From positions 1 to 47,210 of the forward strand of contig JAFGJG010000055.1 of NCBI GenBank assembly GCA_016929195.1: a stretch of DNA of 47,210 nucleotides, in the 5' to 3' direction. A program made the translations under genes and the position numbers. Below are positions 1 to 47,210 of this stretch, one piece after another. The stretch comes from Thermoleophilaceae bacterium. Its GTDB lineage: Bacteria > Actinomycetota > Thermoleophilia > Solirubrobacterales > Thermoleophilaceae. The notes under the pieces were generated by a model. It had not been told where the DNA came from and searched no databases. It was given only the letters and a program-made list of their open reading frames with translations. Position 1 is the first letter of the stretch. Every line of letters begins with the position of its first letter.

Positions 1-474
1 GAGATGAAGGAGAAGAAGCACCGCGTCGAGGACGCGCTGCAGGCCACCCGGGCCGCCCTCGAGGAGGGCATCGTCCCGGGCGGCGGCACCGCCCTGCTCG
101 GCGCGCAGAAGGCGATCCAGCTCGACGCCCTGGAGGGCGACGAGCGGACGGGCGCGAAGATCGTGCACCGCTCGCTCGAGGAGCCGCTCCGCCAGCTCGC
201 CCACAACGCGGGACTGGAGGGCTCGGTCGTCGTCAACGACGTCCGTAACGCCAAGGGCAAGAACCAGGGGCTGAACGCCGACACCGGCGAGATCGTCGAT
301 CTTGTGGCGGCCGGCGTCATCGACCCCGCGATGGTCACGCGCTCGGCGCTCCAGAACGCCGCGTCGATCGCGAAGAACATCCTCACCACCGAGGCGATCG
401 TCGCCGAGATCCCCGAGAAGGACGGCGGGGGGATGCCGGGCGGCATGCCGGGTGGCATGGACGGGATGATGTAG
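1..474 (+). CDS. groEL: Chaperonin GroEL (Hsp60), C-terminal part
   Basis: This is the last 157 codons of a 60-kDa chaperonin; the 5' part lies outside the window. It begins inside the conserved stretch [19 protein letters not shown] and continues through [12 protein letters not shown], both hallmarks of the equatorial domain. It ends in the Gly/Met-rich tail [15 protein letters not shown] typical of GroEL, which lines the floor of the folding chamber. The ATP-dependent cytoplasmic folding role is family knowledge. No groES is visible here; actinobacteria often carry an additional groEL copy away from groES. A perfect 13-bp stem-loop follows the stop codon and is the likely terminator. The identification is secure; which paralogue it is cannot be told. 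Confidence 0.97.
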
Positions 475-499
475 CCCGTCCTTCTCCGCAGTTTTCCTT

Positions 500-530
500 C
501 AAGGGGCCCGGCACCGCGCCGGGCCCCTTG
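500..530. terminator. Bidirectional hairpin terminator between groEL and the epimerase-like gene
   Basis: A perfect 13-bp stem (CAAGGGGCCCGGC at 500-512 with its complement at 518-530) closes a 5-nt loop. It sits between two convergent stop codons, 26 nt after groEL and 5 nt beyond the end of the minus-strand gene. It is symmetrical enough to serve both strands. Short T-rich stretches flank it (gttttcctt on the left). Confidence 0.8.
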
Positions 531-534
531 TCGT

Positions 535-1416
535 TCAGGGGCCGCCCAGGACCGCGCTCATGGGCAGCGGCCGAACACCGAGCGACTCCACGTCGGCGGT
601 GCCGCGCGACGTGGTCATCGGCTCCTCCATCAGCTCCGCCTCCTCCCAGGTGGCGAACACCTTCGGCCCGGCCACGCGGCGAAGGGCGTTCAGCGAGGCG
701 CGCACCACGGGCAGCGGCACGTTCACGAGCCGGCGGCGGCGGCCGGTCGGGCGCAGCGCCACCCGGACGATGTCCTCGTACGAGATCGTCTCGGGCCCGG
801 CCAGCTCGTACTCGCGCCTCGGCGTCCCGTTCGGCGACGTGAGCGCGGCGGCCACGCAGGCCGCCACGTCCTCCGCCCAGATCGGCTGATAGAGCGCCCG
901 CCCGGACCCGGAGAGGGGTATCGCCGGGAGGTAGGAGAAGCGCTCCAGGAGCGTCAGCCACGGGTCGCCGGGCGCGTAGACGATCGAGGGCGCGAACACG
1001 ACCGTCTCGAGGTCGGCCGCGCGCACGGCCTCCTCCGCGAGCGCCTTGGCGCGGAAGAAGCGGGTGCGCGAGTGGTGCTCCGCCCCGAGCGCCGAGAAGA
1101 ACAGGAACCGGCGCGCCCCGCTGCGCTCGGCGGCGCGCACGAGCCTCAGCGTCGCCATGGCGTTGAGCTCCTCCATGGACGCGCCCGGCTGGTCGCGGAT
1201 CGACGCGGCCAGGTGGATGACCGTGTCCACGCCGCGCAGGGCGTTGCGGAACGAGGGCGGGTCGGCGAGGTCGCCGAGCGCGATCTGCACGCGCACCCGC
1301 GCGTCGCCGAGGCGGCGTGAGTCGCGGACGAGGCAGCGCACCGGCTCGCCCGTTGCGGTCAGCCGCCGCAGCAGGGCGGTCCCGATGGTGCCGCTTGCCC
1401 CGGTGAGCAGGATCAC
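535..1416 (-). CDS. NAD(P)-binding epimerase/NmrA-like protein (atypical SDR)
   Basis: This 293-residue protein starts with the Rossmann nucleotide-binding motif ILLTGASGTIG (GxxGxxG at residues 6-12). It continues as an extended/atypical short-chain dehydrogenase of the NDUFA9/NmrA group, with VDTVIHLAA, FLFFSALGA and FAPSIVYAPGD marking successive strands. Such proteins bind NAD(P)H and act as sugar epimerases, quinone-related reductases or redox sensors; the substrate cannot be read here. I chose the GTG at 1416 because the Rossmann strand begins there and a TAGGCT box lies exactly 8 nt upstream, overlapping the stop of the methyltransferase gene 11 bp upstream. The frame stays open further upstream, but only antisense to that gene. 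Confidence 0.85.
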   Translation of the reverse strand: MILLTGASGTIGTALLRRLTATGEPVRCLVRDSRRLGDARVRVQIALGDLADPPSFRNALRGVDTVIHLAASIRDQPGASMEELNAMATLRLVRAAERSGARRFLFFSALGAEHHSRTRFFRAKALAEEAVRAADLETVVFAPSIVYAPGDPWLTLLERFSYLPAIPLSGSGRALYQPIWAEDVAACVAAALTSPNGTPRREYELAGPETISYEDIVRVALRPTGRRRRLVNVPLPVVRASLNALRRVAGPKVFATWEEAELMEEPMTTSRGTADVESLGVRPLPMSAVLGGP

Positions 1417-1424
1417 GCGGCGCC

Positions 1425-1430
1425 AGCCTA
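1425..1430 (-). promoter_or_regulatory. -10-like box TAGGCT, leaderless-type start
   Basis: TAGGCT lies 8 nt before the GTG of the epimerase-like gene and contains the TAG stop codon of the upstream methyltransferase gene. The distance fits transcription starting at or next to the start codon. Confidence 0.45.
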
Positions 1431-2426
1431 GCCCGCGCGGGCCACCACGAGGATGCGCCACGGGGCGAGCGGCGTCACATGCACCTCCACGTCGCCGAAG
1501 CCGGCGCCGGCGAGCCACTCGCGGATCTCGGTGCGCGTGAAGTTGCGGCTGTGGCTCCAGGCATAGAACAGGAGGCTCGACATCGCACCGCCCTCGGCCC
1601 ATTCCTCGCCCGGCTCGGCGCCCGCCGTGTCCCCGATCACGAGGCACCCGCCGGGACGCAGCGCCGCCGCGGCCATGCGGAAGAGCTCGCGGTTTCGCTC
1701 CTCGGGCAGGTGGTGGATCAGGTTGAAGACCGACACCACGTCGAGGTCCTCGCCCAGGCCGAGCTCGAAGACGTCCCCCTCCGTGAAGGCCACCCTGTCG
1801 GAGAGGCCCTGCTCGGCCACGATCGCCCGGCCCACGGCGGCGCTCGGCGGCAGGTCGAGCACGGTCGCCTCCAGGCCCGGGTGGCGCACGCACATGGCCA
1901 TCGCGAAGCCGCCGTGGCCGCCCGCCACGTCCACCATCCGGCGCGGGCTCTCCACGGGCACGAGCGCGGCGTTTCGCTCGTTGGCCGGGCGCGAGATCTC
2001 GAACAGCCCGCGGATGTAGCCCTCCCACCCCCGCTCGTCCCAGCGGTCCTCGTGCAACCGAAAGGCCTCGCCGTCGCGCACCGCGCCCGGCAGCAGGGCG
2101 AGCACCCGCCAGTGGAGATCGCCCTGCTCGCCCACGAAGGTGGCGATCGACTCCGGCGACGAGCCCACCAGAAGCCGCTCGCTCACGGGCGCGTTGCGCA
2201 GCAGGGCGTCCTCGCGCTCGAGGTATCCGGACGCCACCAGCGTGCTCGCCAGCACCTCGGCGCCCTGAGGGTCGAGACCCAGCCGGGCCGCCAGTTCGGC
2301 GGCGGTGCCGGGCTCCTCGTGCAGAGCGTCGAAGAGGCCCAGCATCGCGGCCGTGGAGAGCGCCCGCGCGCGGATCAGGGCGGTGAACGAGTCCTCGAAG
2401 GGATCCGGTGTCGGGTGGTTCGCCAC
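1428..2426 (-). CDS. SAM-dependent methyltransferase, O-methyltransferase type
   Basis: The 332-residue protein has the two-part layout of the plant COMT/acetylserotonin O-methyltransferase-like family. A helical, winged-helix dimerisation domain occupies residues 10-90 (LGLFDALHEEPGTAAELAARLG). The Rossmann methyltransferase domain follows, with SAM motif I VDVAGGHGG at 165-173. The later FNLIHHLPEE and RPGGCLVIGD match family motifs. It should methylate a small-molecule oxygen (or nitrogen); the substrate is unknown. The GTG at 2426 is preferred over an ATG at 2498 because a TACCTT box sits 6 nt before it and the longer form would run into the ferredoxin start. The epimerase-like gene follows after 11 bp, so the two may share a pathway. 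Confidence 0.82.
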   Translation of the reverse strand: MANHPTPDPFEDSFTALIRARALSTAAMLGLFDALHEEPGTAAELAARLGLDPQGAEVLASTLVASGYLEREDALLRNAPVSERLLVGSSPESIATFVGEQGDLHWRVLALLPGAVRDGEAFRLHEDRWDERGWEGYIRGLFEISRPANERNAALVPVESPRRMVDVAGGHGGFAMAMCVRHPGLEATVLDLPPSAAVGRAIVAEQGLSDRVAFTEGDVFELGLGEDLDVVSVFNLIHHLPEERNRELFRMAAAALRPGGCLVIGDTAGAEPGEEWAEGGAMSSLLFYAWSHSRNFTRTEIREWLAGAGFGDVEVHVTPLAPWRILVVARAG

Positions 2427-2432
2427 GCTCCG

Positions 2433-2438
2433 AAGGTA
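2433..2438 (-). promoter_or_regulatory. -10-like box TACCTT for the methyltransferase gene
   Basis: TACCTT is 6 nt from the GTG at 2426, in the 74-bp gap shared with the divergent ferredoxin gene. It supports the downstream start. Confidence 0.4.
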
Positions 2439-2500
2439 CAATCTCGTCTCCTCGCGCCGCGGGCGCCCTACCCGAGACGAGAAGGACCACAAGGACACCC

Positions 2501-2767
2501 ATGGCCTACGTGATCGCCGAACCCTGCATCGGACAGAAGGACAACTCGTGCGTCGAGGTGTGCCCGGTGGACTGCATCCACCCCACCCCCGACGAGCCCG
2601 ACTACGAGAACGTCGAGCAGCTCTACATCGACCCCGAGGAGTGCATCGACTGCGACGCCTGCGTCGAGGCGTGCCCGGTCGACGCGTGCTTCGCCGAGGA
2701 TCAGCTGCCGGACGAGTGGCAGAAGTACACCGAGGTCAACGCGGCGTACTTCAAGCAGGCTTCCTGA
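2501..2767 (+). CDS. fdxA: 7Fe ferredoxin ([3Fe-4S][4Fe-4S])
   Basis: This 88-residue electron carrier has two cluster motifs. The first is C9-x7-C17-x3-C21-P with an extra C25. The second is a C-x2-C-x2-C-x3-CP run in EECIDCDACVEACPVD. The longer C-x7-C spacing in the first motif (CIGQKDNSCVEVCPVDC) is the signature of 7Fe ferredoxins such as Azotobacter FdI and mycobacterial FdxA. The ATG at 2501 is preceded by AAGGA at 2491-2495 and starts the canonical MAYVIAEPC. It donates low-potential electrons in the cytoplasm; the partner is not encoded next to it. A nested hairpin follows the gene. Confidence 0.96.
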   Translation: MAYVIAEPCIGQKDNSCVEVCPVDCIHPTPDEPDYENVEQLYIDPEECIDCDACVEACPVDACFAEDQLPDEWQKYTEVNAAYFKQAS

Positions 2768-2784
2768 GCCAGCGTCCCGTTCGC

Positions 2785-2833
2785 CAAGTGTCCTGCCCTG
2801 TGGTTGCCCTGCAACCAGAACCCAGGACACTTG
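2785..2833. terminator. Nested inverted repeat, probable bidirectional terminator
   Basis: An 11-bp perfect outer stem (CAAGTGTCCTG at 2785-2795, complement at 2823-2833) encloses a second perfect hairpin (TGGTTGC / GCAACCA, 2801-2817, triloop CCT). It fills most of the 82-bp gap between the convergent fdxA and mrp stops. No U-tract follows, so it could equally be a dispersed palindromic element used as a terminator. Confidence 0.6.
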
Positions 2834-2849
2834 CCCGGCGGGCGGAGTC

Positions 2850-3995
2850 CTAGGGCGCCATCGGGAGCGCGGTGCCCGTCACCTCGGGCACGGGCGGCCC
2901 GGACGGCGCCTGGAACACCGCGAGCTGCTGGGGCGTGGCGGCGATCAGGCCGCGCGCCGCGTGGCGGATGGCCTGTGAGGCCGGCGCGTCCGGGTCGTCG
3001 ATCACCAGCGGCAGGCCGATGTCCGCGGCCACGCGCAGCTCCTCCTGGAGCGGCACCTTGCCGAGCAGCGGCACGTCGAGCTCGTCGGCGAGCAGCTGGC
3101 CGCCGCCCTCGCCGAAGATCGTGAAGCGCTCGCCGTCCGGCGTCGTGAAGCCGGACATGTTCTCGATCACGCCCGCGATCTCGAGGTCGAACCGGAGCGC
3201 GGTCTCGGCGGCGCGCTTGGCCACCTTCTGAGCGGCCGGCTGCGGTGTCGTGACGATCACGAAGCGCGCCTGCGGCAGCAGCTGGGCGAGCGTCATGGAC
3301 ACGTCGCCGGTGCCGGGCGGGAGGTCGATCAGGAGGTAGTCGAGCTCGCCCCAGTCCACGTCCTCGAGGAACTGGCGGATCGCCTTGTGGAGCATCGGGC
3401 CGCGCCAGGTGATCGCCTGGTCGCGCTCCGAGAGGAAGAACTCGATCGAGATCACGCGCACTCCGCCGTGTGCCTCGAGCGGCAGGATCTTGCGCTCCGG
3501 GGACACGCGGGGCCGCCCGTGCACGCCCATCATCCGCGGGATCGAGTAGCCCCAGACGTCCGCGTCCAGCGCGGCGGCCCGGTGGCCCTCGGCCTGCAGC
3601 GCCGCGGCGAGGTTGGCGGTGAGCGTGGACTTGCCCACCCCGCCCTTGCCGGAGCCGACGCAGATGACGTTCTTGACGGCGGCGAGCGCGCCCTCGGGGA
3701 GGCCGCCCTGGCGGCCGAGGCGCTGCGCCAGGCCCTGCTTCTCGTCGTCGCTGAGGACGTCGAAGCCCACCGTGACGGTCTCCACGCCCTCCAGCTCGGA
3801 GATGCTCTCGATTACGGCCTTCTCGAAGTGGGCGCGGATCGGGCAGCCCGGGGTGGTCAGCGATACGACGACGTCGACGCGCCCCGGTCCCGGCTGCTCG
3901 ATGGAGCGGACCATTCCGAGCGTGACGATGTCCTTGCGCAGCTCGGGGTCGATGACGCGGCGGAGGGAGTCGCGGATCTGGGTCTCGGAAGGCAT
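2850..3995 (-). CDS. mrp: Mrp/ApbC-type Fe-S cluster carrier ATPase
   Basis: The protein is 381 residues. Residues 1-90 form a MIP18/DUF59 domain with the conserved TTPGCP at 48-52. A P-loop NTPase of the MinD/Mrp group follows, with the deviant Walker A GSGKGGVGKST at 114-124 and the switch-like DLPPGTGD. Family members bind and transfer iron-sulphur clusters to apoproteins using ATP. The C-terminal CxxC of the E. coli-type proteins is absent: ENMSGFTTPDGERF stands where ENMS-x-CP-x-C is usual. I chose the ATG at 3995, where the DUF59 domain begins and GACAAT lies 7 nt upstream. An ATG at 4103 would add 36 unstructured residues and read through a hairpin. It is convergent with fdxA, another Fe-S protein gene. 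Confidence 0.92.
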   Translation of the reverse strand: MPSETQIRDSLRRVIDPELRKDIVTLGMVRSIEQPGPGRVDVVVSLTTPGCPIRAHFEKAVIESISELEGVETVTVGFDVLSDDEKQGLAQRLGRQGGLPEGALAAVKNVICVGSGKGGVGKSTLTANLAAALQAEGHRAAALDADVWGYSIPRMMGVHGRPRVSPERKILPLEAHGGVRVISIEFFLSERDQAITWRGPMLHKAIRQFLEDVDWGELDYLLIDLPPGTGDVSMTLAQLLPQARFVIVTTPQPAAQKVAKRAAETALRFDLEIAGVIENMSGFTTPDGERFTIFGEGGGQLLADELDVPLLGKVPLQEELRVAADIGLPLVIDDPDAPASQAIRHAARGLIAATPQQLAVFQAPSGPPVPEVTGTALPMAP

Positions 3996-4002
3996 CGATT
4001 CG

Positions 4003-4008
4003 ATTGTC
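4003..4008 (-). promoter_or_regulatory. -10-like box GACAAT for mrp
   Basis: GACAAT lies 7 nt before the ATG at 3995, and no Shine-Dalgarno is present. Together these suggest a leaderless transcript starting downstream of the hairpin at 4029-4054. Confidence 0.35.
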
Positions 4009-4028
4009 GCAGACGCCCCCGCAAAGGC

Positions 4029-4054
4029 CGACGGCGTCCCGAGGGACGCCGTCG
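4029..4054 (-). terminator. Hairpin after the basic-protein gene
   Basis: CGACGGCGTCC and its complement form an 11-bp stem with a CGAG tetraloop. On the minus strand it is about 100 nt past the stop of the basic-protein gene and followed by cctttg, as expected for that gene's terminator. The rest of the gap (4055-4155) shows no other structure. Confidence 0.6.
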
Positions 4055-4155
4055 ACTGAGGGAGGAGAGATACTGCACTGCCGACTATTGCCGACAGCCT
4101 CACCCCGGCGCCGGTCTCTCCAGCCGGCCGGGGGGAAGTGGACTCGGCGGTTCGC

Positions 4156-4677
4156 CTAGGCGATCGCGCCCACGCGCTGCGCGAGATGCTCGGCCTGCCG
4201 CTCGACCTCGCGGCGGGTGGTCTTCACCTGACGCTCGGCGTCCCGGCGCACGCCCTTGACCGTGCGGACGGCCTTGGTGCGGCGCTGGCGCAGCTCGCGC
4301 TCGAGCCGCGTGCGGGTCCGCTTGACCTCGCGGACGGCCTTGTTGCGGGCCGTGCTGCCACGACGCTCGAACTTGCGGAGGTTCGTGGAGACGCGCTTCT
4401 GGATCTTGCCCAGCTCCTTCTCGGCGCTCTCGCGGCCCTCGGTGTAGGGCTTGGCGACGTCCACCACGGCGTCACGCGCCACGAGGGCGGCGCCGACGGG
4501 GATCAGGACGGCACGCTCGGCCTGGGCCTGGACGACCGCGGCCGTCGACAGCTCGGCCTGCGCGCGGGTCTCCGCGGCCTTGCGGGCCGACTGGCTCCGC
4601 TTGGCGGCGTTGCGGCGGCGGGTGGCGGCGGCCTTACGCGCGGTCGCCTTGCGCTGTGTCTCGGTCTGAGTAGCCAT
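4156..4677 (-). CDS. Basic Ala/Lys/Arg-rich protein, probably DNA- or polyanion-binding
   Basis: This 173-residue protein is built of Arg, Lys, Ala, Thr and Glu. The N-terminus (KATARKAAATRRRNAAKRSQ) and the C-terminal two-thirds (VREVKRTRTRLERELRQRRT) are highly basic and predicted helical. They flank one short apolar stretch near residues 55-70 (VLIPVGAALVARDAVVD). This recalls histone H1-like or HbhA-like bacterial proteins that compact DNA or bind heparin-like polymers, but I recognise no named family. The ATG at 4677 has a perfect AAGGAG 8 nt upstream. It has one of the best promoters in the window, so it is probably abundant. It is monocistronic, with a hairpin downstream. Confidence 0.75.
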   Translation of the reverse strand: MATQTETQRKATARKAAATRRRNAAKRSQSARKAAETRAQAELSTAAVVQAQAERAVLIPVGAALVARDAVVDVAKPYTEGRESAEKELGKIQKRVSTNLRKFERRGSTARNKAVREVKRTRTRLERELRQRRTKAVRTVKGVRRDAERQVKTTRREVERQAEHLAQRVGAIA

Positions 4678-4692
4678 TCTCGACTCTCCTTC

Positions 4693-4708
4693 CCCCGGCC
4701 TTCCGGGG
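4693..4708 (-). other. Small hairpin in the 5' leader of the basic-protein gene
   Basis: CCCCGG and CCGGGG close a 4-nt loop directly 5' of the AAGGAG ribosome-binding site (4686-4691). It could modulate translation or stabilise the leader. Confidence 0.35.
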
Positions 4709-4744
4709 TGCTCGGGGCAGCTTATTAGTTCTAAGTTCGATAGG

Positions 4745-4772
4745 ACTATACCACCGAACACACGTTTGTAAA
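4745..4772 (-). promoter_or_regulatory. Sigma-70-type promoter TTTACA-N16-TATAGT
   Basis: On the minus strand TTTACA (4767-4772) and TATAGT (4745-4750) are separated by 16 bp in an unusually AT-rich island. It predicts a leader of about 60 nt before the ATG at 4677. This is close to the housekeeping consensus and stands out in this GC-rich window. Confidence 0.65.
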
Positions 4773-4818
4773 CCGCTCCGGCCGAGGAGTTACATGCAAG
4801 CCGCGGAGTTGGGGGGCT

Positions 4819-5865
4819 TCAGGCGGCGGCGGGAGCGGCCACGCGGGCGAGCCAGGCATCCGGATCGCGCAGCTCATGGGCGTCCGGGAGCGCCTCGGGG
4901 CTGCGCCAGACGGCATTCAGCGCCTCGATGCCGCCGTGTTCGACGACGCCGTCGCAGAACGCCTTGCCGAGCCTGTACTGGGCGAGCTTCAGGTCGAGCC
5001 CCAGCAGGCGCTCGATCACGCGCTCCGGCGCGGAGCGCGACTGGCGCCGCCGCTCCATCGCCGCGCGCAGGCCGGCGAGGCCGGGGATCACGCGCTCGCC
5101 GAGGCTGTCCATGACGTGCTCCGAATGGCCCTCGACGACGGCCATCGCCGACTGGAGCTGCGCCATCACCTCGCGCTGCTCGCGCGTCTGGATCAGCGCG
5201 GCGAGGCCGCCCTCGCGGAAGGTGTCCACGAGCTGGCTCAGGTTCGGGAGCGAGGGCAGCCCGCCCGCGGCGCCGCGGTCGATCCGCACCTCGACGGACT
5301 CGAGGTAGCTGTGCACGAGCGACGACATGTGGCCGCGCAGCCACGGGACGCCCTGGAACTGGAACACGTGCGTGAGCTCGTGCGCGCAGATCCAGCGCTG
5401 GAACGCCTCGGGCTCGACGCCCATCGTCCCGGCGGCCCCGCTCAGGTTCGGCGCGACGAACAGGAGCCGGGCGGGGCGGTCGCCGGCCAGCAGGGAGACG
5501 TCGTACTGCCCGAGCACCCTGTGCGAGACGTAGCCCATGACGAGGCCCGCCTCGGCCGCGACCGTGGCCGCCGCGCCGGCGCGCAGGGCGCCGGCGAGCG
5601 GGCCTGCGAACGCGAGCCGGTCGTCGAGCCGCTCCGCCACGGGATCGAGCAGCTCCGCGAGCGAGTCGAGGTTCGCCGCCGCCCACTCCGAGCGCGAGAG
5701 CAGCTCCGGCTCCGGGACGGGCTCCGCGGGGACCAGCCCCGTGTACTCCTGCACGTGCCCCTCGAGCTCCGCGCAGACAGGCCCGAGGTCGAGCCCGTAG
5801 GCGGTGGGGTCGTCGGCGCCCGCGGACAGGTCCGCGACCTGCCGGGCAAGCGACCAGTCGACCAC
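4819..5865 (-). CDS. DUF2342-family zinc-dependent metallopeptidase-like protein
   Basis: This 348-residue cytoplasmic protein belongs to the actinobacterial DUF2342 family, annotated elsewhere as zincin-like or coenzyme F420 biosynthesis-associated. The zinc-binding helix HELTHVFQF (HExxH at 162-166) is intact and is preceded by LFVAPNLSG. A second conserved block, EGHSEHVMD, probably supplies the third ligand. A peptidase function is inferred from the motif only. The GTG at 5865 lies 10 bp after the stop of the LigD polymerase gene, so it looks co-transcribed with the end-joining genes. Its link to DNA repair or to F420 is not established by the sequence. Confidence 0.88.
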   Translation of the reverse strand: MVDWSLARQVADLSAGADDPTAYGLDLGPVCAELEGHVQEYTGLVPAEPVPEPELLSRSEWAAANLDSLAELLDPVAERLDDRLAFAGPLAGALRAGAAATVAAEAGLVMGYVSHRVLGQYDVSLLAGDRPARLLFVAPNLSGAAGTMGVEPEAFQRWICAHELTHVFQFQGVPWLRGHMSSLVHSYLESVEVRIDRGAAGGLPSLPNLSQLVDTFREGGLAALIQTREQREVMAQLQSAMAVVEGHSEHVMDSLGERVIPGLAGLRAAMERRRQSRSAPERVIERLLGLDLKLAQYRLGKAFCDGVVEHGGIEALNAVWRSPEALPDAHELRDPDAWLARVAAPAAA

Positions 5866-5875
5866 GTGCGGAACG

Positions 5876-6769
5876 CTACAGCTCGGGCAGCTTCTGTTGA
5901 AGCGCCTGCACGGGCTCCCACAGGTCGCCGTCCTGTGCGACGCGCTCGAGCACGGCGGCGGAGTCGAAGCTGAGCGCCTCCGGGTCGCCGAGCTCGTCCC
6001 AGCGCACCGGCGCCGAGACCGTGGGCGTGGGCCGCGCGCGCAGGGAGTAGACGGACACGGTGGTCTTGTGCTCGTCGTTCTGGCTCCAGTCGATCAGCAC
6101 CTTGCCCCTCCGGAGCTCCTTCTTCTGCGTCGACACCACCAGCTTCGGATGCCGCGCCTCGAGGTGGCGCGCGAGTGCCTGCGACAGCGGCTTCGTGTCG
6201 TCGTAGGTCGCCTCGCCCCGGTTCAGCGGCACGTAGACCTGCATGCCCTTCGAGCCGGACGTCTTCACGAACGACTCGAGCCCGAGGCTCGTGAGCGCCT
6301 CGCGCAGCAGCAGGGCGACCTCGCAGCACTCGGGGATCCCCGCCGGGGGGCCGGGGTCGAGGTCGAACGCCATCACGGCCGGGCGCTCGATCCGCTCGGC
6401 CAGGGACAGCGACGGGTGCAGCTCGATGTCGGCGAGGTTGGCCAGCCAGACCAGCGTCGGAAGGTCGTCGCAGAGGCAGAAGTCGATCGTCTTCCTGCCC
6501 ATCTCGATCGGCGCGCTGCGGACCCACTCCGGCCGGTGCGACGGGCACTGCTTCTCGTAGAAGTACTGGCCCTCGACGCCGTTTGGGTAGCGCTTCAGGG
6601 TGAGCGGCCGGCCGCGCAGGTGCGGGAGCAGCACCGGCGCGACGCGCGTGTAGTAGTCGATCACCTGCCCCTTGGTGAAGCCCACCTCGGGGTACATGAT
6701 CTTGTCGAGGTTCGAGAGCGAGAGCCGCCGGCCCTCGACCTCCACCTCCACCCTTCGGGAGGGCGGCAC
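5876..6769 (-). CDS. ligD: LigD polymerase/primase domain protein, stand-alone (NHEJ)
   Basis: This 297-residue protein corresponds to the LigD PolDom, an archaeo-eukaryotic primase fold that adds ribo- or deoxynucleotides at broken ends. Signatures include LDKIMYPEVGFTKGQVIDYY, the metal-binding DLD at 136-138 in MAFDLDPGP, and KTSGSKGMQVYVPL. The block VLIDWSQNDEHKTT corresponds to the third acidic site. In the SGSKG block a Gln (Q177) stands where many homologues have His (SGxKGxH). The gene begins 9 bp after ku and ends 10 bp before the DUF2342 gene. In M. tuberculosis the polymerase, phosphoesterase and ligase are one polypeptide; here the polymerase is separate. Confidence 0.94.
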   Translation of the reverse strand: MPPSRRVEVEVEGRRLSLSNLDKIMYPEVGFTKGQVIDYYTRVAPVLLPHLRGRPLTLKRYPNGVEGQYFYEKQCPSHRPEWVRSAPIEMGRKTIDFCLCDDLPTLVWLANLADIELHPSLSLAERIERPAVMAFDLDPGPPAGIPECCEVALLLREALTSLGLESFVKTSGSKGMQVYVPLNRGEATYDDTKPLSQALARHLEARHPKLVVSTQKKELRRGKVLIDWSQNDEHKTTVSVYSLRARPTPTVSAPVRWDELGDPEALSFDSAAVLERVAQDGDLWEPVQALQQKLPEL

Positions 6770-6778
6770 CGGACGGGG

Positions 6779-7684
6779 CTACTTCTTGGCGGCGGCCTTG
6801 CGGCGCGAGCCCGAGCCGCTGGTCTTCTTCGCGGGCTTCTTCGCGCCCTTGGAGCCGTTCGAGGACGACTTCGCCGTCTTCTTCGGGGTCTCCTTGCGGC
6901 CGCCCGGGCTCTTCGCCGCGGCGATGCTCGCCTCGAGCGCGGCCATGAGGTCCGGGACCTCCTTCGGCTGCTCGGGCGGCGCCTCCACGACGATCTCCTC
7001 GCCCTGGGCCTTGCGCTCGATCATGTCGAGCACGCGGTCGCGGTACTCGTCGCGGTACTTGTCCGGGTCGAAGTCCCCGGACAGGGAGTCGATCAGCTGG
7101 CGCGCCATGTCGAGCTCGCGCTTCGAGGTCTTCTTGGCGTCGGCGGTCGCGTCGTCCAGCGAGTCCGTGGGCACGACCTCGTCGGCGAACAGCATGGTCT
7201 CCATCGTCAGGACGTTCTCGTGCGGCCGGATCGCGACCAGGCTCTCCTTGTTGCGGATCACCACGCGCGCGATCGCGACCTTGCTCGCCTCCTCCATCGC
7301 GTCGAGCAGCAGCCGATAGGCCTTCTCGGCGCCCTTGTCGGCCACCAGGTAGTACGGGTGGTCGTAGAAGATCGGGTCGATCTGGTCGAGGTCCACGAAG
7401 TCCTCGATCTCGATGGTGCGCGTCTTCTCCGGGGCGAGCGCGTCCAGCTCGGCCGGCTCGATGATCACGTAGCGCTCCGGGCCGATCTCGTAGCCCTTCA
7501 CGAGGCGCTCGTAGGGAACCTCCTCGCCCGTCTCGGGGTTGACGCGGCGCTGCGCGATGCGCGTGCCGGTCTCACCGTCGATCTGGTGGAAGCGCACGGT
7601 CTTGCGTGAGACCGCGCTGAAGAGCTTGACCGGGATGTTGACCAGGCCGAAGCTGATGGCACCGCTCCAGATTGCGCGTGGCAT
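6779..7684 (-). CDS. ku: Ku homodimeric DNA end-binding protein
   Basis: This 301-residue protein starts with the invariant MPRAIWSGAISFGLVNIPVKL. It carries the Ku core (residues 1-250), including GYEIGPERYVIIEPAEL and ARVVIRNKESLVAIRP. Ku rings double-strand ends and recruits LigD. The last 45 residues form a Lys/Ser/Gly-rich tail (GSKGAKKPAKKTSGSGSRRK) like that of other actinobacterial Ku proteins, where it aids DNA binding and lateral movement. The gene lies between the two ligD modules. A TACCTT box 8 nt before its ATG could give it its own leaderless transcript as well as readthrough from ligD. Confidence 0.97.
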   Translation of the reverse strand: MPRAIWSGAISFGLVNIPVKLFSAVSRKTVRFHQIDGETGTRIAQRRVNPETGEEVPYERLVKGYEIGPERYVIIEPAELDALAPEKTRTIEIEDFVDLDQIDPIFYDHPYYLVADKGAEKAYRLLLDAMEEASKVAIARVVIRNKESLVAIRPHENVLTMETMLFADEVVPTDSLDDATADAKKTSKRELDMARQLIDSLSGDFDPDKYRDEYRDRVLDMIERKAQGEEIVVEAPPEQPKEVPDLMAALEASIAAAKSPGGRKETPKKTAKSSSNGSKGAKKPAKKTSGSGSRRKAAAKK

Positions 7685-7692
7685 AGCGTCTC

Positions 7693-7698
7693 AAGGTA
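7693..7698 (-). promoter_or_regulatory. ku: -10-like box TACCTT for ku
   Basis: TACCTT is exactly 8 nt from the ku ATG, inside the 29-bp gap after the ligase gene, with no Shine-Dalgarno between. It fits the leaderless pattern seen elsewhere in this window. A second GGTACC sits at 7709-7714. Confidence 0.45.
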
Positions 7699-7713
7699 CC
7701 CGGCGGGGGGTAC

Positions 7714-9147
7714 CTAACCCTCCTCTCGGATGCAATCTTGCGGGCTCTTGTCGTAGCGGATCCCCTTGAACGAGGGGGCCCGCAGAGTCCCCGTCCGGGT
7801 CCATTCGCGGTACTCGGCCTCGGCCACCAGGCGGGGCTCCACGAAAATCGTGCCCTTCGGCGGCTGTCGTCCCTCGAACGGCGAGTCGGGCCGCCGGAGC
7901 GGCTCCAGGTCGCGCATGAGCGTGGTGAGGGTCGTCTCGGTGAACCCGGTCCCGACCTTGCCGGCGTAGACCAGGCGGCCATCCTCCATCACGCCCACCG
8001 CGAGCGCGCCGAGGCTCTTGCTGCGACCACCCTCACCCGGCGTCCAGCCGCCGATCGCCACGTCCTGCGTGTGCACGTTCTTGACCTTGATCCAGCCGGA
8101 CGAGCGCCTGCCCGGCTCGTACGGGGAGTCGAGGCGCTTGGCCACCACGCCCTCCACCCCCATCCGCCGGGTCGCCTCCAGCAGGGCGGCGCCCTCGCCG
8201 CGGTGATAGGCGGGCGTGCGCCAGGACGGCCCGTCCAGCTCCAGCGACTCCAGCACGGCGCGGCGGTCCTCGTAGCCCAACGGGAGCGTCGAGTGGCCGT
8301 CGAGGTAGAGGACGTCGAAGACGATGTAGGTGACCGGCAGGTCCTTCATCCGCCGCCTGACGGCGGAGTCGGAGGCGAGATGCATCCGCTGCTGCATGCG
8401 CTCGAAGCTCGGACGGCCGTCGTCGCCGAGCGCGACCACCTCGCCGTCCAGCACGAGCCGGCGCGCTCCGAGGCTCCGGGACAGCTCGCGGAGCTCCGGG
8501 TAGCGCGGCGTGAAGTCGGTGCCGTTCCGGCCCTCGAGCCGCCAATGGCCGTGGTCCGAGTAGGCGAGCGCGCGCACGCCGTCCCACTTGACCTCGAACC
8601 CGTAGCCCGCCTCGTCGCGAGGGAGCCTTCCGAGACGGGCGAGCATCGGCTGGAGCCGCTCCGGCATCGGCTCGTAGGCCGGGTCCGCCGGCGGGTCCAT
8701 GCGGTGGATCATCCACTCGTCGCCGCGGGTCTGGAAGAGCGCGTAGCGGCCGTTGACCCTCTCGCCGGAGAACGTCGCGATGACCTCGTCGTCCCGGAAC
8801 TTCTCGGCCTCGAAGGTCCCGGAGTCCCAGATCTGCATGGTTCCGGCCCCGTACTCGCCCTTCGGGATGTCGCCCTCGAACTCGAGGTACTCGAGCGGAT
8901 GGTCCTCCGTGTGGACCGCGAGCCGGTTCTCGTCCGGGTGCTCGGGCACGCCCCGCGGCAGCGCCCACGAGGCGAGCGAGCCGTCGTGCTCCAGCCGCAG
9001 GTCCCAGTGGAGCCGGCGCGCGTCGTGCTGCTGGACGACGAAGCGCCCGCCGCCGGCCGCGGAGGCGCCGCCGCGCGGCTCCGGCGTGCTCTCGAAGTCC
9101 CGCTTCTTCCGGTAGCGGCCGAGCTTGTCAGCCATCGCAGGGCTCAT
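7714..9147 (-). CDS. ligD: LigD 3'-phosphoesterase plus ATP-dependent DNA ligase (NHEJ)
   Basis: The 477-residue protein has a 3'-phosphoesterase domain at 1-165 (QQHDARRLHWDLRLEHDG, then HPLEYLEFEGDIPKGEYGAG). The ATP-dependent ligase follows, with the adenylated lysine K187 in EVKWDGVRA. LDGEVVAL, VEGVVAKRLDSPYEPG and SSGWIKVK are motifs III, IV and V. The C-terminal OB-fold ends with RAPSFKGIRYDKSP. It seals double-strand breaks with Ku. The LigD polymerase module is encoded separately two genes downstream. The start at 9147 (MSPAMADK) follows AGGGAAAG; the ATG at 9135 (MADKLG) is an equally good candidate. The HAD gene lies 33 bp upstream in the same direction. Confidence 0.95.
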   Translation of the reverse strand: MSPAMADKLGRYRKKRDFESTPEPRGGASAAGGGRFVVQQHDARRLHWDLRLEHDGSLASWALPRGVPEHPDENRLAVHTEDHPLEYLEFEGDIPKGEYGAGTMQIWDSGTFEAEKFRDDEVIATFSGERVNGRYALFQTRGDEWMIHRMDPPADPAYEPMPERLQPMLARLGRLPRDEAGYGFEVKWDGVRALAYSDHGHWRLEGRNGTDFTPRYPELRELSRSLGARRLVLDGEVVALGDDGRPSFERMQQRMHLASDSAVRRRMKDLPVTYIVFDVLYLDGHSTLPLGYEDRRAVLESLELDGPSWRTPAYHRGEGAALLEATRRMGVEGVVAKRLDSPYEPGRRSSGWIKVKNVHTQDVAIGGWTPGEGGRSKSLGALAVGVMEDGRLVYAGKVGTGFTETTLTTLMRDLEPLRRPDSPFEGRQPPKGTIFVEPRLVAEAEYREWTRTGTLRAPSFKGIRYDKSPQDCIREEG

Positions 9148-9180
9148 CTTTCCCTACACGACCGCCGGGGCGGCCCGAAC

Positions 9181-9831
9181 TCATCGCAGCGGCGTGTCCT
9201 CGACGTTCGCGCGCAGCTCCTCGATCGACTCGAACACGCAGGCGGCGCCCGCGTCGAGCAGCTCCTGCTCGGAGAAGCCGCCCGTTAGCACGGCCACCGT
9301 CTGGATCCCCGCGCGCTTCGCGGCGATGCAGTCCCAGGTCGAGTCGCCGACCATCACGGCGTCGTCCTCACCGGCCTTCTCGATCGCGGCCAGCACGAGG
9401 TCGGGCTCCGGCTTCGTCGATTCGACGTCGCCCGACGTGGTCCAGTCGTCCACGATCCCGCGTGCGTCGAGCAGCTCCAGGTAGTGGTCCACCTCGTCCG
9501 GCTTCGCCGAGCTCGCGAGGACGATCCGCTGGCCGGCTCGGCGCAGGTCCTCGATCAGCTCGCGCGCACCCGAGAGCGGGTGCACCTCCTCGATCAGCTC
9601 GAGGTAGAGGACCTTCTCGGCCGCTCGGAGGTCGTCGCCCTTCTGCTCCTCGACCTCGTCGCTCGTGAGCGCCGCGATCAGCTGATCGCCGCCCATCCCG
9701 ATGTGCCGGTGGATCCGCCAGATCGGGAGCACGATGCCGTGCTGGCGGAATGCCCTGAACCAAGCGAGGGCGTGCTGGTAGTTCGTGTCGACGAGCGTGC
9801 CGTCTACGTCGAGGATGGCTGCGGTGGGCAT
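9181..9831 (-). CDS. HAD-superfamily phosphatase (Gph/beta-PGM-like)
   Basis: This 216-residue haloacid dehalogenase-like hydrolase has all four motifs: DVDGTLVDT (nucleophile D8, acid/base D10), the serine of LASSAKPDE, the lysine of SSTKPEPDLV-type context (STKPEPD), and MVGDSTWD. An alpha-helical C1 cap lies between motifs I and II. Relatives dephosphorylate phosphoglycolate, sugar phosphates or nucleotides; the substrate is not readable. It is the first gene of the minus-strand run leading into ligD and ku. A phosphatase that clears 3'-phosphoglycolate-type break products would be a tempting link, but this is only a guess from position. Confidence 0.87.
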   Translation of the reverse strand: MPTAAILDVDGTLVDTNYQHALAWFRAFRQHGIVLPIWRIHRHIGMGGDQLIAALTSDEVEEQKGDDLRAAEKVLYLELIEEVHPLSGARELIEDLRRAGQRIVLASSAKPDEVDHYLELLDARGIVDDWTTSGDVESTKPEPDLVLAAIEKAGEDDAVMVGDSTWDCIAAKRAGIQTVAVLTGGFSEQELLDAGAACVFESIEELRANVEDTPLR

Positions 9832-9856
9832 GGCCTTCCCTTACCCCGTCGGACAT

Positions 9857-9898
9857 GCGTCCACCCTCGGGGGCGCGCGTGAACGGGTGGGTGGACGC
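9857..9898. other. 10-bp inverted repeat upstream of the CAP-domain gene
   Basis: GCGTCCACCC (9857-9866) and its exact complement (9889-9898) flank a 22-nt GC-rich loop, ending 22 nt before the ATG at 9921. It lies in the 89-bp gap between divergent genes, so it may be a cis-regulatory RNA hairpin or an operator. Confidence 0.45.
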
Positions 9899-9920
9899 CG
9901 CGCCGAGAAAAGTCTTGCCG

Positions 9921-10499
9921 ATGGCCCGTGCCGCCCTCGACAAGCCGCTGCGCATGCTTGCGCTGCTCGCACTCTCGTGCGTGCTGATGCTCGCCGCCTC
10001 GCCGACCGCGTCGGCCGGGACCCGCGCCTGCTCCTCCATGAAGGCGACGCCCGCGAGCGTGGGGACCGAGCAGCTCGCCGCATCGACCCTCTGCCTGCTG
10101 AACGCGCAGCGCGCCCGCTACGGCGTGCGCCCGCTGCGGATGAGCGAGCAGCTCTCAGAGGCGGCCCGCCGCCACGCCGCGGACATGGAGCGCCGCCATT
10201 ACTTCTCGCACGTGTCGCGCGACGGCTCGGACTTCGTCAAGCGGATCCGGCGCACCGGCTACCTCCGGCGCGCCGGCAGCTGGTTCGTCGGCGAGAATCT
10301 CGCCTGGGGTGCGGGCCCGAACCGCTCGTCGCCGCGCGGCATCGTGGCCGCCTGGATGAACAGCCCGCCGCACCGCCGCAACATCCTCGACTCGCGCTTC
10401 CGCGAGGTCGGCATCGGCGTCGTGGTGGGCGCTCCGCGGCGGAGCGTGTTCAGCCTGCCTGCCGGCACCTACGCCACCAGCTTCGGCGCGCGCGGCTGA
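9921..10499 (+). CDS. Secreted CAP/SCP-domain protein
   Basis: This 192-residue protein has a signal peptide (basic MARAALDKPLR, apolar core MLALLALSCVLMLAAS, cleavage near ASA-GT at about 31-33). A CAP (PR-1/Tpx-like) domain follows. It shows LLNAQRARYGVRPL, AARRHAADMERRHYFSHVS with the usual His/Glu cluster, GENLAWG, and WMNSPPHRRNIL. Bacterial CAP proteins are extracellular or wall-associated; their activity is mostly unknown. The ATG at 9921 puts the signal peptide at the N-terminus; an earlier start at 9855 would read through the inverted repeat. A second CAP gene lies at 32230. Two cysteines just after the signal peptide (C36 and C53 by my count) could form a disulphide. Confidence 0.87.
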   Translation: MARAALDKPLRMLALLALSCVLMLAASPTASAGTRACSSMKATPASVGTEQLAASTLCLLNAQRARYGVRPLRMSEQLSEAARRHAADMERRHYFSHVSRDGSDFVKRIRRTGYLRRAGSWFVGENLAWGAGPNRSSPRGIVAAWMNSPPHRRNILDSRFREVGIGVVVGAPRRSVFSLPAGTYATSFGARG

Positions 10500-10536
10500 C
10501 GTTTCGGCGCGGCCCGCGCCGGACACGAGAGCACGC

Positions 10537-10761
10537 ATGAACGCTCTCCCCACACTCGAGGTCCCGGCGGCACCGCCGCAGCCCGAGCAGCCCACGCCGG
10601 CGCCGATCCCCGGACCCGAGGTCCCCCCGGACCCCGGCCCACAGCCGGTCGAGACGCCGCCCGACGGCCCGGACGCACCCGAGCCCTCGCCGCCGATCCA
10701 GCCGGAGCCCGGCGCGCCGGACGCGCCGCAGCCGGACCCGAAGGGGCCCGAGACGCCCTAG
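10537..10761 (+). CDS. Small proline-rich peptide
   Basis: This 74-residue frame is more than one-third proline with Glu, Asp and Gln (VPAAPPQPEQPTPAPIPGPE), and has no Cys, aromatic residues or membrane segment. Third codon positions are almost all G or C, as in its neighbours, which supports real coding. No family is recognised. It should be an extended, acidic, disordered polypeptide. There is no signal peptide and only a weak ribosome-binding site. It begins 37 bp after the CAP gene and its TAG stop shares the palindrome CTAG with the stop of the convergent topoisomerase gene. It could also be a remnant of a longer Pro-rich linker. Confidence 0.5.
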   Translation: MNALPTLEVPAAPPQPEQPTPAPIPGPEVPPDPGPQPVETPPDGPDAPEPSPPIQPEPGAPDAPQPDPKGPETP

Positions 10762-11837
10762 GCGGCCAGGTCGCGGGCGCGCGTGACCGCGTCGGAGTCG
10801 CGGTCGCCGGCCAGCAGGTCGAGCACCCCCTCCTCCACCAGGCCCTGGACGTCCGGCCATGCGCCGGCGTCCTCCACCAGCTCCGGGAGCACCCCGCCGA
10901 TCGTGAGCCCGCCGTCGAAGCGGTCGAAGACGCGCGGGTCGATGTACGACGCGCGGCAGACCGCGGGGGTGTTGCCGAGGTAGCGCGCGGTCTCCTTGAT
11001 CGCGCGCGTCTTGGCTCGCTTGCGGGCCGTCTTCGAACCGGTGGCGGCCACACCGGACACGGACAGCGCCACGGCGGCGAGCACCGTGGCGCTCCACGTG
11101 CGGAAGTCCTTCGCCGAGAACTCGTGGCCGGCGGCCTGCTTCACGTAGGCGTTGATGTCGCGCGACTTCACGTCGACCCAGCGCCGTCCGTCCTTCCAGG
11201 CGAGCAGCTCCTCGCCGCCGCCGCGGCGCTTCTTCAGCAGGCGGACCACGTCTGCCACGGCGGGATCCCCGAACGACTGCAGCCGGCGCTGGCCGCCCTT
11301 CGCCTCGTAGTCGAAGCTCACGACGTCGCCCTCCACCGTCACGTGGCGCTTCTGCATCGTGGCGAGCCCGTAGGTGTCGTTCTCCTCGGCGTAGTCCTCC
11401 GACCCGATGCGGAAGAAGCCGAGGTCGAGCAGCCGAGTCGCGCACGCCAGCGCGCGCTCGCGCGGAATGCCCTCGCGGGCCAGGTCCCTCCTCACGCGCT
11501 TGCGGAGACGGGGGAGGCTGCGCGCGAAGTCCTCCATCGACTCGAACTTCTCCTGGTCGCGCCGCTCGCGCCAGCGGTCGTGGTAGCGGTACTGCTTGCG
11601 CCCGGCGGCGTCCGTGCCGGTCGCCTGGATGTGGCCCATCGGATACGGGCAGACCCAGACCTCGCCCCAGGCCGGCGGGATCGCCAGCTCGCGGATGCGC
11701 TCCAGCACCGAGGGCTCGGTGATCCGGCGCCCGTCCTCGTCCAGGTATTCGAAGCCCTTGCCGCGGCGCCGGCGGCGGATGCCGGGCCCCGAGCAGTCGA
11801 CTCGTCGCAGTCTCGCCACGGAAAGCCCCTTGCCCAC
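10758..11837 (-). CDS. DNA topoisomerase IB (poxvirus/bacterial type)
   Basis: The 359-residue enzyme relaxes supercoils through a 3'-phosphotyrosyl link. The N-terminal domain has IRRRRRGKGFEYLD and AIPPAWGEVWVCPYPMGHIQATG. The catalytic domain has RIGSEDYAEENDTYGLATM, KDFRTWSATVLAA with a catalytic Arg, and the active-site tyrosine in NTPAVCRASYIDP near residue 300. The length matches bacterial TopIB (about 340-360 residues). The start is the GTG at 11837; a second GTG 18 nt in is possible. The gene is divergent from the helicase-nuclease gene (47-bp gap) and overlaps the Pro-rich gene by the 4 bases of a shared CTAG stop. Confidence 0.95.
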   Translation of the reverse strand: MGKGLSVARLRRVDCSGPGIRRRRRGKGFEYLDEDGRRITEPSVLERIRELAIPPAWGEVWVCPYPMGHIQATGTDAAGRKQYRYHDRWRERRDQEKFESMEDFARSLPRLRKRVRRDLAREGIPRERALACATRLLDLGFFRIGSEDYAEENDTYGLATMQKRHVTVEGDVVSFDYEAKGGQRRLQSFGDPAVADVVRLLKKRRGGGEELLAWKDGRRWVDVKSRDINAYVKQAAGHEFSAKDFRTWSATVLAAVALSVSGVAATGSKTARKRAKTRAIKETARYLGNTPAVCRASYIDPRVFDRFDGGLTIGGVLPELVEDAGAWPDVQGLVEEGVLDLLAGDRDSDAVTRARDLAA

Positions 11838-11872
11838 GCGGGCGGCGGCCTAATCAAGCGGCGGGCGCGGCG

Positions 11873-11878
11873 TATCCT
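11873..11878 (+). promoter_or_regulatory. -10-like box TATCCT for the helicase-nuclease gene
   Basis: TATCCT is 6 nt before the ATG at 11885, and no Shine-Dalgarno fits between. This fits a leaderless-type start in the 47-bp divergent gap. Confidence 0.45.
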
Positions 11879-11884
11879 CAGCCG

Positions 11885-14800
11885 ATGCCCGCCTCGCTGG
11901 ACGCCATCTCGCGCGCCCAGCACGCGGCGGTGACCCATTCGGAGGGGCCGCTGCTGGTGCTGGCCGGCGCGGGGACCGGGAAGACGCTGACGCTCACGAG
12001 CCGCTTCGCATGGCTCGTGGAGCAGGGCGTGCCCGCGGACGCGATCCTGGCGCTCACCTTCTCGTCGCCCGCCGCCGCCGAGATGCGCGAGCGGCTCGAG
12101 GCCCTAATCGAGTCGCCCTACGAGAGCCTGCACGTGGCCACGTTCCACGCGTTCTGCGCGCGCCTGCTCCAGGAGGAGGCGCTCGAGGCGGGCGTGGACC
12201 CGTTCATGACGCCCGTCACGCCCGCGGACCGGCTCGCGCTGCTGCTCGAGCGAATCGGCGACCTGACGATTCGCCACCACGAGATCCGCGGCAATCCGGC
12301 GCCGCTCCTGGCCAGCTTCGTCGCGCGCATCGACCGCCTGAAGGACGAGCTCGTGACCTGCTCGGAGTACCGCGCCTACGCACAGGGCCTCATGGCGAGG
12401 GCGAAGAGCGACGCCGAGCGCGCCACCGCCGCGCGCGAGCTCGAGTTCGCCGGCGTCTACGCCGACCACGATCGGCTGCTGGCCGAGCGCGGCGCGCTCG
12501 ACTTCGGCGACCTCGTGATGCGCGCGTTCCGGCTGCTCCACGAGAAGCCGCACGTGCGCGAGCGCACCTCCCAGCGCTTCCGCCACGTGCTGGTGGACGA
12601 GTACCAGGACACGAACTTCGCCCAGGGGATGCTGCTGAGGATGCTCGTGGACGACCACCGCAACGTGACCGTGGTCGGCGACGACGATCAGGCGATCTAC
12701 CGCTTCCGCGGGGCGTCTCAGAAGAACCTCCTCGACTTCGGGCAGGAGTTTCCCGACGCCGAGGTGGTCCGGCTCGAGCGCAACCACCGCTCCGGCCGGC
12801 GCATCCTCCAGGCCGCGCGCGCGGTCGTGGAGCCGTGCCACGACCGCATCGGCAAGGAGCTGCGCGGCGCGTCCGGCGGGCGCGTGCGCTTCTGGCGCTG
12901 CACCTCCGACAGGGCCCAGGCCCAGGCGGTGGCGGCGGAGGCGGAGCGGCTGATCGCCGACGGCGTATCGCCGGACCAGATCTGCGTGCTCTTGCGCTCC
13001 GTGAAGAACGAGGGCGCGGTCGTGTCGTCGGCGCTCGAGGAGCGCGCCGTGCCGTCGCGGACCAGGGGATCGGCCGCCTACTTCCAGCGCGCCGAGGTGC
13101 GCGACATCCTCGCCTGGCTGCGCGTGCTCGCCGACCCGAACGACTCGGGCGCCGTGGTGCGGGCGCTCTCGCGGCCGCCGGTCGAGCTCCGCTCCGTGGA
13201 CGTGGCCCGGCTCACCCAGCTGGCCCGGCGGCGCAAGCTCGACATGCCGTCGGCGATCGCGGCGGCGCTCGAGGGCCCGCAGCTGACGGAGGAGGGCCGC
13301 GACCGGGCGCGCACGTTCCTGCGGCTCTACCGGTCCGCCTCGCAGGCGTTCGAGGACCGCCGGCCCGACGCGTTCGTCCTGCGGCTGATCGAGCGCACGG
13401 GGGTGCGCCGGCAGCAGGTGTTCGCGACCCACGCCGACACGGTCGAGCGGCTGCGCAACATCGCGAAGCTGCCCGAGCTGGCCACGGCCTACATGCGCCG
13501 CGAGCCCCAGGCGACCGCGCGCGACTTCACGCGCTACCTGACCGCCGTCGCCGAGTCGGGCCTGCGCGAGGAGGAGGTGACCGGAGCGCCGAGCGCGCCC
13601 GCCGTCCAGGTGATGACGATGCACTCCGCCAAGGGCCTCGAGTTCGACCACGTCTTCGTGCTCGGCCTGTCGGCGTCGCGGATGCCGGGCCCGAACCGCG
13701 CCCGCGGCGACGAGGTGCCCGACGAGCTGCTGAAGGAGCGGCTCCCGGCGGGCGACCCGCGCGCGATCCACGAGGCCGAGATGCGCCGGCTCCTGCACGT
13801 GGCGATGACGCGAGCGCGCAAGGGCCTCGTGCTCGCCTGGGCGGAGTCGGGGCCGCCCGGCGCCACGCCGCGGGCGTCCGTCTTCTACGAGGAGGCGCGC
13901 GCGGCCGTCGAGATCGAGGAGGAGGTCTTCGAGGAGGAGCTGTTCGGGCCGGCCGAGGGGCTCCACTCGACCTTCCGGCTGATGCGCGACGAGCTGCTCG
14001 ACACCGTCGCGCGCGTGGGCGGCCACCTCGGCGAGATGCGGCTGGACACGTATCTCGACGTGGACCAGGCCGTGTCGCGCTACCTGGAGCTGATCAAGGT
14101 CGCCGCCCTGATCGAGCGGACGAAGGAGGGCCAGACGCTCGACACGGCGCTGCCGGAGCTGAACGAGATCCTCGCCCAGTGCGCCACCGCCGAGCAGCGC
14201 GAGATCCTGACCCAGTCCGCGCTCGACACATGGCTGCGCGACGCCGAGCGCGACCCCGCGCGCCGGCCCGGCCCCGTCCAGAACGGCTCGGAGCCGTCGC
14301 TCGACCCGTTCATCCCACGCCGGGGGCGCGGCCTGATGCTGTCGGCCTCGGACATCGACACCTACCGGATCTGCCCGCTCAAGTACAAGTTCGCGCGCGT
14401 CTTCCGGATCCCGCAGGAGCCCACGATCCACCAGCGCTTCGGGATCGCCCTGCACCAGGTGCTGGAGCGCTTCCACTCGGACGGCGGCGGCGACCTCCAG
14501 ACGCTCATGGAGCTGTTCGAGGCATCGTGGCGCCGGTCCGGCTTCGGCGACTCGGACGACGAGCAGCAGTTCCGCGAGCGCGCCGTGGCGGCGCTCGAGC
14601 GCTACTGGGTGCTCGACCGCCAGGCCGAGTCGAAGCCGGTCTGGTTCGAGCGGAGCTTCGCGTTCCGGCTGGGCCCGCACCTGCTGCGCGGCCGGGTGGA
14701 CCGCGTCGACAAGCACCCGGACGGCAGCTACGAGCTGATCGACTACAAGACCGGCAAGGCGAAGACCGCGGACGACCTGCGCCAGGACGTCCAGCTGTCG

Positions 14801-15040
14801 CTCTACCAGATGGGCGCGCGCGAGTCCTGGAAGCTCGAGACCTCCGCGCAGAGCTACTTCTACGTCCTCACCGGCGAGAAGGTCCCGGTGAAGCACTCAG
14901 AGGAAGAGCTCGACCGCGTCAAGGCCACCGTCAACGAGATCGCCGGTGGGATCCTGAAGCAGGAGTTCGAGCCGACCCCCTCACCGGAGATCTGCAGCTT
15001 CTGCGACTACCGGATCGTCTGCCCGGCGGCGGAGAAGTAG
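11885..15040 (+). CDS. UvrD/Rep-type SF1A helicase fused to PD-(D/E)XK nuclease with Fe-S cysteines
   Basis: The protein is 1051 residues. The SF1 motor has Walker A AGAGTGKT (27-34), Walker B VDEYQDTN (about 235), GDDDQAIYRFRGAS (about 264), TMHSAKGLEFDHVFVLG (about 577) and the arginine motif HVAMTRARKG (about 637). The C-terminal 230 residues are a RecB/AddB-like nuclease, starting SASDIDTYRICPLKYKF. It has the catalytic block ELIDYKTGKAK near 950 and a terminal CSFCDYRIVC. One Cys near 831 plus the three terminal Cys match the AddB iron-staple pattern. It resembles AdnA/AdnB-type end-resection enzymes. No second subunit is adjacent, so it may act alone or with a distant partner. A palindromic REP element follows the stop. 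Confidence 0.92.
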   Translation: MPASLDAISRAQHAAVTHSEGPLLVLAGAGTGKTLTLTSRFAWLVEQGVPADAILALTFSSPAAAEMRERLEALIESPYESLHVATFHAFCARLLQEEALEAGVDPFMTPVTPADRLALLLERIGDLTIRHHEIRGNPAPLLASFVARIDRLKDELVTCSEYRAYAQGLMARAKSDAERATAARELEFAGVYADHDRLLAERGALDFGDLVMRAFRLLHEKPHVRERTSQRFRHVLVDEYQDTNFAQGMLLRMLVDDHRNVTVVGDDDQAIYRFRGASQKNLLDFGQEFPDAEVVRLERNHRSGRRILQAARAVVEPCHDRIGKELRGASGGRVRFWRCTSDRAQAQAVAAEAERLIADGVSPDQICVLLRSVKNEGAVVSSALEERAVPSRTRGSAAYFQRAEVRDILAWLRVLADPNDSGAVVRALSRPPVELRSVDVARLTQLARRRKLDMPSAIAAALEGPQLTEEGRDRARTFLRLYRSASQAFEDRRPDAFVLRLIERTGVRRQQVFATHADTVERLRNIAKLPELATAYMRREPQATARDFTRYLTAVAESGLREEEVTGAPSAPAVQVMTMHSAKGLEFDHVFVLGLSASRMPGPNRARGDEVPDELLKERLPAGDPRAIHEAEMRRLLHVAMTRARKGLVLAWAESGPPGATPRASVFYEEARAAVEIEEEVFEEELFGPAEGLHSTFRLMRDELLDTVARVGGHLGEMRLDTYLDVDQAVSRYLELIKVAALIERTKEGQTLDTALPELNEILAQCATAEQREILTQSALDTWLRDAERDPARRPGPVQNGSEPSLDPFIPRRGRGLMLSASDIDTYRICPLKYKFARVFRIPQEPTIHQRFGIALHQVLERFHSDGGGDLQTLMELFEASWRRSGFGDSDDEQQFRERAVAALERYWVLDRQAESKPVWFERSFAFRLGPHLLRGRVDRVDKHPDGSYELIDYKTGKAKTADDLRQDVQLSLYQMGARESWKLETSAQSYFYVLTGEKVPVKHSEEELDRVKATVNEIAGGILKQEFEPTPSPEICSFCDYRIVCPAAEK

Positions 15041-15053
15041 GCGCGCCGCCGTT

Positions 15054-15092
15054 GCGGAAGCAGCCGGCTCGGCCGGCTGCGCACCGATGCCT
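15054..15092 (+). repeat. REP-like 39-nt palindromic element, copy 1
   Basis: The core is GCAGCCGGC-TCG-GCCGGCTGC, a perfect 9-bp stem with a triloop. It is flanked by GCGGAA on the left and GC-A-CCGATGCCT on the right. A copy with one mismatch lies at 24787-24825 and a diverged copy in opposite orientation at 34105-34143. This copy exactly fills the gap between two convergent stops, so it probably also terminates transcription. Confidence 0.8.
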
Positions 15093-15094
15093 TC

Positions 15095-15964
15095 CTAGCT
15101 CTCGGGCCCGCGCTGGCGCAGGAAGCGCTGGAAGTCGCTCGCGATCGCGTCCGCGGAGGGCAGGCTCTGCTCCGAGTCGGAGTCGGCCTCGACCTCGTCC
15201 ACCGCGGACTCGAGGCGCTCCACGAACGCCTTGACCTCTGGGTCGCTCGCGACGGCGGCGGTGACCTGGCGCTCGTAGTCGGCGGCGGCCTCCTCCAGCT
15301 CGCTCGCGTCGACCACCACGCCGGCCGCCCCCTCGAACGCACGCACCAGCGCCAGGGCCACCTTCGGGTTGGGCGCCGCCGCGACGTAGTGCGGCACCGA
15401 GGCCCATAGGCTCGCCGACGGCAGGCCCGCCTCGGCGAACGCGTGGTGCAGCACGCCCACGATGCCGGTCGGGCCCTCGTAGCTCGTGCGGTCGTAGCCG
15501 AGCCGCCTGAGGAGCCCGTCGTCCGAGGCGATCCCGGTGATGCTCACCGGCCGCGTGTGCGGCACGTCGGCCAGCAGCGCTCCGATCGTGATGACCTTGC
15601 GCACGTTCAGCTCGCGGGCCACGCTCACCACGTTCTCGGTGAAGCGCCGCCAGCGCAGCGACGGCTCGACCCCGCGGAAGGTGACGAGGTCGCCCTCGGC
15701 GCCGGGCACCGGAGCCGTGCAGACGGTGTTGAGCGGCCAGTCGATCTCCCGCGTCATCCCCTCGGTCAGGCGGACGGTCGGGCGGACCGCCGTGAAGTCG
15801 TAGAACTCCTCCGGGTCGAGGCGGGCCACCTCGTTCGACTCGAAGCGGTCGTTGATGAACGACACGGCGGCGGAGGCCGCCTCGCCCGCGTCGTTCCAGC
15901 CCCGCAACGCGCACACCATCACGGGGGCACGCAGCTCGGGGCGGTCTCGCCAGATCACGTCCAT
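15095..15964 (-). CDS. PAC2-family protein (proteasome assembly chaperone-like)
   Basis: This 289-residue protein starts MDVIWRDRPELRAPVMVCALRGWNDAG, the typical opening of actinobacterial PAC2 proteins. It continues through RKVITIGALLADVPHTRPV and the glycine-rich SYEGPTGIVGVLHHAF. The C-terminal 60 residues are acidic and probably disordered or helical. The family is named after eukaryotic and archaeal proteasome assembly chaperones; actinobacterial members have no settled role. No proteasome genes are nearby. The ATG at 15964 has a TACCGT box 8 nt upstream. It diverges from the HD exoribonuclease gene across 39 bp, so the two are likely coordinately expressed. Confidence 0.9.
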   Translation of the reverse strand: MDVIWRDRPELRAPVMVCALRGWNDAGEAASAAVSFINDRFESNEVARLDPEEFYDFTAVRPTVRLTEGMTREIDWPLNTVCTAPVPGAEGDLVTFRGVEPSLRWRRFTENVVSVARELNVRKVITIGALLADVPHTRPVSITGIASDDGLLRRLGYDRTSYEGPTGIVGVLHHAFAEAGLPSASLWASVPHYVAAAPNPKVALALVRAFEGAAGVVVDASELEEAAADYERQVTAAVASDPEVKAFVERLESAVDEVEADSDSEQSLPSADAIASDFQRFLRQRGPES

Positions 15965-15972
15965 GCGGATTC

Positions 15973-15978
15973 ACGGTA
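15973..15978 (-). promoter_or_regulatory. -10-like box TACCGT for the PAC2 gene
   Basis: TACCGT is 8 nt from the ATG at 15964 and overlaps the palindrome GGTACC in the centre of a 39-bp divergent gap. The opposite gene must use overlapping promoter DNA. Confidence 0.4.
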
Positions 15979-16003
15979 CCCGACGTCCGAATCCCCAGTC
16001 ACC

Positions 16004-16867
16004 ATGGGCGTCGTGACCATCGCCGAGCTTCGCGCGGGGGGCGAGGTCGACGGCGTGTTCGCGTGCACCCGCAAGGATCGCCTCACCGCGCGCAACGGAA
16101 CCCCCTATCTGGCAGTCGAGCTGCGCGACCGCACCGGCGCCATTCCCGGCCGCGCCTTCCGCGACGCGGACTTCCTCGCGGGCCAGTTCGAGCGCGGCGA
16201 CCTGGTGCAGGTTGCGGGCAAGGTGGAGCGCTTTCGCGACGAGCTCCAGGTCGAGCTGCGCGCCATCAAGACGGCGGAGGCCGATCCGTCGGAGTTCCTC
16301 CCCGTCGCCTACCGCGACCTGGACGAGCTCGACGGCTTCCTCGAGCACCTCGCCCGCGAGGTCTACGACCCGGACCTGGCCCGGCTGCTGCGCTCGTTCC
16401 TGGGCGACGAGGGCTTCCGCGCCGACTTCCGGCGCGCTCCGTGCACCCGCAACGGGCACCACGCCTACCTCGGCGGCCTGCTGGAGCACACCGTCGCGGT
16501 GGCCACGCTCGCGCAGGAGACGTGCGTCCTGCATCCGCGCCTCAACTCGGACCTGCTGATCTGCGCGGCGATCCTCCACGACGCCGGGAAGATCCAGGAG
16601 TTCGAGCTCGGCGCGGACATCGCGCTGAGCGAGGCGGGCGAGCTCCTCGGCCACGTGGCGCTCGGCCAGCAGCTCGTCGCCGAGCGGGCCCGCAGCCTCG
16701 GCGACGTCCCTGACGCGAAGCTGCACGCGCTCTCCCACTGCATCCTGGCCCATCACGGGGCCGACTCCCTGCCCGGCCGGCGCTTCAAGTCCGTCGAGGC
16801 GCTGGCGCTGTTTCGGCTCAACGCGCTGGATTCGGGGGTCAAGGGCGCGCTCGAGCACGGCCTCTAG
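16004..16867 (+). CDS. YhaM-like 3'-5' exoribonuclease (OB-fold plus HD domain)
   Basis: This 287-residue protein has an N-terminal OB-fold nucleic acid-binding domain at residues 5-90 (NGTPYLAVELRDRTGAIPGRAF, then GDLVQVAGKVERF). An HD phosphohydrolase domain follows, with GGLLEHTVAVA, the signature ILHDAGKIQEFE (H192, D193) and ILAHHGADS. This order is that of Bacillus YhaM/CbfA, which degrades RNA (and single-stranded DNA) from the 3' end. It is slightly shorter than YhaM (about 314 residues). The ATG at 16004 begins MGVVTIAEL; the open frame upstream is antisense to the PAC2 gene. The PAS gene starts 12 bp after its stop. Confidence 0.9.
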   Translation: MGVVTIAELRAGGEVDGVFACTRKDRLTARNGTPYLAVELRDRTGAIPGRAFRDADFLAGQFERGDLVQVAGKVERFRDELQVELRAIKTAEADPSEFLPVAYRDLDELDGFLEHLAREVYDPDLARLLRSFLGDEGFRADFRRAPCTRNGHHAYLGGLLEHTVAVATLAQETCVLHPRLNSDLLICAAILHDAGKIQEFELGADIALSEAGELLGHVALGQQLVAERARSLGDVPDAKLHALSHCILAHHGADSLPGRRFKSVEALALFRLNALDSGVKGALEHGL

Positions 16868-16879
16868 GGCGGCAGACAC

Positions 16880-19732
16880 ATGTTCGATGGCGGCTTGCAC
16901 GGGTCGTGGCCCGACCGCTTCCGACCGATTGACCATTTGGTGCCGAAAGAGTCGACGACCCTTGACGCCCTGGCCACGCCCGAAGCCGTCGAGCAGCTGC
17001 TCCGCCAGCTCGTCGACTCGCGCTTCGTGCTGACGGACAGGAGCGGCTGCATCACGCGCTGGAGCAGGCCCGCCGAGAGCATCTTCGGCTGGCCGGCGAG
17101 CGCGATGGTCGGCCGCGGCCTGCTCGAGACGCTGGCCATCCCCGGCGCGATTCCGGCGAACGGGGGCCACCTGGAGGCCGCGGCCCGCCGCAAGGACGGG
17201 TCGGAGGTCAAGGTCGACCTCACGCTCGTGCCGGTGCAGATGGCGCACAGCCTGGAGTTCAACGGCTTCCTCGAGGCACTCGAGATCGTCGGCCCGCGGG
17301 TGGCGGCACTGGAGCGGCTACAGCAGAGCCACCGGACCGTCGTCGAATGGATCGCCGCCGCGCTCGTCGGCCGCGCGGAGTCCCCGGAGGACCAGCCCGC
17401 GGGCACGATCGTCGCCTTCCGCGGCCTCGACGAGCCGCTCACCCTGCCTCCCGACGTGGAGGAGGCGGGCCGGGAGCCCCCCGAGCCGGGCGCCGCCGCG
17501 GCGCCCGCCCGCCTGGACGCGGAGCTGGCGGACGCACGCGCGCGGGCGGTGGCCGCCGCGGACCGGATCGCCGAGCTCGAGAGCGCGAGCGGGCGGCTCG
17601 ACACCGAGCTCGCCGAGGCGCGCGGTGCGATGGAGGAGATGCACGCCCACCTCGAGGAGCTGCGCGCGGAGCTGAAGGAGTCGCGGTCGGCGCTCGAGGA
17701 GCGCGATCGCAGCAGCCGGCACGAGCTGGAGACGCGGCTCGAGGAGACGCGTGAGGAGCTGTCGCAGCTCGGTGCGCGGCTCGGGGAGAGCCGCGAGGAC
17801 GAGCTCCAGGCCGACATCGAAAGGACGAAGGCGAGGCTCGCCGGGTTCGAGGAGCTTCTCGCGCAGCGCGACTACGGCACGCAGCTCGACGAGGCGCGCG
17901 CGCAGATCGCCGCGCTCGGCGAGGAGACGCGCGCCAAGGTCGCTGCTCTCGAGGAGGCCCTGGGCGACGACGACGCCGAGCGGCGCCTGCGCGACGAGCT
18001 TCACCAGACCGGCGCGAAGGTGGCCGCGCTCGAGCGAGCGCTCGCCGAGGACGCCCGGTTCGAGGAGCTGCGCGCGGCCCTGGATGCCGCGGCGGCCAAG
18101 CTCGCCGGCATCGAGCAGGCGCAGGCGGAGGACGATTCGCAGGAGCGGCTGCACGCGCAGATCGAGGCCGCGGCGCAGCGCGTCGAGCGGCTGGAGGGGA
18201 CGCTCGCGAGCTCGGGCGTCGAGGAGCGCCTGGCCGGCGAGCTGGACGCCACGCGCGCGCGTCTCGCCGAGCTGGAGCAGCGCCTGCGCTCCGAGACGGG
18301 AGAGGCCCAGGAGGTCGATCGCCTCGCGACGGAGCTCGAGGGGCTCCGCGCGTCCGTCGAGGCGCTGCGCTCCGCGCCGGTCCAGGCAGCGGTCGAGGGC
18401 GGGGCGGACCCGGCCGCCGTGGCCGAGCTGTCCGCGCTCCTCGAGCGCGCCCACGGGCTAGTGGCCGAGGTGGACGCCCGCGCGTCCGGAGTGGCCGAGG
18501 CCGTGGACGCCGCCGCCGGGCATTCCACGCATGCGGCCGAGGCGGCCGCGGCCGCCAGGTCGGCCGCCGAGCGCCAGGCCGAGGAGGCCGCCACGCAGTC
18601 GGAGGCACTGAGGCAGCTGAGCGCCGACGTACGCGAGCGCGCCGAGACCGCGCGCGAGGCCATGTCCACCGCCCACCAGGCGGCCGCCGCGGCTGTGGAG
18701 CACGCCGCGAAGAGCGCCGAGTCGGAGGCGGCGGCGAGGCGGCACAGCGAGGTGCAGGTGGAGGTCGAGGGCCGGATCGCCGAGGCGGAGCGGCTGGCCG
18801 AGAGCACCGCCGCGGAATCGCGGCGCGCTCAGGACGCTGCCGGCGCCGCCGAGGGGCACGCGTCGCGCGCCGCCGCTGCCGCCGGCGCCGCCGAGCAGAG
18901 CGGATCGCGAGCCGAGCAGAGCGCCACCCGCGCGGCCGAGGCCACGGGCGCGGCGGAACGGCACGCACACCAGGCGGGCGAGGCCGCCGGCGCGGCCGAC
19001 TCCCACGTGGAGGCGGCGCGCAGGGAGGTGGCCGCCGCGCACGCGCATGCCACGAAGGCCCACGAGGCCGCGGCTCCGGTCGAGGTGCGGATGACGCGCG
19101 CGGTCGACGCCGCCTCGGCGGCCGACGAGCACGCCGACCGCGCCGCGGAGCACGCCCGTGCCGCCGACGGCCACCTGAGCACGCTGGCCCGCGCCCAGGA
19201 GGCCGCGGAGAAGCTCGCCGCCCGCGCGGAGGCGGCCGCCGCAGCCGCCGAGCGTGCCGCCGCCGAGGCGCGCCGCGCGGCGGACGCGCAGCCGGCTCAC
19301 GGCGTGCCGGAGTGGAATGGAAACGGGGACGGCGGCCGCGCGCAGGAGGAGCGCCGCCCGCTCATCAAGCGCCGCCCCTCCGACAAGCCGCCGCGCGAGC
19401 CCCGCGCCGGCTTCGACGACGTGCCCAAGCCGCTCGCGAGCATCCGGCTCGACGGGCACTTCGGCGAGATCAACCCGGCCTTCAGCGAGCTGGTGGGCTA
19501 TCCCGAGCAGGAGTTCCAGGCGGCGAGCTGGCCTCCCGTGGCCGACCGCGCCAACCTCGCGAAGCACCGCGAGCAGCTGCAGTGCATGCTCGCCGGCGAG
19601 GTCGAGTCGGCGCGCGTCGACACCGGCTACGTGCACGCCCAGGGGCTGCTCGTCCCGGTCGTCGGCGAGATCTCGCTGGTCCGCGAGTCCGGCCAGCCGA
19701 GCCACTTCCTCCTGCAGGTGGACGCGAACTAG
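16880..19732 (+). CDS. Large PAS - coiled coil - PAS protein without a recognisable output domain
   Basis: The protein is 950 residues. Residues 35-140 form a PAS-like sensor (FVLTDRSGCITRWSRPAESI, then GWPASAMVGRGLLETL). Residues 195-510 are a heptad-rich acidic coiled coil (repeats of ELAEARGAMEEMHAHLEELR type). Residues 530-830 are an Ala-rich helical rod of loose 11- to 14-residue repeats (AAEATGAAERHAHQAGEAAG). A basic linker leads to a second PAS domain at 858-950 (GHFGEINPAFSELVGYPEQE). I find no kinase, GGDEF, EAL, cyclase, HTH, methyl-accepting or transmembrane segment. The layout suggests a long cytoplasmic rod with a sensor at each end, perhaps a scaffold or polarity protein. It follows the exoribonuclease gene by 12 bp and precedes the amidohydrolase by 28 bp. 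Confidence 0.85.
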   Translation: MFDGGLHGSWPDRFRPIDHLVPKESTTLDALATPEAVEQLLRQLVDSRFVLTDRSGCITRWSRPAESIFGWPASAMVGRGLLETLAIPGAIPANGGHLEAAARRKDGSEVKVDLTLVPVQMAHSLEFNGFLEALEIVGPRVAALERLQQSHRTVVEWIAAALVGRAESPEDQPAGTIVAFRGLDEPLTLPPDVEEAGREPPEPGAAAAPARLDAELADARARAVAAADRIAELESASGRLDTELAEARGAMEEMHAHLEELRAELKESRSALEERDRSSRHELETRLEETREELSQLGARLGESREDELQADIERTKARLAGFEELLAQRDYGTQLDEARAQIAALGEETRAKVAALEEALGDDDAERRLRDELHQTGAKVAALERALAEDARFEELRAALDAAAAKLAGIEQAQAEDDSQERLHAQIEAAAQRVERLEGTLASSGVEERLAGELDATRARLAELEQRLRSETGEAQEVDRLATELEGLRASVEALRSAPVQAAVEGGADPAAVAELSALLERAHGLVAEVDARASGVAEAVDAAAGHSTHAAEAAAAARSAAERQAEEAATQSEALRQLSADVRERAETAREAMSTAHQAAAAAVEHAAKSAESEAAARRHSEVQVEVEGRIAEAERLAESTAAESRRAQDAAGAAEGHASRAAAAAGAAEQSGSRAEQSATRAAEATGAAERHAHQAGEAAGAADSHVEAARREVAAAHAHATKAHEAAAPVEVRMTRAVDAASAADEHADRAAEHARAADGHLSTLARAQEAAEKLAARAEAAAAAAERAAAEARRAADAQPAHGVPEWNGNGDGGRAQEERRPLIKRRPSDKPPREPRAGFDDVPKPLASIRLDGHFGEINPAFSELVGYPEQEFQAASWPPVADRANLAKHREQLQCMLAGEVESARVDTGYVHAQGLLVPVVGEISLVRESGQPSHFLLQVDAN

Positions 19733-19746
19733 GGCGCGCGCGCCGG

Positions 19747-19752
19747 TAGGCT
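19747..19752 (+). promoter_or_regulatory. -10-like box TAGGCT for the amidohydrolase gene
   Basis: TAGGCT lies exactly 8 nt before the GTG at 19761, the same hexamer and spacing as at the epimerase-like gene (1425-1430). Confidence 0.45.
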
Positions 19753-19760
19753 GCGCCGCC

Positions 19761-20891
19761 GTGCAGTCCGATCCCGCGCTCCTCACCCTGCTCGACCGTG
19801 CGCGGGAGGAGGTCCCGGGCGTCGAGATCTACGACGCCCACACCCACCTCGGCGACAAGGACCCCGACGGGTTCCGCTGCACCGGCCCGGAGCTGCTCGA
19901 GCTGCTCGGGCGCGCCGACGCGCGCGGCGTCGTCTTCCCGATGCACGAGCCAGACGGCTATCCGCCGGCTAACGACATGGTCATCGCCGAGGCGGAGGCC
20001 TCGGACGGCCGGCTGGTCCCCTTCTGCCGGCTCGATCCCGAGGACGGGCCGCTCGCCGAGGCCGAGCGGGCCCTGGATGCGGGCGCGCGCGGCATCAAGC
20101 TCCACCCCCGGGCCGAGCGGTTCGCGCTGGACCACCCGGCCCTCCGCGACGTGTTCGCGCTCGCCGACGAGCGCCGCCTGCCGGTCCTGGTCCACGCGGG
20201 CCGGGGCATCCCGGCGCTCGGCCGGCACTCGGTCGAGGCCACCGGGCGCCACCCCGGCATGCGCCTGATCCTCGCCCACGCCGGCATCTCGGACCTGTCC
20301 TGGATCTGGCAGGAGGCGCCCTCCCACCCGAACCTCTTCTTCGACACCTCGTGGTGGGCGCCGACCGACCTCCAGGGCCTGCTGGCGCTGGTGCCCCCCG
20401 GACAGGTGCTGTTCGCGAGCGACGCCCCCTACGGCGCGACCGCGATGTCCGCCACGTGGGCGATCAGGCACGCGCTCCAGGTCGGGCTGACGCCGGACCA
20501 GGTGCGGAGCGTCATGGGCGGACAGCTGACCCGGCTGCTCGACGGCGAGGACCCGATCGACGCCGGCCCGGCGCGCGGGCCGGCGCCGCTGCCCACCGAC
20601 CCGCTGCTCGACCGCGCCCACACCTTCCTCGTGGCCTCGCTCGGCCAGGGCTTCGTCGGGCACGAGCCGGCCGAGACGCTCGCCCTCGCGCGGCTGGCCT
20701 GCGACGTGGGCGACGGCGTGCCGCACGCGGAGGTCTTCCGCTGGATCGATTGGCTGATCGAGAACCGCGCGCTCTACGACCCCGGCGGGCCCGAGCGCCC
20801 GGCGCGCTTCGCGAGCGGGCTGCCGCTGATCGTCCTGGCCAGCGTGCTGGCGCGCACGCCGGACGTGCCGCTGCCGCCGCTGCCGGACTAG
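19761..20891 (+). CDS. TIM-barrel metal-dependent hydrolase (amidohydrolase-2 family)
   Basis: This 376-residue protein has the amidohydrolase metal site. IYDAHTHLGD carries the HxH on the first strand. GIKLHPRAERFALDHP, VLVHAGRGIPALG and LILAHAGISDL follow, and FASDAPYGA holds the last-strand Asp. The C-terminal 110 residues after the barrel (TDPLLDRAHTFLVASLGQGF) form a helical extension. Relatives hydrolyse or decarboxylate small molecules such as ACMS and resorcylate; the substrate is unknown. The GTG at 19761 is chosen over upstream open frame because a TAGGCT box sits 8 nt before it and the PAS gene ends at 19732. Its stop shares CTAG with the stop of the convergent mpsC-like gene. Confidence 0.87.
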   Translation: MQSDPALLTLLDRAREEVPGVEIYDAHTHLGDKDPDGFRCTGPELLELLGRADARGVVFPMHEPDGYPPANDMVIAEAEASDGRLVPFCRLDPEDGPLAEAERALDAGARGIKLHPRAERFALDHPALRDVFALADERRLPVLVHAGRGIPALGRHSVEATGRHPGMRLILAHAGISDLSWIWQEAPSHPNLFFDTSWWAPTDLQGLLALVPPGQVLFASDAPYGATAMSATWAIRHALQVGLTPDQVRSVMGGQLTRLLDGEDPIDAGPARGPAPLPTDPLLDRAHTFLVASLGQGFVGHEPAETLALARLACDVGDGVPHAEVFRWIDWLIENRALYDPGGPERPARFASGLPLIVLASVLARTPDVPLPPLPD

Positions 20892-21232
20892 TCGCCTGAT
20901 TCCGGCTCGGGCTCGAGCACGAACATCTCGAAGCCCATGGGCGGGTCGAAGACGACCTGGCTGTGGTAGGTCAGCACGTTGCGGCCCATCGCCTCAGCCA
21001 CCGCCTTCTTGAAGCGCTCCGCCTCGATCTCCTGGAAGGTCAGCCGCACCTTCCGGACCAGCTCCTGCTCACCGGACTCCACGAGCGTCCGCTCGACCGT
21101 CGTGAGGATGTCCTCGAGCACGGTCACGACGTAGTTGTCGAACGCGTAGCTCTTCGCCTTGGTCGGGCCGCGTCCGTAGCTCTCTCTGAAGATCGCGACG
21201 ACGGCGTTGGACACCGCCGCTAGCTGCTCCAC
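20888..21232 (-). CDS. MpsC-like (DUF2294) protein
   Basis: This 114-residue soluble protein matches the DUF2294/MpsC domain: VVAIFRESYGRGPTKAKSYA, then YVVTVLEDILTTVERTLVESG, then ERFKKAVAEAMGRNVLTYHS. MpsC is named from a membrane-potential-generating (Na+/bicarbonate) system in staphylococci, but single DUF2294 proteins are widespread and their role is open. The gene starts at the base directly after the sigma factor stop (21233), so translation is very likely coupled. A small soluble protein so tightly linked to a sigma gene may be a regulator of that sigma factor; this is inference only. Confidence 0.82.
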   Translation of the reverse strand: MEQLAAVSNAVVAIFRESYGRGPTKAKSYAFDNYVVTVLEDILTTVERTLVESGEQELVRKVRLTFQEIEAERFKKAVAEAMGRNVLTYHSQVVFDPPMGFEMFVLEPEPESGD

Positions 21233-22300
21233 CTAGGCGACCTCGCGGAGCGCTTCGAGCTCGCGCCGCATCGCGAGGCGCTTGAGCGCCTTCGACTCGA
21301 GCTGCCGGACGCGCTCGGCCGAGAGGCCGAGACGCCGCCCGGTCTCGCGCAGCGGCTGGGGGTCGTCCCCGTTGATCCCGTAGCGGAGGCCGATCACCTT
21401 GCGCTCGACCTCGGGCAGATCCTCGATCGTCCTGCGGAGGAGCTGCTCGCTCAGGCTGACCTCGACCTCCTGGTCCACGGGAGCGTCGGCGCCCTCGAGC
21501 AGGTCGCCCAGCGCGGTGTCGCCGTCCTCGCCGACGGGCCGGTCGAGGCTCGTGACCGTGCGGGCGGCCTCCCGCACCTCCTGGACCTGGGTGAGCGGGA
21601 GCTCGGCGGCGTCCGCGATCTCCTCGTCGCTGGGCTCACGGCCGTGCTTGGCCTGGAGCTCCCGCTCGACGCGGACGATCTTGCGCTCGCGCTGGCCGAT
21701 GTGGACCGGGATCCTGATCGTGCGGGCCTTGTTCGCGAGCCCGCGCTGGATCGCCTGGCGGACCCAGAACGTCGCGTAGGTCGAGAACTTGTAGCCCTTG
21801 CGCCAGTCGAACTTCTCGGCGGCGCGGATCAGCCCGAAGATGCCCTCCTGGATCAGGTCGAGGAGCGACAGCTCCTGGCCCTGGTACTTCTTCGCGATCG
21901 AGACCACGAGGCGCAGGTTGGAGTTGATCATGCGCTCCTTGGCCTCGAGGTCGCCCTGCTCGATCCGCTTGGCGAGCTCCACCTCCTGCTCGGCCGTGAG
22001 CAGCGGGTAGCGCCGGATCTCGTTCAGGAACAGCTGAAGGGCGTCCGTGGTTGTGGCGGCCAGCTCGCCGTTGCGGAAGGCGGTGGGCTCGACGCCCTCG
22101 CGGCCGCAGTCGTCGGTGATCTCGATGCCGAGGGTCTCCAGGTAGGACTCGAGCGAGTCGACGTCCTCCTCGTCCGCGCCCAGGGCGCGCACAAGCTCGT
22201 CGAGGTCCGAGAGCCGCGCGCAGCCGCGCTCCTCCGCGCCCGTGACGAAGGTCACCACCTCCGGCCTCGTGATTAGCTCGGGGCTGACCACGGCCTGCAT
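21233..22300 (-). CDS. RNA polymerase sigma-70 factor (RpoD/SigA-like, group 1 or 2)
   Basis: The 355-residue protein has a short acidic N-terminal segment ([20 protein letters not shown], region 1.1-like). Region 1.2 is [19 protein letters not shown]. Region 2 contains [20 protein letters not shown] and the -10-reading helix [20 protein letters not shown]. Region 3 is [16 protein letters not shown], and region 4.2 is [28 protein letters not shown] and [17 protein letters not shown] resemble, but are not identical to, the usual housekeeping YATWWIRQ. An accessory primary-like sigma is therefore likely; Thermoleophilia often have several. It lies 32 bp after a STAS gene and abuts an mpsC-like gene. 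Confidence 0.93.
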
Positions 22301-22332
22301 GCTACGCCGCCCGCGCGGGTGCTGCCAGGTGG

Positions 22333-22665
22333 TCAGCCGACGGCGGAGGCGTCGTCCACCATCTCGAGCCGCTCCTCGAGACGGGTGATCGAGAAAACCC
22401 GCTGCACCGGGTCGGGGCCGCGCACGATCACGACGCGGCGGCCGTTCTCCTTGGCGCGCTCGTCGGCCGTCACGAGGCAGCGCAGCCCGGTCGAGTCGAG
22501 GAACACGAGCTTCGAGAGGTCGAGCACGAGGACGGGAGGGGCGGCCGCCTCCACGCGTCGCAGCTCCTCCTGGAGCTTCGCGGCAGACGAGAGGTCGAGC
22601 TCGCCGCGCAGGGCGATGTGCACGAGCCCGTCCCGGTCCTCAGAGTCCAAGTGGAGGATCTCCAC
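22333..22665 (-). CDS. STAS-domain protein (anti-sigma factor antagonist type)
   Basis: This 110-residue single-domain STAS protein resembles SpoIIAA/Rsb[21 protein letters not shown] and the phosphorylation-site loop [13 protein letters not shown], with Ser58 in the usual DSTG position. RsbV-type proteins, when dephosphorylated, bind an anti-sigma kinase and free the sigma factor. Here the gene sits directly upstream of a sigma-70 gene, but no RsbW-type kinase or PP2C phosphatase gene lies nearby. The GTG at 22665 begins the first beta strand; longer forms would overlap the transporter gene. The gap to that gene is 11 bp. Confidence 0.88.
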
Positions 22666-22676
22666 TGGGCGGGACG

Positions 22677-23069
22677 CTAGCGGGTAGCGCGGCGCAGGGG
22701 AAGGCCGGCGCGGCCGAGCAGGGTCCAGGCGAAATAGAGCTGGACTGCGGCGAACGACAGCTCGAGCGCCCGCTCGGAGACCGTGTTGGCGAGCACCGCG
22801 CCGAGCAGGACCCCGAGCGGGGAGAGGGCGCCCACGATCAGCCCGTCCCGCAGGCGGACGTTTCCGTAGGAGCCCTGGCGCCACGCTCCGACCACCGCGA
22901 CGATGACCACCGCCACGAGCGAGGTCGAGACCGCCCGCAGCTGCGGCTCGTCCAGGAAGATCACGAGGCCCGGCACGAACAGGACCCCGCCCCCGATGCC
23001 GAGCAGCCCGCTGGCGACCCCTGCCGCCAGGCCGATCGCGATCAGTCCTGCGACCTCGAGCGGATCCAC
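22677..23069 (-). CDS. Half-length TSUP (TauE/SafE, DUF81) membrane protein, second of a pair
   Basis: This 130-residue protein has about four transmembrane segments and one TSUP motif block (ASGLLGIGGGVLFVPGLVI, then QLRAVSTSLVAVV). Full TSUP permeases have two such blocks in about 250 residues and export sulfite, sulfoacetate or related anions. This is one repeat only and pairs with the next gene upstream. The GTG at 23069 starts one base after the TGA of that gene (TGA-C-GTG), so translation is coupled. The two halves probably assemble as a heterodimer. The substrate is unknown. Confidence 0.83.
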   Translation of the reverse strand: MDPLEVAGLIAIGLAAGVASGLLGIGGGVLFVPGLVIFLDEPQLRAVSTSLVAVVIVAVVGAWRQGSYGNVRLRDGLIVGALSPLGVLLGAVLANTVSERALELSFAAVQLYFAWTLLGRAGLPLRRATR

Positions 23070-23070
23070 G

Positions 23071-23427
23071 TCAGAAGATGAGGATCGCCGCCGAGATTAC
23101 GAGCAGGACCGCGAACGCGCGCGCCACCAGCTCCTCGGAGATGCGCTGCTGGAGCGCGGTGCCCGCGACGACGCCCACGACCGCGGGCGCCGCGATCGCC
23201 ACGCCCTTGCCGAAGTCCACGTTCCCGTACGCCGTCTGTGCGGCGGCCGCCAGCAAGCCGATCACGCAGATCGCGGCCAGCGAGGTGCCCGTGGCCTCGC
23301 GCTGGTCGTAGCCGAGCCACAGCACCAGCAGAGGCACGATGATCGTCCCGCCGCCGACCCCGAACAGGGCGCTGAAGGCCCCCGCCGCGGTAGCGATCGC
23401 GGCGAGGCGCACGGGCCGGGAGGACAT
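23071..23427 (-). CDS. Half-length TSUP (TauE/SafE, DUF81) membrane protein, first of a pair
   Basis: This 118-residue protein has about four hydrophobic segments and one TSUP block (GAFSALFGVGGGTIIVPLLV, then REATGTSLAAI). It ends cleanly in an apolar helix (VLLVISAAILIF) rather than in the middle of a segment, so it does not look like a frameshifted fragment. The ATG at 23427 has a TAGTAT box 8 nt upstream, in a 20-bp gap shared with the divergent trehalose-phosphatase gene. It is first in a minus-strand run with the second half-transporter, STAS protein, sigma factor and MpsC-like protein. Confidence 0.83.
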   Translation of the reverse strand: MSSRPVRLAAIATAAGAFSALFGVGGGTIIVPLLVLWLGYDQREATGTSLAAICVIGLLAAAAQTAYGNVDFGKGVAIAAPAVVGVVAGTALQQRISEELVARAFAVLLVISAAILIF

Positions 23428-23435
23428 CGCGGGGC

Positions 23436-23442
23436 ATACTAC
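23436..23442. promoter_or_regulatory. Shared bidirectional -10 region in a 20-bp divergent gap
   Basis: ATACTAC reads TAGTAT on the minus strand (8 nt from the transporter ATG) and TACTAC on the plus strand (5 nt from the otsB GTG). Only 20 bp separate the two start codons, so both transcripts must be leaderless or nearly so, or promoters must lie inside the opposite gene. Confidence 0.5.
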
Positions 23443-23447
23443 GGGGG

Positions 23448-24257
23448 GTGTCCGCTCCGACCGCAGACGCGCTCGAGCAGGCACTGCGCCCGCTGCGGGA
23501 GGACCCCGCGGCAGCCGCGGTCCTGTGCGACATCGACGGAACGCTGGCGCCGATCGTCGAGCGCGCCGACGATGCCCACGTGCCCGAGGAGGCGGCCCTG
23601 CTGCTCAGCCGGCTGGCGCGCCGCTACGGCTGCGTGGCATGCGTCTCCGGCCGTTCCGCTGCCGAGGCCCGCCGGCTGGTCGGGGTCGGCGGGATCGCCT
23701 ACGCGGGCTCCCACGGCGCCGAGCTGCTCCCGCCGGGCGCGGGCAGCGCGCAGGTGATGCCGGCGTTCCAGAGCTGGGAGCGGCGCGTGCGCCGCTTCGC
23801 CGGCGAGCGCACCCATGAGCTGCGCCTGCTGCGGGTGCGGATCGAGGACAAGGGCCCGATCACGGCCTTCCACTGGCGCGGCGTGCCCGACGAGGAGGCG
23901 GCCCGCACGCATCTCGAGGGCGTGGCCCAGGAGGCGGAGGGCGGCGGGCTCGCAACCCACTGGGGACGCAAGGTGCTCGAGGTCCGGCCGCCGGTGCCGA
24001 TCAGCAAGGGCCGCGCGGTGCGCGAGCTCGTGACGAGCTCAGGCGTGCGGACGGCTCTGTTCGGCGGTGACGACGCCACCGACCTCGACGCGTTCGACGC
24101 GCTGGCCGCGCTCGGCGAGGAGGGCGTCCTCGACGCGAGCGTCTGTGTCGGCGTCCGCTCGGACGAGGGCCCCGCCGCCATCGTCGAGCGCGCCGACCTG
24201 GTCGTGGACGGCGTCGACGGCTTCACGCGGGTGCTCGCGGCGCTCGACGCGGCCTGA
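23448..24257 (+). CDS. otsB: Trehalose-6-phosphate phosphatase
   Basis: This 269-residue HAD-superfamily enzyme converts trehalose-6-phosphate to trehalose. Motif I is LCDIDGTLAPIV with D28 and D30. ACVSGRSAAEARRLVG is the typical T6PP motif, followed by YAGSHGAELL. WGRKVLEVRPPVPISKGRAV carries the motif III lysine, and FGGDDATDLDAF the metal Asp residues. The length is normal for the family. Trehalose serves as osmolyte and stress protectant in actinobacteria. No otsA is visible in the window. It starts at GTG 23448 and overlaps the following membrane-protein gene by one base (TGATG). Confidence 0.93.
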   Translation: MSAPTADALEQALRPLREDPAAAAVLCDIDGTLAPIVERADDAHVPEEAALLLSRLARRYGCVACVSGRSAAEARRLVGVGGIAYAGSHGAELLPPGAGSAQVMPAFQSWERRVRRFAGERTHELRLLRVRIEDKGPITAFHWRGVPDEEAARTHLEGVAQEAEGGGLATHWGRKVLEVRPPVPISKGRAVRELVTSSGVRTALFGGDDATDLDAFDALAALGEEGVLDASVCVGVRSDEGPAAIVERADLVVDGVDGFTRVLAALDAA

Positions 24258-24787
24258 TGCGCTTCCGGGACTTCCTGCGCACCTCGGTGCTCCTGTTCGG
24301 CGGCGCCGCCACGGCGCTGGCGGCGGTGTCGGTGGCCGGCGCCGGCCGCACGGACGACAGCACGCTGGTCTTCGTCGCGCTCGGCTGGTGGACCCTGGCG
24401 GCGGCGTCCGGGCTCTGGATGGGGCGCGGGCCGACCACGACGCCCGGGATCGCGCGCCTGCTCGCGGGCGCGCGGCGCGCCACGGCGCTGCCCGAGCTCG
24501 AGCCCGGGACGATCCTCTTCAGCCGGCTCTGGCCACTCGCAGTGCTGGCGATCGCGGCCGGGGCGCTCGGCTTCTTCTTCCCCCCGGTCCCCGCCGTGGC
24601 GGTCGGCTATGCGCTGCTGGTGGCGCTGCTGTGGCGCAAGCAGTCGTCGGCGGTCGAGGCGATCGAGCAGCGCGACGGCGTGGAGTTCTGGATCGACCGC
24701 AGCCCGGCCTTCGGCCCGCCCGAGCTGGTGCGTGTGCCGGGGCTGCGGAAGATCGAGCCGGAGGAGCCGGCCGTGCCGCTGCCCTAG
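24257..24787 (+). CDS. Membrane protein of unknown function
   Basis: This 176-residue protein has about four predicted transmembrane segments: VLLFGGAATALAAVSVAGAG, LVFVALGWWTLAAASGLWMG, LAVLAIAAGALGFFFPP and VAVGYALLVALLW. A short cytoplasmic C-terminal part follows (VEFWIDRSPAFGPPELVRVPG). I do not recognise a family. Its ATG overlaps the otsB stop (TGATG), so the two are translationally coupled and may work together, for example in trehalose handling; that is inference. Its stop codon lies at the edge of REP copy 2. Confidence 0.75.
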   Translation: MRFRDFLRTSVLLFGGAATALAAVSVAGAGRTDDSTLVFVALGWWTLAAASGLWMGRGPTTTPGIARLLAGARRATALPELEPGTILFSRLWPLAVLAIAAGALGFFFPPVPAVAVGYALLVALLWRKQSSAVEAIEQRDGVEFWIDRSPAFGPPELVRVPGLRKIEPEEPAVPLP

Positions 24788-24825
24788 CGGAAGCAGCCGG
24801 CTCGGCCGGCTGCGCGCCGATGCCT
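24787..24825 (+). repeat. REP-like 39-nt palindromic element, copy 2
   Basis: It is identical to copy 1 (15054-15092) except for one base (CGCGCC against CGCACC), with the perfect 9-bp stem GCAGCCGGC and TCG loop. It spans from the last base of one stop codon to the first bases of the convergent polX stop, so it fills the whole gap and is the only possible terminator for both genes. Confidence 0.82.
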
Positions 24826-26533
24826 AGCGCTTGCGCAGCCTGTCGAGCTGCTTCCAGGTGCGGGTGTTCGCCACCTGCTCCTTCGTGAGCCACGCGCGGC
24901 GGGCGGTCGCCACGCCGAAGCGCATGTTCGCGAGCGTCCCCGTGCGGTGGGCGTCGGAGTCGATCACGAGCGTCACGCCCGCCTCGGCGGCGGCGCGCGC
25001 GTAGTGGTCGGGCAGGTCGCGCCGGTCGGGGTTCGCGTTGATCTCGAGGAACGTGCCGGTGCGCGCCGCGGCCTCGATCACTGCGTCCATGTCCACGTCG
25101 TACGGCTCGCGCTGCATGATCTTCCGGCCCGTCGGGTGCCCGAGGGCGTCCACGAGCGGGTGCTCGAGCGCCCTGACGATCCGCTTCGTCATCTCGTCGC
25201 GGCCCATCCGGAACGACGTGTGGACGCTCGCCACCACCCAGTCGAGCTGCTCGAGGATGTCGTCGGCGTAGTCGAGCGAGCCGTCGGTGAGGACGTTCAC
25301 CTCGCTGCCCGCCAGCAGCGTGAAGCCCGCGAGGTCCACGGCCCGGACGCGCTCGATCTGGCGCAGCAGCTCGTCGGGGTCCACGTGGTCGCCGAAGCCG
25401 TGGCTGGCGGAGTGGTCCGTGATCGCGGCGTACGCGTAGCCGCGCTCGCGCGCGGCCTCGGCCATCTCCTGGATCGTGTTCACGCCGTCCGAGGCCACCG
25501 TGTGCATGTGGAGGTCGCCGCGGATGTCCTCCAGCTCGACCAGCTCGGGCAGCCTCCCCTCGCGTGCGGCCGCCAGCTCGCCGCGGTTCTCGCGGAGCTC
25601 GGGTGGGATGAACCGCATGCCGAGCCGCTCGTAGACCTCCTCCTCGGTGGCGCAGGCGTGCGTCTCGCCGCTCTCGTCGTCGGCGATCCCGTACTCGCTC
25701 ACGTGGAGCCCGCGCCGCACGGCCTCGGTGCGCAGCGCCTCGTTGTGCTTGCCCGATCCCGTGAAGTGCTGGAGCAGGTTGCCGAACGCCGCCTCGGGCA
25801 CCACGCGCAGGTCCACCGGGATGCCGGGGTGGGTGACGGCACGAGCGCCCGCGGCGCCGGAGGAGTGGACGACGTCGATCTCGGGCAGCGCCGCGAACGC
25901 GTCCACGAGCGCCTTCGGGTCGGCCGTGGCGGCGACCACGTCGAGGTCCTTGCAGGTATCGGCCATGCGCCGCGCGCTCCCCGCGAGCGCGACCCGCTCG
26001 GCGTGCGGGTCGAGTCCGGCCACGATCGCCTCACCCACGCCCAGCGCCTGGGAGAGCAGGTGGCGTGTGCCCGACTCGCCGGCCTCGTCCGCCGCCAGCG
26101 CGGCGATCACGTTCTCCTGGGCCTTCTTCCCGAACCCGGGCACGTCGTCGAGCCGGCCCGCCTCGGCCGCCGCCCTGAGGTCGTCCAGCGACGTCACGCC
26201 GAGGTGCTCGTGGAGCGCCCGCACGCGCTTCGGGCCGAGCCCGGGGATGCGCGTGATCTCGACGAGGCCGGCGGGGATCCGCGCCCTGAGCTTGTCCGCC
26301 GACGGGATCGTCCCGCCGTCGAGCAGAGCGTCGATCTTCTCCGCGATCGTCTTGCCCACGCCCGCCAGCTCCTCCACGCGGCCGGTCCGCGCCAGGTCCT
26401 CCACGGAGACGCCCGCCTCCCGGATCGCCTTCGCCGCGTTGCGGTACGCGACGACCCGGTAGACCACCGCGCCGTCCAGCTCGTAGAGGCTCGCGAGCTC
26501 GTCGAATGCGTCGGCTATCTCGGCGTTGCGCAT
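24824..26533 (-). CDS. polX: DNA polymerase X with C-terminal PHP domain
   Basis: This 569-residue bacterial PolX has an N-terminal 8-kDa helix-hairpin-helix domain (ELAGVGKTIAEKIDALLDG, then ITRIPGLGPKRVRALHEHLG). The nucleotidyltransferase core has acidic residues in DTCKDLDVVAA (DxD) and IPVDLRVVP, plus FTGSGKHNEALR. A linker leads to a PHP phosphoesterase domain from about residue 337 (GDLHMHTVASDG, ITDHSASHG, SVHTSF, IDSDAHRTG). Such enzymes fill short gaps in base-excision and end-joining repair, and the PHP domain gives 3'-5' exonuclease activity. The ATG at 26533 starts the first helix. The gene diverges from the GT2 gene across 35 bp. It is not part of the end-joining run but is a natural partner for it. 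Confidence 0.95.
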   Translation of the reverse strand: MRNAEIADAFDELASLYELDGAVVYRVVAYRNAAKAIREAGVSVEDLARTGRVEELAGVGKTIAEKIDALLDGGTIPSADKLRARIPAGLVEITRIPGLGPKRVRALHEHLGVTSLDDLRAAAEAGRLDDVPGFGKKAQENVIAALAADEAGESGTRHLLSQALGVGEAIVAGLDPHAERVALAGSARRMADTCKDLDVVAATADPKALVDAFAALPEIDVVHSSGAAGARAVTHPGIPVDLRVVPEAAFGNLLQHFTGSGKHNEALRTEAVRRGLHVSEYGIADDESGETHACATEEEVYERLGMRFIPPELRENRGELAAAREGRLPELVELEDIRGDLHMHTVASDGVNTIQEMAEAARERGYAYAAITDHSASHGFGDHVDPDELLRQIERVRAVDLAGFTLLAGSEVNVLTDGSLDYADDILEQLDWVVASVHTSFRMGRDEMTKRIVRALEHPLVDALGHPTGRKIMQREPYDVDMDAVIEAAARTGTFLEINANPDRRDLPDHYARAAAEAGVTLVIDSDAHRTGTLANMRFGVATARRAWLTKEQVANTRTWKQLDRLRKR

Positions 26534-26554
26534 GGTGCGGGGGACCCCCGGGGC

Positions 26555-26560
26555 TAGCCT
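26555..26560 (+). promoter_or_regulatory. -10-like box TAGCCT for the GT2 gene
   Basis: TAGCCT is 8 nt before the ATG at 26569. Read on the other strand from 26561, TAGGCT could serve polX with a leader of about 15 nt. The two genes are only 35 bp apart. Confidence 0.45.
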
Positions 26561-26568
26561 ACGCGGCC

Positions 26569-27282
26569 ATGTCCGGAGCCTGGGTCGTCCTTCCGACCTA
26601 CAACGAGGCCGAGAACCTGGCGGCGATCGCCGAGCGGGTCCTGGCTCAGCTCGCCGCGATCGGCGGGGACCACCGCATCCTGATCGTCGACGACAACTCG
26701 CCCGACGGGACCGGCGAGATCGCGGACCGGCTCGCCGCCGAGCACCCGGAGATCGAGGTGCTCCACCGGCCCGGCAAGGGCGGCCTCGGCCCCGCATACC
26801 TGGCGGGGTTCGCGCGCGCTCTCGAGGGCGGTGCCGACCTCATCATCGAGATGGACGCCGACTTCTCGCACGATCCCGCCGACATCCCCCGCCTGGTCGC
26901 CGCGTCCGAGCGCGCCGACCTCGTCCTCGGCTCGCGGTACGTGAAGGGGGGCGGCGTCGCGGAGTGGGGGCTCCTGCGAAGGCTCGTGAGCCGCGTCGGC
27001 TCCGCCTACGCCCGCCTCATCCTCAGGGTGCCCGTGCACGACCTGACCGGCGGGTACAAGTGCATCCGCCGCGCCGTGCTGGAGCGCCTCGACCTCGATC
27101 GTGTCCACGCGAACGGCTACGCGTTCCAGATCGAGCTGACCTACCACGCGCTCCAGGCCGGCTTCAGCGTCGAGGAGGTGCCGATCATCTTCCGCAACCG
27201 CCGGAAGGGGGCCTCGAAGATGACGCCGGACATCGCGCTCGAGGCCGTCTGGATGGTGCCCTCCCTCCGCTTCAGGTCATAG
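26569..27282 (+). CDS. Polyprenol/dolichol-phosphate mannosyltransferase-like GT2 enzyme
   Basis: The 237-residue soluble glycosyltransferase family 2 protein shows VVLPTYNEAENLAAI, the UDP/GDP-sugar site LIVDDNSPDGTGEIAD, and GGLGPAYLAGF. The metal-binding DAD lies in MDADFSHDPADIP, followed by LVLGSRYVKGG and DLTGGYKCIRR. The match is to Dpm1/Ppm1, which makes polyprenyl-phosphate mannose as a lipid-linked donor for mannosylation outside the membrane. It lacks the C-terminal membrane anchor found in some homologues, like actinobacterial and human DPM1 catalytic subunits. The sugar specificity is inferred from similarity. The ATG at 26569 begins the first strand. Confidence 0.9.
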   Translation: MSGAWVVLPTYNEAENLAAIAERVLAQLAAIGGDHRILIVDDNSPDGTGEIADRLAAEHPEIEVLHRPGKGGLGPAYLAGFARALEGGADLIIEMDADFSHDPADIPRLVAASERADLVLGSRYVKGGGVAEWGLLRRLVSRVGSAYARLILRVPVHDLTGGYKCIRRAVLERLDLDRVHANGYAFQIELTYHALQAGFSVEEVPIIFRNRRKGASKMTPDIALEAVWMVPSLRFRS

Positions 27283-27307
27283 GGTCGGGGCTTCAGGGGG
27301 GCCACGC

Positions 27308-27322
27308 TATATTTTGTATAGT
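27308..27322 (+). promoter_or_regulatory. AT-rich promoter region before thioredoxin
   Basis: TATATTTTGTATAGT is a rare AT-rich patch with TATAGT at 27317-27322 as the probable -10, the same hexamer as at 4745-4750. A -35 is unclear (TTCAGG at 27292, spacing 19). The patch is also an inverted repeat, ctata-ttttg-tatag, that could bind a regulator. Confidence 0.5.
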
Positions 27323-27335
27323 GACTTTCAGGGCC

Positions 27336-27359
27336 ATGGCTACGGACAAGGAGCAGTAG
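27336..27359 (+). CDS. Seven-codon leader peptide overlapping the thioredoxin start
   Basis: ATG at 27336 opens MATDKEQ and stops at TAG 27357-27359. The last base of this stop is the first base of the thioredoxin GTG (TAGTG). The thioredoxin ribosome-binding site AAGGAG (27348-27353) lies inside this mini-frame. This is the geometry of a coupled leader peptide, but it could be chance; there is only a weak ribosome-binding site (caggg) before it. Confidence 0.35.
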   Translation: MATDKEQ

Positions 27360-27688
27360 TGGCGGGAGCTATCAACGAGGTGACGGACTCGAACTTCCAG
27401 GCGGAGGTCCTCGAGTCCGAGAAGCCGGTTCTAGTGGACTTCTGGGCCCCGTGGTGCGGCCCGTGCCGCATCGTGGCCCCGCACCTGGAGGAGCTCGCCG
27501 GCGAGCGGGACGATCTGCGCATCGTCAAGCTGAACGTCGACGACAACCCGCAGACGGCCGCCCAGTTCAGCGTGATGTCGATCCCGACGCTGCTCCTCTT
27601 CAAGCACGGTCAGGTCGCGCACCAGATCATCGGCGCGCTGCCGAAGAGCCGCCTGGTGCAGGAGATCGATCCCGCGCTCGCCGCGTAG
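27359..27688 (+). CDS. trxA: Thioredoxin
   Basis: This 109-residue thioredoxin has the active site WAPWCGPCRIVAP (C33, C36), the buried Asp in VLVDFWAPWC, the cis-Pro loop SIPTLLLF, and the terminal GALPKSRL. It reduces cytoplasmic disulphides with thioredoxin reductase, which is not encoded here. The start is the GTG at 27359 with AAGGAG five bases upstream; in-frame sequence further upstream is not conserved in the family. Its last 62 bases are antisense to the end of the esterase gene, so the two convergent genes overlap at their 3' ends. Confidence 0.94.
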   Translation: MAGAINEVTDSNFQAEVLESEKPVLVDFWAPWCGPCRIVAPHLEELAGERDDLRIVKLNVDDNPQTAAQFSVMSIPTLLLFKHGQVAHQIIGALPKSRLVQEIDPALAA

Positions 27689-28550
27689 CGCGGGCGAGGA
27701 AGCTCAGCACGGCGCGGGTCTCGCGCCGGTTCACGCCAAGCAGCCGCTCGATCGCGACGTGGTCGAGCGAAAGCCGCAGCACCGAGCGCGTGCTCTGCCC
27801 GAGGGCGCGCGCCATCTCGCGGCTCTGGCGGCGCTTGCCCGCGGACGCGGTGGCGCCGAGCAGCTGAAGGAACGGCGGGTCGCCGCGGTCGGCCTGCAGC
27901 AGCGGCGAGGCCGCCGCCCACGCGCCCGTCACGGCGTTCTCCGCGGGCGTGCCGAAGACGCTCCAGATCCCGCGCGCGCCCTCACTGGAGCCCGGATCCG
28001 CGAGCGGCCGCACGTCGAGCGCCGCCGTGTCGAGGGACACGACGCCGCGGATCACCCGGCGCGGGACGCCGTGGCGCCGCAGGTACCGCGGGTCGGTCGC
28101 CACCAGCGCGGCCACGTGCGCGCCTGACGAATGGCCCATGAGGACCATGCGCCGCGGGTCGCCGCCGAAGCGTGCGACGCGCCGGTGGAGCCACGCGACC
28201 GCCTCCGCCACGTCGCGCGGATGGTCCGGGAACCTGACCCGCCCGGGGTCGAACGGGCCGCTCGGCGGGGCGACGCCCGACAGGCGGTGGTTGACGCTCG
28301 CCAGCACGTACCCGGCGCGGGTGAGGAGCCGCGCCTTGCGCCGGATCCCGTCGCGCTTGTCGCCCTGCTGCCAGCCGCCGCCGTGGACCCAGACGACCAC
28401 GGGCCGCGACCCCCGGCGGGCACCGCCGGGCGAGTAGACGTCCAGCAGGTTGTGCGCGGCGACCGGCGGCGGGGAGCCCAGGTCGTAGCTCAGGTCGCGA
28501 TCGGAGGCGGCGGTGAGGCCAAGCGCGACGGCGAGCGCGACCCCCAGCAC
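27627..28550 (-). CDS. Alpha/beta-hydrolase esterase (BD-FAE/carboxylesterase type), probably exported
   Basis: The 307-residue serine hydrolase has the oxyanion motif VVVWVHGGGWQQGDK. The nucleophile elbow is VLMGHSSGAHVAAL (GHSSG), and the catalytic His is probably in SLDHVAIERLLG. The N-terminus (MLGVALAVALGLTAAS) is apolar and ends in a plausible cleavage site, although it lacks a basic n-region, so export is likely but not certain. Relatives deacylate carbohydrates or small esters. The GTG at 28550 lies 9 bp after the membrane-protein stop, placing it last in an ileS-membrane protein-esterase run. The 3' end overlaps thioredoxin by 62 bp in antisense. Confidence 0.82.
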   Translation of the reverse strand: MLGVALAVALGLTAASDRDLSYDLGSPPPVAAHNLLDVYSPGGARRGSRPVVVWVHGGGWQQGDKRDGIRRKARLLTRAGYVLASVNHRLSGVAPPSGPFDPGRVRFPDHPRDVAEAVAWLHRRVARFGGDPRRMVLMGHSSGAHVAALVATDPRYLRRHGVPRRVIRGVVSLDTAALDVRPLADPGSSEGARGIWSVFGTPAENAVTGAWAAASPLLQADRGDPPFLQLLGATASAGKRRQSREMARALGQSTRSVLRLSLDHVAIERLLGVNRRETRAVLSFLARATRRARDRSPAPGGSSAARR

Positions 28551-28559
28551 GCGGCCGGG

Positions 28560-28961
28560 CTACGCCGCGGCGGGCGCGCCGCCCTCGCGGCGCGCGCGAA
28601 AGCGCCCGCCGAGAGCGCCGAGGATCCCGCCGACGATCGTCGTCAGGAAGACGAGCCCCACCTGCGGGTCGGGCAGGTCGGCCTTCGGGTCCGTGCCGGC
28701 GATCTTGTGGCCGAGCAGGATGAAGCTGCCGTAGACGAGCCCGCCGAGCAGGCCGCGCACGAAGCCGTCCTCCCAGCCGCGGTGCTCGATGCCTCCGAGG
28801 AACCCGCCGATGATGCCGATCGGCCCGACCATGATCAGGTAGAGGACCTCGTTCCACCCCAGCGCGAACCCGGTCAGGAGCCCGAAGACCAGGGGGACGA
28901 TCACGAGGCCCAGGAGCTGCAGCCAGAACGGCCGGTCCTCGAACAGCGGAGGCAGTTGCAT
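28560..28961 (-). CDS. Small membrane protein of unknown function
   Basis: This 133-residue protein has about four glycine-rich transmembrane segments: LLGLVIVPLVFGLLTGFALG, VLYLIMVGPIGIIGGFLGG, FVRGLLGGLVYGSFILLG and VGLVFLTTIVGGILGALGG. A basic cytoplasmic tail (RFRARREGG) follows. I recognise no family. It begins 12 bp after ileS and is followed after 9 bp by the esterase gene, so the three are probably co-transcribed. Confidence 0.75.
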   Translation of the reverse strand: MQLPPLFEDRPFWLQLLGLVIVPLVFGLLTGFALGWNEVLYLIMVGPIGIIGGFLGGIEHRGWEDGFVRGLLGGLVYGSFILLGHKIAGTDPKADLPDPQVGLVFLTTIVGGILGALGGRFRARREGGAPAAA

Positions 28962-28973
28962 GGAGCGCGGAGC

Positions 28974-31900
28974 CTACCGGCGCTCCACGCCCACCACCAG
29001 CTCCAACCCCTCCACCTCGGTGCGCGTGCCGCCGGCCTCCGAGCCGTCGAGCTTCAGCTCGACCGCGAGCGTCTCGCGGGTCACGTACTCCTCGTGTGCG
29101 CGCGCGGCCTCCATGAGCGCGGCGTCGCCGCCGAGCGCCAGCGCGATCCTGTCCTCCACGCGCAGGCCCGCGCCCTTGCGGGCGGCCTGCACCGCGTGGA
29201 CGATCTCGCGCGCCAGCGTCTCGCGGCGCAGCTCGTCGTCCAGCTCCAGGTCGAGCGCCACCGCGTGCGTCCCTGAGCGCTCCACCTGGTAGCCCTCGAG
29301 CGGCTGGAGCACCAGCGTCACGTCGCCGGGCCCGATCCGGTGCTCCGTGCCGTCGAAGTTCACCCCGACCTCGCGGCCCTGCCGCAGCGCGGTCGGGTCG
29401 AGCGCCGCGATCGCCGTCGCGACCTGCGGCATGTGCTTTCCGAATCGCGGACCGAGCGTGCGGTAGTTGGGCTTCAGCTCGAAGCGCCCCAGCTCGTCGG
29501 CCTCGGACACGAAGCGCAGCGACTTCACGTTCAGCTCGTCCCGGACCAGCTCCTCGAAGCGCTCGATCGCCTCGCGCTCGCGGTGGGCCGCCACCACCAC
29601 GGCCTCACGCAGCGGCTGGCGCACCTTGACCTTCGCGTGGGCGCGCGCCGCGCGCCCGAGCTCCACGGCGTCGCGCGCCACCTGCATCTGCCACTCGAGG
29701 CCGGTGTCGCGCTCGCCCGGCTCAGGAAAGTCGCAGAGATGGACCGACGGCTCGGCGCCGTCGAGGTTCTCGTAGATCGCGTCCGTCACGAACGGCGTGA
29801 GCGGGGCCAGCAACTTCGAGACCGTGAGCAGCGCCTCGCGCAGCGTGGCGAAGGCCGCCGGGTCGCCGTCCCAGAAGCGCCGGCGCGAGCGGCGGACGTA
29901 CCAGTTCGAGAGATCGTCCACGAACTCGGCGATCGCGCGGCCGGCGAAGGTCGTGTCGTAGTCCTCCATGCGCTCGGTCACGCGCTCGACTGTCGCCGCC
30001 AGGCGCGAACGGATCCAGCGGTCGAGGTCGGTGGGCTCGCCCTCGCCCTCGGCGTCCGTGAGGTTCGCGTAGAGGACGAAGAACGCGTAGGTGTTCCAGA
30101 GCGTCTTCAGGAACTGGCGCACCGACTCCGCGACGGCCTCGAGCGAGAAGCGGTAGCCGTCCCAGGGCTGCTTCGAGGTGAAGTAGTACCAGCGGAGGGC
30201 GTCCGCGCCGTGGACGTCGATCACCTCCCAGGGCACCACGACGTTGCCCTTCGACTTCGACATCTTCTGGCCCTCGGCGTCGAGGATCAGACCGAGGCAG
30301 AGCACGGTCCGGAAGCTGCTCCGGCCGTGCAGGAGCGTCGAGATCGCGAGCAGCGAGTAGAACCAGCCGCGGGTCTGGTCGAGCCCCTCGCAGATGTAGT
30401 CCGCCGGGAAGCGCTCCTCGAAGATCTCCTCGTTCTCGAACGGGGCGCGCCACTGGGCGAACGGCATGCAGCCCGAGTCCCACCACACGTCGATCAGGTC
30501 GGGCACGCGGCGCATGTCCCCGCCGCAGTCGTCGCAGCGCAGGACGACCTCGTCGATGAACGGGCGGTGCAGGTCGTCCGGCACGACACCGCCGTGCTCC
30601 TCGATCTCCGCGCGCGAGCCCACGCACGTCACGTGGCCCTCCTCGCAGCGCCAGACCGGCAGGCCGGTTCCCCAGTACCGCTCGCGCGAGAGCGCCCAGT
30701 CGACGTTGTTCTCGAGCCACTTGCCGAAGCGGCCGTGCTTGATGTGGTCCGGGTACCACTTGACGGACTCGTTGGCCGCCAGCAGCTCGTCCTTCACCTC
30801 GGTGGTGCGCACGTACCAGCTCGTCTTCGCGTAGTAGATGAGCGGCGTGCCGCAGCGCCAGCAGTGCGGATAGGCGTGCTCGTACTCGCCGGCGCGGAAC
30901 AGGCGGCCCGACTCGCGCAGCGCCTCGACGATCGGCGCGTCGGCGTCGCGCACGTACATGTTCGAGAACGGGCCGGCGCTCTCGTCGAAGGTGCCGTCGC
31001 GGCGAACCGGGTTCTGGATCGTGAGCCCGTTCTCGGTGGCGAGCCGGAAGTCGTCCTCGCCGAAGGCCGCTCCGGTGTGGACCACCCCGGTGCCGTCCTC
31101 GACCGACACGAAGTCGCCGGGGAGCACGGTGTGGCCCCTCTCCCCGTAGTCCGAGATGTAGGGGAATGGCGGCTCGTAGCGCAGCCCGAGCAGGTCCGAG
31201 CCGGGGAAGCGCTCCTCGATCTCGGCCTCCTCGCCCAGGACCCGCCCGGCCAGCGCCTCGGCCACGATCAGGCGCTCCGCGCCCAGCCGTGCGCGCACGT
31301 AGGTCACCCCGGGGTCGACCGCGATCGCCGCGTGCGGCACGAGCGTCCACGGCATCGTGGTCCACGCGAGCAGCGACACGCCCTCCTGCTCCTTCAGCGG
31401 GAAGCGGACGTAGACGGACGGGTCGACCACGTCCTCGTAGCCGGACGCCACCTCGTGCGACGACAGCGCCGTGCCGCAGCGGGTGCAGTAGGGCACGACC
31501 TTGTGGCCTTCGGTCAGGAGGCCCCTGTCCCAGACCTGCTTGAGCGACCACCAGACGGACTCGATGTAGTCGTTCGAGAGCGTGAAGTACGCGTCATCGG
31601 TGTCGATCCAGAACGCGATCCGCTCCGTCAGCTCGTTCCACTCGTCGATGTAGCGGAGCACCGACTCGCGGCACTTCGCGTTGAACTCGGCCACGCCGTA
31701 GCGCTCGATGTCGTCCTTCGACTGGAAGCCGAGCTCCTTCTCCACCTCGAGCTCCACCGGCAGCCCGTGGCAGTCCCAGCCGCCCTTGCGCGGGACGAAG
31801 TGGCCCTGCATCGTCTTGAAGCGCGGGAAGACGTCCTTGAAGATGCGGCTCAGGACGTGGTGGATGCCGGGCCGCCCGTTGGCGGTCGGCGGGCCCTCGT

Positions 31901-32036
31901 AGAAGATGAACGGAGGGCTGCCCTCGCGCCTGCGGATCGACTCGTGGAACACGTCGCGCTCGCGCCAGCGCTCGAGCACGCGCTGCTCGAGCTCGGGGAA
32001 CGACTGGGCAGGGTCGACCGGCTGGTACGGAGGCAC
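28974..32036 (-). CDS. ileS: Isoleucyl-tRNA synthetase (eukaryote-like IleS2 type)
   Basis: This 1020-residue class I synthetase charges tRNA-Ile. The HIGH motif appears as GRPGIHHVLSR (GIHH at 57-60) and KMSKS as GQKMSKSKGNVV near residue 594. The CP1 editing domain includes LLAWTTMPWTLVPHAAIAV and EDGTGVVHTGAAFGEDDF. The C-terminal anticodon-binding and extension domains end with VEGLELVVGVERR. Length and motifs (PPTANGRPGIHH, WDCHGLPVELEVEKELGF) fit the eukaryote-like IleS2 clade, which is often mupirocin-tolerant; that trait is family knowledge, not shown here. It starts at GTG 32036 with TAGAAT 10 nt upstream. I looked for a T-box leader and found none. Confidence 0.97.
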   Translation of the reverse strand: MPPYQPVDPAQSFPELEQRVLERWRERDVFHESIRRREGSPPFIFYEGPPTANGRPGIHHVLSRIFKDVFPRFKTMQGHFVPRKGGWDCHGLPVELEVEKELGFQSKDDIERYGVAEFNAKCRESVLRYIDEWNELTERIAFWIDTDDAYFTLSNDYIESVWWSLKQVWDRGLLTEGHKVVPYCTRCGTALSSHEVASGYEDVVDPSVYVRFPLKEQEGVSLLAWTTMPWTLVPHAAIAVDPGVTYVRARLGAERLIVAEALAGRVLGEEAEIEERFPGSDLLGLRYEPPFPYISDYGERGHTVLPGDFVSVEDGTGVVHTGAAFGEDDFRLATENGLTIQNPVRRDGTFDESAGPFSNMYVRDADAPIVEALRESGRLFRAGEYEHAYPHCWRCGTPLIYYAKTSWYVRTTEVKDELLAANESVKWYPDHIKHGRFGKWLENNVDWALSRERYWGTGLPVWRCEEGHVTCVGSRAEIEEHGGVVPDDLHRPFIDEVVLRCDDCGGDMRRVPDLIDVWWDSGCMPFAQWRAPFENEEIFEERFPADYICEGLDQTRGWFYSLLAISTLLHGRSSFRTVLCLGLILDAEGQKMSKSKGNVVVPWEVIDVHGADALRWYYFTSKQPWDGYRFSLEAVAESVRQFLKTLWNTYAFFVLYANLTDAEGEGEPTDLDRWIRSRLAATVERVTERMEDYDTTFAGRAIAEFVDDLSNWYVRRSRRRFWDGDPAAFATLREALLTVSKLLAPLTPFVTDAIYENLDGAEPSVHLCDFPEPGERDTGLEWQMQVARDAVELGRAARAHAKVKVRQPLREAVVVAAHREREAIERFEELVRDELNVKSLRFVSEADELGRFELKPNYRTLGPRFGKHMPQVATAIAALDPTALRQGREVGVNFDGTEHRIGPGDVTLVLQPLEGYQVERSGTHAVALDLELDDELRRETLAREIVHAVQAARKGAGLRVEDRIALALGGDAALMEAARAHEEYVTRETLAVELKLDGSEAGGTRTEVEGLELVVGVERR

Positions 32037-32046
32037 GGGCGTTCCG

Positions 32047-32052
32047 ATTCTA
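32047..32052 (-). promoter_or_regulatory. ileS: -10-like box TAGAAT for ileS
   Basis: TAGAAT is 10 nt before the GTG at 32036 and one mismatch from the TATAAT consensus. There is no space for a leader or T-box, so the transcript is nearly or fully leaderless. Confidence 0.5.
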
Positions 32053-32073
32053 GGCGGGGTCTGCTAAACGTTC

Positions 32074-32222
32074 CGGACCGAATCGCCGAATCCCCGCCGG
32101 GCAGTCCGGCGGGGAGCGGGGGACCCAAAGACCCACGGATGGTTAGGGGCAGAACCGGCCAGTGCCGGCGCGTATCTCTTTCGCGCGAGCCCGTCAGCTA
32201 ACCCCGCAGGCCCAGGAAAGAG
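32074..32222 (+). ncRNA. Cyclic di-AMP riboswitch (ydaO/yuaA class)
   Basis: The region has the conserved elements of the ydaO aptamer in order. The 5' block CGCCGAATCC is followed by a strong hairpin (CCCCGCCGG / CCGGCGGGG, 32092-32114) and GGGGGACCC. The internal block CACGGATGGTTAGGGG leads into a variable hairpin (CGCG-tatctcttt-CGCG). The 3' block is GAGCCCGTCAGCTAACCCCG-CAGGC, then GGAAAGAGAGG. The block GTCAGCTAACC-CGnAGGC is the most diagnostic part. The aptamer ends just before the TTG start of a secreted CAP-domain gene. Its GAGAGG may double as the ribosome-binding site, so control could act on translation. In actinobacteria this class commonly precedes cell-wall hydrolases. Confidence 0.85.
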
Positions 32223-32229
32223 AGGACCA

Positions 32230-32679
32230 TTGCGCCGCCTTCGTCGCGTGCTCGCGGGCTGCCTGCTCGCGGGCGCACTCGTGCCGCCAGCCGTCCCTGC
32301 CGCCGCGTCCCCAGAGGGAGCGATGGTGCGGGCGATCAACAAGGTCAGAGTCAGCTACGGGCTGACCGCGCTCAAACGCTCGGACAGCCTGCACAGGTCC
32401 AGCTCGCGCTTCGCGCGCCAGCTGATGGTCCGCGACGTGTTCGCCCACGGCGCCCGCATCGCGGTCGCCGGCCGCTTCGACTGGGCCGGCGAGAACCTGG
32501 AGCTCCACTACGGCTGGAGGCCGCGCCCGCGCTATGTGGTGAAGCGCTGGCTGGCGTCGCCCGCCCACCGCACCGTGCTGCTTTCGAACGAGTGGCGCTG
32601 GGTGGGGGTCGGGCTCTCCCGCGGGGTGTTCAGCTCGAGCACGGCCACCATCTGGGTCGGCCACTTCGGGAGGGTCTAG
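32230..32679 (+). CDS. Short secreted CAP/SCP-domain protein under riboswitch control
   Basis: This 149-residue protein has a signal peptide (MRRLRRVLAGCLLAGALVPP, cleavage near VPAAA-SP at about 27). A reduced CAP domain follows: AINKVRVSYGLTAL, SSRFARQLMVRDVFAHG, DWAGENLELHYG, VKRWLASPAHRTVLLSNEW and WRWVGVGLS. It is shorter than the CAP protein at 9921, but the GENLE and SPAHR core is retained. The role is extracellular or in the cell wall. Translation starts at the TTG at 32230, five bases after AGAGAGG, since no ATG or GTG precedes the signal peptide in frame. The upstream c-di-AMP riboswitch ties it to envelope or osmotic homeostasis. Confidence 0.85.
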   Translation: MRRLRRVLAGCLLAGALVPPAVPAAASPEGAMVRAINKVRVSYGLTALKRSDSLHRSSSRFARQLMVRDVFAHGARIAVAGRFDWAGENLELHYGWRPRPRYVVKRWLASPAHRTVLLSNEWRWVGVGLSRGVFSSSTATIWVGHFGRV

Positions 32680-32685
32680 GGACGC

Positions 32686-33120
32686 TCAGGCGGCGAGCTT
32701 GCGGCAGAGCTCGGCGAGTGAGCGCTTCTCGCCGTCGTCGAGCTTGTCGAACGCCTGGCTGACGCGCTCGGCGTGAGCGGGGAAGAGCCGCTCCACGAGC
32801 GCGCGGCCGGACGGCGTGAGCAGCACCTCGACCGCACGCCGGTCAGAGGACAGGCGCCGGCGCTCGACGAATCCGCGCGCCTCGAGCGTCTCCGTGACCT
32901 CCGTGGCGTTCGCCTTGCTCCAGTCGAACCGCCGCCGGAGCGCGCGCAGCTCGAGCGAGCCCCCGGCGGTGGTGAGGACCACCAGCGCGGAGAAGCCGGC
33001 CGCGGACACCCCGGCCCGCTCCAGCTCGGCGGCGAGCCGGCGACGCACGGTCGCCTCGGCGCGGACGAGCGCCGTGAGCGCGCGATGGGCGAGGGGATCG
33101 CCGAGCTCGAGGGACGACAT
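32686..33120 (-). CDS. MarR-family transcriptional regulator
   Basis: The 144-residue winged-helix protein has the MarR layout: an N-terminal dimer helix (LTALVRAEATVRRRLAAELE), then GVSAAGFSALVVL, the recognition helix region FDWSKANATEVTETLEARGF, the wing VERRRLSSDRRAVEVLLTPSG, and a C-terminal dimer helix. MarR proteins respond to phenolics, oxidants or antibiotics; the ligand and targets are unknown here. The ATG at 33120 has a TAGCAT box 9 nt upstream. It lies between a secreted-protein gene (convergent, 6-bp gap) and the MerR-type gene, with a hairpin between the two regulators. Confidence 0.9.
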   Translation of the reverse strand: MSSLELGDPLAHRALTALVRAEATVRRRLAAELERAGVSAAGFSALVVLTTAGGSLELRALRRRFDWSKANATEVTETLEARGFVERRRLSSDRRAVEVLLTPSGRALVERLFPAHAERVSQAFDKLDDGEKRSLAELCRKLAA

Positions 33121-33129
33121 CCCCGCGCG

Positions 33130-33135
33130 ATGCTA
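33130..33135 (-). promoter_or_regulatory. -10-like box TAGCAT for the marR-type gene
   Basis: TAGCAT lies 9 nt before the ATG at 33120 with no Shine-Dalgarno between. It fits the leaderless pattern. Confidence 0.42.
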
Positions 33136-33145
33136 GGAGCGACGG

Positions 33146-33170
33146 CGGACGGCCGGTGCCCTGCCGTCCG
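33146..33170 (-). terminator. Hairpin between the two regulator genes
   Basis: CGGACGGC and its complement (33163-33170) form an 8-bp stem with a 9-nt loop, 10 nt beyond the stop of the MerR-type gene on the minus strand. It probably terminates that transcript before the marR-type promoter. Confidence 0.5.
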
Positions 33171-33179
33171 TTGCGGACC

Positions 33180-34085
33180 TCAGGAGTTGGCGGCTGCGGG
33201 CACGCGTCCCGGCCGGGCGGCGGGCTCGACCTCCGGCGCGACCACGACCTGCTCGAGGCGGCCGCTGTCCACGTAGGCCTTGAGCCGCTCGACGGCCTCC
33301 GAGGGCACCGTGCCCAGCGAGGGGATCCCGTGCTCGCCGGTCACCGGCATCGACTCGCGGTACTCGAACACGGGGCCGGCGGAGCCGACCTGGCGGACGG
33401 TGTACACGAGCCGGCCGACCACCTCGAGGGTGGCCTCGCCGCCGCAGAACACGAACGCGGTCGGGTCGATCGCGCGGATGGCGCGGACGATCCGCTCGGG
33501 CGGGAGGTCGAAGGCCAGCAGCAGCGTGCGGAACCCGGCGCGGCGGAGCGCCAGCTCGAGCGCCTGCACGTGCAGGGACTCGAGGTCGAGCCGCGGGCTC
33601 GAGTCGAAGAGGAGCACTCCCTGCGGGCGGGTCGCGGGGGCCACGACGCGGCGGGCGGCGTGCAGCCAGCCGGTGGCCCAGCGGCTGCCGAGCTCGCGCT
33701 CGGCGTCGCGGCCCTCGCGCTCGTACGCGAGCTCCAGCGCGGGGAGGAGGACCTCCTCGACGGAGCGCTCGACCGAGCGCACCGCGAGGCTCTCCTCGAG
33801 GATGCGGTCGGCCACGCCCTCGTCGAAGTGGTCGAAGGCGTCGAGCAGCCGCGCGGGGGACGAAGGGCCCTCGCCGCGCTGGCGCGCAAGCTCGATCGCC
33901 GAAGAGATGTTGTGGGTCTCGAGCAGCGCCCGGCGGAGCGACTCGAGCTCGGTCAGGTCGTACTGGCGGTGGCCACCCTGCGTGCGGCGCGGCTTCGGGT
34001 AGCCGAAGCGGCGCTCCCAGCTCCGCAGCGTGTTGGGGCTCACCCCGAGCAGCTCGGCGGCTGCGTTGGTCCTGATCCCGCTCAC
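33180..34085 (-). CDS. MerR-family regulator with degenerate cobalamin-binding-like domain (CarH/LitR-like)
   Basis: The 301-residue protein has a MerR HTH at 1-70 (AAELLGVSPNTLRSWERRFG, then RRTQGGHRQYDL). A helical bundle spans about 85-175 and a Rossmann-like B12-binding domain fold about 175-285 (GVLLFDSSPRL, ELALRRAGFRTLLLAFDLPP, PTAFVFCGGEA). CarH-type photoreceptors need an E/DxH motif for the axial His and W-x9-EH in the bundle. I cannot find the axial His motif (DLESLHVQALELALRRAG stands there), and only WATGWLHAARR resembles the bundle site. It may therefore bind another ligand or none. The GTG at 34085 follows GGGAGG. The upstream region carries a REP copy and repeated TTGCACGGG motifs. 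Confidence 0.85.
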   Translation of the reverse strand: MSGIRTNAAAELLGVSPNTLRSWERRFGYPKPRRTQGGHRQYDLTELESLRRALLETHNISSAIELARQRGEGPSSPARLLDAFDHFDEGVADRILEESLAVRSVERSVEEVLLPALELAYEREGRDAERELGSRWATGWLHAARRVVAPATRPQGVLLFDSSPRLDLESLHVQALELALRRAGFRTLLLAFDLPPERIVRAIRAIDPTAFVFCGGEATLEVVGRLVYTVRQVGSAGPVFEYRESMPVTGEHGIPSLGTVPSEAVERLKAYVDSGRLEQVVVAPEVEPAARPGRVPAAANS

Positions 34086-34104
34086 TTGACCTCCCGATCG
34101 ACTG

Positions 34105-34143
34105 TGGCATCGATGCGCACCCGGCCAAGCCGGCTGCTTCCGC
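34105..34143 (-). repeat. REP-like 39-nt palindromic element, copy 3 (diverged, reverse orientation)
   Basis: Read on the minus strand it is GCGGAAGCAGCCGGCTTGG followed by CCGGGTGCGCATCGATGCCA. It matches copies 1 and 2 at all but about four positions, and its stem has one mismatch. Unlike them it lies in a 5' region, about 20 nt before the start of the MerR-type gene. Confidence 0.7.
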
Positions 34144-34199
34144 CAAACCGCGTCAGCGTCGCGGCACTACTTCGCACATCCACGCGCCCATTACGAGGC

Positions 34200-34306
34200 G
34201 CACGGGGCCTTTGCACGGGCTTCCGCGGCGGGAGCACGTGCCTGGCTGCAGGTTTTGTCGTCCTGGCGCGCAGGCTCCGCAAGCCGTGCACCCGTTCTTG
34301 CACGGG
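34200..34306. repeat. Three TTGCACGGG-type motifs upstream of the MerR-type gene
   Basis: TTGCACGGG occurs at 34211-34219 and 34298-34306, with a related GGCACGGGG-like copy (gcacgggg) at 34200-34207. The last perfect copy is also the right arm of an inverted repeat, CCGTGCA / TGCACGG (34284-34290, 34299-34305). That hairpin lies just past the stop of the zinc-ribbon gene and may be its terminator. The repeats lie in a 235-bp non-coding gap and are candidate operators. Confidence 0.45.
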
Positions 34307-34320
34307 TTAAAACGGCGGGC

Positions 34321-34830
34321 TCAGCGAATTCCGAAGCCGCTGGGCTCCACCGCGACGAGCGCGGCGTGCGGCGATCCGCAGCTGGCGATGCGCGCGGAGA
34401 GCGTGCCCACGGGGGGCGCGTCCTCCGGCACGAGGCGCACCGGCATCGCGATCGTCTCGGTGCGGCTGAGCGCCGCCCGGCGGACGTGCTGCTCGAGCTG
34501 CTCGTCCCCCAGCGGGGACGTGACGATTGCGAGGAGGTGCGAGCCCGTGAGCTCGCCTTCCTCCCCAAAAACCTTGTCGCCGCTCCGGCTGACCGCGCTC
34601 ACGGCCAGCTCGGCGGTCACGATCAGGAACGCGGCCCCGGAGCCGGGCAGCGCGTCGCCGGCGGCGGTCAGCATGACGCCCATCCCGCAGCGCTCGCAGA
34701 CGCGGCGGCGCAGCTCGGGACGGCCCGGCAGGGCATCGTCCGGACCACCGCAGCGGGAGCAGAAGCGGACCGTCTCGGTCCGGGTCCGCCCGGGTCGCGC
34801 GTGGTCGTCGGTGTGGGTCAGGAGCGGCAT
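34321..34830 (-). CDS. Zinc-ribbon plus PAS-like domain protein
   Basis: This 169-residue protein has a four-cysteine zinc ribbon (FCSRCGG at about 23-29 and VCERCGMGV at about 44-52). A compact alpha/beta domain of about 110 residues with PAS-like features follows (AFLIVTAELAVSAVSRSGDK, FGEEGELTGSHLLAIV, RTETIAMPVRLVPE). I recognise no named family; such small proteins may sense a ligand or interact with a kinase. The gene is transcribed divergently from fumC across 143 bp and lies upstream of the MerR-type gene in the same direction. A hairpin follows it. Confidence 0.72.
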   Translation of the reverse strand: MPLLTHTDDHARPGRTRTETVRFCSRCGGPDDALPGRPELRRRVCERCGMGVMLTAAGDALPGSGAAFLIVTAELAVSAVSRSGDKVFGEEGELTGSHLLAIVTSPLGDEQLEQHVRRAALSRTETIAMPVRLVPEDAPPVGTLSARIASCGSPHAALVAVEPSGFGIR

Positions 34831-34917
34831 CGGCGGTCGAGTTCGATCACAACACGGGTCCCCCGAATTCGCCCGCGGCCGTCGATCAATGCAGCGGTTC
34901 GCAGCTGGAAGACGGAG

Positions 34918-34929
34918 CGAAAGCTTTCG
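34918..34929. promoter_or_regulatory. 12-bp perfect palindrome in the fumC upstream region
   Basis: CGAAAGCTTTCG lies 44 nt before the fumC GTG, in the 143-bp divergent gap. A perfect dyad with an AT-rich core in this GC-rich genome is a candidate operator for fumC and/or the zinc-ribbon gene. The rest of the gap shows no other clear element. Confidence 0.4.
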
Positions 34930-34973
34930 ATTCGCTCGGTAGCCTCCGTGGGGTAACCGAACGAGGAGAGGCA

Positions 34974-36281
34974 GTGGCCGTACAGCAGGAGCTCTGGGGG
35001 TCCGAGACGAGCAAGGCCGTGGAGAACTTCCAGGTGTCCGGCGAGCGCGTGCCGGTGCCCGTCGTTCGCTGGCTGGCGCGGATCAAGGCCGAGGCCGCGC
35101 GCGTGAACGCCGACCTGGGCCTCCTCGACGCCGAGCTGGCCGAGCGGATCGCGCGGGCGGGCGACGAGGTCGCCGCGGGCGAGCACGACGACCAGTTCCC
35201 GATCGACGTGTTCCAGACCGGCTCGGGCACCTCGACGAACATGAACGCCAACGAGGTGATCGCGAACCTCGCCGGCGACGGCGCACACGCGAACGACCAC
35301 GTGAACATGGGCCAGTCGTCGAACGACGTGTTCCCCTCGGCGGTCCACCTCGCCGCCGTGTCCGAGGTTCGCGAGCGGCTGCTGCCGGCCATCGACCACC
35401 TCGCCTCGGCGTTCGCGGGCAAGGCCGGCGAGTTCGCCGACGTCGTCAAGGCCGGCCGCACGCACATGATGGACGCCGTCCCCGTGACGCTCGGGCAGGA
35501 GTTCGCCGGCTACGCGGCCCAGATGACGCTCGGGCGCGACCGCGTGAGCGACTCGCTCGGCCGCGCCGAGCAGATCCCGCTCGGCGGGACCGCCACCGGC
35601 ACCGGCCTCAACACGCATCCCGAGTTCGCCGCGCGCGTGCGCGGGCGGCTCGGCCTCGGCACCGCGCCGCGCGACCGCTTCGAGGCGCAGGCGAACCGCG
35701 ACGGGCTCGTGGAGCTGCACTCGGCGCTCAAGGGGGTCGCGGTGTCGCTCACCAAGATCGCCAACGACCTCGTTCTGATGGGCTCAGGGCCGCGGACGGG
35801 CCTGGTCGAGCTCCAGCTGCCCGAGCTCCAGAAGGGCTCGTCGATCATGCCCGGCAAGGTCAACCCGGTGATTCCCGAGGTGACGCTCCAGGTGGCCGCC
35901 CAGGTGATCGGCAACGACACCGCCGTCACGGTCGCCGGGACCCAGGGCAACTTCGAGCTGAACGTGCGCGTGCCGATGATCGCGCGCAACCTGTTCGAGT
36001 CGATCCGGATCCTCACCTCCACCTGCCGGCTGCTCGCCGACAAGTGCGTGTCGGGGATCGTCGCGAACGAGGAGCAGCTGCGGCGCCACGCCGAGTCCAC
36101 CCCGGCGATCGCCACCGCGCTGAACCCGCACATCGGCTACGACCTCGGCACGGAGATCGTCAAGGAGGCGGTCGCCTCCGGCCGCACCATTCGCGAGGTC
36201 GCGATCGAGAAGGGCGTGGACGAGGCGACCCTCGACGAGGCGCTCGACCTCCGCGGGATGGCCCGCGGGTCCGGCGAGTAG
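34974..36281 (+). CDS. fumC: Fumarate hydratase, class II
   Basis: This 435-residue oxygen-stable fumarase catalyses fumarate to malate in the TCA cycle. Conserved blocks are TGSGTSTNMNANEVIAN, NDHVNMGQSSNDVFP, KAGRTHMMDAVPVTLGQE, and the fumarase/aspartase signature GSSIMPGKVNPVIPE near residue 288. The distinction from aspartase and argininosuccinate lyase rests on the THMMDAVP and NMGQSSND context. The N-terminus is about 15-20 residues shorter than the E. coli enzyme but includes LWGSETSKAVENF. The start GTG at 34974 follows GAGGAGAG with good spacing. It is a single gene with a possible operator palindrome upstream. Confidence 0.96.
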   Translation: MAVQQELWGSETSKAVENFQVSGERVPVPVVRWLARIKAEAARVNADLGLLDAELAERIARAGDEVAAGEHDDQFPIDVFQTGSGTSTNMNANEVIANLAGDGAHANDHVNMGQSSNDVFPSAVHLAAVSEVRERLLPAIDHLASAFAGKAGEFADVVKAGRTHMMDAVPVTLGQEFAGYAAQMTLGRDRVSDSLGRAEQIPLGGTATGTGLNTHPEFAARVRGRLGLGTAPRDRFEAQANRDGLVELHSALKGVAVSLTKIANDLVLMGSGPRTGLVELQLPELQKGSSIMPGKVNPVIPEVTLQVAAQVIGNDTAVTVAGTQGNFELNVRVPMIARNLFESIRILTSTCRLLADKCVSGIVANEEQLRRHAESTPAIATALNPHIGYDLGTEIVKEAVASGRTIREVAIEKGVDEATLDEALDLRGMARGSGE

Positions 36282-36340
36282 CGATCGAACAGCTGTCCAG
36301 CCGGGCATCCGAACGCGCTCGCCATGCGTTTGTAGGTGCA

Positions 36341-37435
36341 ATGAGACGACTTCTGCTGTGCTGTGTCCTGCTCGCCCTCGGAGCCGCTCCGGCGAGCGCC
36401 CAGGCCCCGGCCGATCCGCGCGGGGTCGATCCCGCGAGCCCCAACCCGCTGGCGGGGCTGAGGCTGTTCGTGGATCACGACTCGCCCGCCTGGGAGGCGT
36501 GGCGCAGGTACGAGCGGCGCGGCCAGCGGGGCAAGGCCGCGCTCGTCTGGAAGATCGCCCGCGAGCCGCGCAGCCTCTGGTTCGGGCGCTTCACCCGGCC
36601 GAACTTCCACGTCAAGGTGCGCCGCCGCATCGACGCCGCGAAGGCGGTGGGGCAGGTGCCCGTCTTCACCCTCCTCCGCGCGGAGTCGACCAAGTGCTCC
36701 CCCACCTACCAGGGCGGCGGTCCGCGGGGGGACCGCGCCACGCGCAAGTGGTACGACGCCATGGCGCGTTCCATCGGGAACGACCGCGTGATCATCGCCT
36801 TCGAGCCTGACTCGCTCGGCACGATCGACTGCATGGCGCGGAGCCGGCGCGACGACCGCTACAAGCTGCTCCGCTACGGCGTGAACGCGCTCTCGAAGCT
36901 GCCGAACGCGACCATCTACCTCGAGGCGGGTGCGTCCGACTGGGAGTCCGCGCCCCTGACGGCGAAGAAGCTGCGGCGGATCGGGGTGGCGAAGGTCCGC
37001 GGCTTCATGCTGAACGCGACCCACTACGACTGGACGGGCGCGAACATCCAGCACGGGCTCGAGGTGTCGCGCCTGATCGGCGGCAAGCACTTCATCGTCA
37101 ACACGGCCGAGAACGGCCGCGGGCCGGTGCACTACAAGCGCTGGATCGACCGCAGCCGCCACATCTGGCGCCGGATCAACATCTGGTGCAACCCCGGCCT
37201 CCGGGGCCTCGGCCCGGCGCCGACCACCGCGACGGCCAACCCCTCACGGGTTGACGCCTACCTCTGGATCAACCGGCCGGGCTTCGCCCAGTCGTGCCAG
37301 GGGCGGAAGATCGACTGGTTCGCGCCGCGCGCGCTCACCCTCGCGCGGTTCGCGACGAACTGGCTTCGCGCGCCGCGCGGGACCGTGCACGGGCACTTCA
37401 AGCGGTATCCGAACAGCGTGTTCGGGATCCCGTAG
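36341..37435 (+). CDS. Secreted glycoside hydrolase family 6 (endoglucanase/cellobiohydrolase)
   Basis: This 364-residue protein has a signal peptide (MRRLLLCCVLLALGAAPASA-QA, cleavage about residue 20) and a GH6 catalytic domain. Signatures are VPVFTLLRAESTKCS (usually Y in RD/AS-type active-site loops), the acid catalyst in FEPDSLGTIDC (Asp near 156), VRGFMLNATHYDW, and the product-side block CNPGLRGLGPAPTT. Family 6 enzymes cleave beta-1,4-glucan with inversion. No cellulose-binding module or linker is present, so it is a bare catalytic domain. It might act on a self-made glucan as well as on plant cellulose. The ATG at 36341 is set by the signal peptide. Confidence 0.9.
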   Translation: MRRLLLCCVLLALGAAPASAQAPADPRGVDPASPNPLAGLRLFVDHDSPAWEAWRRYERRGQRGKAALVWKIAREPRSLWFGRFTRPNFHVKVRRRIDAAKAVGQVPVFTLLRAESTKCSPTYQGGGPRGDRATRKWYDAMARSIGNDRVIIAFEPDSLGTIDCMARSRRDDRYKLLRYGVNALSKLPNATIYLEAGASDWESAPLTAKKLRRIGVAKVRGFMLNATHYDWTGANIQHGLEVSRLIGGKHFIVNTAENGRGPVHYKRWIDRSRHIWRRINIWCNPGLRGLGPAPTTATANPSRVDAYLWINRPGFAQSCQGRKIDWFAPRALTLARFATNWLRAPRGTVHGHFKRYPNSVFGIP

Positions 37436-37439
37436 GCGC

Positions 37440-38396
37440 TCAGCAGAACGGGGTGCGCGCGCCGGCGCAGGCCGGCGGCCCGCTCGCCGCGCGATAGGCG
37501 GCGGTGCCCGGGAGCACGTAGGGGATCGGGTTGACGGGCGTGCCGTAGCGGCGCACCTCGAAGTGGAGGTGCGGGCCGGTGCTGCGGCCCGTGGAGCCGA
37601 CCCAGCCGAGCAGCGTGCCGCCGTTCACGGCCTGGCCCGGCCGGACGGCGATCCGCGACATGTGCGCGTACCAGCTCTGGAAGCCGAGCCGGTGGCGCAG
37701 CACGACGAGGTTGCCGTAGCCGCCGGTGTTGAAGCCGGCGAACTCGACGACGCCCCGTCCGCCCGCCTTGATCCGCGTGCCGCCGGGGACCGGGAAGTCG
37801 AGGCCGGTGTGCCGGCGGCCGCCCACGTGGCCGAAGCCATCGCCGATCGGGCCGTTCAGCGGGTGGTAGAAGCGCACCGGCGAGTCCGGGTGGCTTCCGG
37901 CGCCGCGCCGCAGCGCGCGAATCGTCCGCGGGCCGGCGAGACCGTCGGCCCCGATGCCGATCGCGCGCTGATAGGCGTAGACGGCCCGCGACGTACCGGG
38001 GCCCATGGCGCCGTCGATGGCGCCGGGCGAGTAGCCCTCGCGCCAGAGCAGGAACTGGAGCATCGCCACGTCCCAGCCGACGGCCGACGGGGCGAGCACG
38101 CGCGACCCGAGCGCGGGCCTGCCGCGTCGCCCGAGTGCGCGCCGAGTCCGCGGCCCGGCCACCCCGTCGACGGACAGGCGCTTGCGGCGCTGGAAACTCA
38201 TGACGGCGGCGCGCGTGAGCGGGCCGGCGACGCCGTCGACCTCGGCCGCGTAGAGGCCCCTGGCCTTGAGGGCCGCCTGAACGGCGGCGACCTTGGGGCT
38301 CCCGGCCGAGGCGGGTGGGGCGGCGATGAGGGCTATGAGGGTGAGCGCTACGGCGACCGGCACGGGGACGCCCCAGCGGATCCGTCCGCGAGGCAT
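37440..38396 (-). CDS. Secreted M23 metallopeptidase with two peptidoglycan-binding domains
   Basis: The 318-residue protein has a signal peptide (basic MPRGRIRW, core VPVAVALTLIALIAAPP, cleavage near ASA-GS at 31-32). Two PG_binding_1 repeats follow at about 35-88 (VQAALKARGLYAAEVDGVAG) and 105-163 (LQFLLWREGYSPGAIDGAMG). The M23/LytM domain has zinc ligands H196 and D200 in RRHTGLDFP, the AHMS strand and the HLHFEVR motif. LytM enzymes cut peptide cross-links of peptidoglycan. All zinc ligands are present, so it should be active. The C-terminal ACAGARTPFC may form a disulphide. It is convergent with the GH6 gene (4-bp gap), and the tandem repeat array lies upstream. Confidence 0.93.
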   Translation of the reverse strand: MPRGRIRWGVPVPVAVALTLIALIAAPPASAGSPKVAAVQAALKARGLYAAEVDGVAGPLTRAAVMSFQRRKRLSVDGVAGPRTRRALGRRGRPALGSRVLAPSAVGWDVAMLQFLLWREGYSPGAIDGAMGPGTSRAVYAYQRAIGIGADGLAGPRTIRALRRGAGSHPDSPVRFYHPLNGPIGDGFGHVGGRRHTGLDFPVPGGTRIKAGGRGVVEFAGFNTGGYGNLVVLRHRLGFQSWYAHMSRIAVRPGQAVNGGTLLGWVGSTGRSTGPHLHFEVRRYGTPVNPIPYVLPGTAAYRAASGPPACAGARTPFC

Positions 38397-38452
38397 ATGA
38401 ATGCGGTCGGCAGTGCGCCGCCCTGGGCGAGCGCTGCAAGATCACCTGCAGC

Positions 38453-38652
38453 GGCGCGAGCCCCACAGCGACCGGCCGGCGCACACAGGGGTCCGGGGGC
38501 GCGAGCCCCACAGCGACCGGCCAGCGCACACCGGGGTCCGGGGGCGCGAGCCCCACAGCGACCGGCCGGCGCACACCGGGGTCCGGGGGCGCGAGCCCCA
38601 CAGCGACCGGCCAGCGCACACCGGGGGTCCGGGGGCGCGAGCCCCCGGATGC
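38453..38652. repeat. 45-bp tandem repeat array with embedded hairpins
   Basis: Units start at 38453, 38498, 38543, 38588 and 38634 (spacing 45, 45, 45, 46); the fifth is partial. Each unit reads GGCGCGAGCCCCACAGCGAC then CGGCC-G/A-GCGCACACCGGGG-TCCGG. Units 1 and 3 have CCGGCCGGCG and units 2 and 4 CCGGCCAGCG, implying duplication of a 90-bp pair. Each junction can form GGGGC-GCGA-GCCCC. No unique spacers separate units, so it is not CRISPR. It fills the gap between the dehydrogenase stop and the M23 start. Confidence 0.9.
38628..38649 (-). terminator. Hairpin terminator of the dehydrogenase operon
   Basis: TCCGGGGGC and GCCCCCGGA form a perfect 9-bp stem with a GNRA-type GCGA loop, 7 nt beyond the aldehyde dehydrogenase stop. 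The tandem units downstream look like shortened copies of the same hairpin. Confidence 0.7.
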
Positions 38653-38656
38653 CATC

Positions 38657-40126
38657 TCAATCCATGTTCATCGCGACGTACTTCGTCTCGAGGAACTCCT
38701 CGATGCCCTCGTTGCCGCCCTCGCGGCCGATGCCGGACTGCTTCACGCCGCCGAATGGGGCGCCGGCGTTCGAGACCATGCCCTGGTTGAGCCCGACCAT
38801 CCCGGTCTCGAGGCGCTCGCACACGCGGATCGCGCGCTTCGCGTCGCGCGTGAACACGTAAGCCACGAGGCCGTACTCGGTGTCGTTGGCGCGCTCGATC
38901 GCCTCGTCCTCGGACGAGAAGGCGGCGATCGGCGCCACCGGGCCGAAGATCTCCTCACTGAAGACCCGCGCGTCCAGCGGGACGTCGGCGAGCACCGTCG
39001 GCGGGTAGAAGTAGCCGCGCCCCCCGGGCAGCTCGCCCCCGGTGAGCGGCTTCGCGCCCTTCGACACCGCGTCCTCGACCAGCTCGGCGACCTTCTCGCG
39101 CGACTCCTGGTCGATCAGCGGGCCGACCTTCACGTCCTCCTCGGTCCCGCGGCCGGACTTGAGCGCGCCCATCTTCTCGGCCAGCCGGCGCGTGAACTCG
39201 TCCTTGACGGACTCGGCCACGTGGAAGCGGTTCGCCGAGGTGCAGGCCTCGCCGATGTTGCGCATCTTCGCCAGGAGCGCGCCCTCGACCGCCTCGTCGA
39301 GGTCGGCGTCCTCGAAGACGAGGAAGGGCGCGTTGCCGCCGAGCTCCATCGAGGTCTTCAGCACGCTGCCCGCCGCCGCCTCGATGAGCTTGCGGCCGAC
39401 CTCGGTGGAGCCGGTGAACGACAGCTTTCGGAGGCGCGGGTCCTCGATCAGCGGCCCGGTGACCTTGCCGGAGGACGACGTCGTGATGATGTTGAAGACG
39501 CCCGCCGGGAGGCCGGCCTCCTCGAGGATCTGCCCGAGCGCCAGCATGCAGAGCGGGGTGGCGCCGGCCGGCTTCATCACGACCGTGCAGCCCGCCGCGA
39601 CGGCCGGGCCCACCTTGCGCGTGCCCATCGCCATCGGGAAGTTCCAGGGGGTGATCATCAGGCACGGCCCGACCGGCTGCTTCATCGTCAGCACGCGGCT
39701 CGTCCCGTTGCCGAACTGCTTGTAGACGCCGTCCAGCCGCAGCGCGTCGCCGGAGTGCCAGCGGAAGAAGTCGGCCGCGTAGACGATCTCGGACTTCGAC
39801 TCGGCGACCGCCTTGCCCATCTCGAGCGTCATGAGCAGCGCCAGCTCGTCGGCGCGCTCCATCATCAGCTCGAAGGCGTCCCAGAGGATCTTCGCGCGGT
39901 CGTTCGGCGCGCTGGCGCCCCACTCGGCCTGGACGGCGACCGCGGCGTCGAGCGCGGCCTTGGCGTCCTCGGGGGTGGCGTCCGCGACCTCGCAGACCGG
40001 CTCCTCGGTTGCGGGGTCGATGACCGGGAAGGTCGCGCCGCCGGCGGCGTCGCGCCACTCGCCTCCGATGAGGAGCCGCTTCTCGACCCCCTCGACGACC
40101 TGCTGCTCCTGCGTGGCTATGGCCAT
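38657..40126 (-). CDS. gabD: NAD(P)-dependent aldehyde dehydrogenase, succinate-semialdehyde dehydrogenase type
   Basis: The 489-residue enzyme has all aldehyde dehydrogenase landmarks: ITPWNFP (N162), VVMKPAGATPL, LSFTGSTEVGR, the general base E261 in MELGGNAPF, nucleophile C295 in NIGEACTSANRF, and EEIFGPVAPI. Its profile is closest to GabD/SSADH-like enzymes (the MELGGNAPFLVFEDAD block, KQSGIGREGG at the end). SSADH oxidises succinic semialdehyde to succinate. The ATG at 40126 follows GGAGGCGAA. It lies 11 bp downstream of a ThDP-dependent decarboxylase-like gene, the pairing known from the cyanobacterial TCA bypass. Substrate specificity is inferred from similarity and context. Confidence 0.9.
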   Translation of the reverse strand: MAIATQEQQVVEGVEKRLLIGGEWRDAAGGATFPVIDPATEEPVCEVADATPEDAKAALDAAVAVQAEWGASAPNDRAKILWDAFELMMERADELALLMTLEMGKAVAESKSEIVYAADFFRWHSGDALRLDGVYKQFGNGTSRVLTMKQPVGPCLMITPWNFPMAMGTRKVGPAVAAGCTVVMKPAGATPLCMLALGQILEEAGLPAGVFNIITTSSSGKVTGPLIEDPRLRKLSFTGSTEVGRKLIEAAAGSVLKTSMELGGNAPFLVFEDADLDEAVEGALLAKMRNIGEACTSANRFHVAESVKDEFTRRLAEKMGALKSGRGTEEDVKVGPLIDQESREKVAELVEDAVSKGAKPLTGGELPGGRGYFYPPTVLADVPLDARVFSEEIFGPVAPIAAFSSEDEAIERANDTEYGLVAYVFTRDAKRAIRVCERLETGMVGLNQGMVSNAGAPFGGVKQSGIGREGGNEGIEEFLETKYVAMNMD

Positions 40127-40137
40127 TTCGCCTCCTT

Positions 40138-41781
40138 CTAGGTCGCGACGGTCTCGACGCCGAGCTCGTCGCTGATCGCCACGTCGATCGAGTAGTCGAT
40201 GGGCAGCACGATCAGCGAGGGGACGTCGAGGTCGAGCGCGCGCCGCAGGGTCTCGCCGAACTCGTCGGCGGATCCGCAGCGCCACGCCGGCATCCCGAAG
40301 CCCTCTGCCAGCTTCACGAAGTCCGGGTTCGTGAAGTCGGTGCCGAAGTGGGTGCCGAACTTCTTGTCCTGCTTCCAGACGATGGATCCGTACTGCCCGT
40401 TCTCCCAGATGACATTCACGATCGGCGTCTTCAGGCGCACCGCGGTCTCGAGCTCCTGGCAGTTCATGAGGAAGCCGCCGTCGCCGTTCACCGTCACGAC
40501 CTTGCGGTTCGGGTGGACGAGCTTGGCCGCGATCGCCGCGGGCACCGCGAAGCCCATGCCGGCGAGCCCGTTGGCGATCAGCACCGTGTTCGGCTCGTAG
40601 GCGGGGAACATGCGCCCGATCCAGAGCTTGTGGAGGCCCACGTCCGAGATCAGGATGTCCTCGCGGCCGAGCGCCTTGCGGATCTCGTAGAGCGCGCGCG
40701 GGGGCTGGACGGGGAAGGCGTCGTCGTCCTTGGCCTTCTCGAAGCGGCCGAGCACCACGTCGCGCAGACGGGTCGAACCGCCCTGGTGCGGCACGTGCCG
40801 GCATTCCTCGCTGAGCCGCGTGAGCACGTGGTAGAGGTCCCCCACCAGCTCGACCTCGGGGACGAAGTACTCGTCGATCTCGGCGGGAACGGAGTCGATG
40901 CAGATGATCTTCTTGTCGCGCTTCGGGTTCCAGTGCTCGGGTGAGTGCTCCACGAGGTCGTAGCCGATCGCCAGCACCACGTCGGCCTCGTCGAAGCCCG
41001 CCATCCGGTAGTCGCCGGACTGGAGGCCCACCGAGCCGAGCGCCTTCGGGTTGTCGGGCGGCACGAGGCCCTTGCCCATGAAGGTCTCGGCGACCGGGAT
41101 GCCCGTGGCGCGCACGAACTCGCGCAGCGCGGCCACGGCGCCGGTGCGCACGACCCCGTTCCCGGCCAGGGCCACGGGGTTGATCGCGCCGCGCACGATG
41201 TCGGCGGCGCGGAGCAGCTCGCGGGCGGCGGGCTCCGGCTGCACGACGCGGCGGCGCGGGAGCGGCTCGGCGTCGATCTCGGCGGCCATCACGTCCTCGG
41301 GCAGCTCGATGTGCGTGGCGCCGGGCTTCTCCGACTCCGCGACCTTGAAGGCCTTGCGCACGACCTCCGGGATGATCCGCGGGTCCGACAGCCGCGCGTT
41401 CCACTTGGTGATCGGCCGCATGACGCGCAGGAGGTCGATGTACTGGTGCGACTCCTTGTGCATGCGCTCGAGGTCGCCCTGGCCGGTGAGCGCGACGAGC
41501 GGGGCGCGGTCGAGGTACGCGTCGGCCACGGCCGTGACGAGGTTGAGCGCGCCCGGGCCGAGGGTGCCGAGGCAGACGCCGGCATGGCCGGTGAGACGGC
41601 CGTAGACGTCCGCCATGTAGGCGCCGCCCTGCTCGTGCCTGACCGGGATGAACCCGATCGAGGAGCGCGAGAGGGACTCGTTCAGGTCGAGCGTCTCCTC
41701 GCCGGGGATGCCGAACACGTGACCCACGCCCTCGGCCTCCAGACACTCCACGAAGACGTCGCTTGCCTTGCGCTTGCCCAC
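40138..41781 (-). CDS. ThDP-dependent enzyme, acetolactate synthase-like; candidate 2-oxoglutarate decarboxylase
   Basis: This 547-residue enzyme has the three domains of the POX/ALS superfamily. The PYR domain carries the catalytic Glu E50 in VRHEQGGAYMADVYGRLTG. A central domain spans about 190-330, and the PP domain has the ThDP motif VNGDGGFLMNCQELETA near residue 430. The closest remembered relatives are AlsS-type enzymes and the cyanobacterial proteins first annotated as acetolactate synthase and then shown to decarboxylate 2-oxoglutarate. Shared blocks include RHEQG-A-MADVYGRLTG, MHKESHQYIDL and RKAFKVAESEKPGA. No alsD or ilvN is adjacent, and the downstream gene is SSADH-like. It starts at GTG 41781. 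Acetolactate synthase remains possible. Confidence 0.85.
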   Translation of the reverse strand: MGKRKASDVFVECLEAEGVGHVFGIPGEETLDLNESLSRSSIGFIPVRHEQGGAYMADVYGRLTGHAGVCLGTLGPGALNLVTAVADAYLDRAPLVALTGQGDLERMHKESHQYIDLLRVMRPITKWNARLSDPRIIPEVVRKAFKVAESEKPGATHIELPEDVMAAEIDAEPLPRRRVVQPEPAARELLRAADIVRGAINPVALAGNGVVRTGAVAALREFVRATGIPVAETFMGKGLVPPDNPKALGSVGLQSGDYRMAGFDEADVVLAIGYDLVEHSPEHWNPKRDKKIICIDSVPAEIDEYFVPEVELVGDLYHVLTRLSEECRHVPHQGGSTRLRDVVLGRFEKAKDDDAFPVQPPRALYEIRKALGREDILISDVGLHKLWIGRMFPAYEPNTVLIANGLAGMGFAVPAAIAAKLVHPNRKVVTVNGDGGFLMNCQELETAVRLKTPIVNVIWENGQYGSIVWKQDKKFGTHFGTDFTNPDFVKLAEGFGMPAWRCGSADEFGETLRRALDLDVPSLIVLPIDYSIDVAISDELGVETVAT

Positions 41782-41810
41782 GGGGACCTGACTGTAACGT
41801 CCAGTGCCGA

Positions 41811-43133
41811 GTGGCCCCGGTAGCGCGCTACGCCCGCAGCGGTGACGTGCACATCGCCTACATCGTGGAGGGCGAGGGCCCCGTGGACCTCGTGTGGATC
41901 CCGCCCTGGATCTCGCAGGTCGAGTACCTCTGGTCCGAGGCCTCGCTGGCCGGCGTGCTCGAGCGGCTGAAGCGCTTCGCCCGCGTGATCACCTTCGACC
42001 GGCGCGGCTCGGGGCTCTCGGATCCGCTGATCGGAGCGCCCACGATTGAGGAGCAGATGGACGACGTGCTCGCTGTGCTCGATGCGGCCGGCACCGACCG
42101 CGCCGCGATCGCCGCCACGCTGGAGGGAGGGCCGATGGCCGCGATGTTCGCGGCCACGCATCCCGACCGCGTGAGCCACCTGATCATGTACGCCACCTTC
42201 GCCCGGGCCGTCTGGGCGCCGGACTACGACTGGGCCTACCCCGCGGAGGAGCGCACGGGGAAGATGAACGCCGCGCTCGAGCACTGGGGGGAGGGGCTCG
42301 TGGCCGGGAGCGTGGCCGAGAGCCGGATGGGCGACCCGCGCTTCATGGAGTGGGCCGGCCGGCTCGAGCGGCTCGCGGCCAGCCCGGGCACGATCGCGCG
42401 GATCTTCGAGCTGATCGGGGAGTTCGACGTCCGCGAGGTGCTTCCCTCGATCCGCGTGCCCACGCTCGTGATGCACCGCCGCGACGACACCTTCATCAAG
42501 GTGGAGCACTCGCGCTACATCGCGAAGCATGTCCCCGGTGCGCGCTACGTGGAGCTCGAGGGCGCCGACAACATGTTCGCCGTCGGGGACACAGAGGCGA
42601 TCATGGGCGAGATCGAGGAGTTCATCACCGGCACGCGGCTTGCCGTGGAGCCGGACCGGATGCTCGCGACGGTGCTGTTCACGGACATCGTGGACTCCAC
42701 CCGCCGCGCCGCCGACCTCGGCGACAGCAGCTGGCGCGAGGTGCTCGAGCGCCACGACCAGCTCTTCAGGCGCGAGCTGGAGCTCCACCGGGGCCGCGAG
42801 GTCAAGCGCACGGGCGACGGCTTCCTCGCCACCTTCGACGGGCCCGCGCGGGCGATCCGCTGCGCCGCATCGATCACGCAGTCGGTGGAGGCGCTGGGGC
42901 TCGAGCTGCGCGCGGGGCTCCACACAGGCGAGCTGGAGGTGATGAGCGACGACCTCGGCGGGCTGGCGGTGCACATCGCCGCGCGTGTCATGGCGGCCGC
43001 CGATGCGGGCGAGGTGCTCGTCTCCGGCACGGTCAAGGACCTCGTCGTGGGCTCTGGAATCGACTTCGAGGACCGCGGGACGCACGAGCTTCGGGGCGTG
43101 CCGGGCGACTGGCGACTTTTCAGGGTGACCTGA
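41811..43133 (+). CDS. Alpha/beta-hydrolase-like domain fused to class III adenylate/guanylate cyclase
   Basis: This 440-residue protein has an alpha/beta-hydrolase fold at 1-270 (AYIVEGEGPVDLVWIPPW, VITFDRRGSGLSDP, MHRRDDTFIKVEHS). A class III cyclase catalytic domain follows at about 280-440 (LFTDIVDSTRRAADLGD near 288, VKRTGDGFLATFDGPARAI near 335, AARVMAAADAGEVLVSG). The metal Asp residues are present. In the hydrolase part the nucleophile elbow reads ATLEG (L104 in place of Ser) and the His position reads GADNM (Asn in place of His). This domain is probably a ligand sensor, not an enzyme. It starts at GTG 41811, 29 bp from the divergent ThDP-enzyme start. ATP or GTP preference is not decided. 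Confidence 0.88.
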   Translation: MAPVARYARSGDVHIAYIVEGEGPVDLVWIPPWISQVEYLWSEASLAGVLERLKRFARVITFDRRGSGLSDPLIGAPTIEEQMDDVLAVLDAAGTDRAAIAATLEGGPMAAMFAATHPDRVSHLIMYATFARAVWAPDYDWAYPAEERTGKMNAALEHWGEGLVAGSVAESRMGDPRFMEWAGRLERLAASPGTIARIFELIGEFDVREVLPSIRVPTLVMHRRDDTFIKVEHSRYIAKHVPGARYVELEGADNMFAVGDTEAIMGEIEEFITGTRLAVEPDRMLATVLFTDIVDSTRRAADLGDSSWREVLERHDQLFRRELELHRGREVKRTGDGFLATFDGPARAIRCAASITQSVEALGLELRAGLHTGELEVMSDDLGGLAVHIAARVMAAADAGEVLVSGTVKDLVVGSGIDFEDRGTHELRGVPGDWRLFRVT

Positions 43134-43152
43134 AGCCCCGCTACCTTCGGCC

Positions 43153-43158
43153 GATATA
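43153..43158 (+). promoter_or_regulatory. -10-like box GATATA for the SpoIID-like gene
   Basis: GATATA lies 6 nt before the GTG at 43165. An alternative TATAGG register leaves 4 nt. A leaderless-type start is likely because no Shine-Dalgarno is evident. Confidence 0.38.
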
Positions 43159-43164
43159 GGGGTT

Positions 43165-44553
43165 GTGGCACAGATGCGCCGGGCAGTTCTGCTCATAGCC
43201 GCCGTGCTCGCGCTCGCCGTCCCGGCGAGCGCCGACGCCGCGACCCGTTTCGTCGTGCGCGGCGCGGGCTGGGGCCACGGCATCGGCATGAGCCAGTACG
43301 GCGCATACGGCTACGCGCTGGAGGGCCGCGGCTACCGCTCGATCCTCTCGCACTACTACACGGGCACGCGCCTCGAGCAGGCGTCGCAGCGCTCGGTGCG
43401 CGTCATGCTCCAGCCCGACGACCCGTACATCCGCGTGCGGGGCGCCACGCGCGCGTCCGGCGGCAAGCGGCTGAGCCCCTCGAAGACCTACGTCGCGCGG
43501 CCCTCCGGAGGACGGATCGCCCTGTTCACGTCCGGGGGCAGGCGCGTCGGGCGCTTCTCGTCCGGCCTGCGGCTCACGCGGCCCGGGGGGATCCTGCGTC
43601 TGCTCGGCCCGGCGCTGAACGGCGTGAGCGACGGCCGCTACCGCGGCGCGATCGAGATCCTGGCCGGGGGCGGCCTCGACGCGATCAACGTCCTGTCGCT
43701 GGACGACTACGTGCGCGGGGTGGTGGCCGGCGAGATGCCGGCCTCGTGGCCGCTCGAGGCGCTCAAGGCCCAGGCCGTGACGGCGCGCACCTACGCGCTG
43801 GCCACCCGTCATCCGGAGGGCCCCTTCGACCTCTATCCCGACACGCGCTCACAGGTGTACCGCGGCGTGGCCGCCGAGGGCGTGCGCAGCAACGCCGCGG
43901 TGAGCGGGACGGCGGGCCGCATCCTCACGTACGGGGGAGCGCCCGCCGTGACCTACTACTTCTCGACCTCGGGCGGCCACACGGAGAGCGTCCAGTACTC
44001 GTTCGTGGGCAGCCTGAGCAAGCCGTGGCTCGTGGGCGTGCCCGACCCGTACGACTTCCACTCGCCGTACCACCGCTGGCGGGCCTCGTTCACCAGGAGC
44101 CAGCTCACGCGGGCGCTCGGCGCGCTCGGGACGTTCCGCAAGCTGAAGGTGGTGAAGCGCGGCACCTCGCCGCGGATCGTCCGGGCGCAGGTGGTGGGCA
44201 GCCGCGGCACGCGGAAGATCAGCGGCCCGGACATCAGGGGCGCCCTCGGGCTGCGCGACACGTGGGCGCGCTTCACCCGCGTATCCACCGCGGCGCGCGC
44301 CTCGCACGGGACCCCGGTCGGAAGGGCGGCGCTGGCGGGCTTCCCGCCCGCCCGGGCGACGATCCACGGCAGCCTCGACCCGGCCCCGAAGCGCGCGCTG
44401 CTCGTGGTCGAGCGACGCCTTGCGGGGCGATGGGTGAAGGTCCGGCGGGTTCGCATGGGCTCACGCGGCCGCTACCGGGCCGACGTGAGTGCGCGCGGCG
44501 TCTACCGCGTGCGGGCCGGCGTCATCGCCGGGCCGGCAGTGCGGGTGCGCTGA
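43165..44553 (+). CDS. Secreted SpoIID/LytB-domain protein (peptidoglycan lytic type)
   Basis: This 462-residue protein has a signal peptide (MRRAVLLIAAVLALAVPASA, cleavage near ADA-AT at 24-26). The conserved opening FVVRGAGWGHGIGMSQYGAYG follows at about 28-48. The SpoIID/LytB core has LDDYVRGVVAGEMPASWPLE near 180 and LKAQAVTARTYALA, then YYFSTSGGHTESV and the WRASFTRSQL block. The last about 80 residues form a beta-rich, basic domain. SpoIID is a lytic transglycosylase acting in Bacillus spore engulfment, but LytB-type homologues occur in many non-sporulating actinobacteria and act in wall remodelling. It starts at GTG 43165, with an ATG 9 nt later as alternative. The last 32 bp overlap the SGNH gene in antisense. 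Confidence 0.92.
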   Translation: MAQMRRAVLLIAAVLALAVPASADAATRFVVRGAGWGHGIGMSQYGAYGYALEGRGYRSILSHYYTGTRLEQASQRSVRVMLQPDDPYIRVRGATRASGGKRLSPSKTYVARPSGGRIALFTSGGRRVGRFSSGLRLTRPGGILRLLGPALNGVSDGRYRGAIEILAGGGLDAINVLSLDDYVRGVVAGEMPASWPLEALKAQAVTARTYALATRHPEGPFDLYPDTRSQVYRGVAAEGVRSNAAVSGTAGRILTYGGAPAVTYYFSTSGGHTESVQYSFVGSLSKPWLVGVPDPYDFHSPYHRWRASFTRSQLTRALGALGTFRKLKVVKRGTSPRIVRAQVVGSRGTRKISGPDIRGALGLRDTWARFTRVSTAARASHGTPVGRAALAGFPPARATIHGSLDPAPKRALLVVERRLAGRWVKVRRVRMGSRGRYRADVSARGVYRVRAGVIAGPAVRVR

Positions 44554-45184
44554 GGCTCTCCGCGGTCACTCCCTGACCGACTGCCGTGAACGCGGACGTC
44601 GCGGCGGCAGGGGCCGTCCACGCCAGGGCGCGCGCGAGCAGGCGCGTGAACGCGCGTGCGCCGCGCGCGGTGAGGTGGAGGCCGTCGCCGGCGAACCACG
44701 AGTCGTGCCCGGAGCTGTAGCGCACCCAGTCGAGCACCCTGACCCGGTCCGGCCAGCGCCTTCCGGCGGAGCGAATGTTGCGCCTGTTCTGCGTGCGGGC
44801 GCTCGCCAGCTCGCGCGGCACCACCAGTCCCAGGACGCGGCCGGGGCCGAGGATCCGCAGCGCCTGGCGGATCTGGGCCGTCGTCACGATCCAGTTCGTG
44901 CCGAGCGCGAGCACGACGGTGCTCGGCAGCCGCCTGCGCGCCGCGAGCACCTCCACACCGGCCGCCATCTGGCGGCAGCCCTTCGCGTCGACCTCGAAGC
45001 CGGCCGCGGCGAGCTGGTCGACGGCACCGAGCATCACCGAGTCGCCAAGCGCGAGCGGCGCGTCGGCCGTGGGCTTGGGAGGCCGCGCGCGACGGCTTTC
45101 GTTGCAGGCCGTGGCGGCCGCGGGGAAGGCGAGCGCCGTGGCCGCGACGAGCGCGACGCAAGCCGTTACACCGAACCCCCGCAC
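44522..45184 (-). CDS. SGNH/GDSL-type hydrolase, exported
   Basis: The 220-residue protein has a signal peptide (VTACVALVAATALAFPAAAT, cleavage near residue 26, followed by a Cys). An SGNH fold follows with the catalytic Ser in PLALGDSVMLG (S49), an Asn in VVLALGTNWIVT, and the Asp/His pair in DGLHLTARGARAFTRLLA near 168-180. It resembles the SGNH domains attached to acyltransferase-3 (OafA-like) proteins, which transfer or remove acyl groups from envelope polymers, but here it is free-standing. The GTG at 45184 has a TATACC box 8 nt upstream. It converges on, and overlaps by 32 bp, the SpoIID-like gene. Confidence 0.85.
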   Translation of the reverse strand: MRGFGVTACVALVAATALAFPAAATACNESRRARPPKPTADAPLALGDSVMLGAVDQLAAAGFEVDAKGCRQMAAGVEVLAARRRLPSTVVLALGTNWIVTTAQIRQALRILGPGRVLGLVVPRELASARTQNRRNIRSAGRRWPDRVRVLDWVRYSSGHDSWFAGDGLHLTARGARAFTRLLARALAWTAPAAATSAFTAVGQGVTAESLSAPALPARR

Positions 45185-45192
45185 GGGGCGTC

Positions 45193-45198
45193 GGTATA
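45193..45198 (-). promoter_or_regulatory. -10-like box TATACC for the SGNH gene
   Basis: TATACC is exactly 8 nt before the GTG at 45184, the modal spacing in this window. Confidence 0.42.
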
Positions 45199-45231
45199 GC
45201 AGCCCCGCAACGCTCCGGCCGGCGGCGGGGA

Positions 45232-45278
45232 GTGTGGTCGACGTTTTGCCCGCTATTCGATGGAAACGTCGACCACAC
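45232..45278. terminator. 15-bp perfect inverted repeat, probable terminator or palindromic element
   Basis: GTGTGGTCGACGTTT (45232-45246) and its exact complement (45264-45278) flank a 17-nt loop. Outside this, GGCCGGC (45217-45223) and GCCGGCC (45283-45289) extend the symmetry. The element fills most of the 105-bp gap between the DJ-1 stop and the SGNH start, both on the minus strand. Confidence 0.7.
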
Positions 45279-45289
45279 GGCGGCCGGCC

Positions 45290-45934
45290 CTAGGCCGCGG
45301 CCTCGTCCCGGGCCGCGATAGTGGCCCTCACCAGCGCGATCGTCTCCGGTGAGGCGGTCCGGGTCGAGCCGGAGTCGAAGGGCGGCTCGGGGTCGTACTC
45401 GATGCCGAGCTGAACCGCCTTCGCCACCTCCTCGTGCGTCATCCGGGCCACGAGCGTGAGCGCCATGTCGATCCCCGACGAGACGCCCGCGGCGGTCACG
45501 ATCTTGCCCTGCTCCACCACCCGCCTCTCGGTGGCCGTCGCCCCGTAGCGGGCGAGCATGTCCATGTCGGCCCAGTAGGTGGTCGCGTCGAGACCGTCGA
45601 GCAGGCCGGCGGCGCCGAGCAGCTCCGCGCCGGTGCAGACCGAGGTGGTCCACTCGGTCGTCTCGTGCGCGTTCCGGATCCAGGCGATCAGGGCCTCGTC
45701 CTCGGCGGCCTCCACGCTCCCGGGGCCGCCGGGGACCACGATCACCTCGGGGCTCGGGACGTCGGCCAGCGCCGCGTCGGCGCGGATCGTGAGCATCCCC
45801 GTGTCGGTCGTGTACTCGCGCGCCTCGACTCCGGCGAAGGTGACCGTGGCGCCCGGCACGCGCGAGAGCACCTCGTAGGGGCCGACCGCGTCGAGTGCGG
45901 TGAAGCGGTCGTAGAGCGGGATGACGATCTGCAT
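45290..45934 (-). CDS. DJ-1/PfpI-family protein (isonitrile hydratase-like)
   Basis: This 214-residue class I glutamine amidotransferase-like protein has MQIVIPLYDRFTALDAVGPYE at the start. EVIVVPGGPGSVEAAED follows, then the nucleophile elbow TTSVCTGAELLGAAGLLDG with C100. TTYWADMDMLARYG and VTAAGVSSGIDMALTLVAR come next. The layout matches bacterial InhA (isonitrile hydratase) and the sensory domain of GlxA regulators. The biochemical activity is uncertain; DJ-1 relatives include hydratases, glyoxalases and chaperones. The ATG at 45934 follows AAAGGAG. It lies 11 bp after the GlxA-type gene, which carries a paralogous DJ-1 domain and probably regulates it. Confidence 0.88.
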   Translation of the reverse strand: MQIVIPLYDRFTALDAVGPYEVLSRVPGATVTFAGVEAREYTTDTGMLTIRADAALADVPSPEVIVVPGGPGSVEAAEDEALIAWIRNAHETTEWTTSVCTGAELLGAAGLLDGLDATTYWADMDMLARYGATATERRVVEQGKIVTAAGVSSGIDMALTLVARMTHEEVAKAVQLGIEYDPEPPFDSGSTRTASPETIALVRATIAARDEAAA

Positions 45935-45945
45935 CTGTGCTCCTT

Positions 45946-46905
45946 TCAGGCCGCCGCCTCGGAGCGGAAGCGGCGTCGGTAGTCGGCGGGGCCAACCCCC
46001 ACCCTGCGGTGAAAAGCGCGGCGCATCGTCTCGACGGTCCCGAAGCCGGACCGGACGGCGACCGATTCCACGGGCGCGTCGCCGGCCTCGAGCGCCATGC
46101 GGGCGCTCTCGACCCGGGCGCACTCCACGTAGGCGGCCGGCGTCATGCCGACCTCGCGGGCGAAGGCGCGGGCGAAGTTCCGCTCGCTCATGTGGGCGCG
46201 GCCGGCGAGCGCCGGCACCGACAGGTCCGCGTCCACGTTGTCGGCGATCCACGCCTGGAGCTCGCGCAGCGGGCGCCGGTCGGCCTGCTGAGCGTGGAGC
46301 TGGGCGCTGAACTGGGCCTGGCCGCCCGGCCGCTTGACGAACAGCACGAGCCAGCGCGCGGTGGTGAGCGCCGTCTCGCGCCCGAGGTCCTCCTCGACCA
46401 GCGCCAGCGCCAGGTCCATTCCGGCGGTCACGCCCGCGGACGTGTAGACGTCGCCGTCGCGGACGAAGATCGGGTCGGGGTCGACGCTGATCCCGGGATG
46501 GCGCTCGGCCAGCAGGGCGCAGCTCGCCCAGTGGGTCGTCGCGCGGCGGCCGTCGAGGAGCCCTGCGGCGGCGAGCAGGAACGCTCCGGTGCAGACGCCG
46601 GCCACGCGGCGCGAGCGGCCCGCGGTCGCGCGCAGCGAATCGAGGAAGCGCTCGTCGTCCTCCAGGGCGCGCACGCCGATGCCGCCCGCCACGACGAGCG
46701 TGTCGATCGGACCGTCGACCTCGGCGAGCGACCGGTCGACCGAGATCGTCAGGGCGGACGCTTTCACTGGCCCCGGCTCGGGCGCCACGACCTCAACGTC
46801 GTAGCCGCCCCGGTTCAGCTGCGCCGCGGTGTGGAAGACCTCGGCCGGGCCGACCACGTCGAGTGGCTGCACGCCCGGGTAGGCCACGATGACCACTCGC
46901 CTCAT
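45946..46905 (-). CDS. GlxA-type transcriptional regulator (DJ-1 domain plus AraC HTH)
   Basis: The 319-residue regulator has a DJ-1/PfpI-like domain at 1-185 (VVIVAYPGVQPLDVVGPAEV, GVCTGAFLLAAAGLLDG with the elbow Cys, THWASCALLAERHP, YTSAGVTAGMDLALALVEED). An AraC double HTH follows at about 215-315 (LAGRAHMSERNFARAFAREV, VRSGFGTVETMRRAFHRRV, GVGPADYRRRFR). In GlxA proteins the DJ-1 part usually senses a nitrogenous small molecule and may lack activity. The Cys is retained here. It is first in a two-gene run with the DJ-1 protein. No -10-like box is visible close to the start. Confidence 0.92.
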   Translation of the reverse strand: MRRVVIVAYPGVQPLDVVGPAEVFHTAAQLNRGGYDVEVVAPEPGPVKASALTISVDRSLAEVDGPIDTLVVAGGIGVRALEDDERFLDSLRATAGRSRRVAGVCTGAFLLAAAGLLDGRRATTHWASCALLAERHPGISVDPDPIFVRDGDVYTSAGVTAGMDLALALVEEDLGRETALTTARWLVLFVKRPGGQAQFSAQLHAQQADRRPLRELQAWIADNVDADLSVPALAGRAHMSERNFARAFAREVGMTPAAYVECARVESARMALEAGDAPVESVAVRSGFGTVETMRRAFHRRVGVGPADYRRRFRSEAAA

Positions 46906-46967
46906 GGGGGCATGGTCGCGCCTCGCGGTCGTGGCCGCAAGGGCAAAGACCGGGCAGATTCAGCCAA

Positions 46968-47210
46968 CTATGGCGTGAAGCGGAACGTCACGACGTCCCC
47001 GTCCTGCATGGCGTAGTCGCGGCCCTCCACGCGCAGCTTCGCCTGCTCGCGCGCGGCGGCATAGCCGCCCGCCTCCACCAGCGCCTCCCACGGCACGATC
47101 TCCGCGGCCACGAACCCGCGCTCGATGTCCGAGTGGACGGAGCCCGCCGCCCGCCGCGCCGGCGTGCCGCGCGGGATCGCATGGGCGCGCGCCTCCTTGC
47201 CCTCGCCCGC
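46968..47210 (-). CDS. ychF: Redox-regulated ATPase YchF (Obg-like), C-terminal part
   Basis: The last 80 codons of a YchF/OLA1-type P-loop ATPase run off the window edge. The frame has no internal start near its 5' edge. It reads from [16 protein letters not shown] through [20 protein letters not shown] to the end [19 protein letters not shown]. This is the TGS domain, with the usual ending GKDY-V-DGDV--FRF. YchF binds ATP rather than GTP, associates with ribosomes and modulates stress responses in E. coli; that is family knowledge. The GTPase core lies outside the window. Its stop is 62 bp from the GlxA start, with nothing distinctive between. Confidence 0.93.

Follow-up and report, generated by a model that had tools for sequence, protein, structure and literature searches.

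FrzS and AglZ, the latter grouped with the former, both have a long coiled coil; FimX is a PAS protein that lacks a rod comparable to the ~590-residue rod described below; HmpF, a cyanobacterial protein without PAS ends, has a role in type IV pilus (T4P) motility; and scaffolds of the PodJ/SpmX type are membrane-anchored. According to the parts of the published studies drawn on here, FrzS of Myxococcus has a non-enzymatic sensor-type domain and acts in T4P-driven movement (PMC1974792, PMC3158785, PMC11580455), FimX of Pseudomonas and Xanthomonas is tied to PilB (PMC5595344, PMC8389850), and a polar scaffold of the PodJ/SpmX type acts on a PAS-bearing kinase (PMC8980812). In Rubrobacter, WhiG-type promoters stand before the T4P cluster and before DGC/PDE genes, and Thermoleophilia have the same single-motif RsiG as Rubrobacter, as far as the sections of that study used here report (PMC8325347). 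In the literature found, this WhiG/c-di-GMP switch on pili in early-branching actinobacteria is described at the promoter level only, and no PAS-rod-PAS pilus protein of the group was found among the titles and abstract openings of the open-licence literature.

The gene considered here lies in a stretch of 47,210 nucleotides of a Thermoleophilaceae genome (the window). It runs from an ATG at position 16880 to a stop at 19732 and codes for 950 residues; GC3 is 0.91-0.95 over the whole frame, and it is therefore a real coding gene. Its features, together with a promoter-like site upstream, are as follows.

16839 to 16866, forward strand: weak WhiG-like site TCAA-N17-GCCTCTA, with two mismatches, within the 3'-terminal part of the HD gene
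16880 to 19732, forward strand: PAS - helical rod - PAS protein of 950 amino acids (ORF, codon bias, AF2)
17024 to 17425, forward strand: N-terminal PAS domain (residues 49-182) with an insertion ahead of its last strand (Pfam, AF2)
17240 to 17395, forward strand: predicted insertion of three helices (residues 121-172) separating the final two PAS strands (AF2 model)
17513 to 18409, forward strand: charged coiled coil, residues 212-510, period 3.40 (periodicity, AF2)
17933 to 18256, forward strand: four 27-residue repeats, residues 352-459 (self-match)
18410 to 19288, forward strand: Ala-rich heptad coil, residues 511-803, period 3.50 (periodicity, AF2)
19289 to 19423, forward strand: basic Pro/Arg-rich flexible linker, residues 804-848 (low pLDDT, alignment, composition)
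19424 to 19729, forward strand: C-terminal PAS domain, residues 849-950 (AF2, NCBIfam, alignment)

The N-terminal PAS domain is matched by Pfam (PAS, E 5.6e-9), and its AF2 model (residues 1-240, 21 sequences) aligns with PAS/LOV structures over the model range 44-184 (VIA-align, Z 10.2, rmsd 2.0, 94 residues). In this model the last two strands (residues 109-120 and 173-182) are split by three helices, and the insertion region occurs in all 21 aligned N-regions. At the C-terminus the Pfam PAS match is weak, and NCBIfam assigns a sensory box (TIGR00229, best stretch 842-947); the AF2 elements at residues 852-947 (pLDDT 77-91) correspond to a solved PAS domain with Z 14.0 and rmsd 2.4 over 106 residues. 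A search of solved structures by sequence with the C-PAS alignment gave no match. Prediction thereby places a PAS fold at either end of the protein, the full-length AF2 model having a mean pLDDT of 66 with 11 sequences in the alignment. The C-terminal PAS is also the best conserved part, the last 170 residues being 32-43% identical to those of the 14 other complete family members described below.

Between the two domains, residues 212-803 form long helices in the full-length model (~590 residues), and in both halves of this rod the hydrophobic-residue period lies beyond that of 200 shuffles. The charged half (209-510) has a periodicity peak at 3.40 and four clean 27-residue repeats. The Ala-rich half (about 510-815; 38% Ala) shows a sharp 3.50-residue period (power 22, equalled in 0 of 200 shuffles) and a top self-match offset of 14, which is two heptads; the periodicity analysis found no 11-residue period in it. 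Judged from its residue pattern, this half is an ordinary heptad coil. The linker that follows carries a motif, REPRxGFDD, common to the window protein and most members of genus g52.

No output domain was found in the protein by Pfam or NCBIfam; kinase, cyclase, chemoreceptor, diguanylate cyclase or other signalling and catalytic domains went unmatched in both, and a kinase, cyclase or receptor output was rejected on these grounds. The highest 19-residue Kyte-Doolittle mean (1.24) falls within the C-terminal PAS, with no membrane segment anywhere in the protein. An earlier sequence-only reading of this DNA had described a 950-residue protein with a PAS domain at each end, the C-terminal one included, a long helical rod between them and neither output domain nor membrane segment, all of which the present analysis upholds. 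The reading was also right that the rod is first charged and then Ala-rich, but the Ala-rich repeats of 11 to 14 residues that it saw are a plain heptad coil.

The N-region alignment was searched against 232 genomes of the order, of which 76 gave a match, mostly to the PAS part only. Membership was defined by a rule of our own, i.e., at least 80 bits and a match extending beyond the PAS into the part that follows it. The family so defined, which has not been named so far, occurs in at least 22 of the 232 genomes; its counts are lower bounds, since 12 candidates per genome were scored in the order search and seven in a sample of the class. In that class sample (399 genomes, seven candidates per genome) at least 18 genomes score 173 bits or more, all of them inside the order, and the next scores 86. 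The class-sample model was built with members, and the result therefore shows the absence of the family elsewhere; the drop from 173 bits to 86 confirms the membership rule. A scan of genome contigs gave a PAS in Duganella as its sole match. A second match in its own genome (L028) was rejected as a rod paralogue; by eye it is a PAS-GAF membrane protein ending in a phosphatase-like region.

Seventeen members lack an output domain, 15 of them complete with both PAS ends and two cut by contig ends (G112, G146). The architecture thus recurs in related genomes. A catalytic or DNA-binding domain missed in homologues would, by the sequence-only reading, have counted against it; an EAL domain does follow the rod or coil in five relatives, but not in the window gene or the 16 other output-less members. 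The complete output-less proteins range from 719 to 2042 amino acids and their rods from 364 to 1687 residues. Conservation holds for the ends but not for the rod, and rod length is therefore no fixed ruler across the family. Near-identical tandem repeats occur in the g52 rods (loci L113-L119), where the self-match offsets are 16, 17, 27 and 34 residues. Two close relatives in this set of proteins, G218 and G219, have 1568 and 1518 residues, respectively; since such near-identical proteins differ by 50 residues, the g52 rods appear to be growing and contracting at present.

GCCGAT, a -10 element of the WhiG/FliA type, occurs within 75 nt upstream of 14 of the 17 output-less members; among 177 other genes in these loci, 13 have it (p 1.5e-11 by Fisher's test, without correction for kinship). 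Neighbour and background genes were called by a simple script, and their starts are approximate. The g52 pilB and pilT genes are themselves among these 13. In genus g17 all five members share CTCAAC-N14-GCCGATAGGG, with a spacing of 15 between TCAA and GCCGATA and of 8 nt between GCCGATA and the ATG. Corresponding 5' sides are GCCGATGA in six of the seven g52 members, TCAAGG..GCCGATGG in G204, GCCGATTA in G223 and CTCAAGG..GCCGATCC in G016. GCCGAT is absent upstream of the window gene, G023 and G146, and upstream of the four EAL-type members tested, the latter counting against a pilus reading.

A sigma factor of the WhiG/FliA type was above the cut-off in all eight genomes tested. The nearest solved chains to that of the window genome are 6pfj/6pfv, presumably Streptomyces WhiG, with 268 bits to 6pfj versus 186 to a FliA. 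A scan for the RsiG motif found none within ~3.7 kb around each WhiG gene, the span of the scan. The window genome has eight copies of the stricter motif TCAA-N14-17-GCCGATA (none in the reversed control); there are 11 in G016, seven in G054, 10 in G220 and eight in G204 (reversed controls 1, 4, 0 and 0, respectively). The G054 family gene is one of the seven exact matches in its genome, and the control of four counts against the pilus reading.

Genes downstream of the stricter motif were drawn from the loci of 30 of the 36 motif matches; 32 start no more than 60 nt from the motif, and 18 of these, picked by eye, were examined with Pfam. Four are T4P genes (PilT, two PilD and PilN). Six are related to c-di-GMP, namely one PilZ, four GGDEF (one with an HD-GYP-like HD_5) and one GAF-HD_5. 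Motility and chemotaxis are represented by one FliI-like protein and one MCP; the remainder comprises two HDOD-LuxR proteins, a PAS, a histidine kinase, a STAS and a GT87. The HDOD-LuxR (GerE) fusions stand behind a WhiG-type motif in the window genome and in G054 (L106, L147), and they are possible second-tier regulators of a pilus regulon.

The gene neighbourhoods of two genera contain pilus genes. In g52 the order is alaS-ruvX-[family gene]-yceG/mltG-pilB-pilT-pilC, checked with Pfam in L115, where pilB combines T2SSE with an MshEN domain; in L116, inspection by eye gives this order up to pilT, where the locus ends. In g15 the family gene is directly followed by three genes with pilin-like N-termini, one of them matched by Pfam (N_methyl). 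The g52 adjacency could also be a chance insertion into a fixed gene order, and the family loci of g17 and G204, which are not in pilus operons, count against the pilus reading. PilM was found in 20 of the 22 member genomes compared to 110 of 210 others (p 2.7e-4, kinship not corrected); both genomes without a match, G023 (88% complete) and G020 (81%), are incomplete assemblies. The window genome encodes PilM, PilC, PilD and PilO, plus a PilN just under the cut-off, on contig C167, and PilT on contig C115 with an exact WhiG-type motif upstream. Context gives good support to an association of the family with type IV pili in several genera.

We therefore propose, with moderate confidence, that the family protein is a cytoplasmic PAS-rod-PAS scaffold of the T4P regulatory circuit, expressed with the pilus regulon and probably dimeric. 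The sequence-only reading had suggested a ligand-responsive cytoskeletal or polar scaffold; the scaffold type with sensor ends and without output stands, now as a conserved family with 17 output-less members, and type IV pili are its recurring link. From the architecture we infer the mode of action, and likewise dimerisation, polar location and the identity of partners. The PAS domain at each end would sense a ligand or redox state, or dock a partner, and the coiled-coil rod of variable length would separate the two ends or allow assembly at a particular place, for instance the cell pole. Having no enzyme of its own, the protein would work by positioning or releasing partners, for which the pilus motor ATPases and c-di-GMP proteins are candidates.

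It is unlikely, in our estimate, that the protein is instead a general cytoskeletal or cell-pole scaffold without a tie to pili, its promoter and neighbours reflecting co-expression with motility genes. Long coiled-coil proteins of such size commonly build scaffolds of this kind, and the loci of the window, G204 and g17 show no pilus genes; this account, however, leaves unexplained both the pilus neighbourhood in two genera and the occurrence of PilM in 20 of 22 member genomes.

The EAL-type members bear on a further alternative. In G007 and G020 (the latter cut at its N-end) the rod and C-terminal PAS are followed by EAL, and G013, G022 and G027 consist of an N-terminal PAS, a short coil and EAL. 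In all four EAL domains aligned, another residue stands in place of the AEGVE-loop Glu, a change which we take to abolish c-di-GMP cleavage and which would leave a binding, non-cleaving domain. The PAS-coil-EAL relatives (L068, L069, L122, L123, L124) are, by their sequences, candidate c-di-GMP-binding proteins that would not cleave it, FimX-like in idea. The family could accordingly be a c-di-GMP network adaptor, kin to PAS-rod-PAS-EAL proteins by loss or gain of EAL, whose putative mixed PAS dimers tune PAS-GGDEF/EAL enzymes; the wealth of GGDEF and HD-GYP genes behind the motif agrees with this. We rate it as distinctly improbable: the family trees favour neither loss nor gain of EAL, the long branches G000, G007 and G204 being placed unsurely, and the proposal overlaps with that of a pilus scaffold.

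A flagellar or chemotaxis accessory role would fit the sharing of the promoter motif with FliI and an MCP, and flagellin is found in 13 of 22 member genomes compared to 66 of 210 others (p 0.010, kinship not corrected). Nine members lack a flagellin match, however, the window genome among them, and the retention of the gene in such genomes weakens this role to the point where we consider it most improbable.

In the sequence-only reading the gene forms a cluster with two neighbours, an HD exoribonuclease and an amidohydrolase. This is correct on the map (the HD gene is YhaM-like) but is not a meaningful link. In-frame queries with the two neighbours found no homologue of either in 29 loci, of which 21 are the other family loci, and the idea that the neighbours travel with the gene fails in G001, where HD and amidohydrolase lie ~32 nt apart with nothing between. 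In G002 another gene, on the opposite strand, separates the two. The HD exoribonuclease and the amidohydrolase were thus rejected as functional partners, both congeners keeping the pair without the family gene. Compared with these two congeners, the window genome therefore has an additional gene at this site. The gap (window 16865-19761) appears as a small variable site, holding the family gene, nothing or an opposite-strand gene in the three congeners. Further on, an MpsC-type small protein (20888-21232) adjoins a sigma-70 gene, and a relative of it lies near the G054 family gene (L066:14100-14432).

No WhiG/FliA-type consensus promoter was found upstream of the window gene. The weak site listed above was rejected as its promoter: its TCAA falls within the HD coding sequence, in conserved Val-Lys codons that are shared by G001, a genome without the family gene; sites of this type occur at ~0.004 per 75 nt in the window, and this one is probably fortuitous. 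Elsewhere in the window, a SpoIID-domain protein (43165-44553; region 43120-44553) is preceded by GGCCGATATAGGGG, with GCCGATA 8 nt from the start and TGAAG upstream, possibly a WhiG-type promoter inside the window itself. No pilus gene was seen at the window locus, which counts against the pilus reading. Since the window gene has no consensus promoter, its pilus role is drawn from its relatives, and since it also lies apart from pilus genes, it is less sure that this copy shares the role of the family. The least probable account, to which we give very little credence, is that of a stray copy acquired into the HD-amidohydrolase gap without a promoter and since deprived of function: it would agree with the absence of the gene from both congeners, the missing consensus promoter and a long branch in the tree, but it relies on two assemblies that are 84% and 91% complete and is opposed by a 950-codon frame that is intact and shows full codon bias, and by both predicted PAS folds.

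Taken as a scaffold of the pilus regulon, the family is a concrete, testable protein target of the WhiG/c-di-GMP regulon and would link PAS sensing to pili in a phylum where such a link has received little study. The naturally varied rod lengths, set between the same ends, offer a probe of the effect of coiled-coil length. More tentatively, and with considerable doubt on our part, the family may represent T4P regulators of a new class: a PAS-rod-PAS tether without an output domain would have evolved alongside an EAL-tipped form, the PAS with inserted helices would dock the pilus motor, rod length would set the reach, and duplication of repeats would expand the rods while the ends are conserved.

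By analogy, the family resembles FrzS and FimX and is a member of neither. Like FrzS and AglZ, the window protein combines a sensor-type end without an enzyme with a long coiled coil, but FrzS has an atypical receiver domain, whereas the window protein has PAS at both ends, its N-terminal domain being a PAS; neither Pfam nor NCBIfam finds a receiver domain in it. A match to NF007298 (NCBIfam) covers the PAS part only. Unlike PodJ and SpmX, which are membrane-anchored, the protein lacks a membrane segment. HmpF and other cyanobacterial coiled-coil-rich proteins are likewise coiled-coil proteins tied to T4P motility, in a different phylum and without PAS ends. The PAS-rod-PAS gene is unmentioned in the main text of the Rubrobacter regulon study ('pas', 0 occurrences), and the portions used describe a WhiG-RsiG-c-di-GMP pilus regulon with the same sigma class, -10 element and target classes, pil and DGC/PDE (PMC8325347). 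FimX has both GGDEF and EAL, each degenerate, whereas the window protein has neither and five relatives have EAL alone; the two nevertheless share the character of a PAS protein tied to T4P and c-di-GMP, with an altered EAL site in the EAL relatives.
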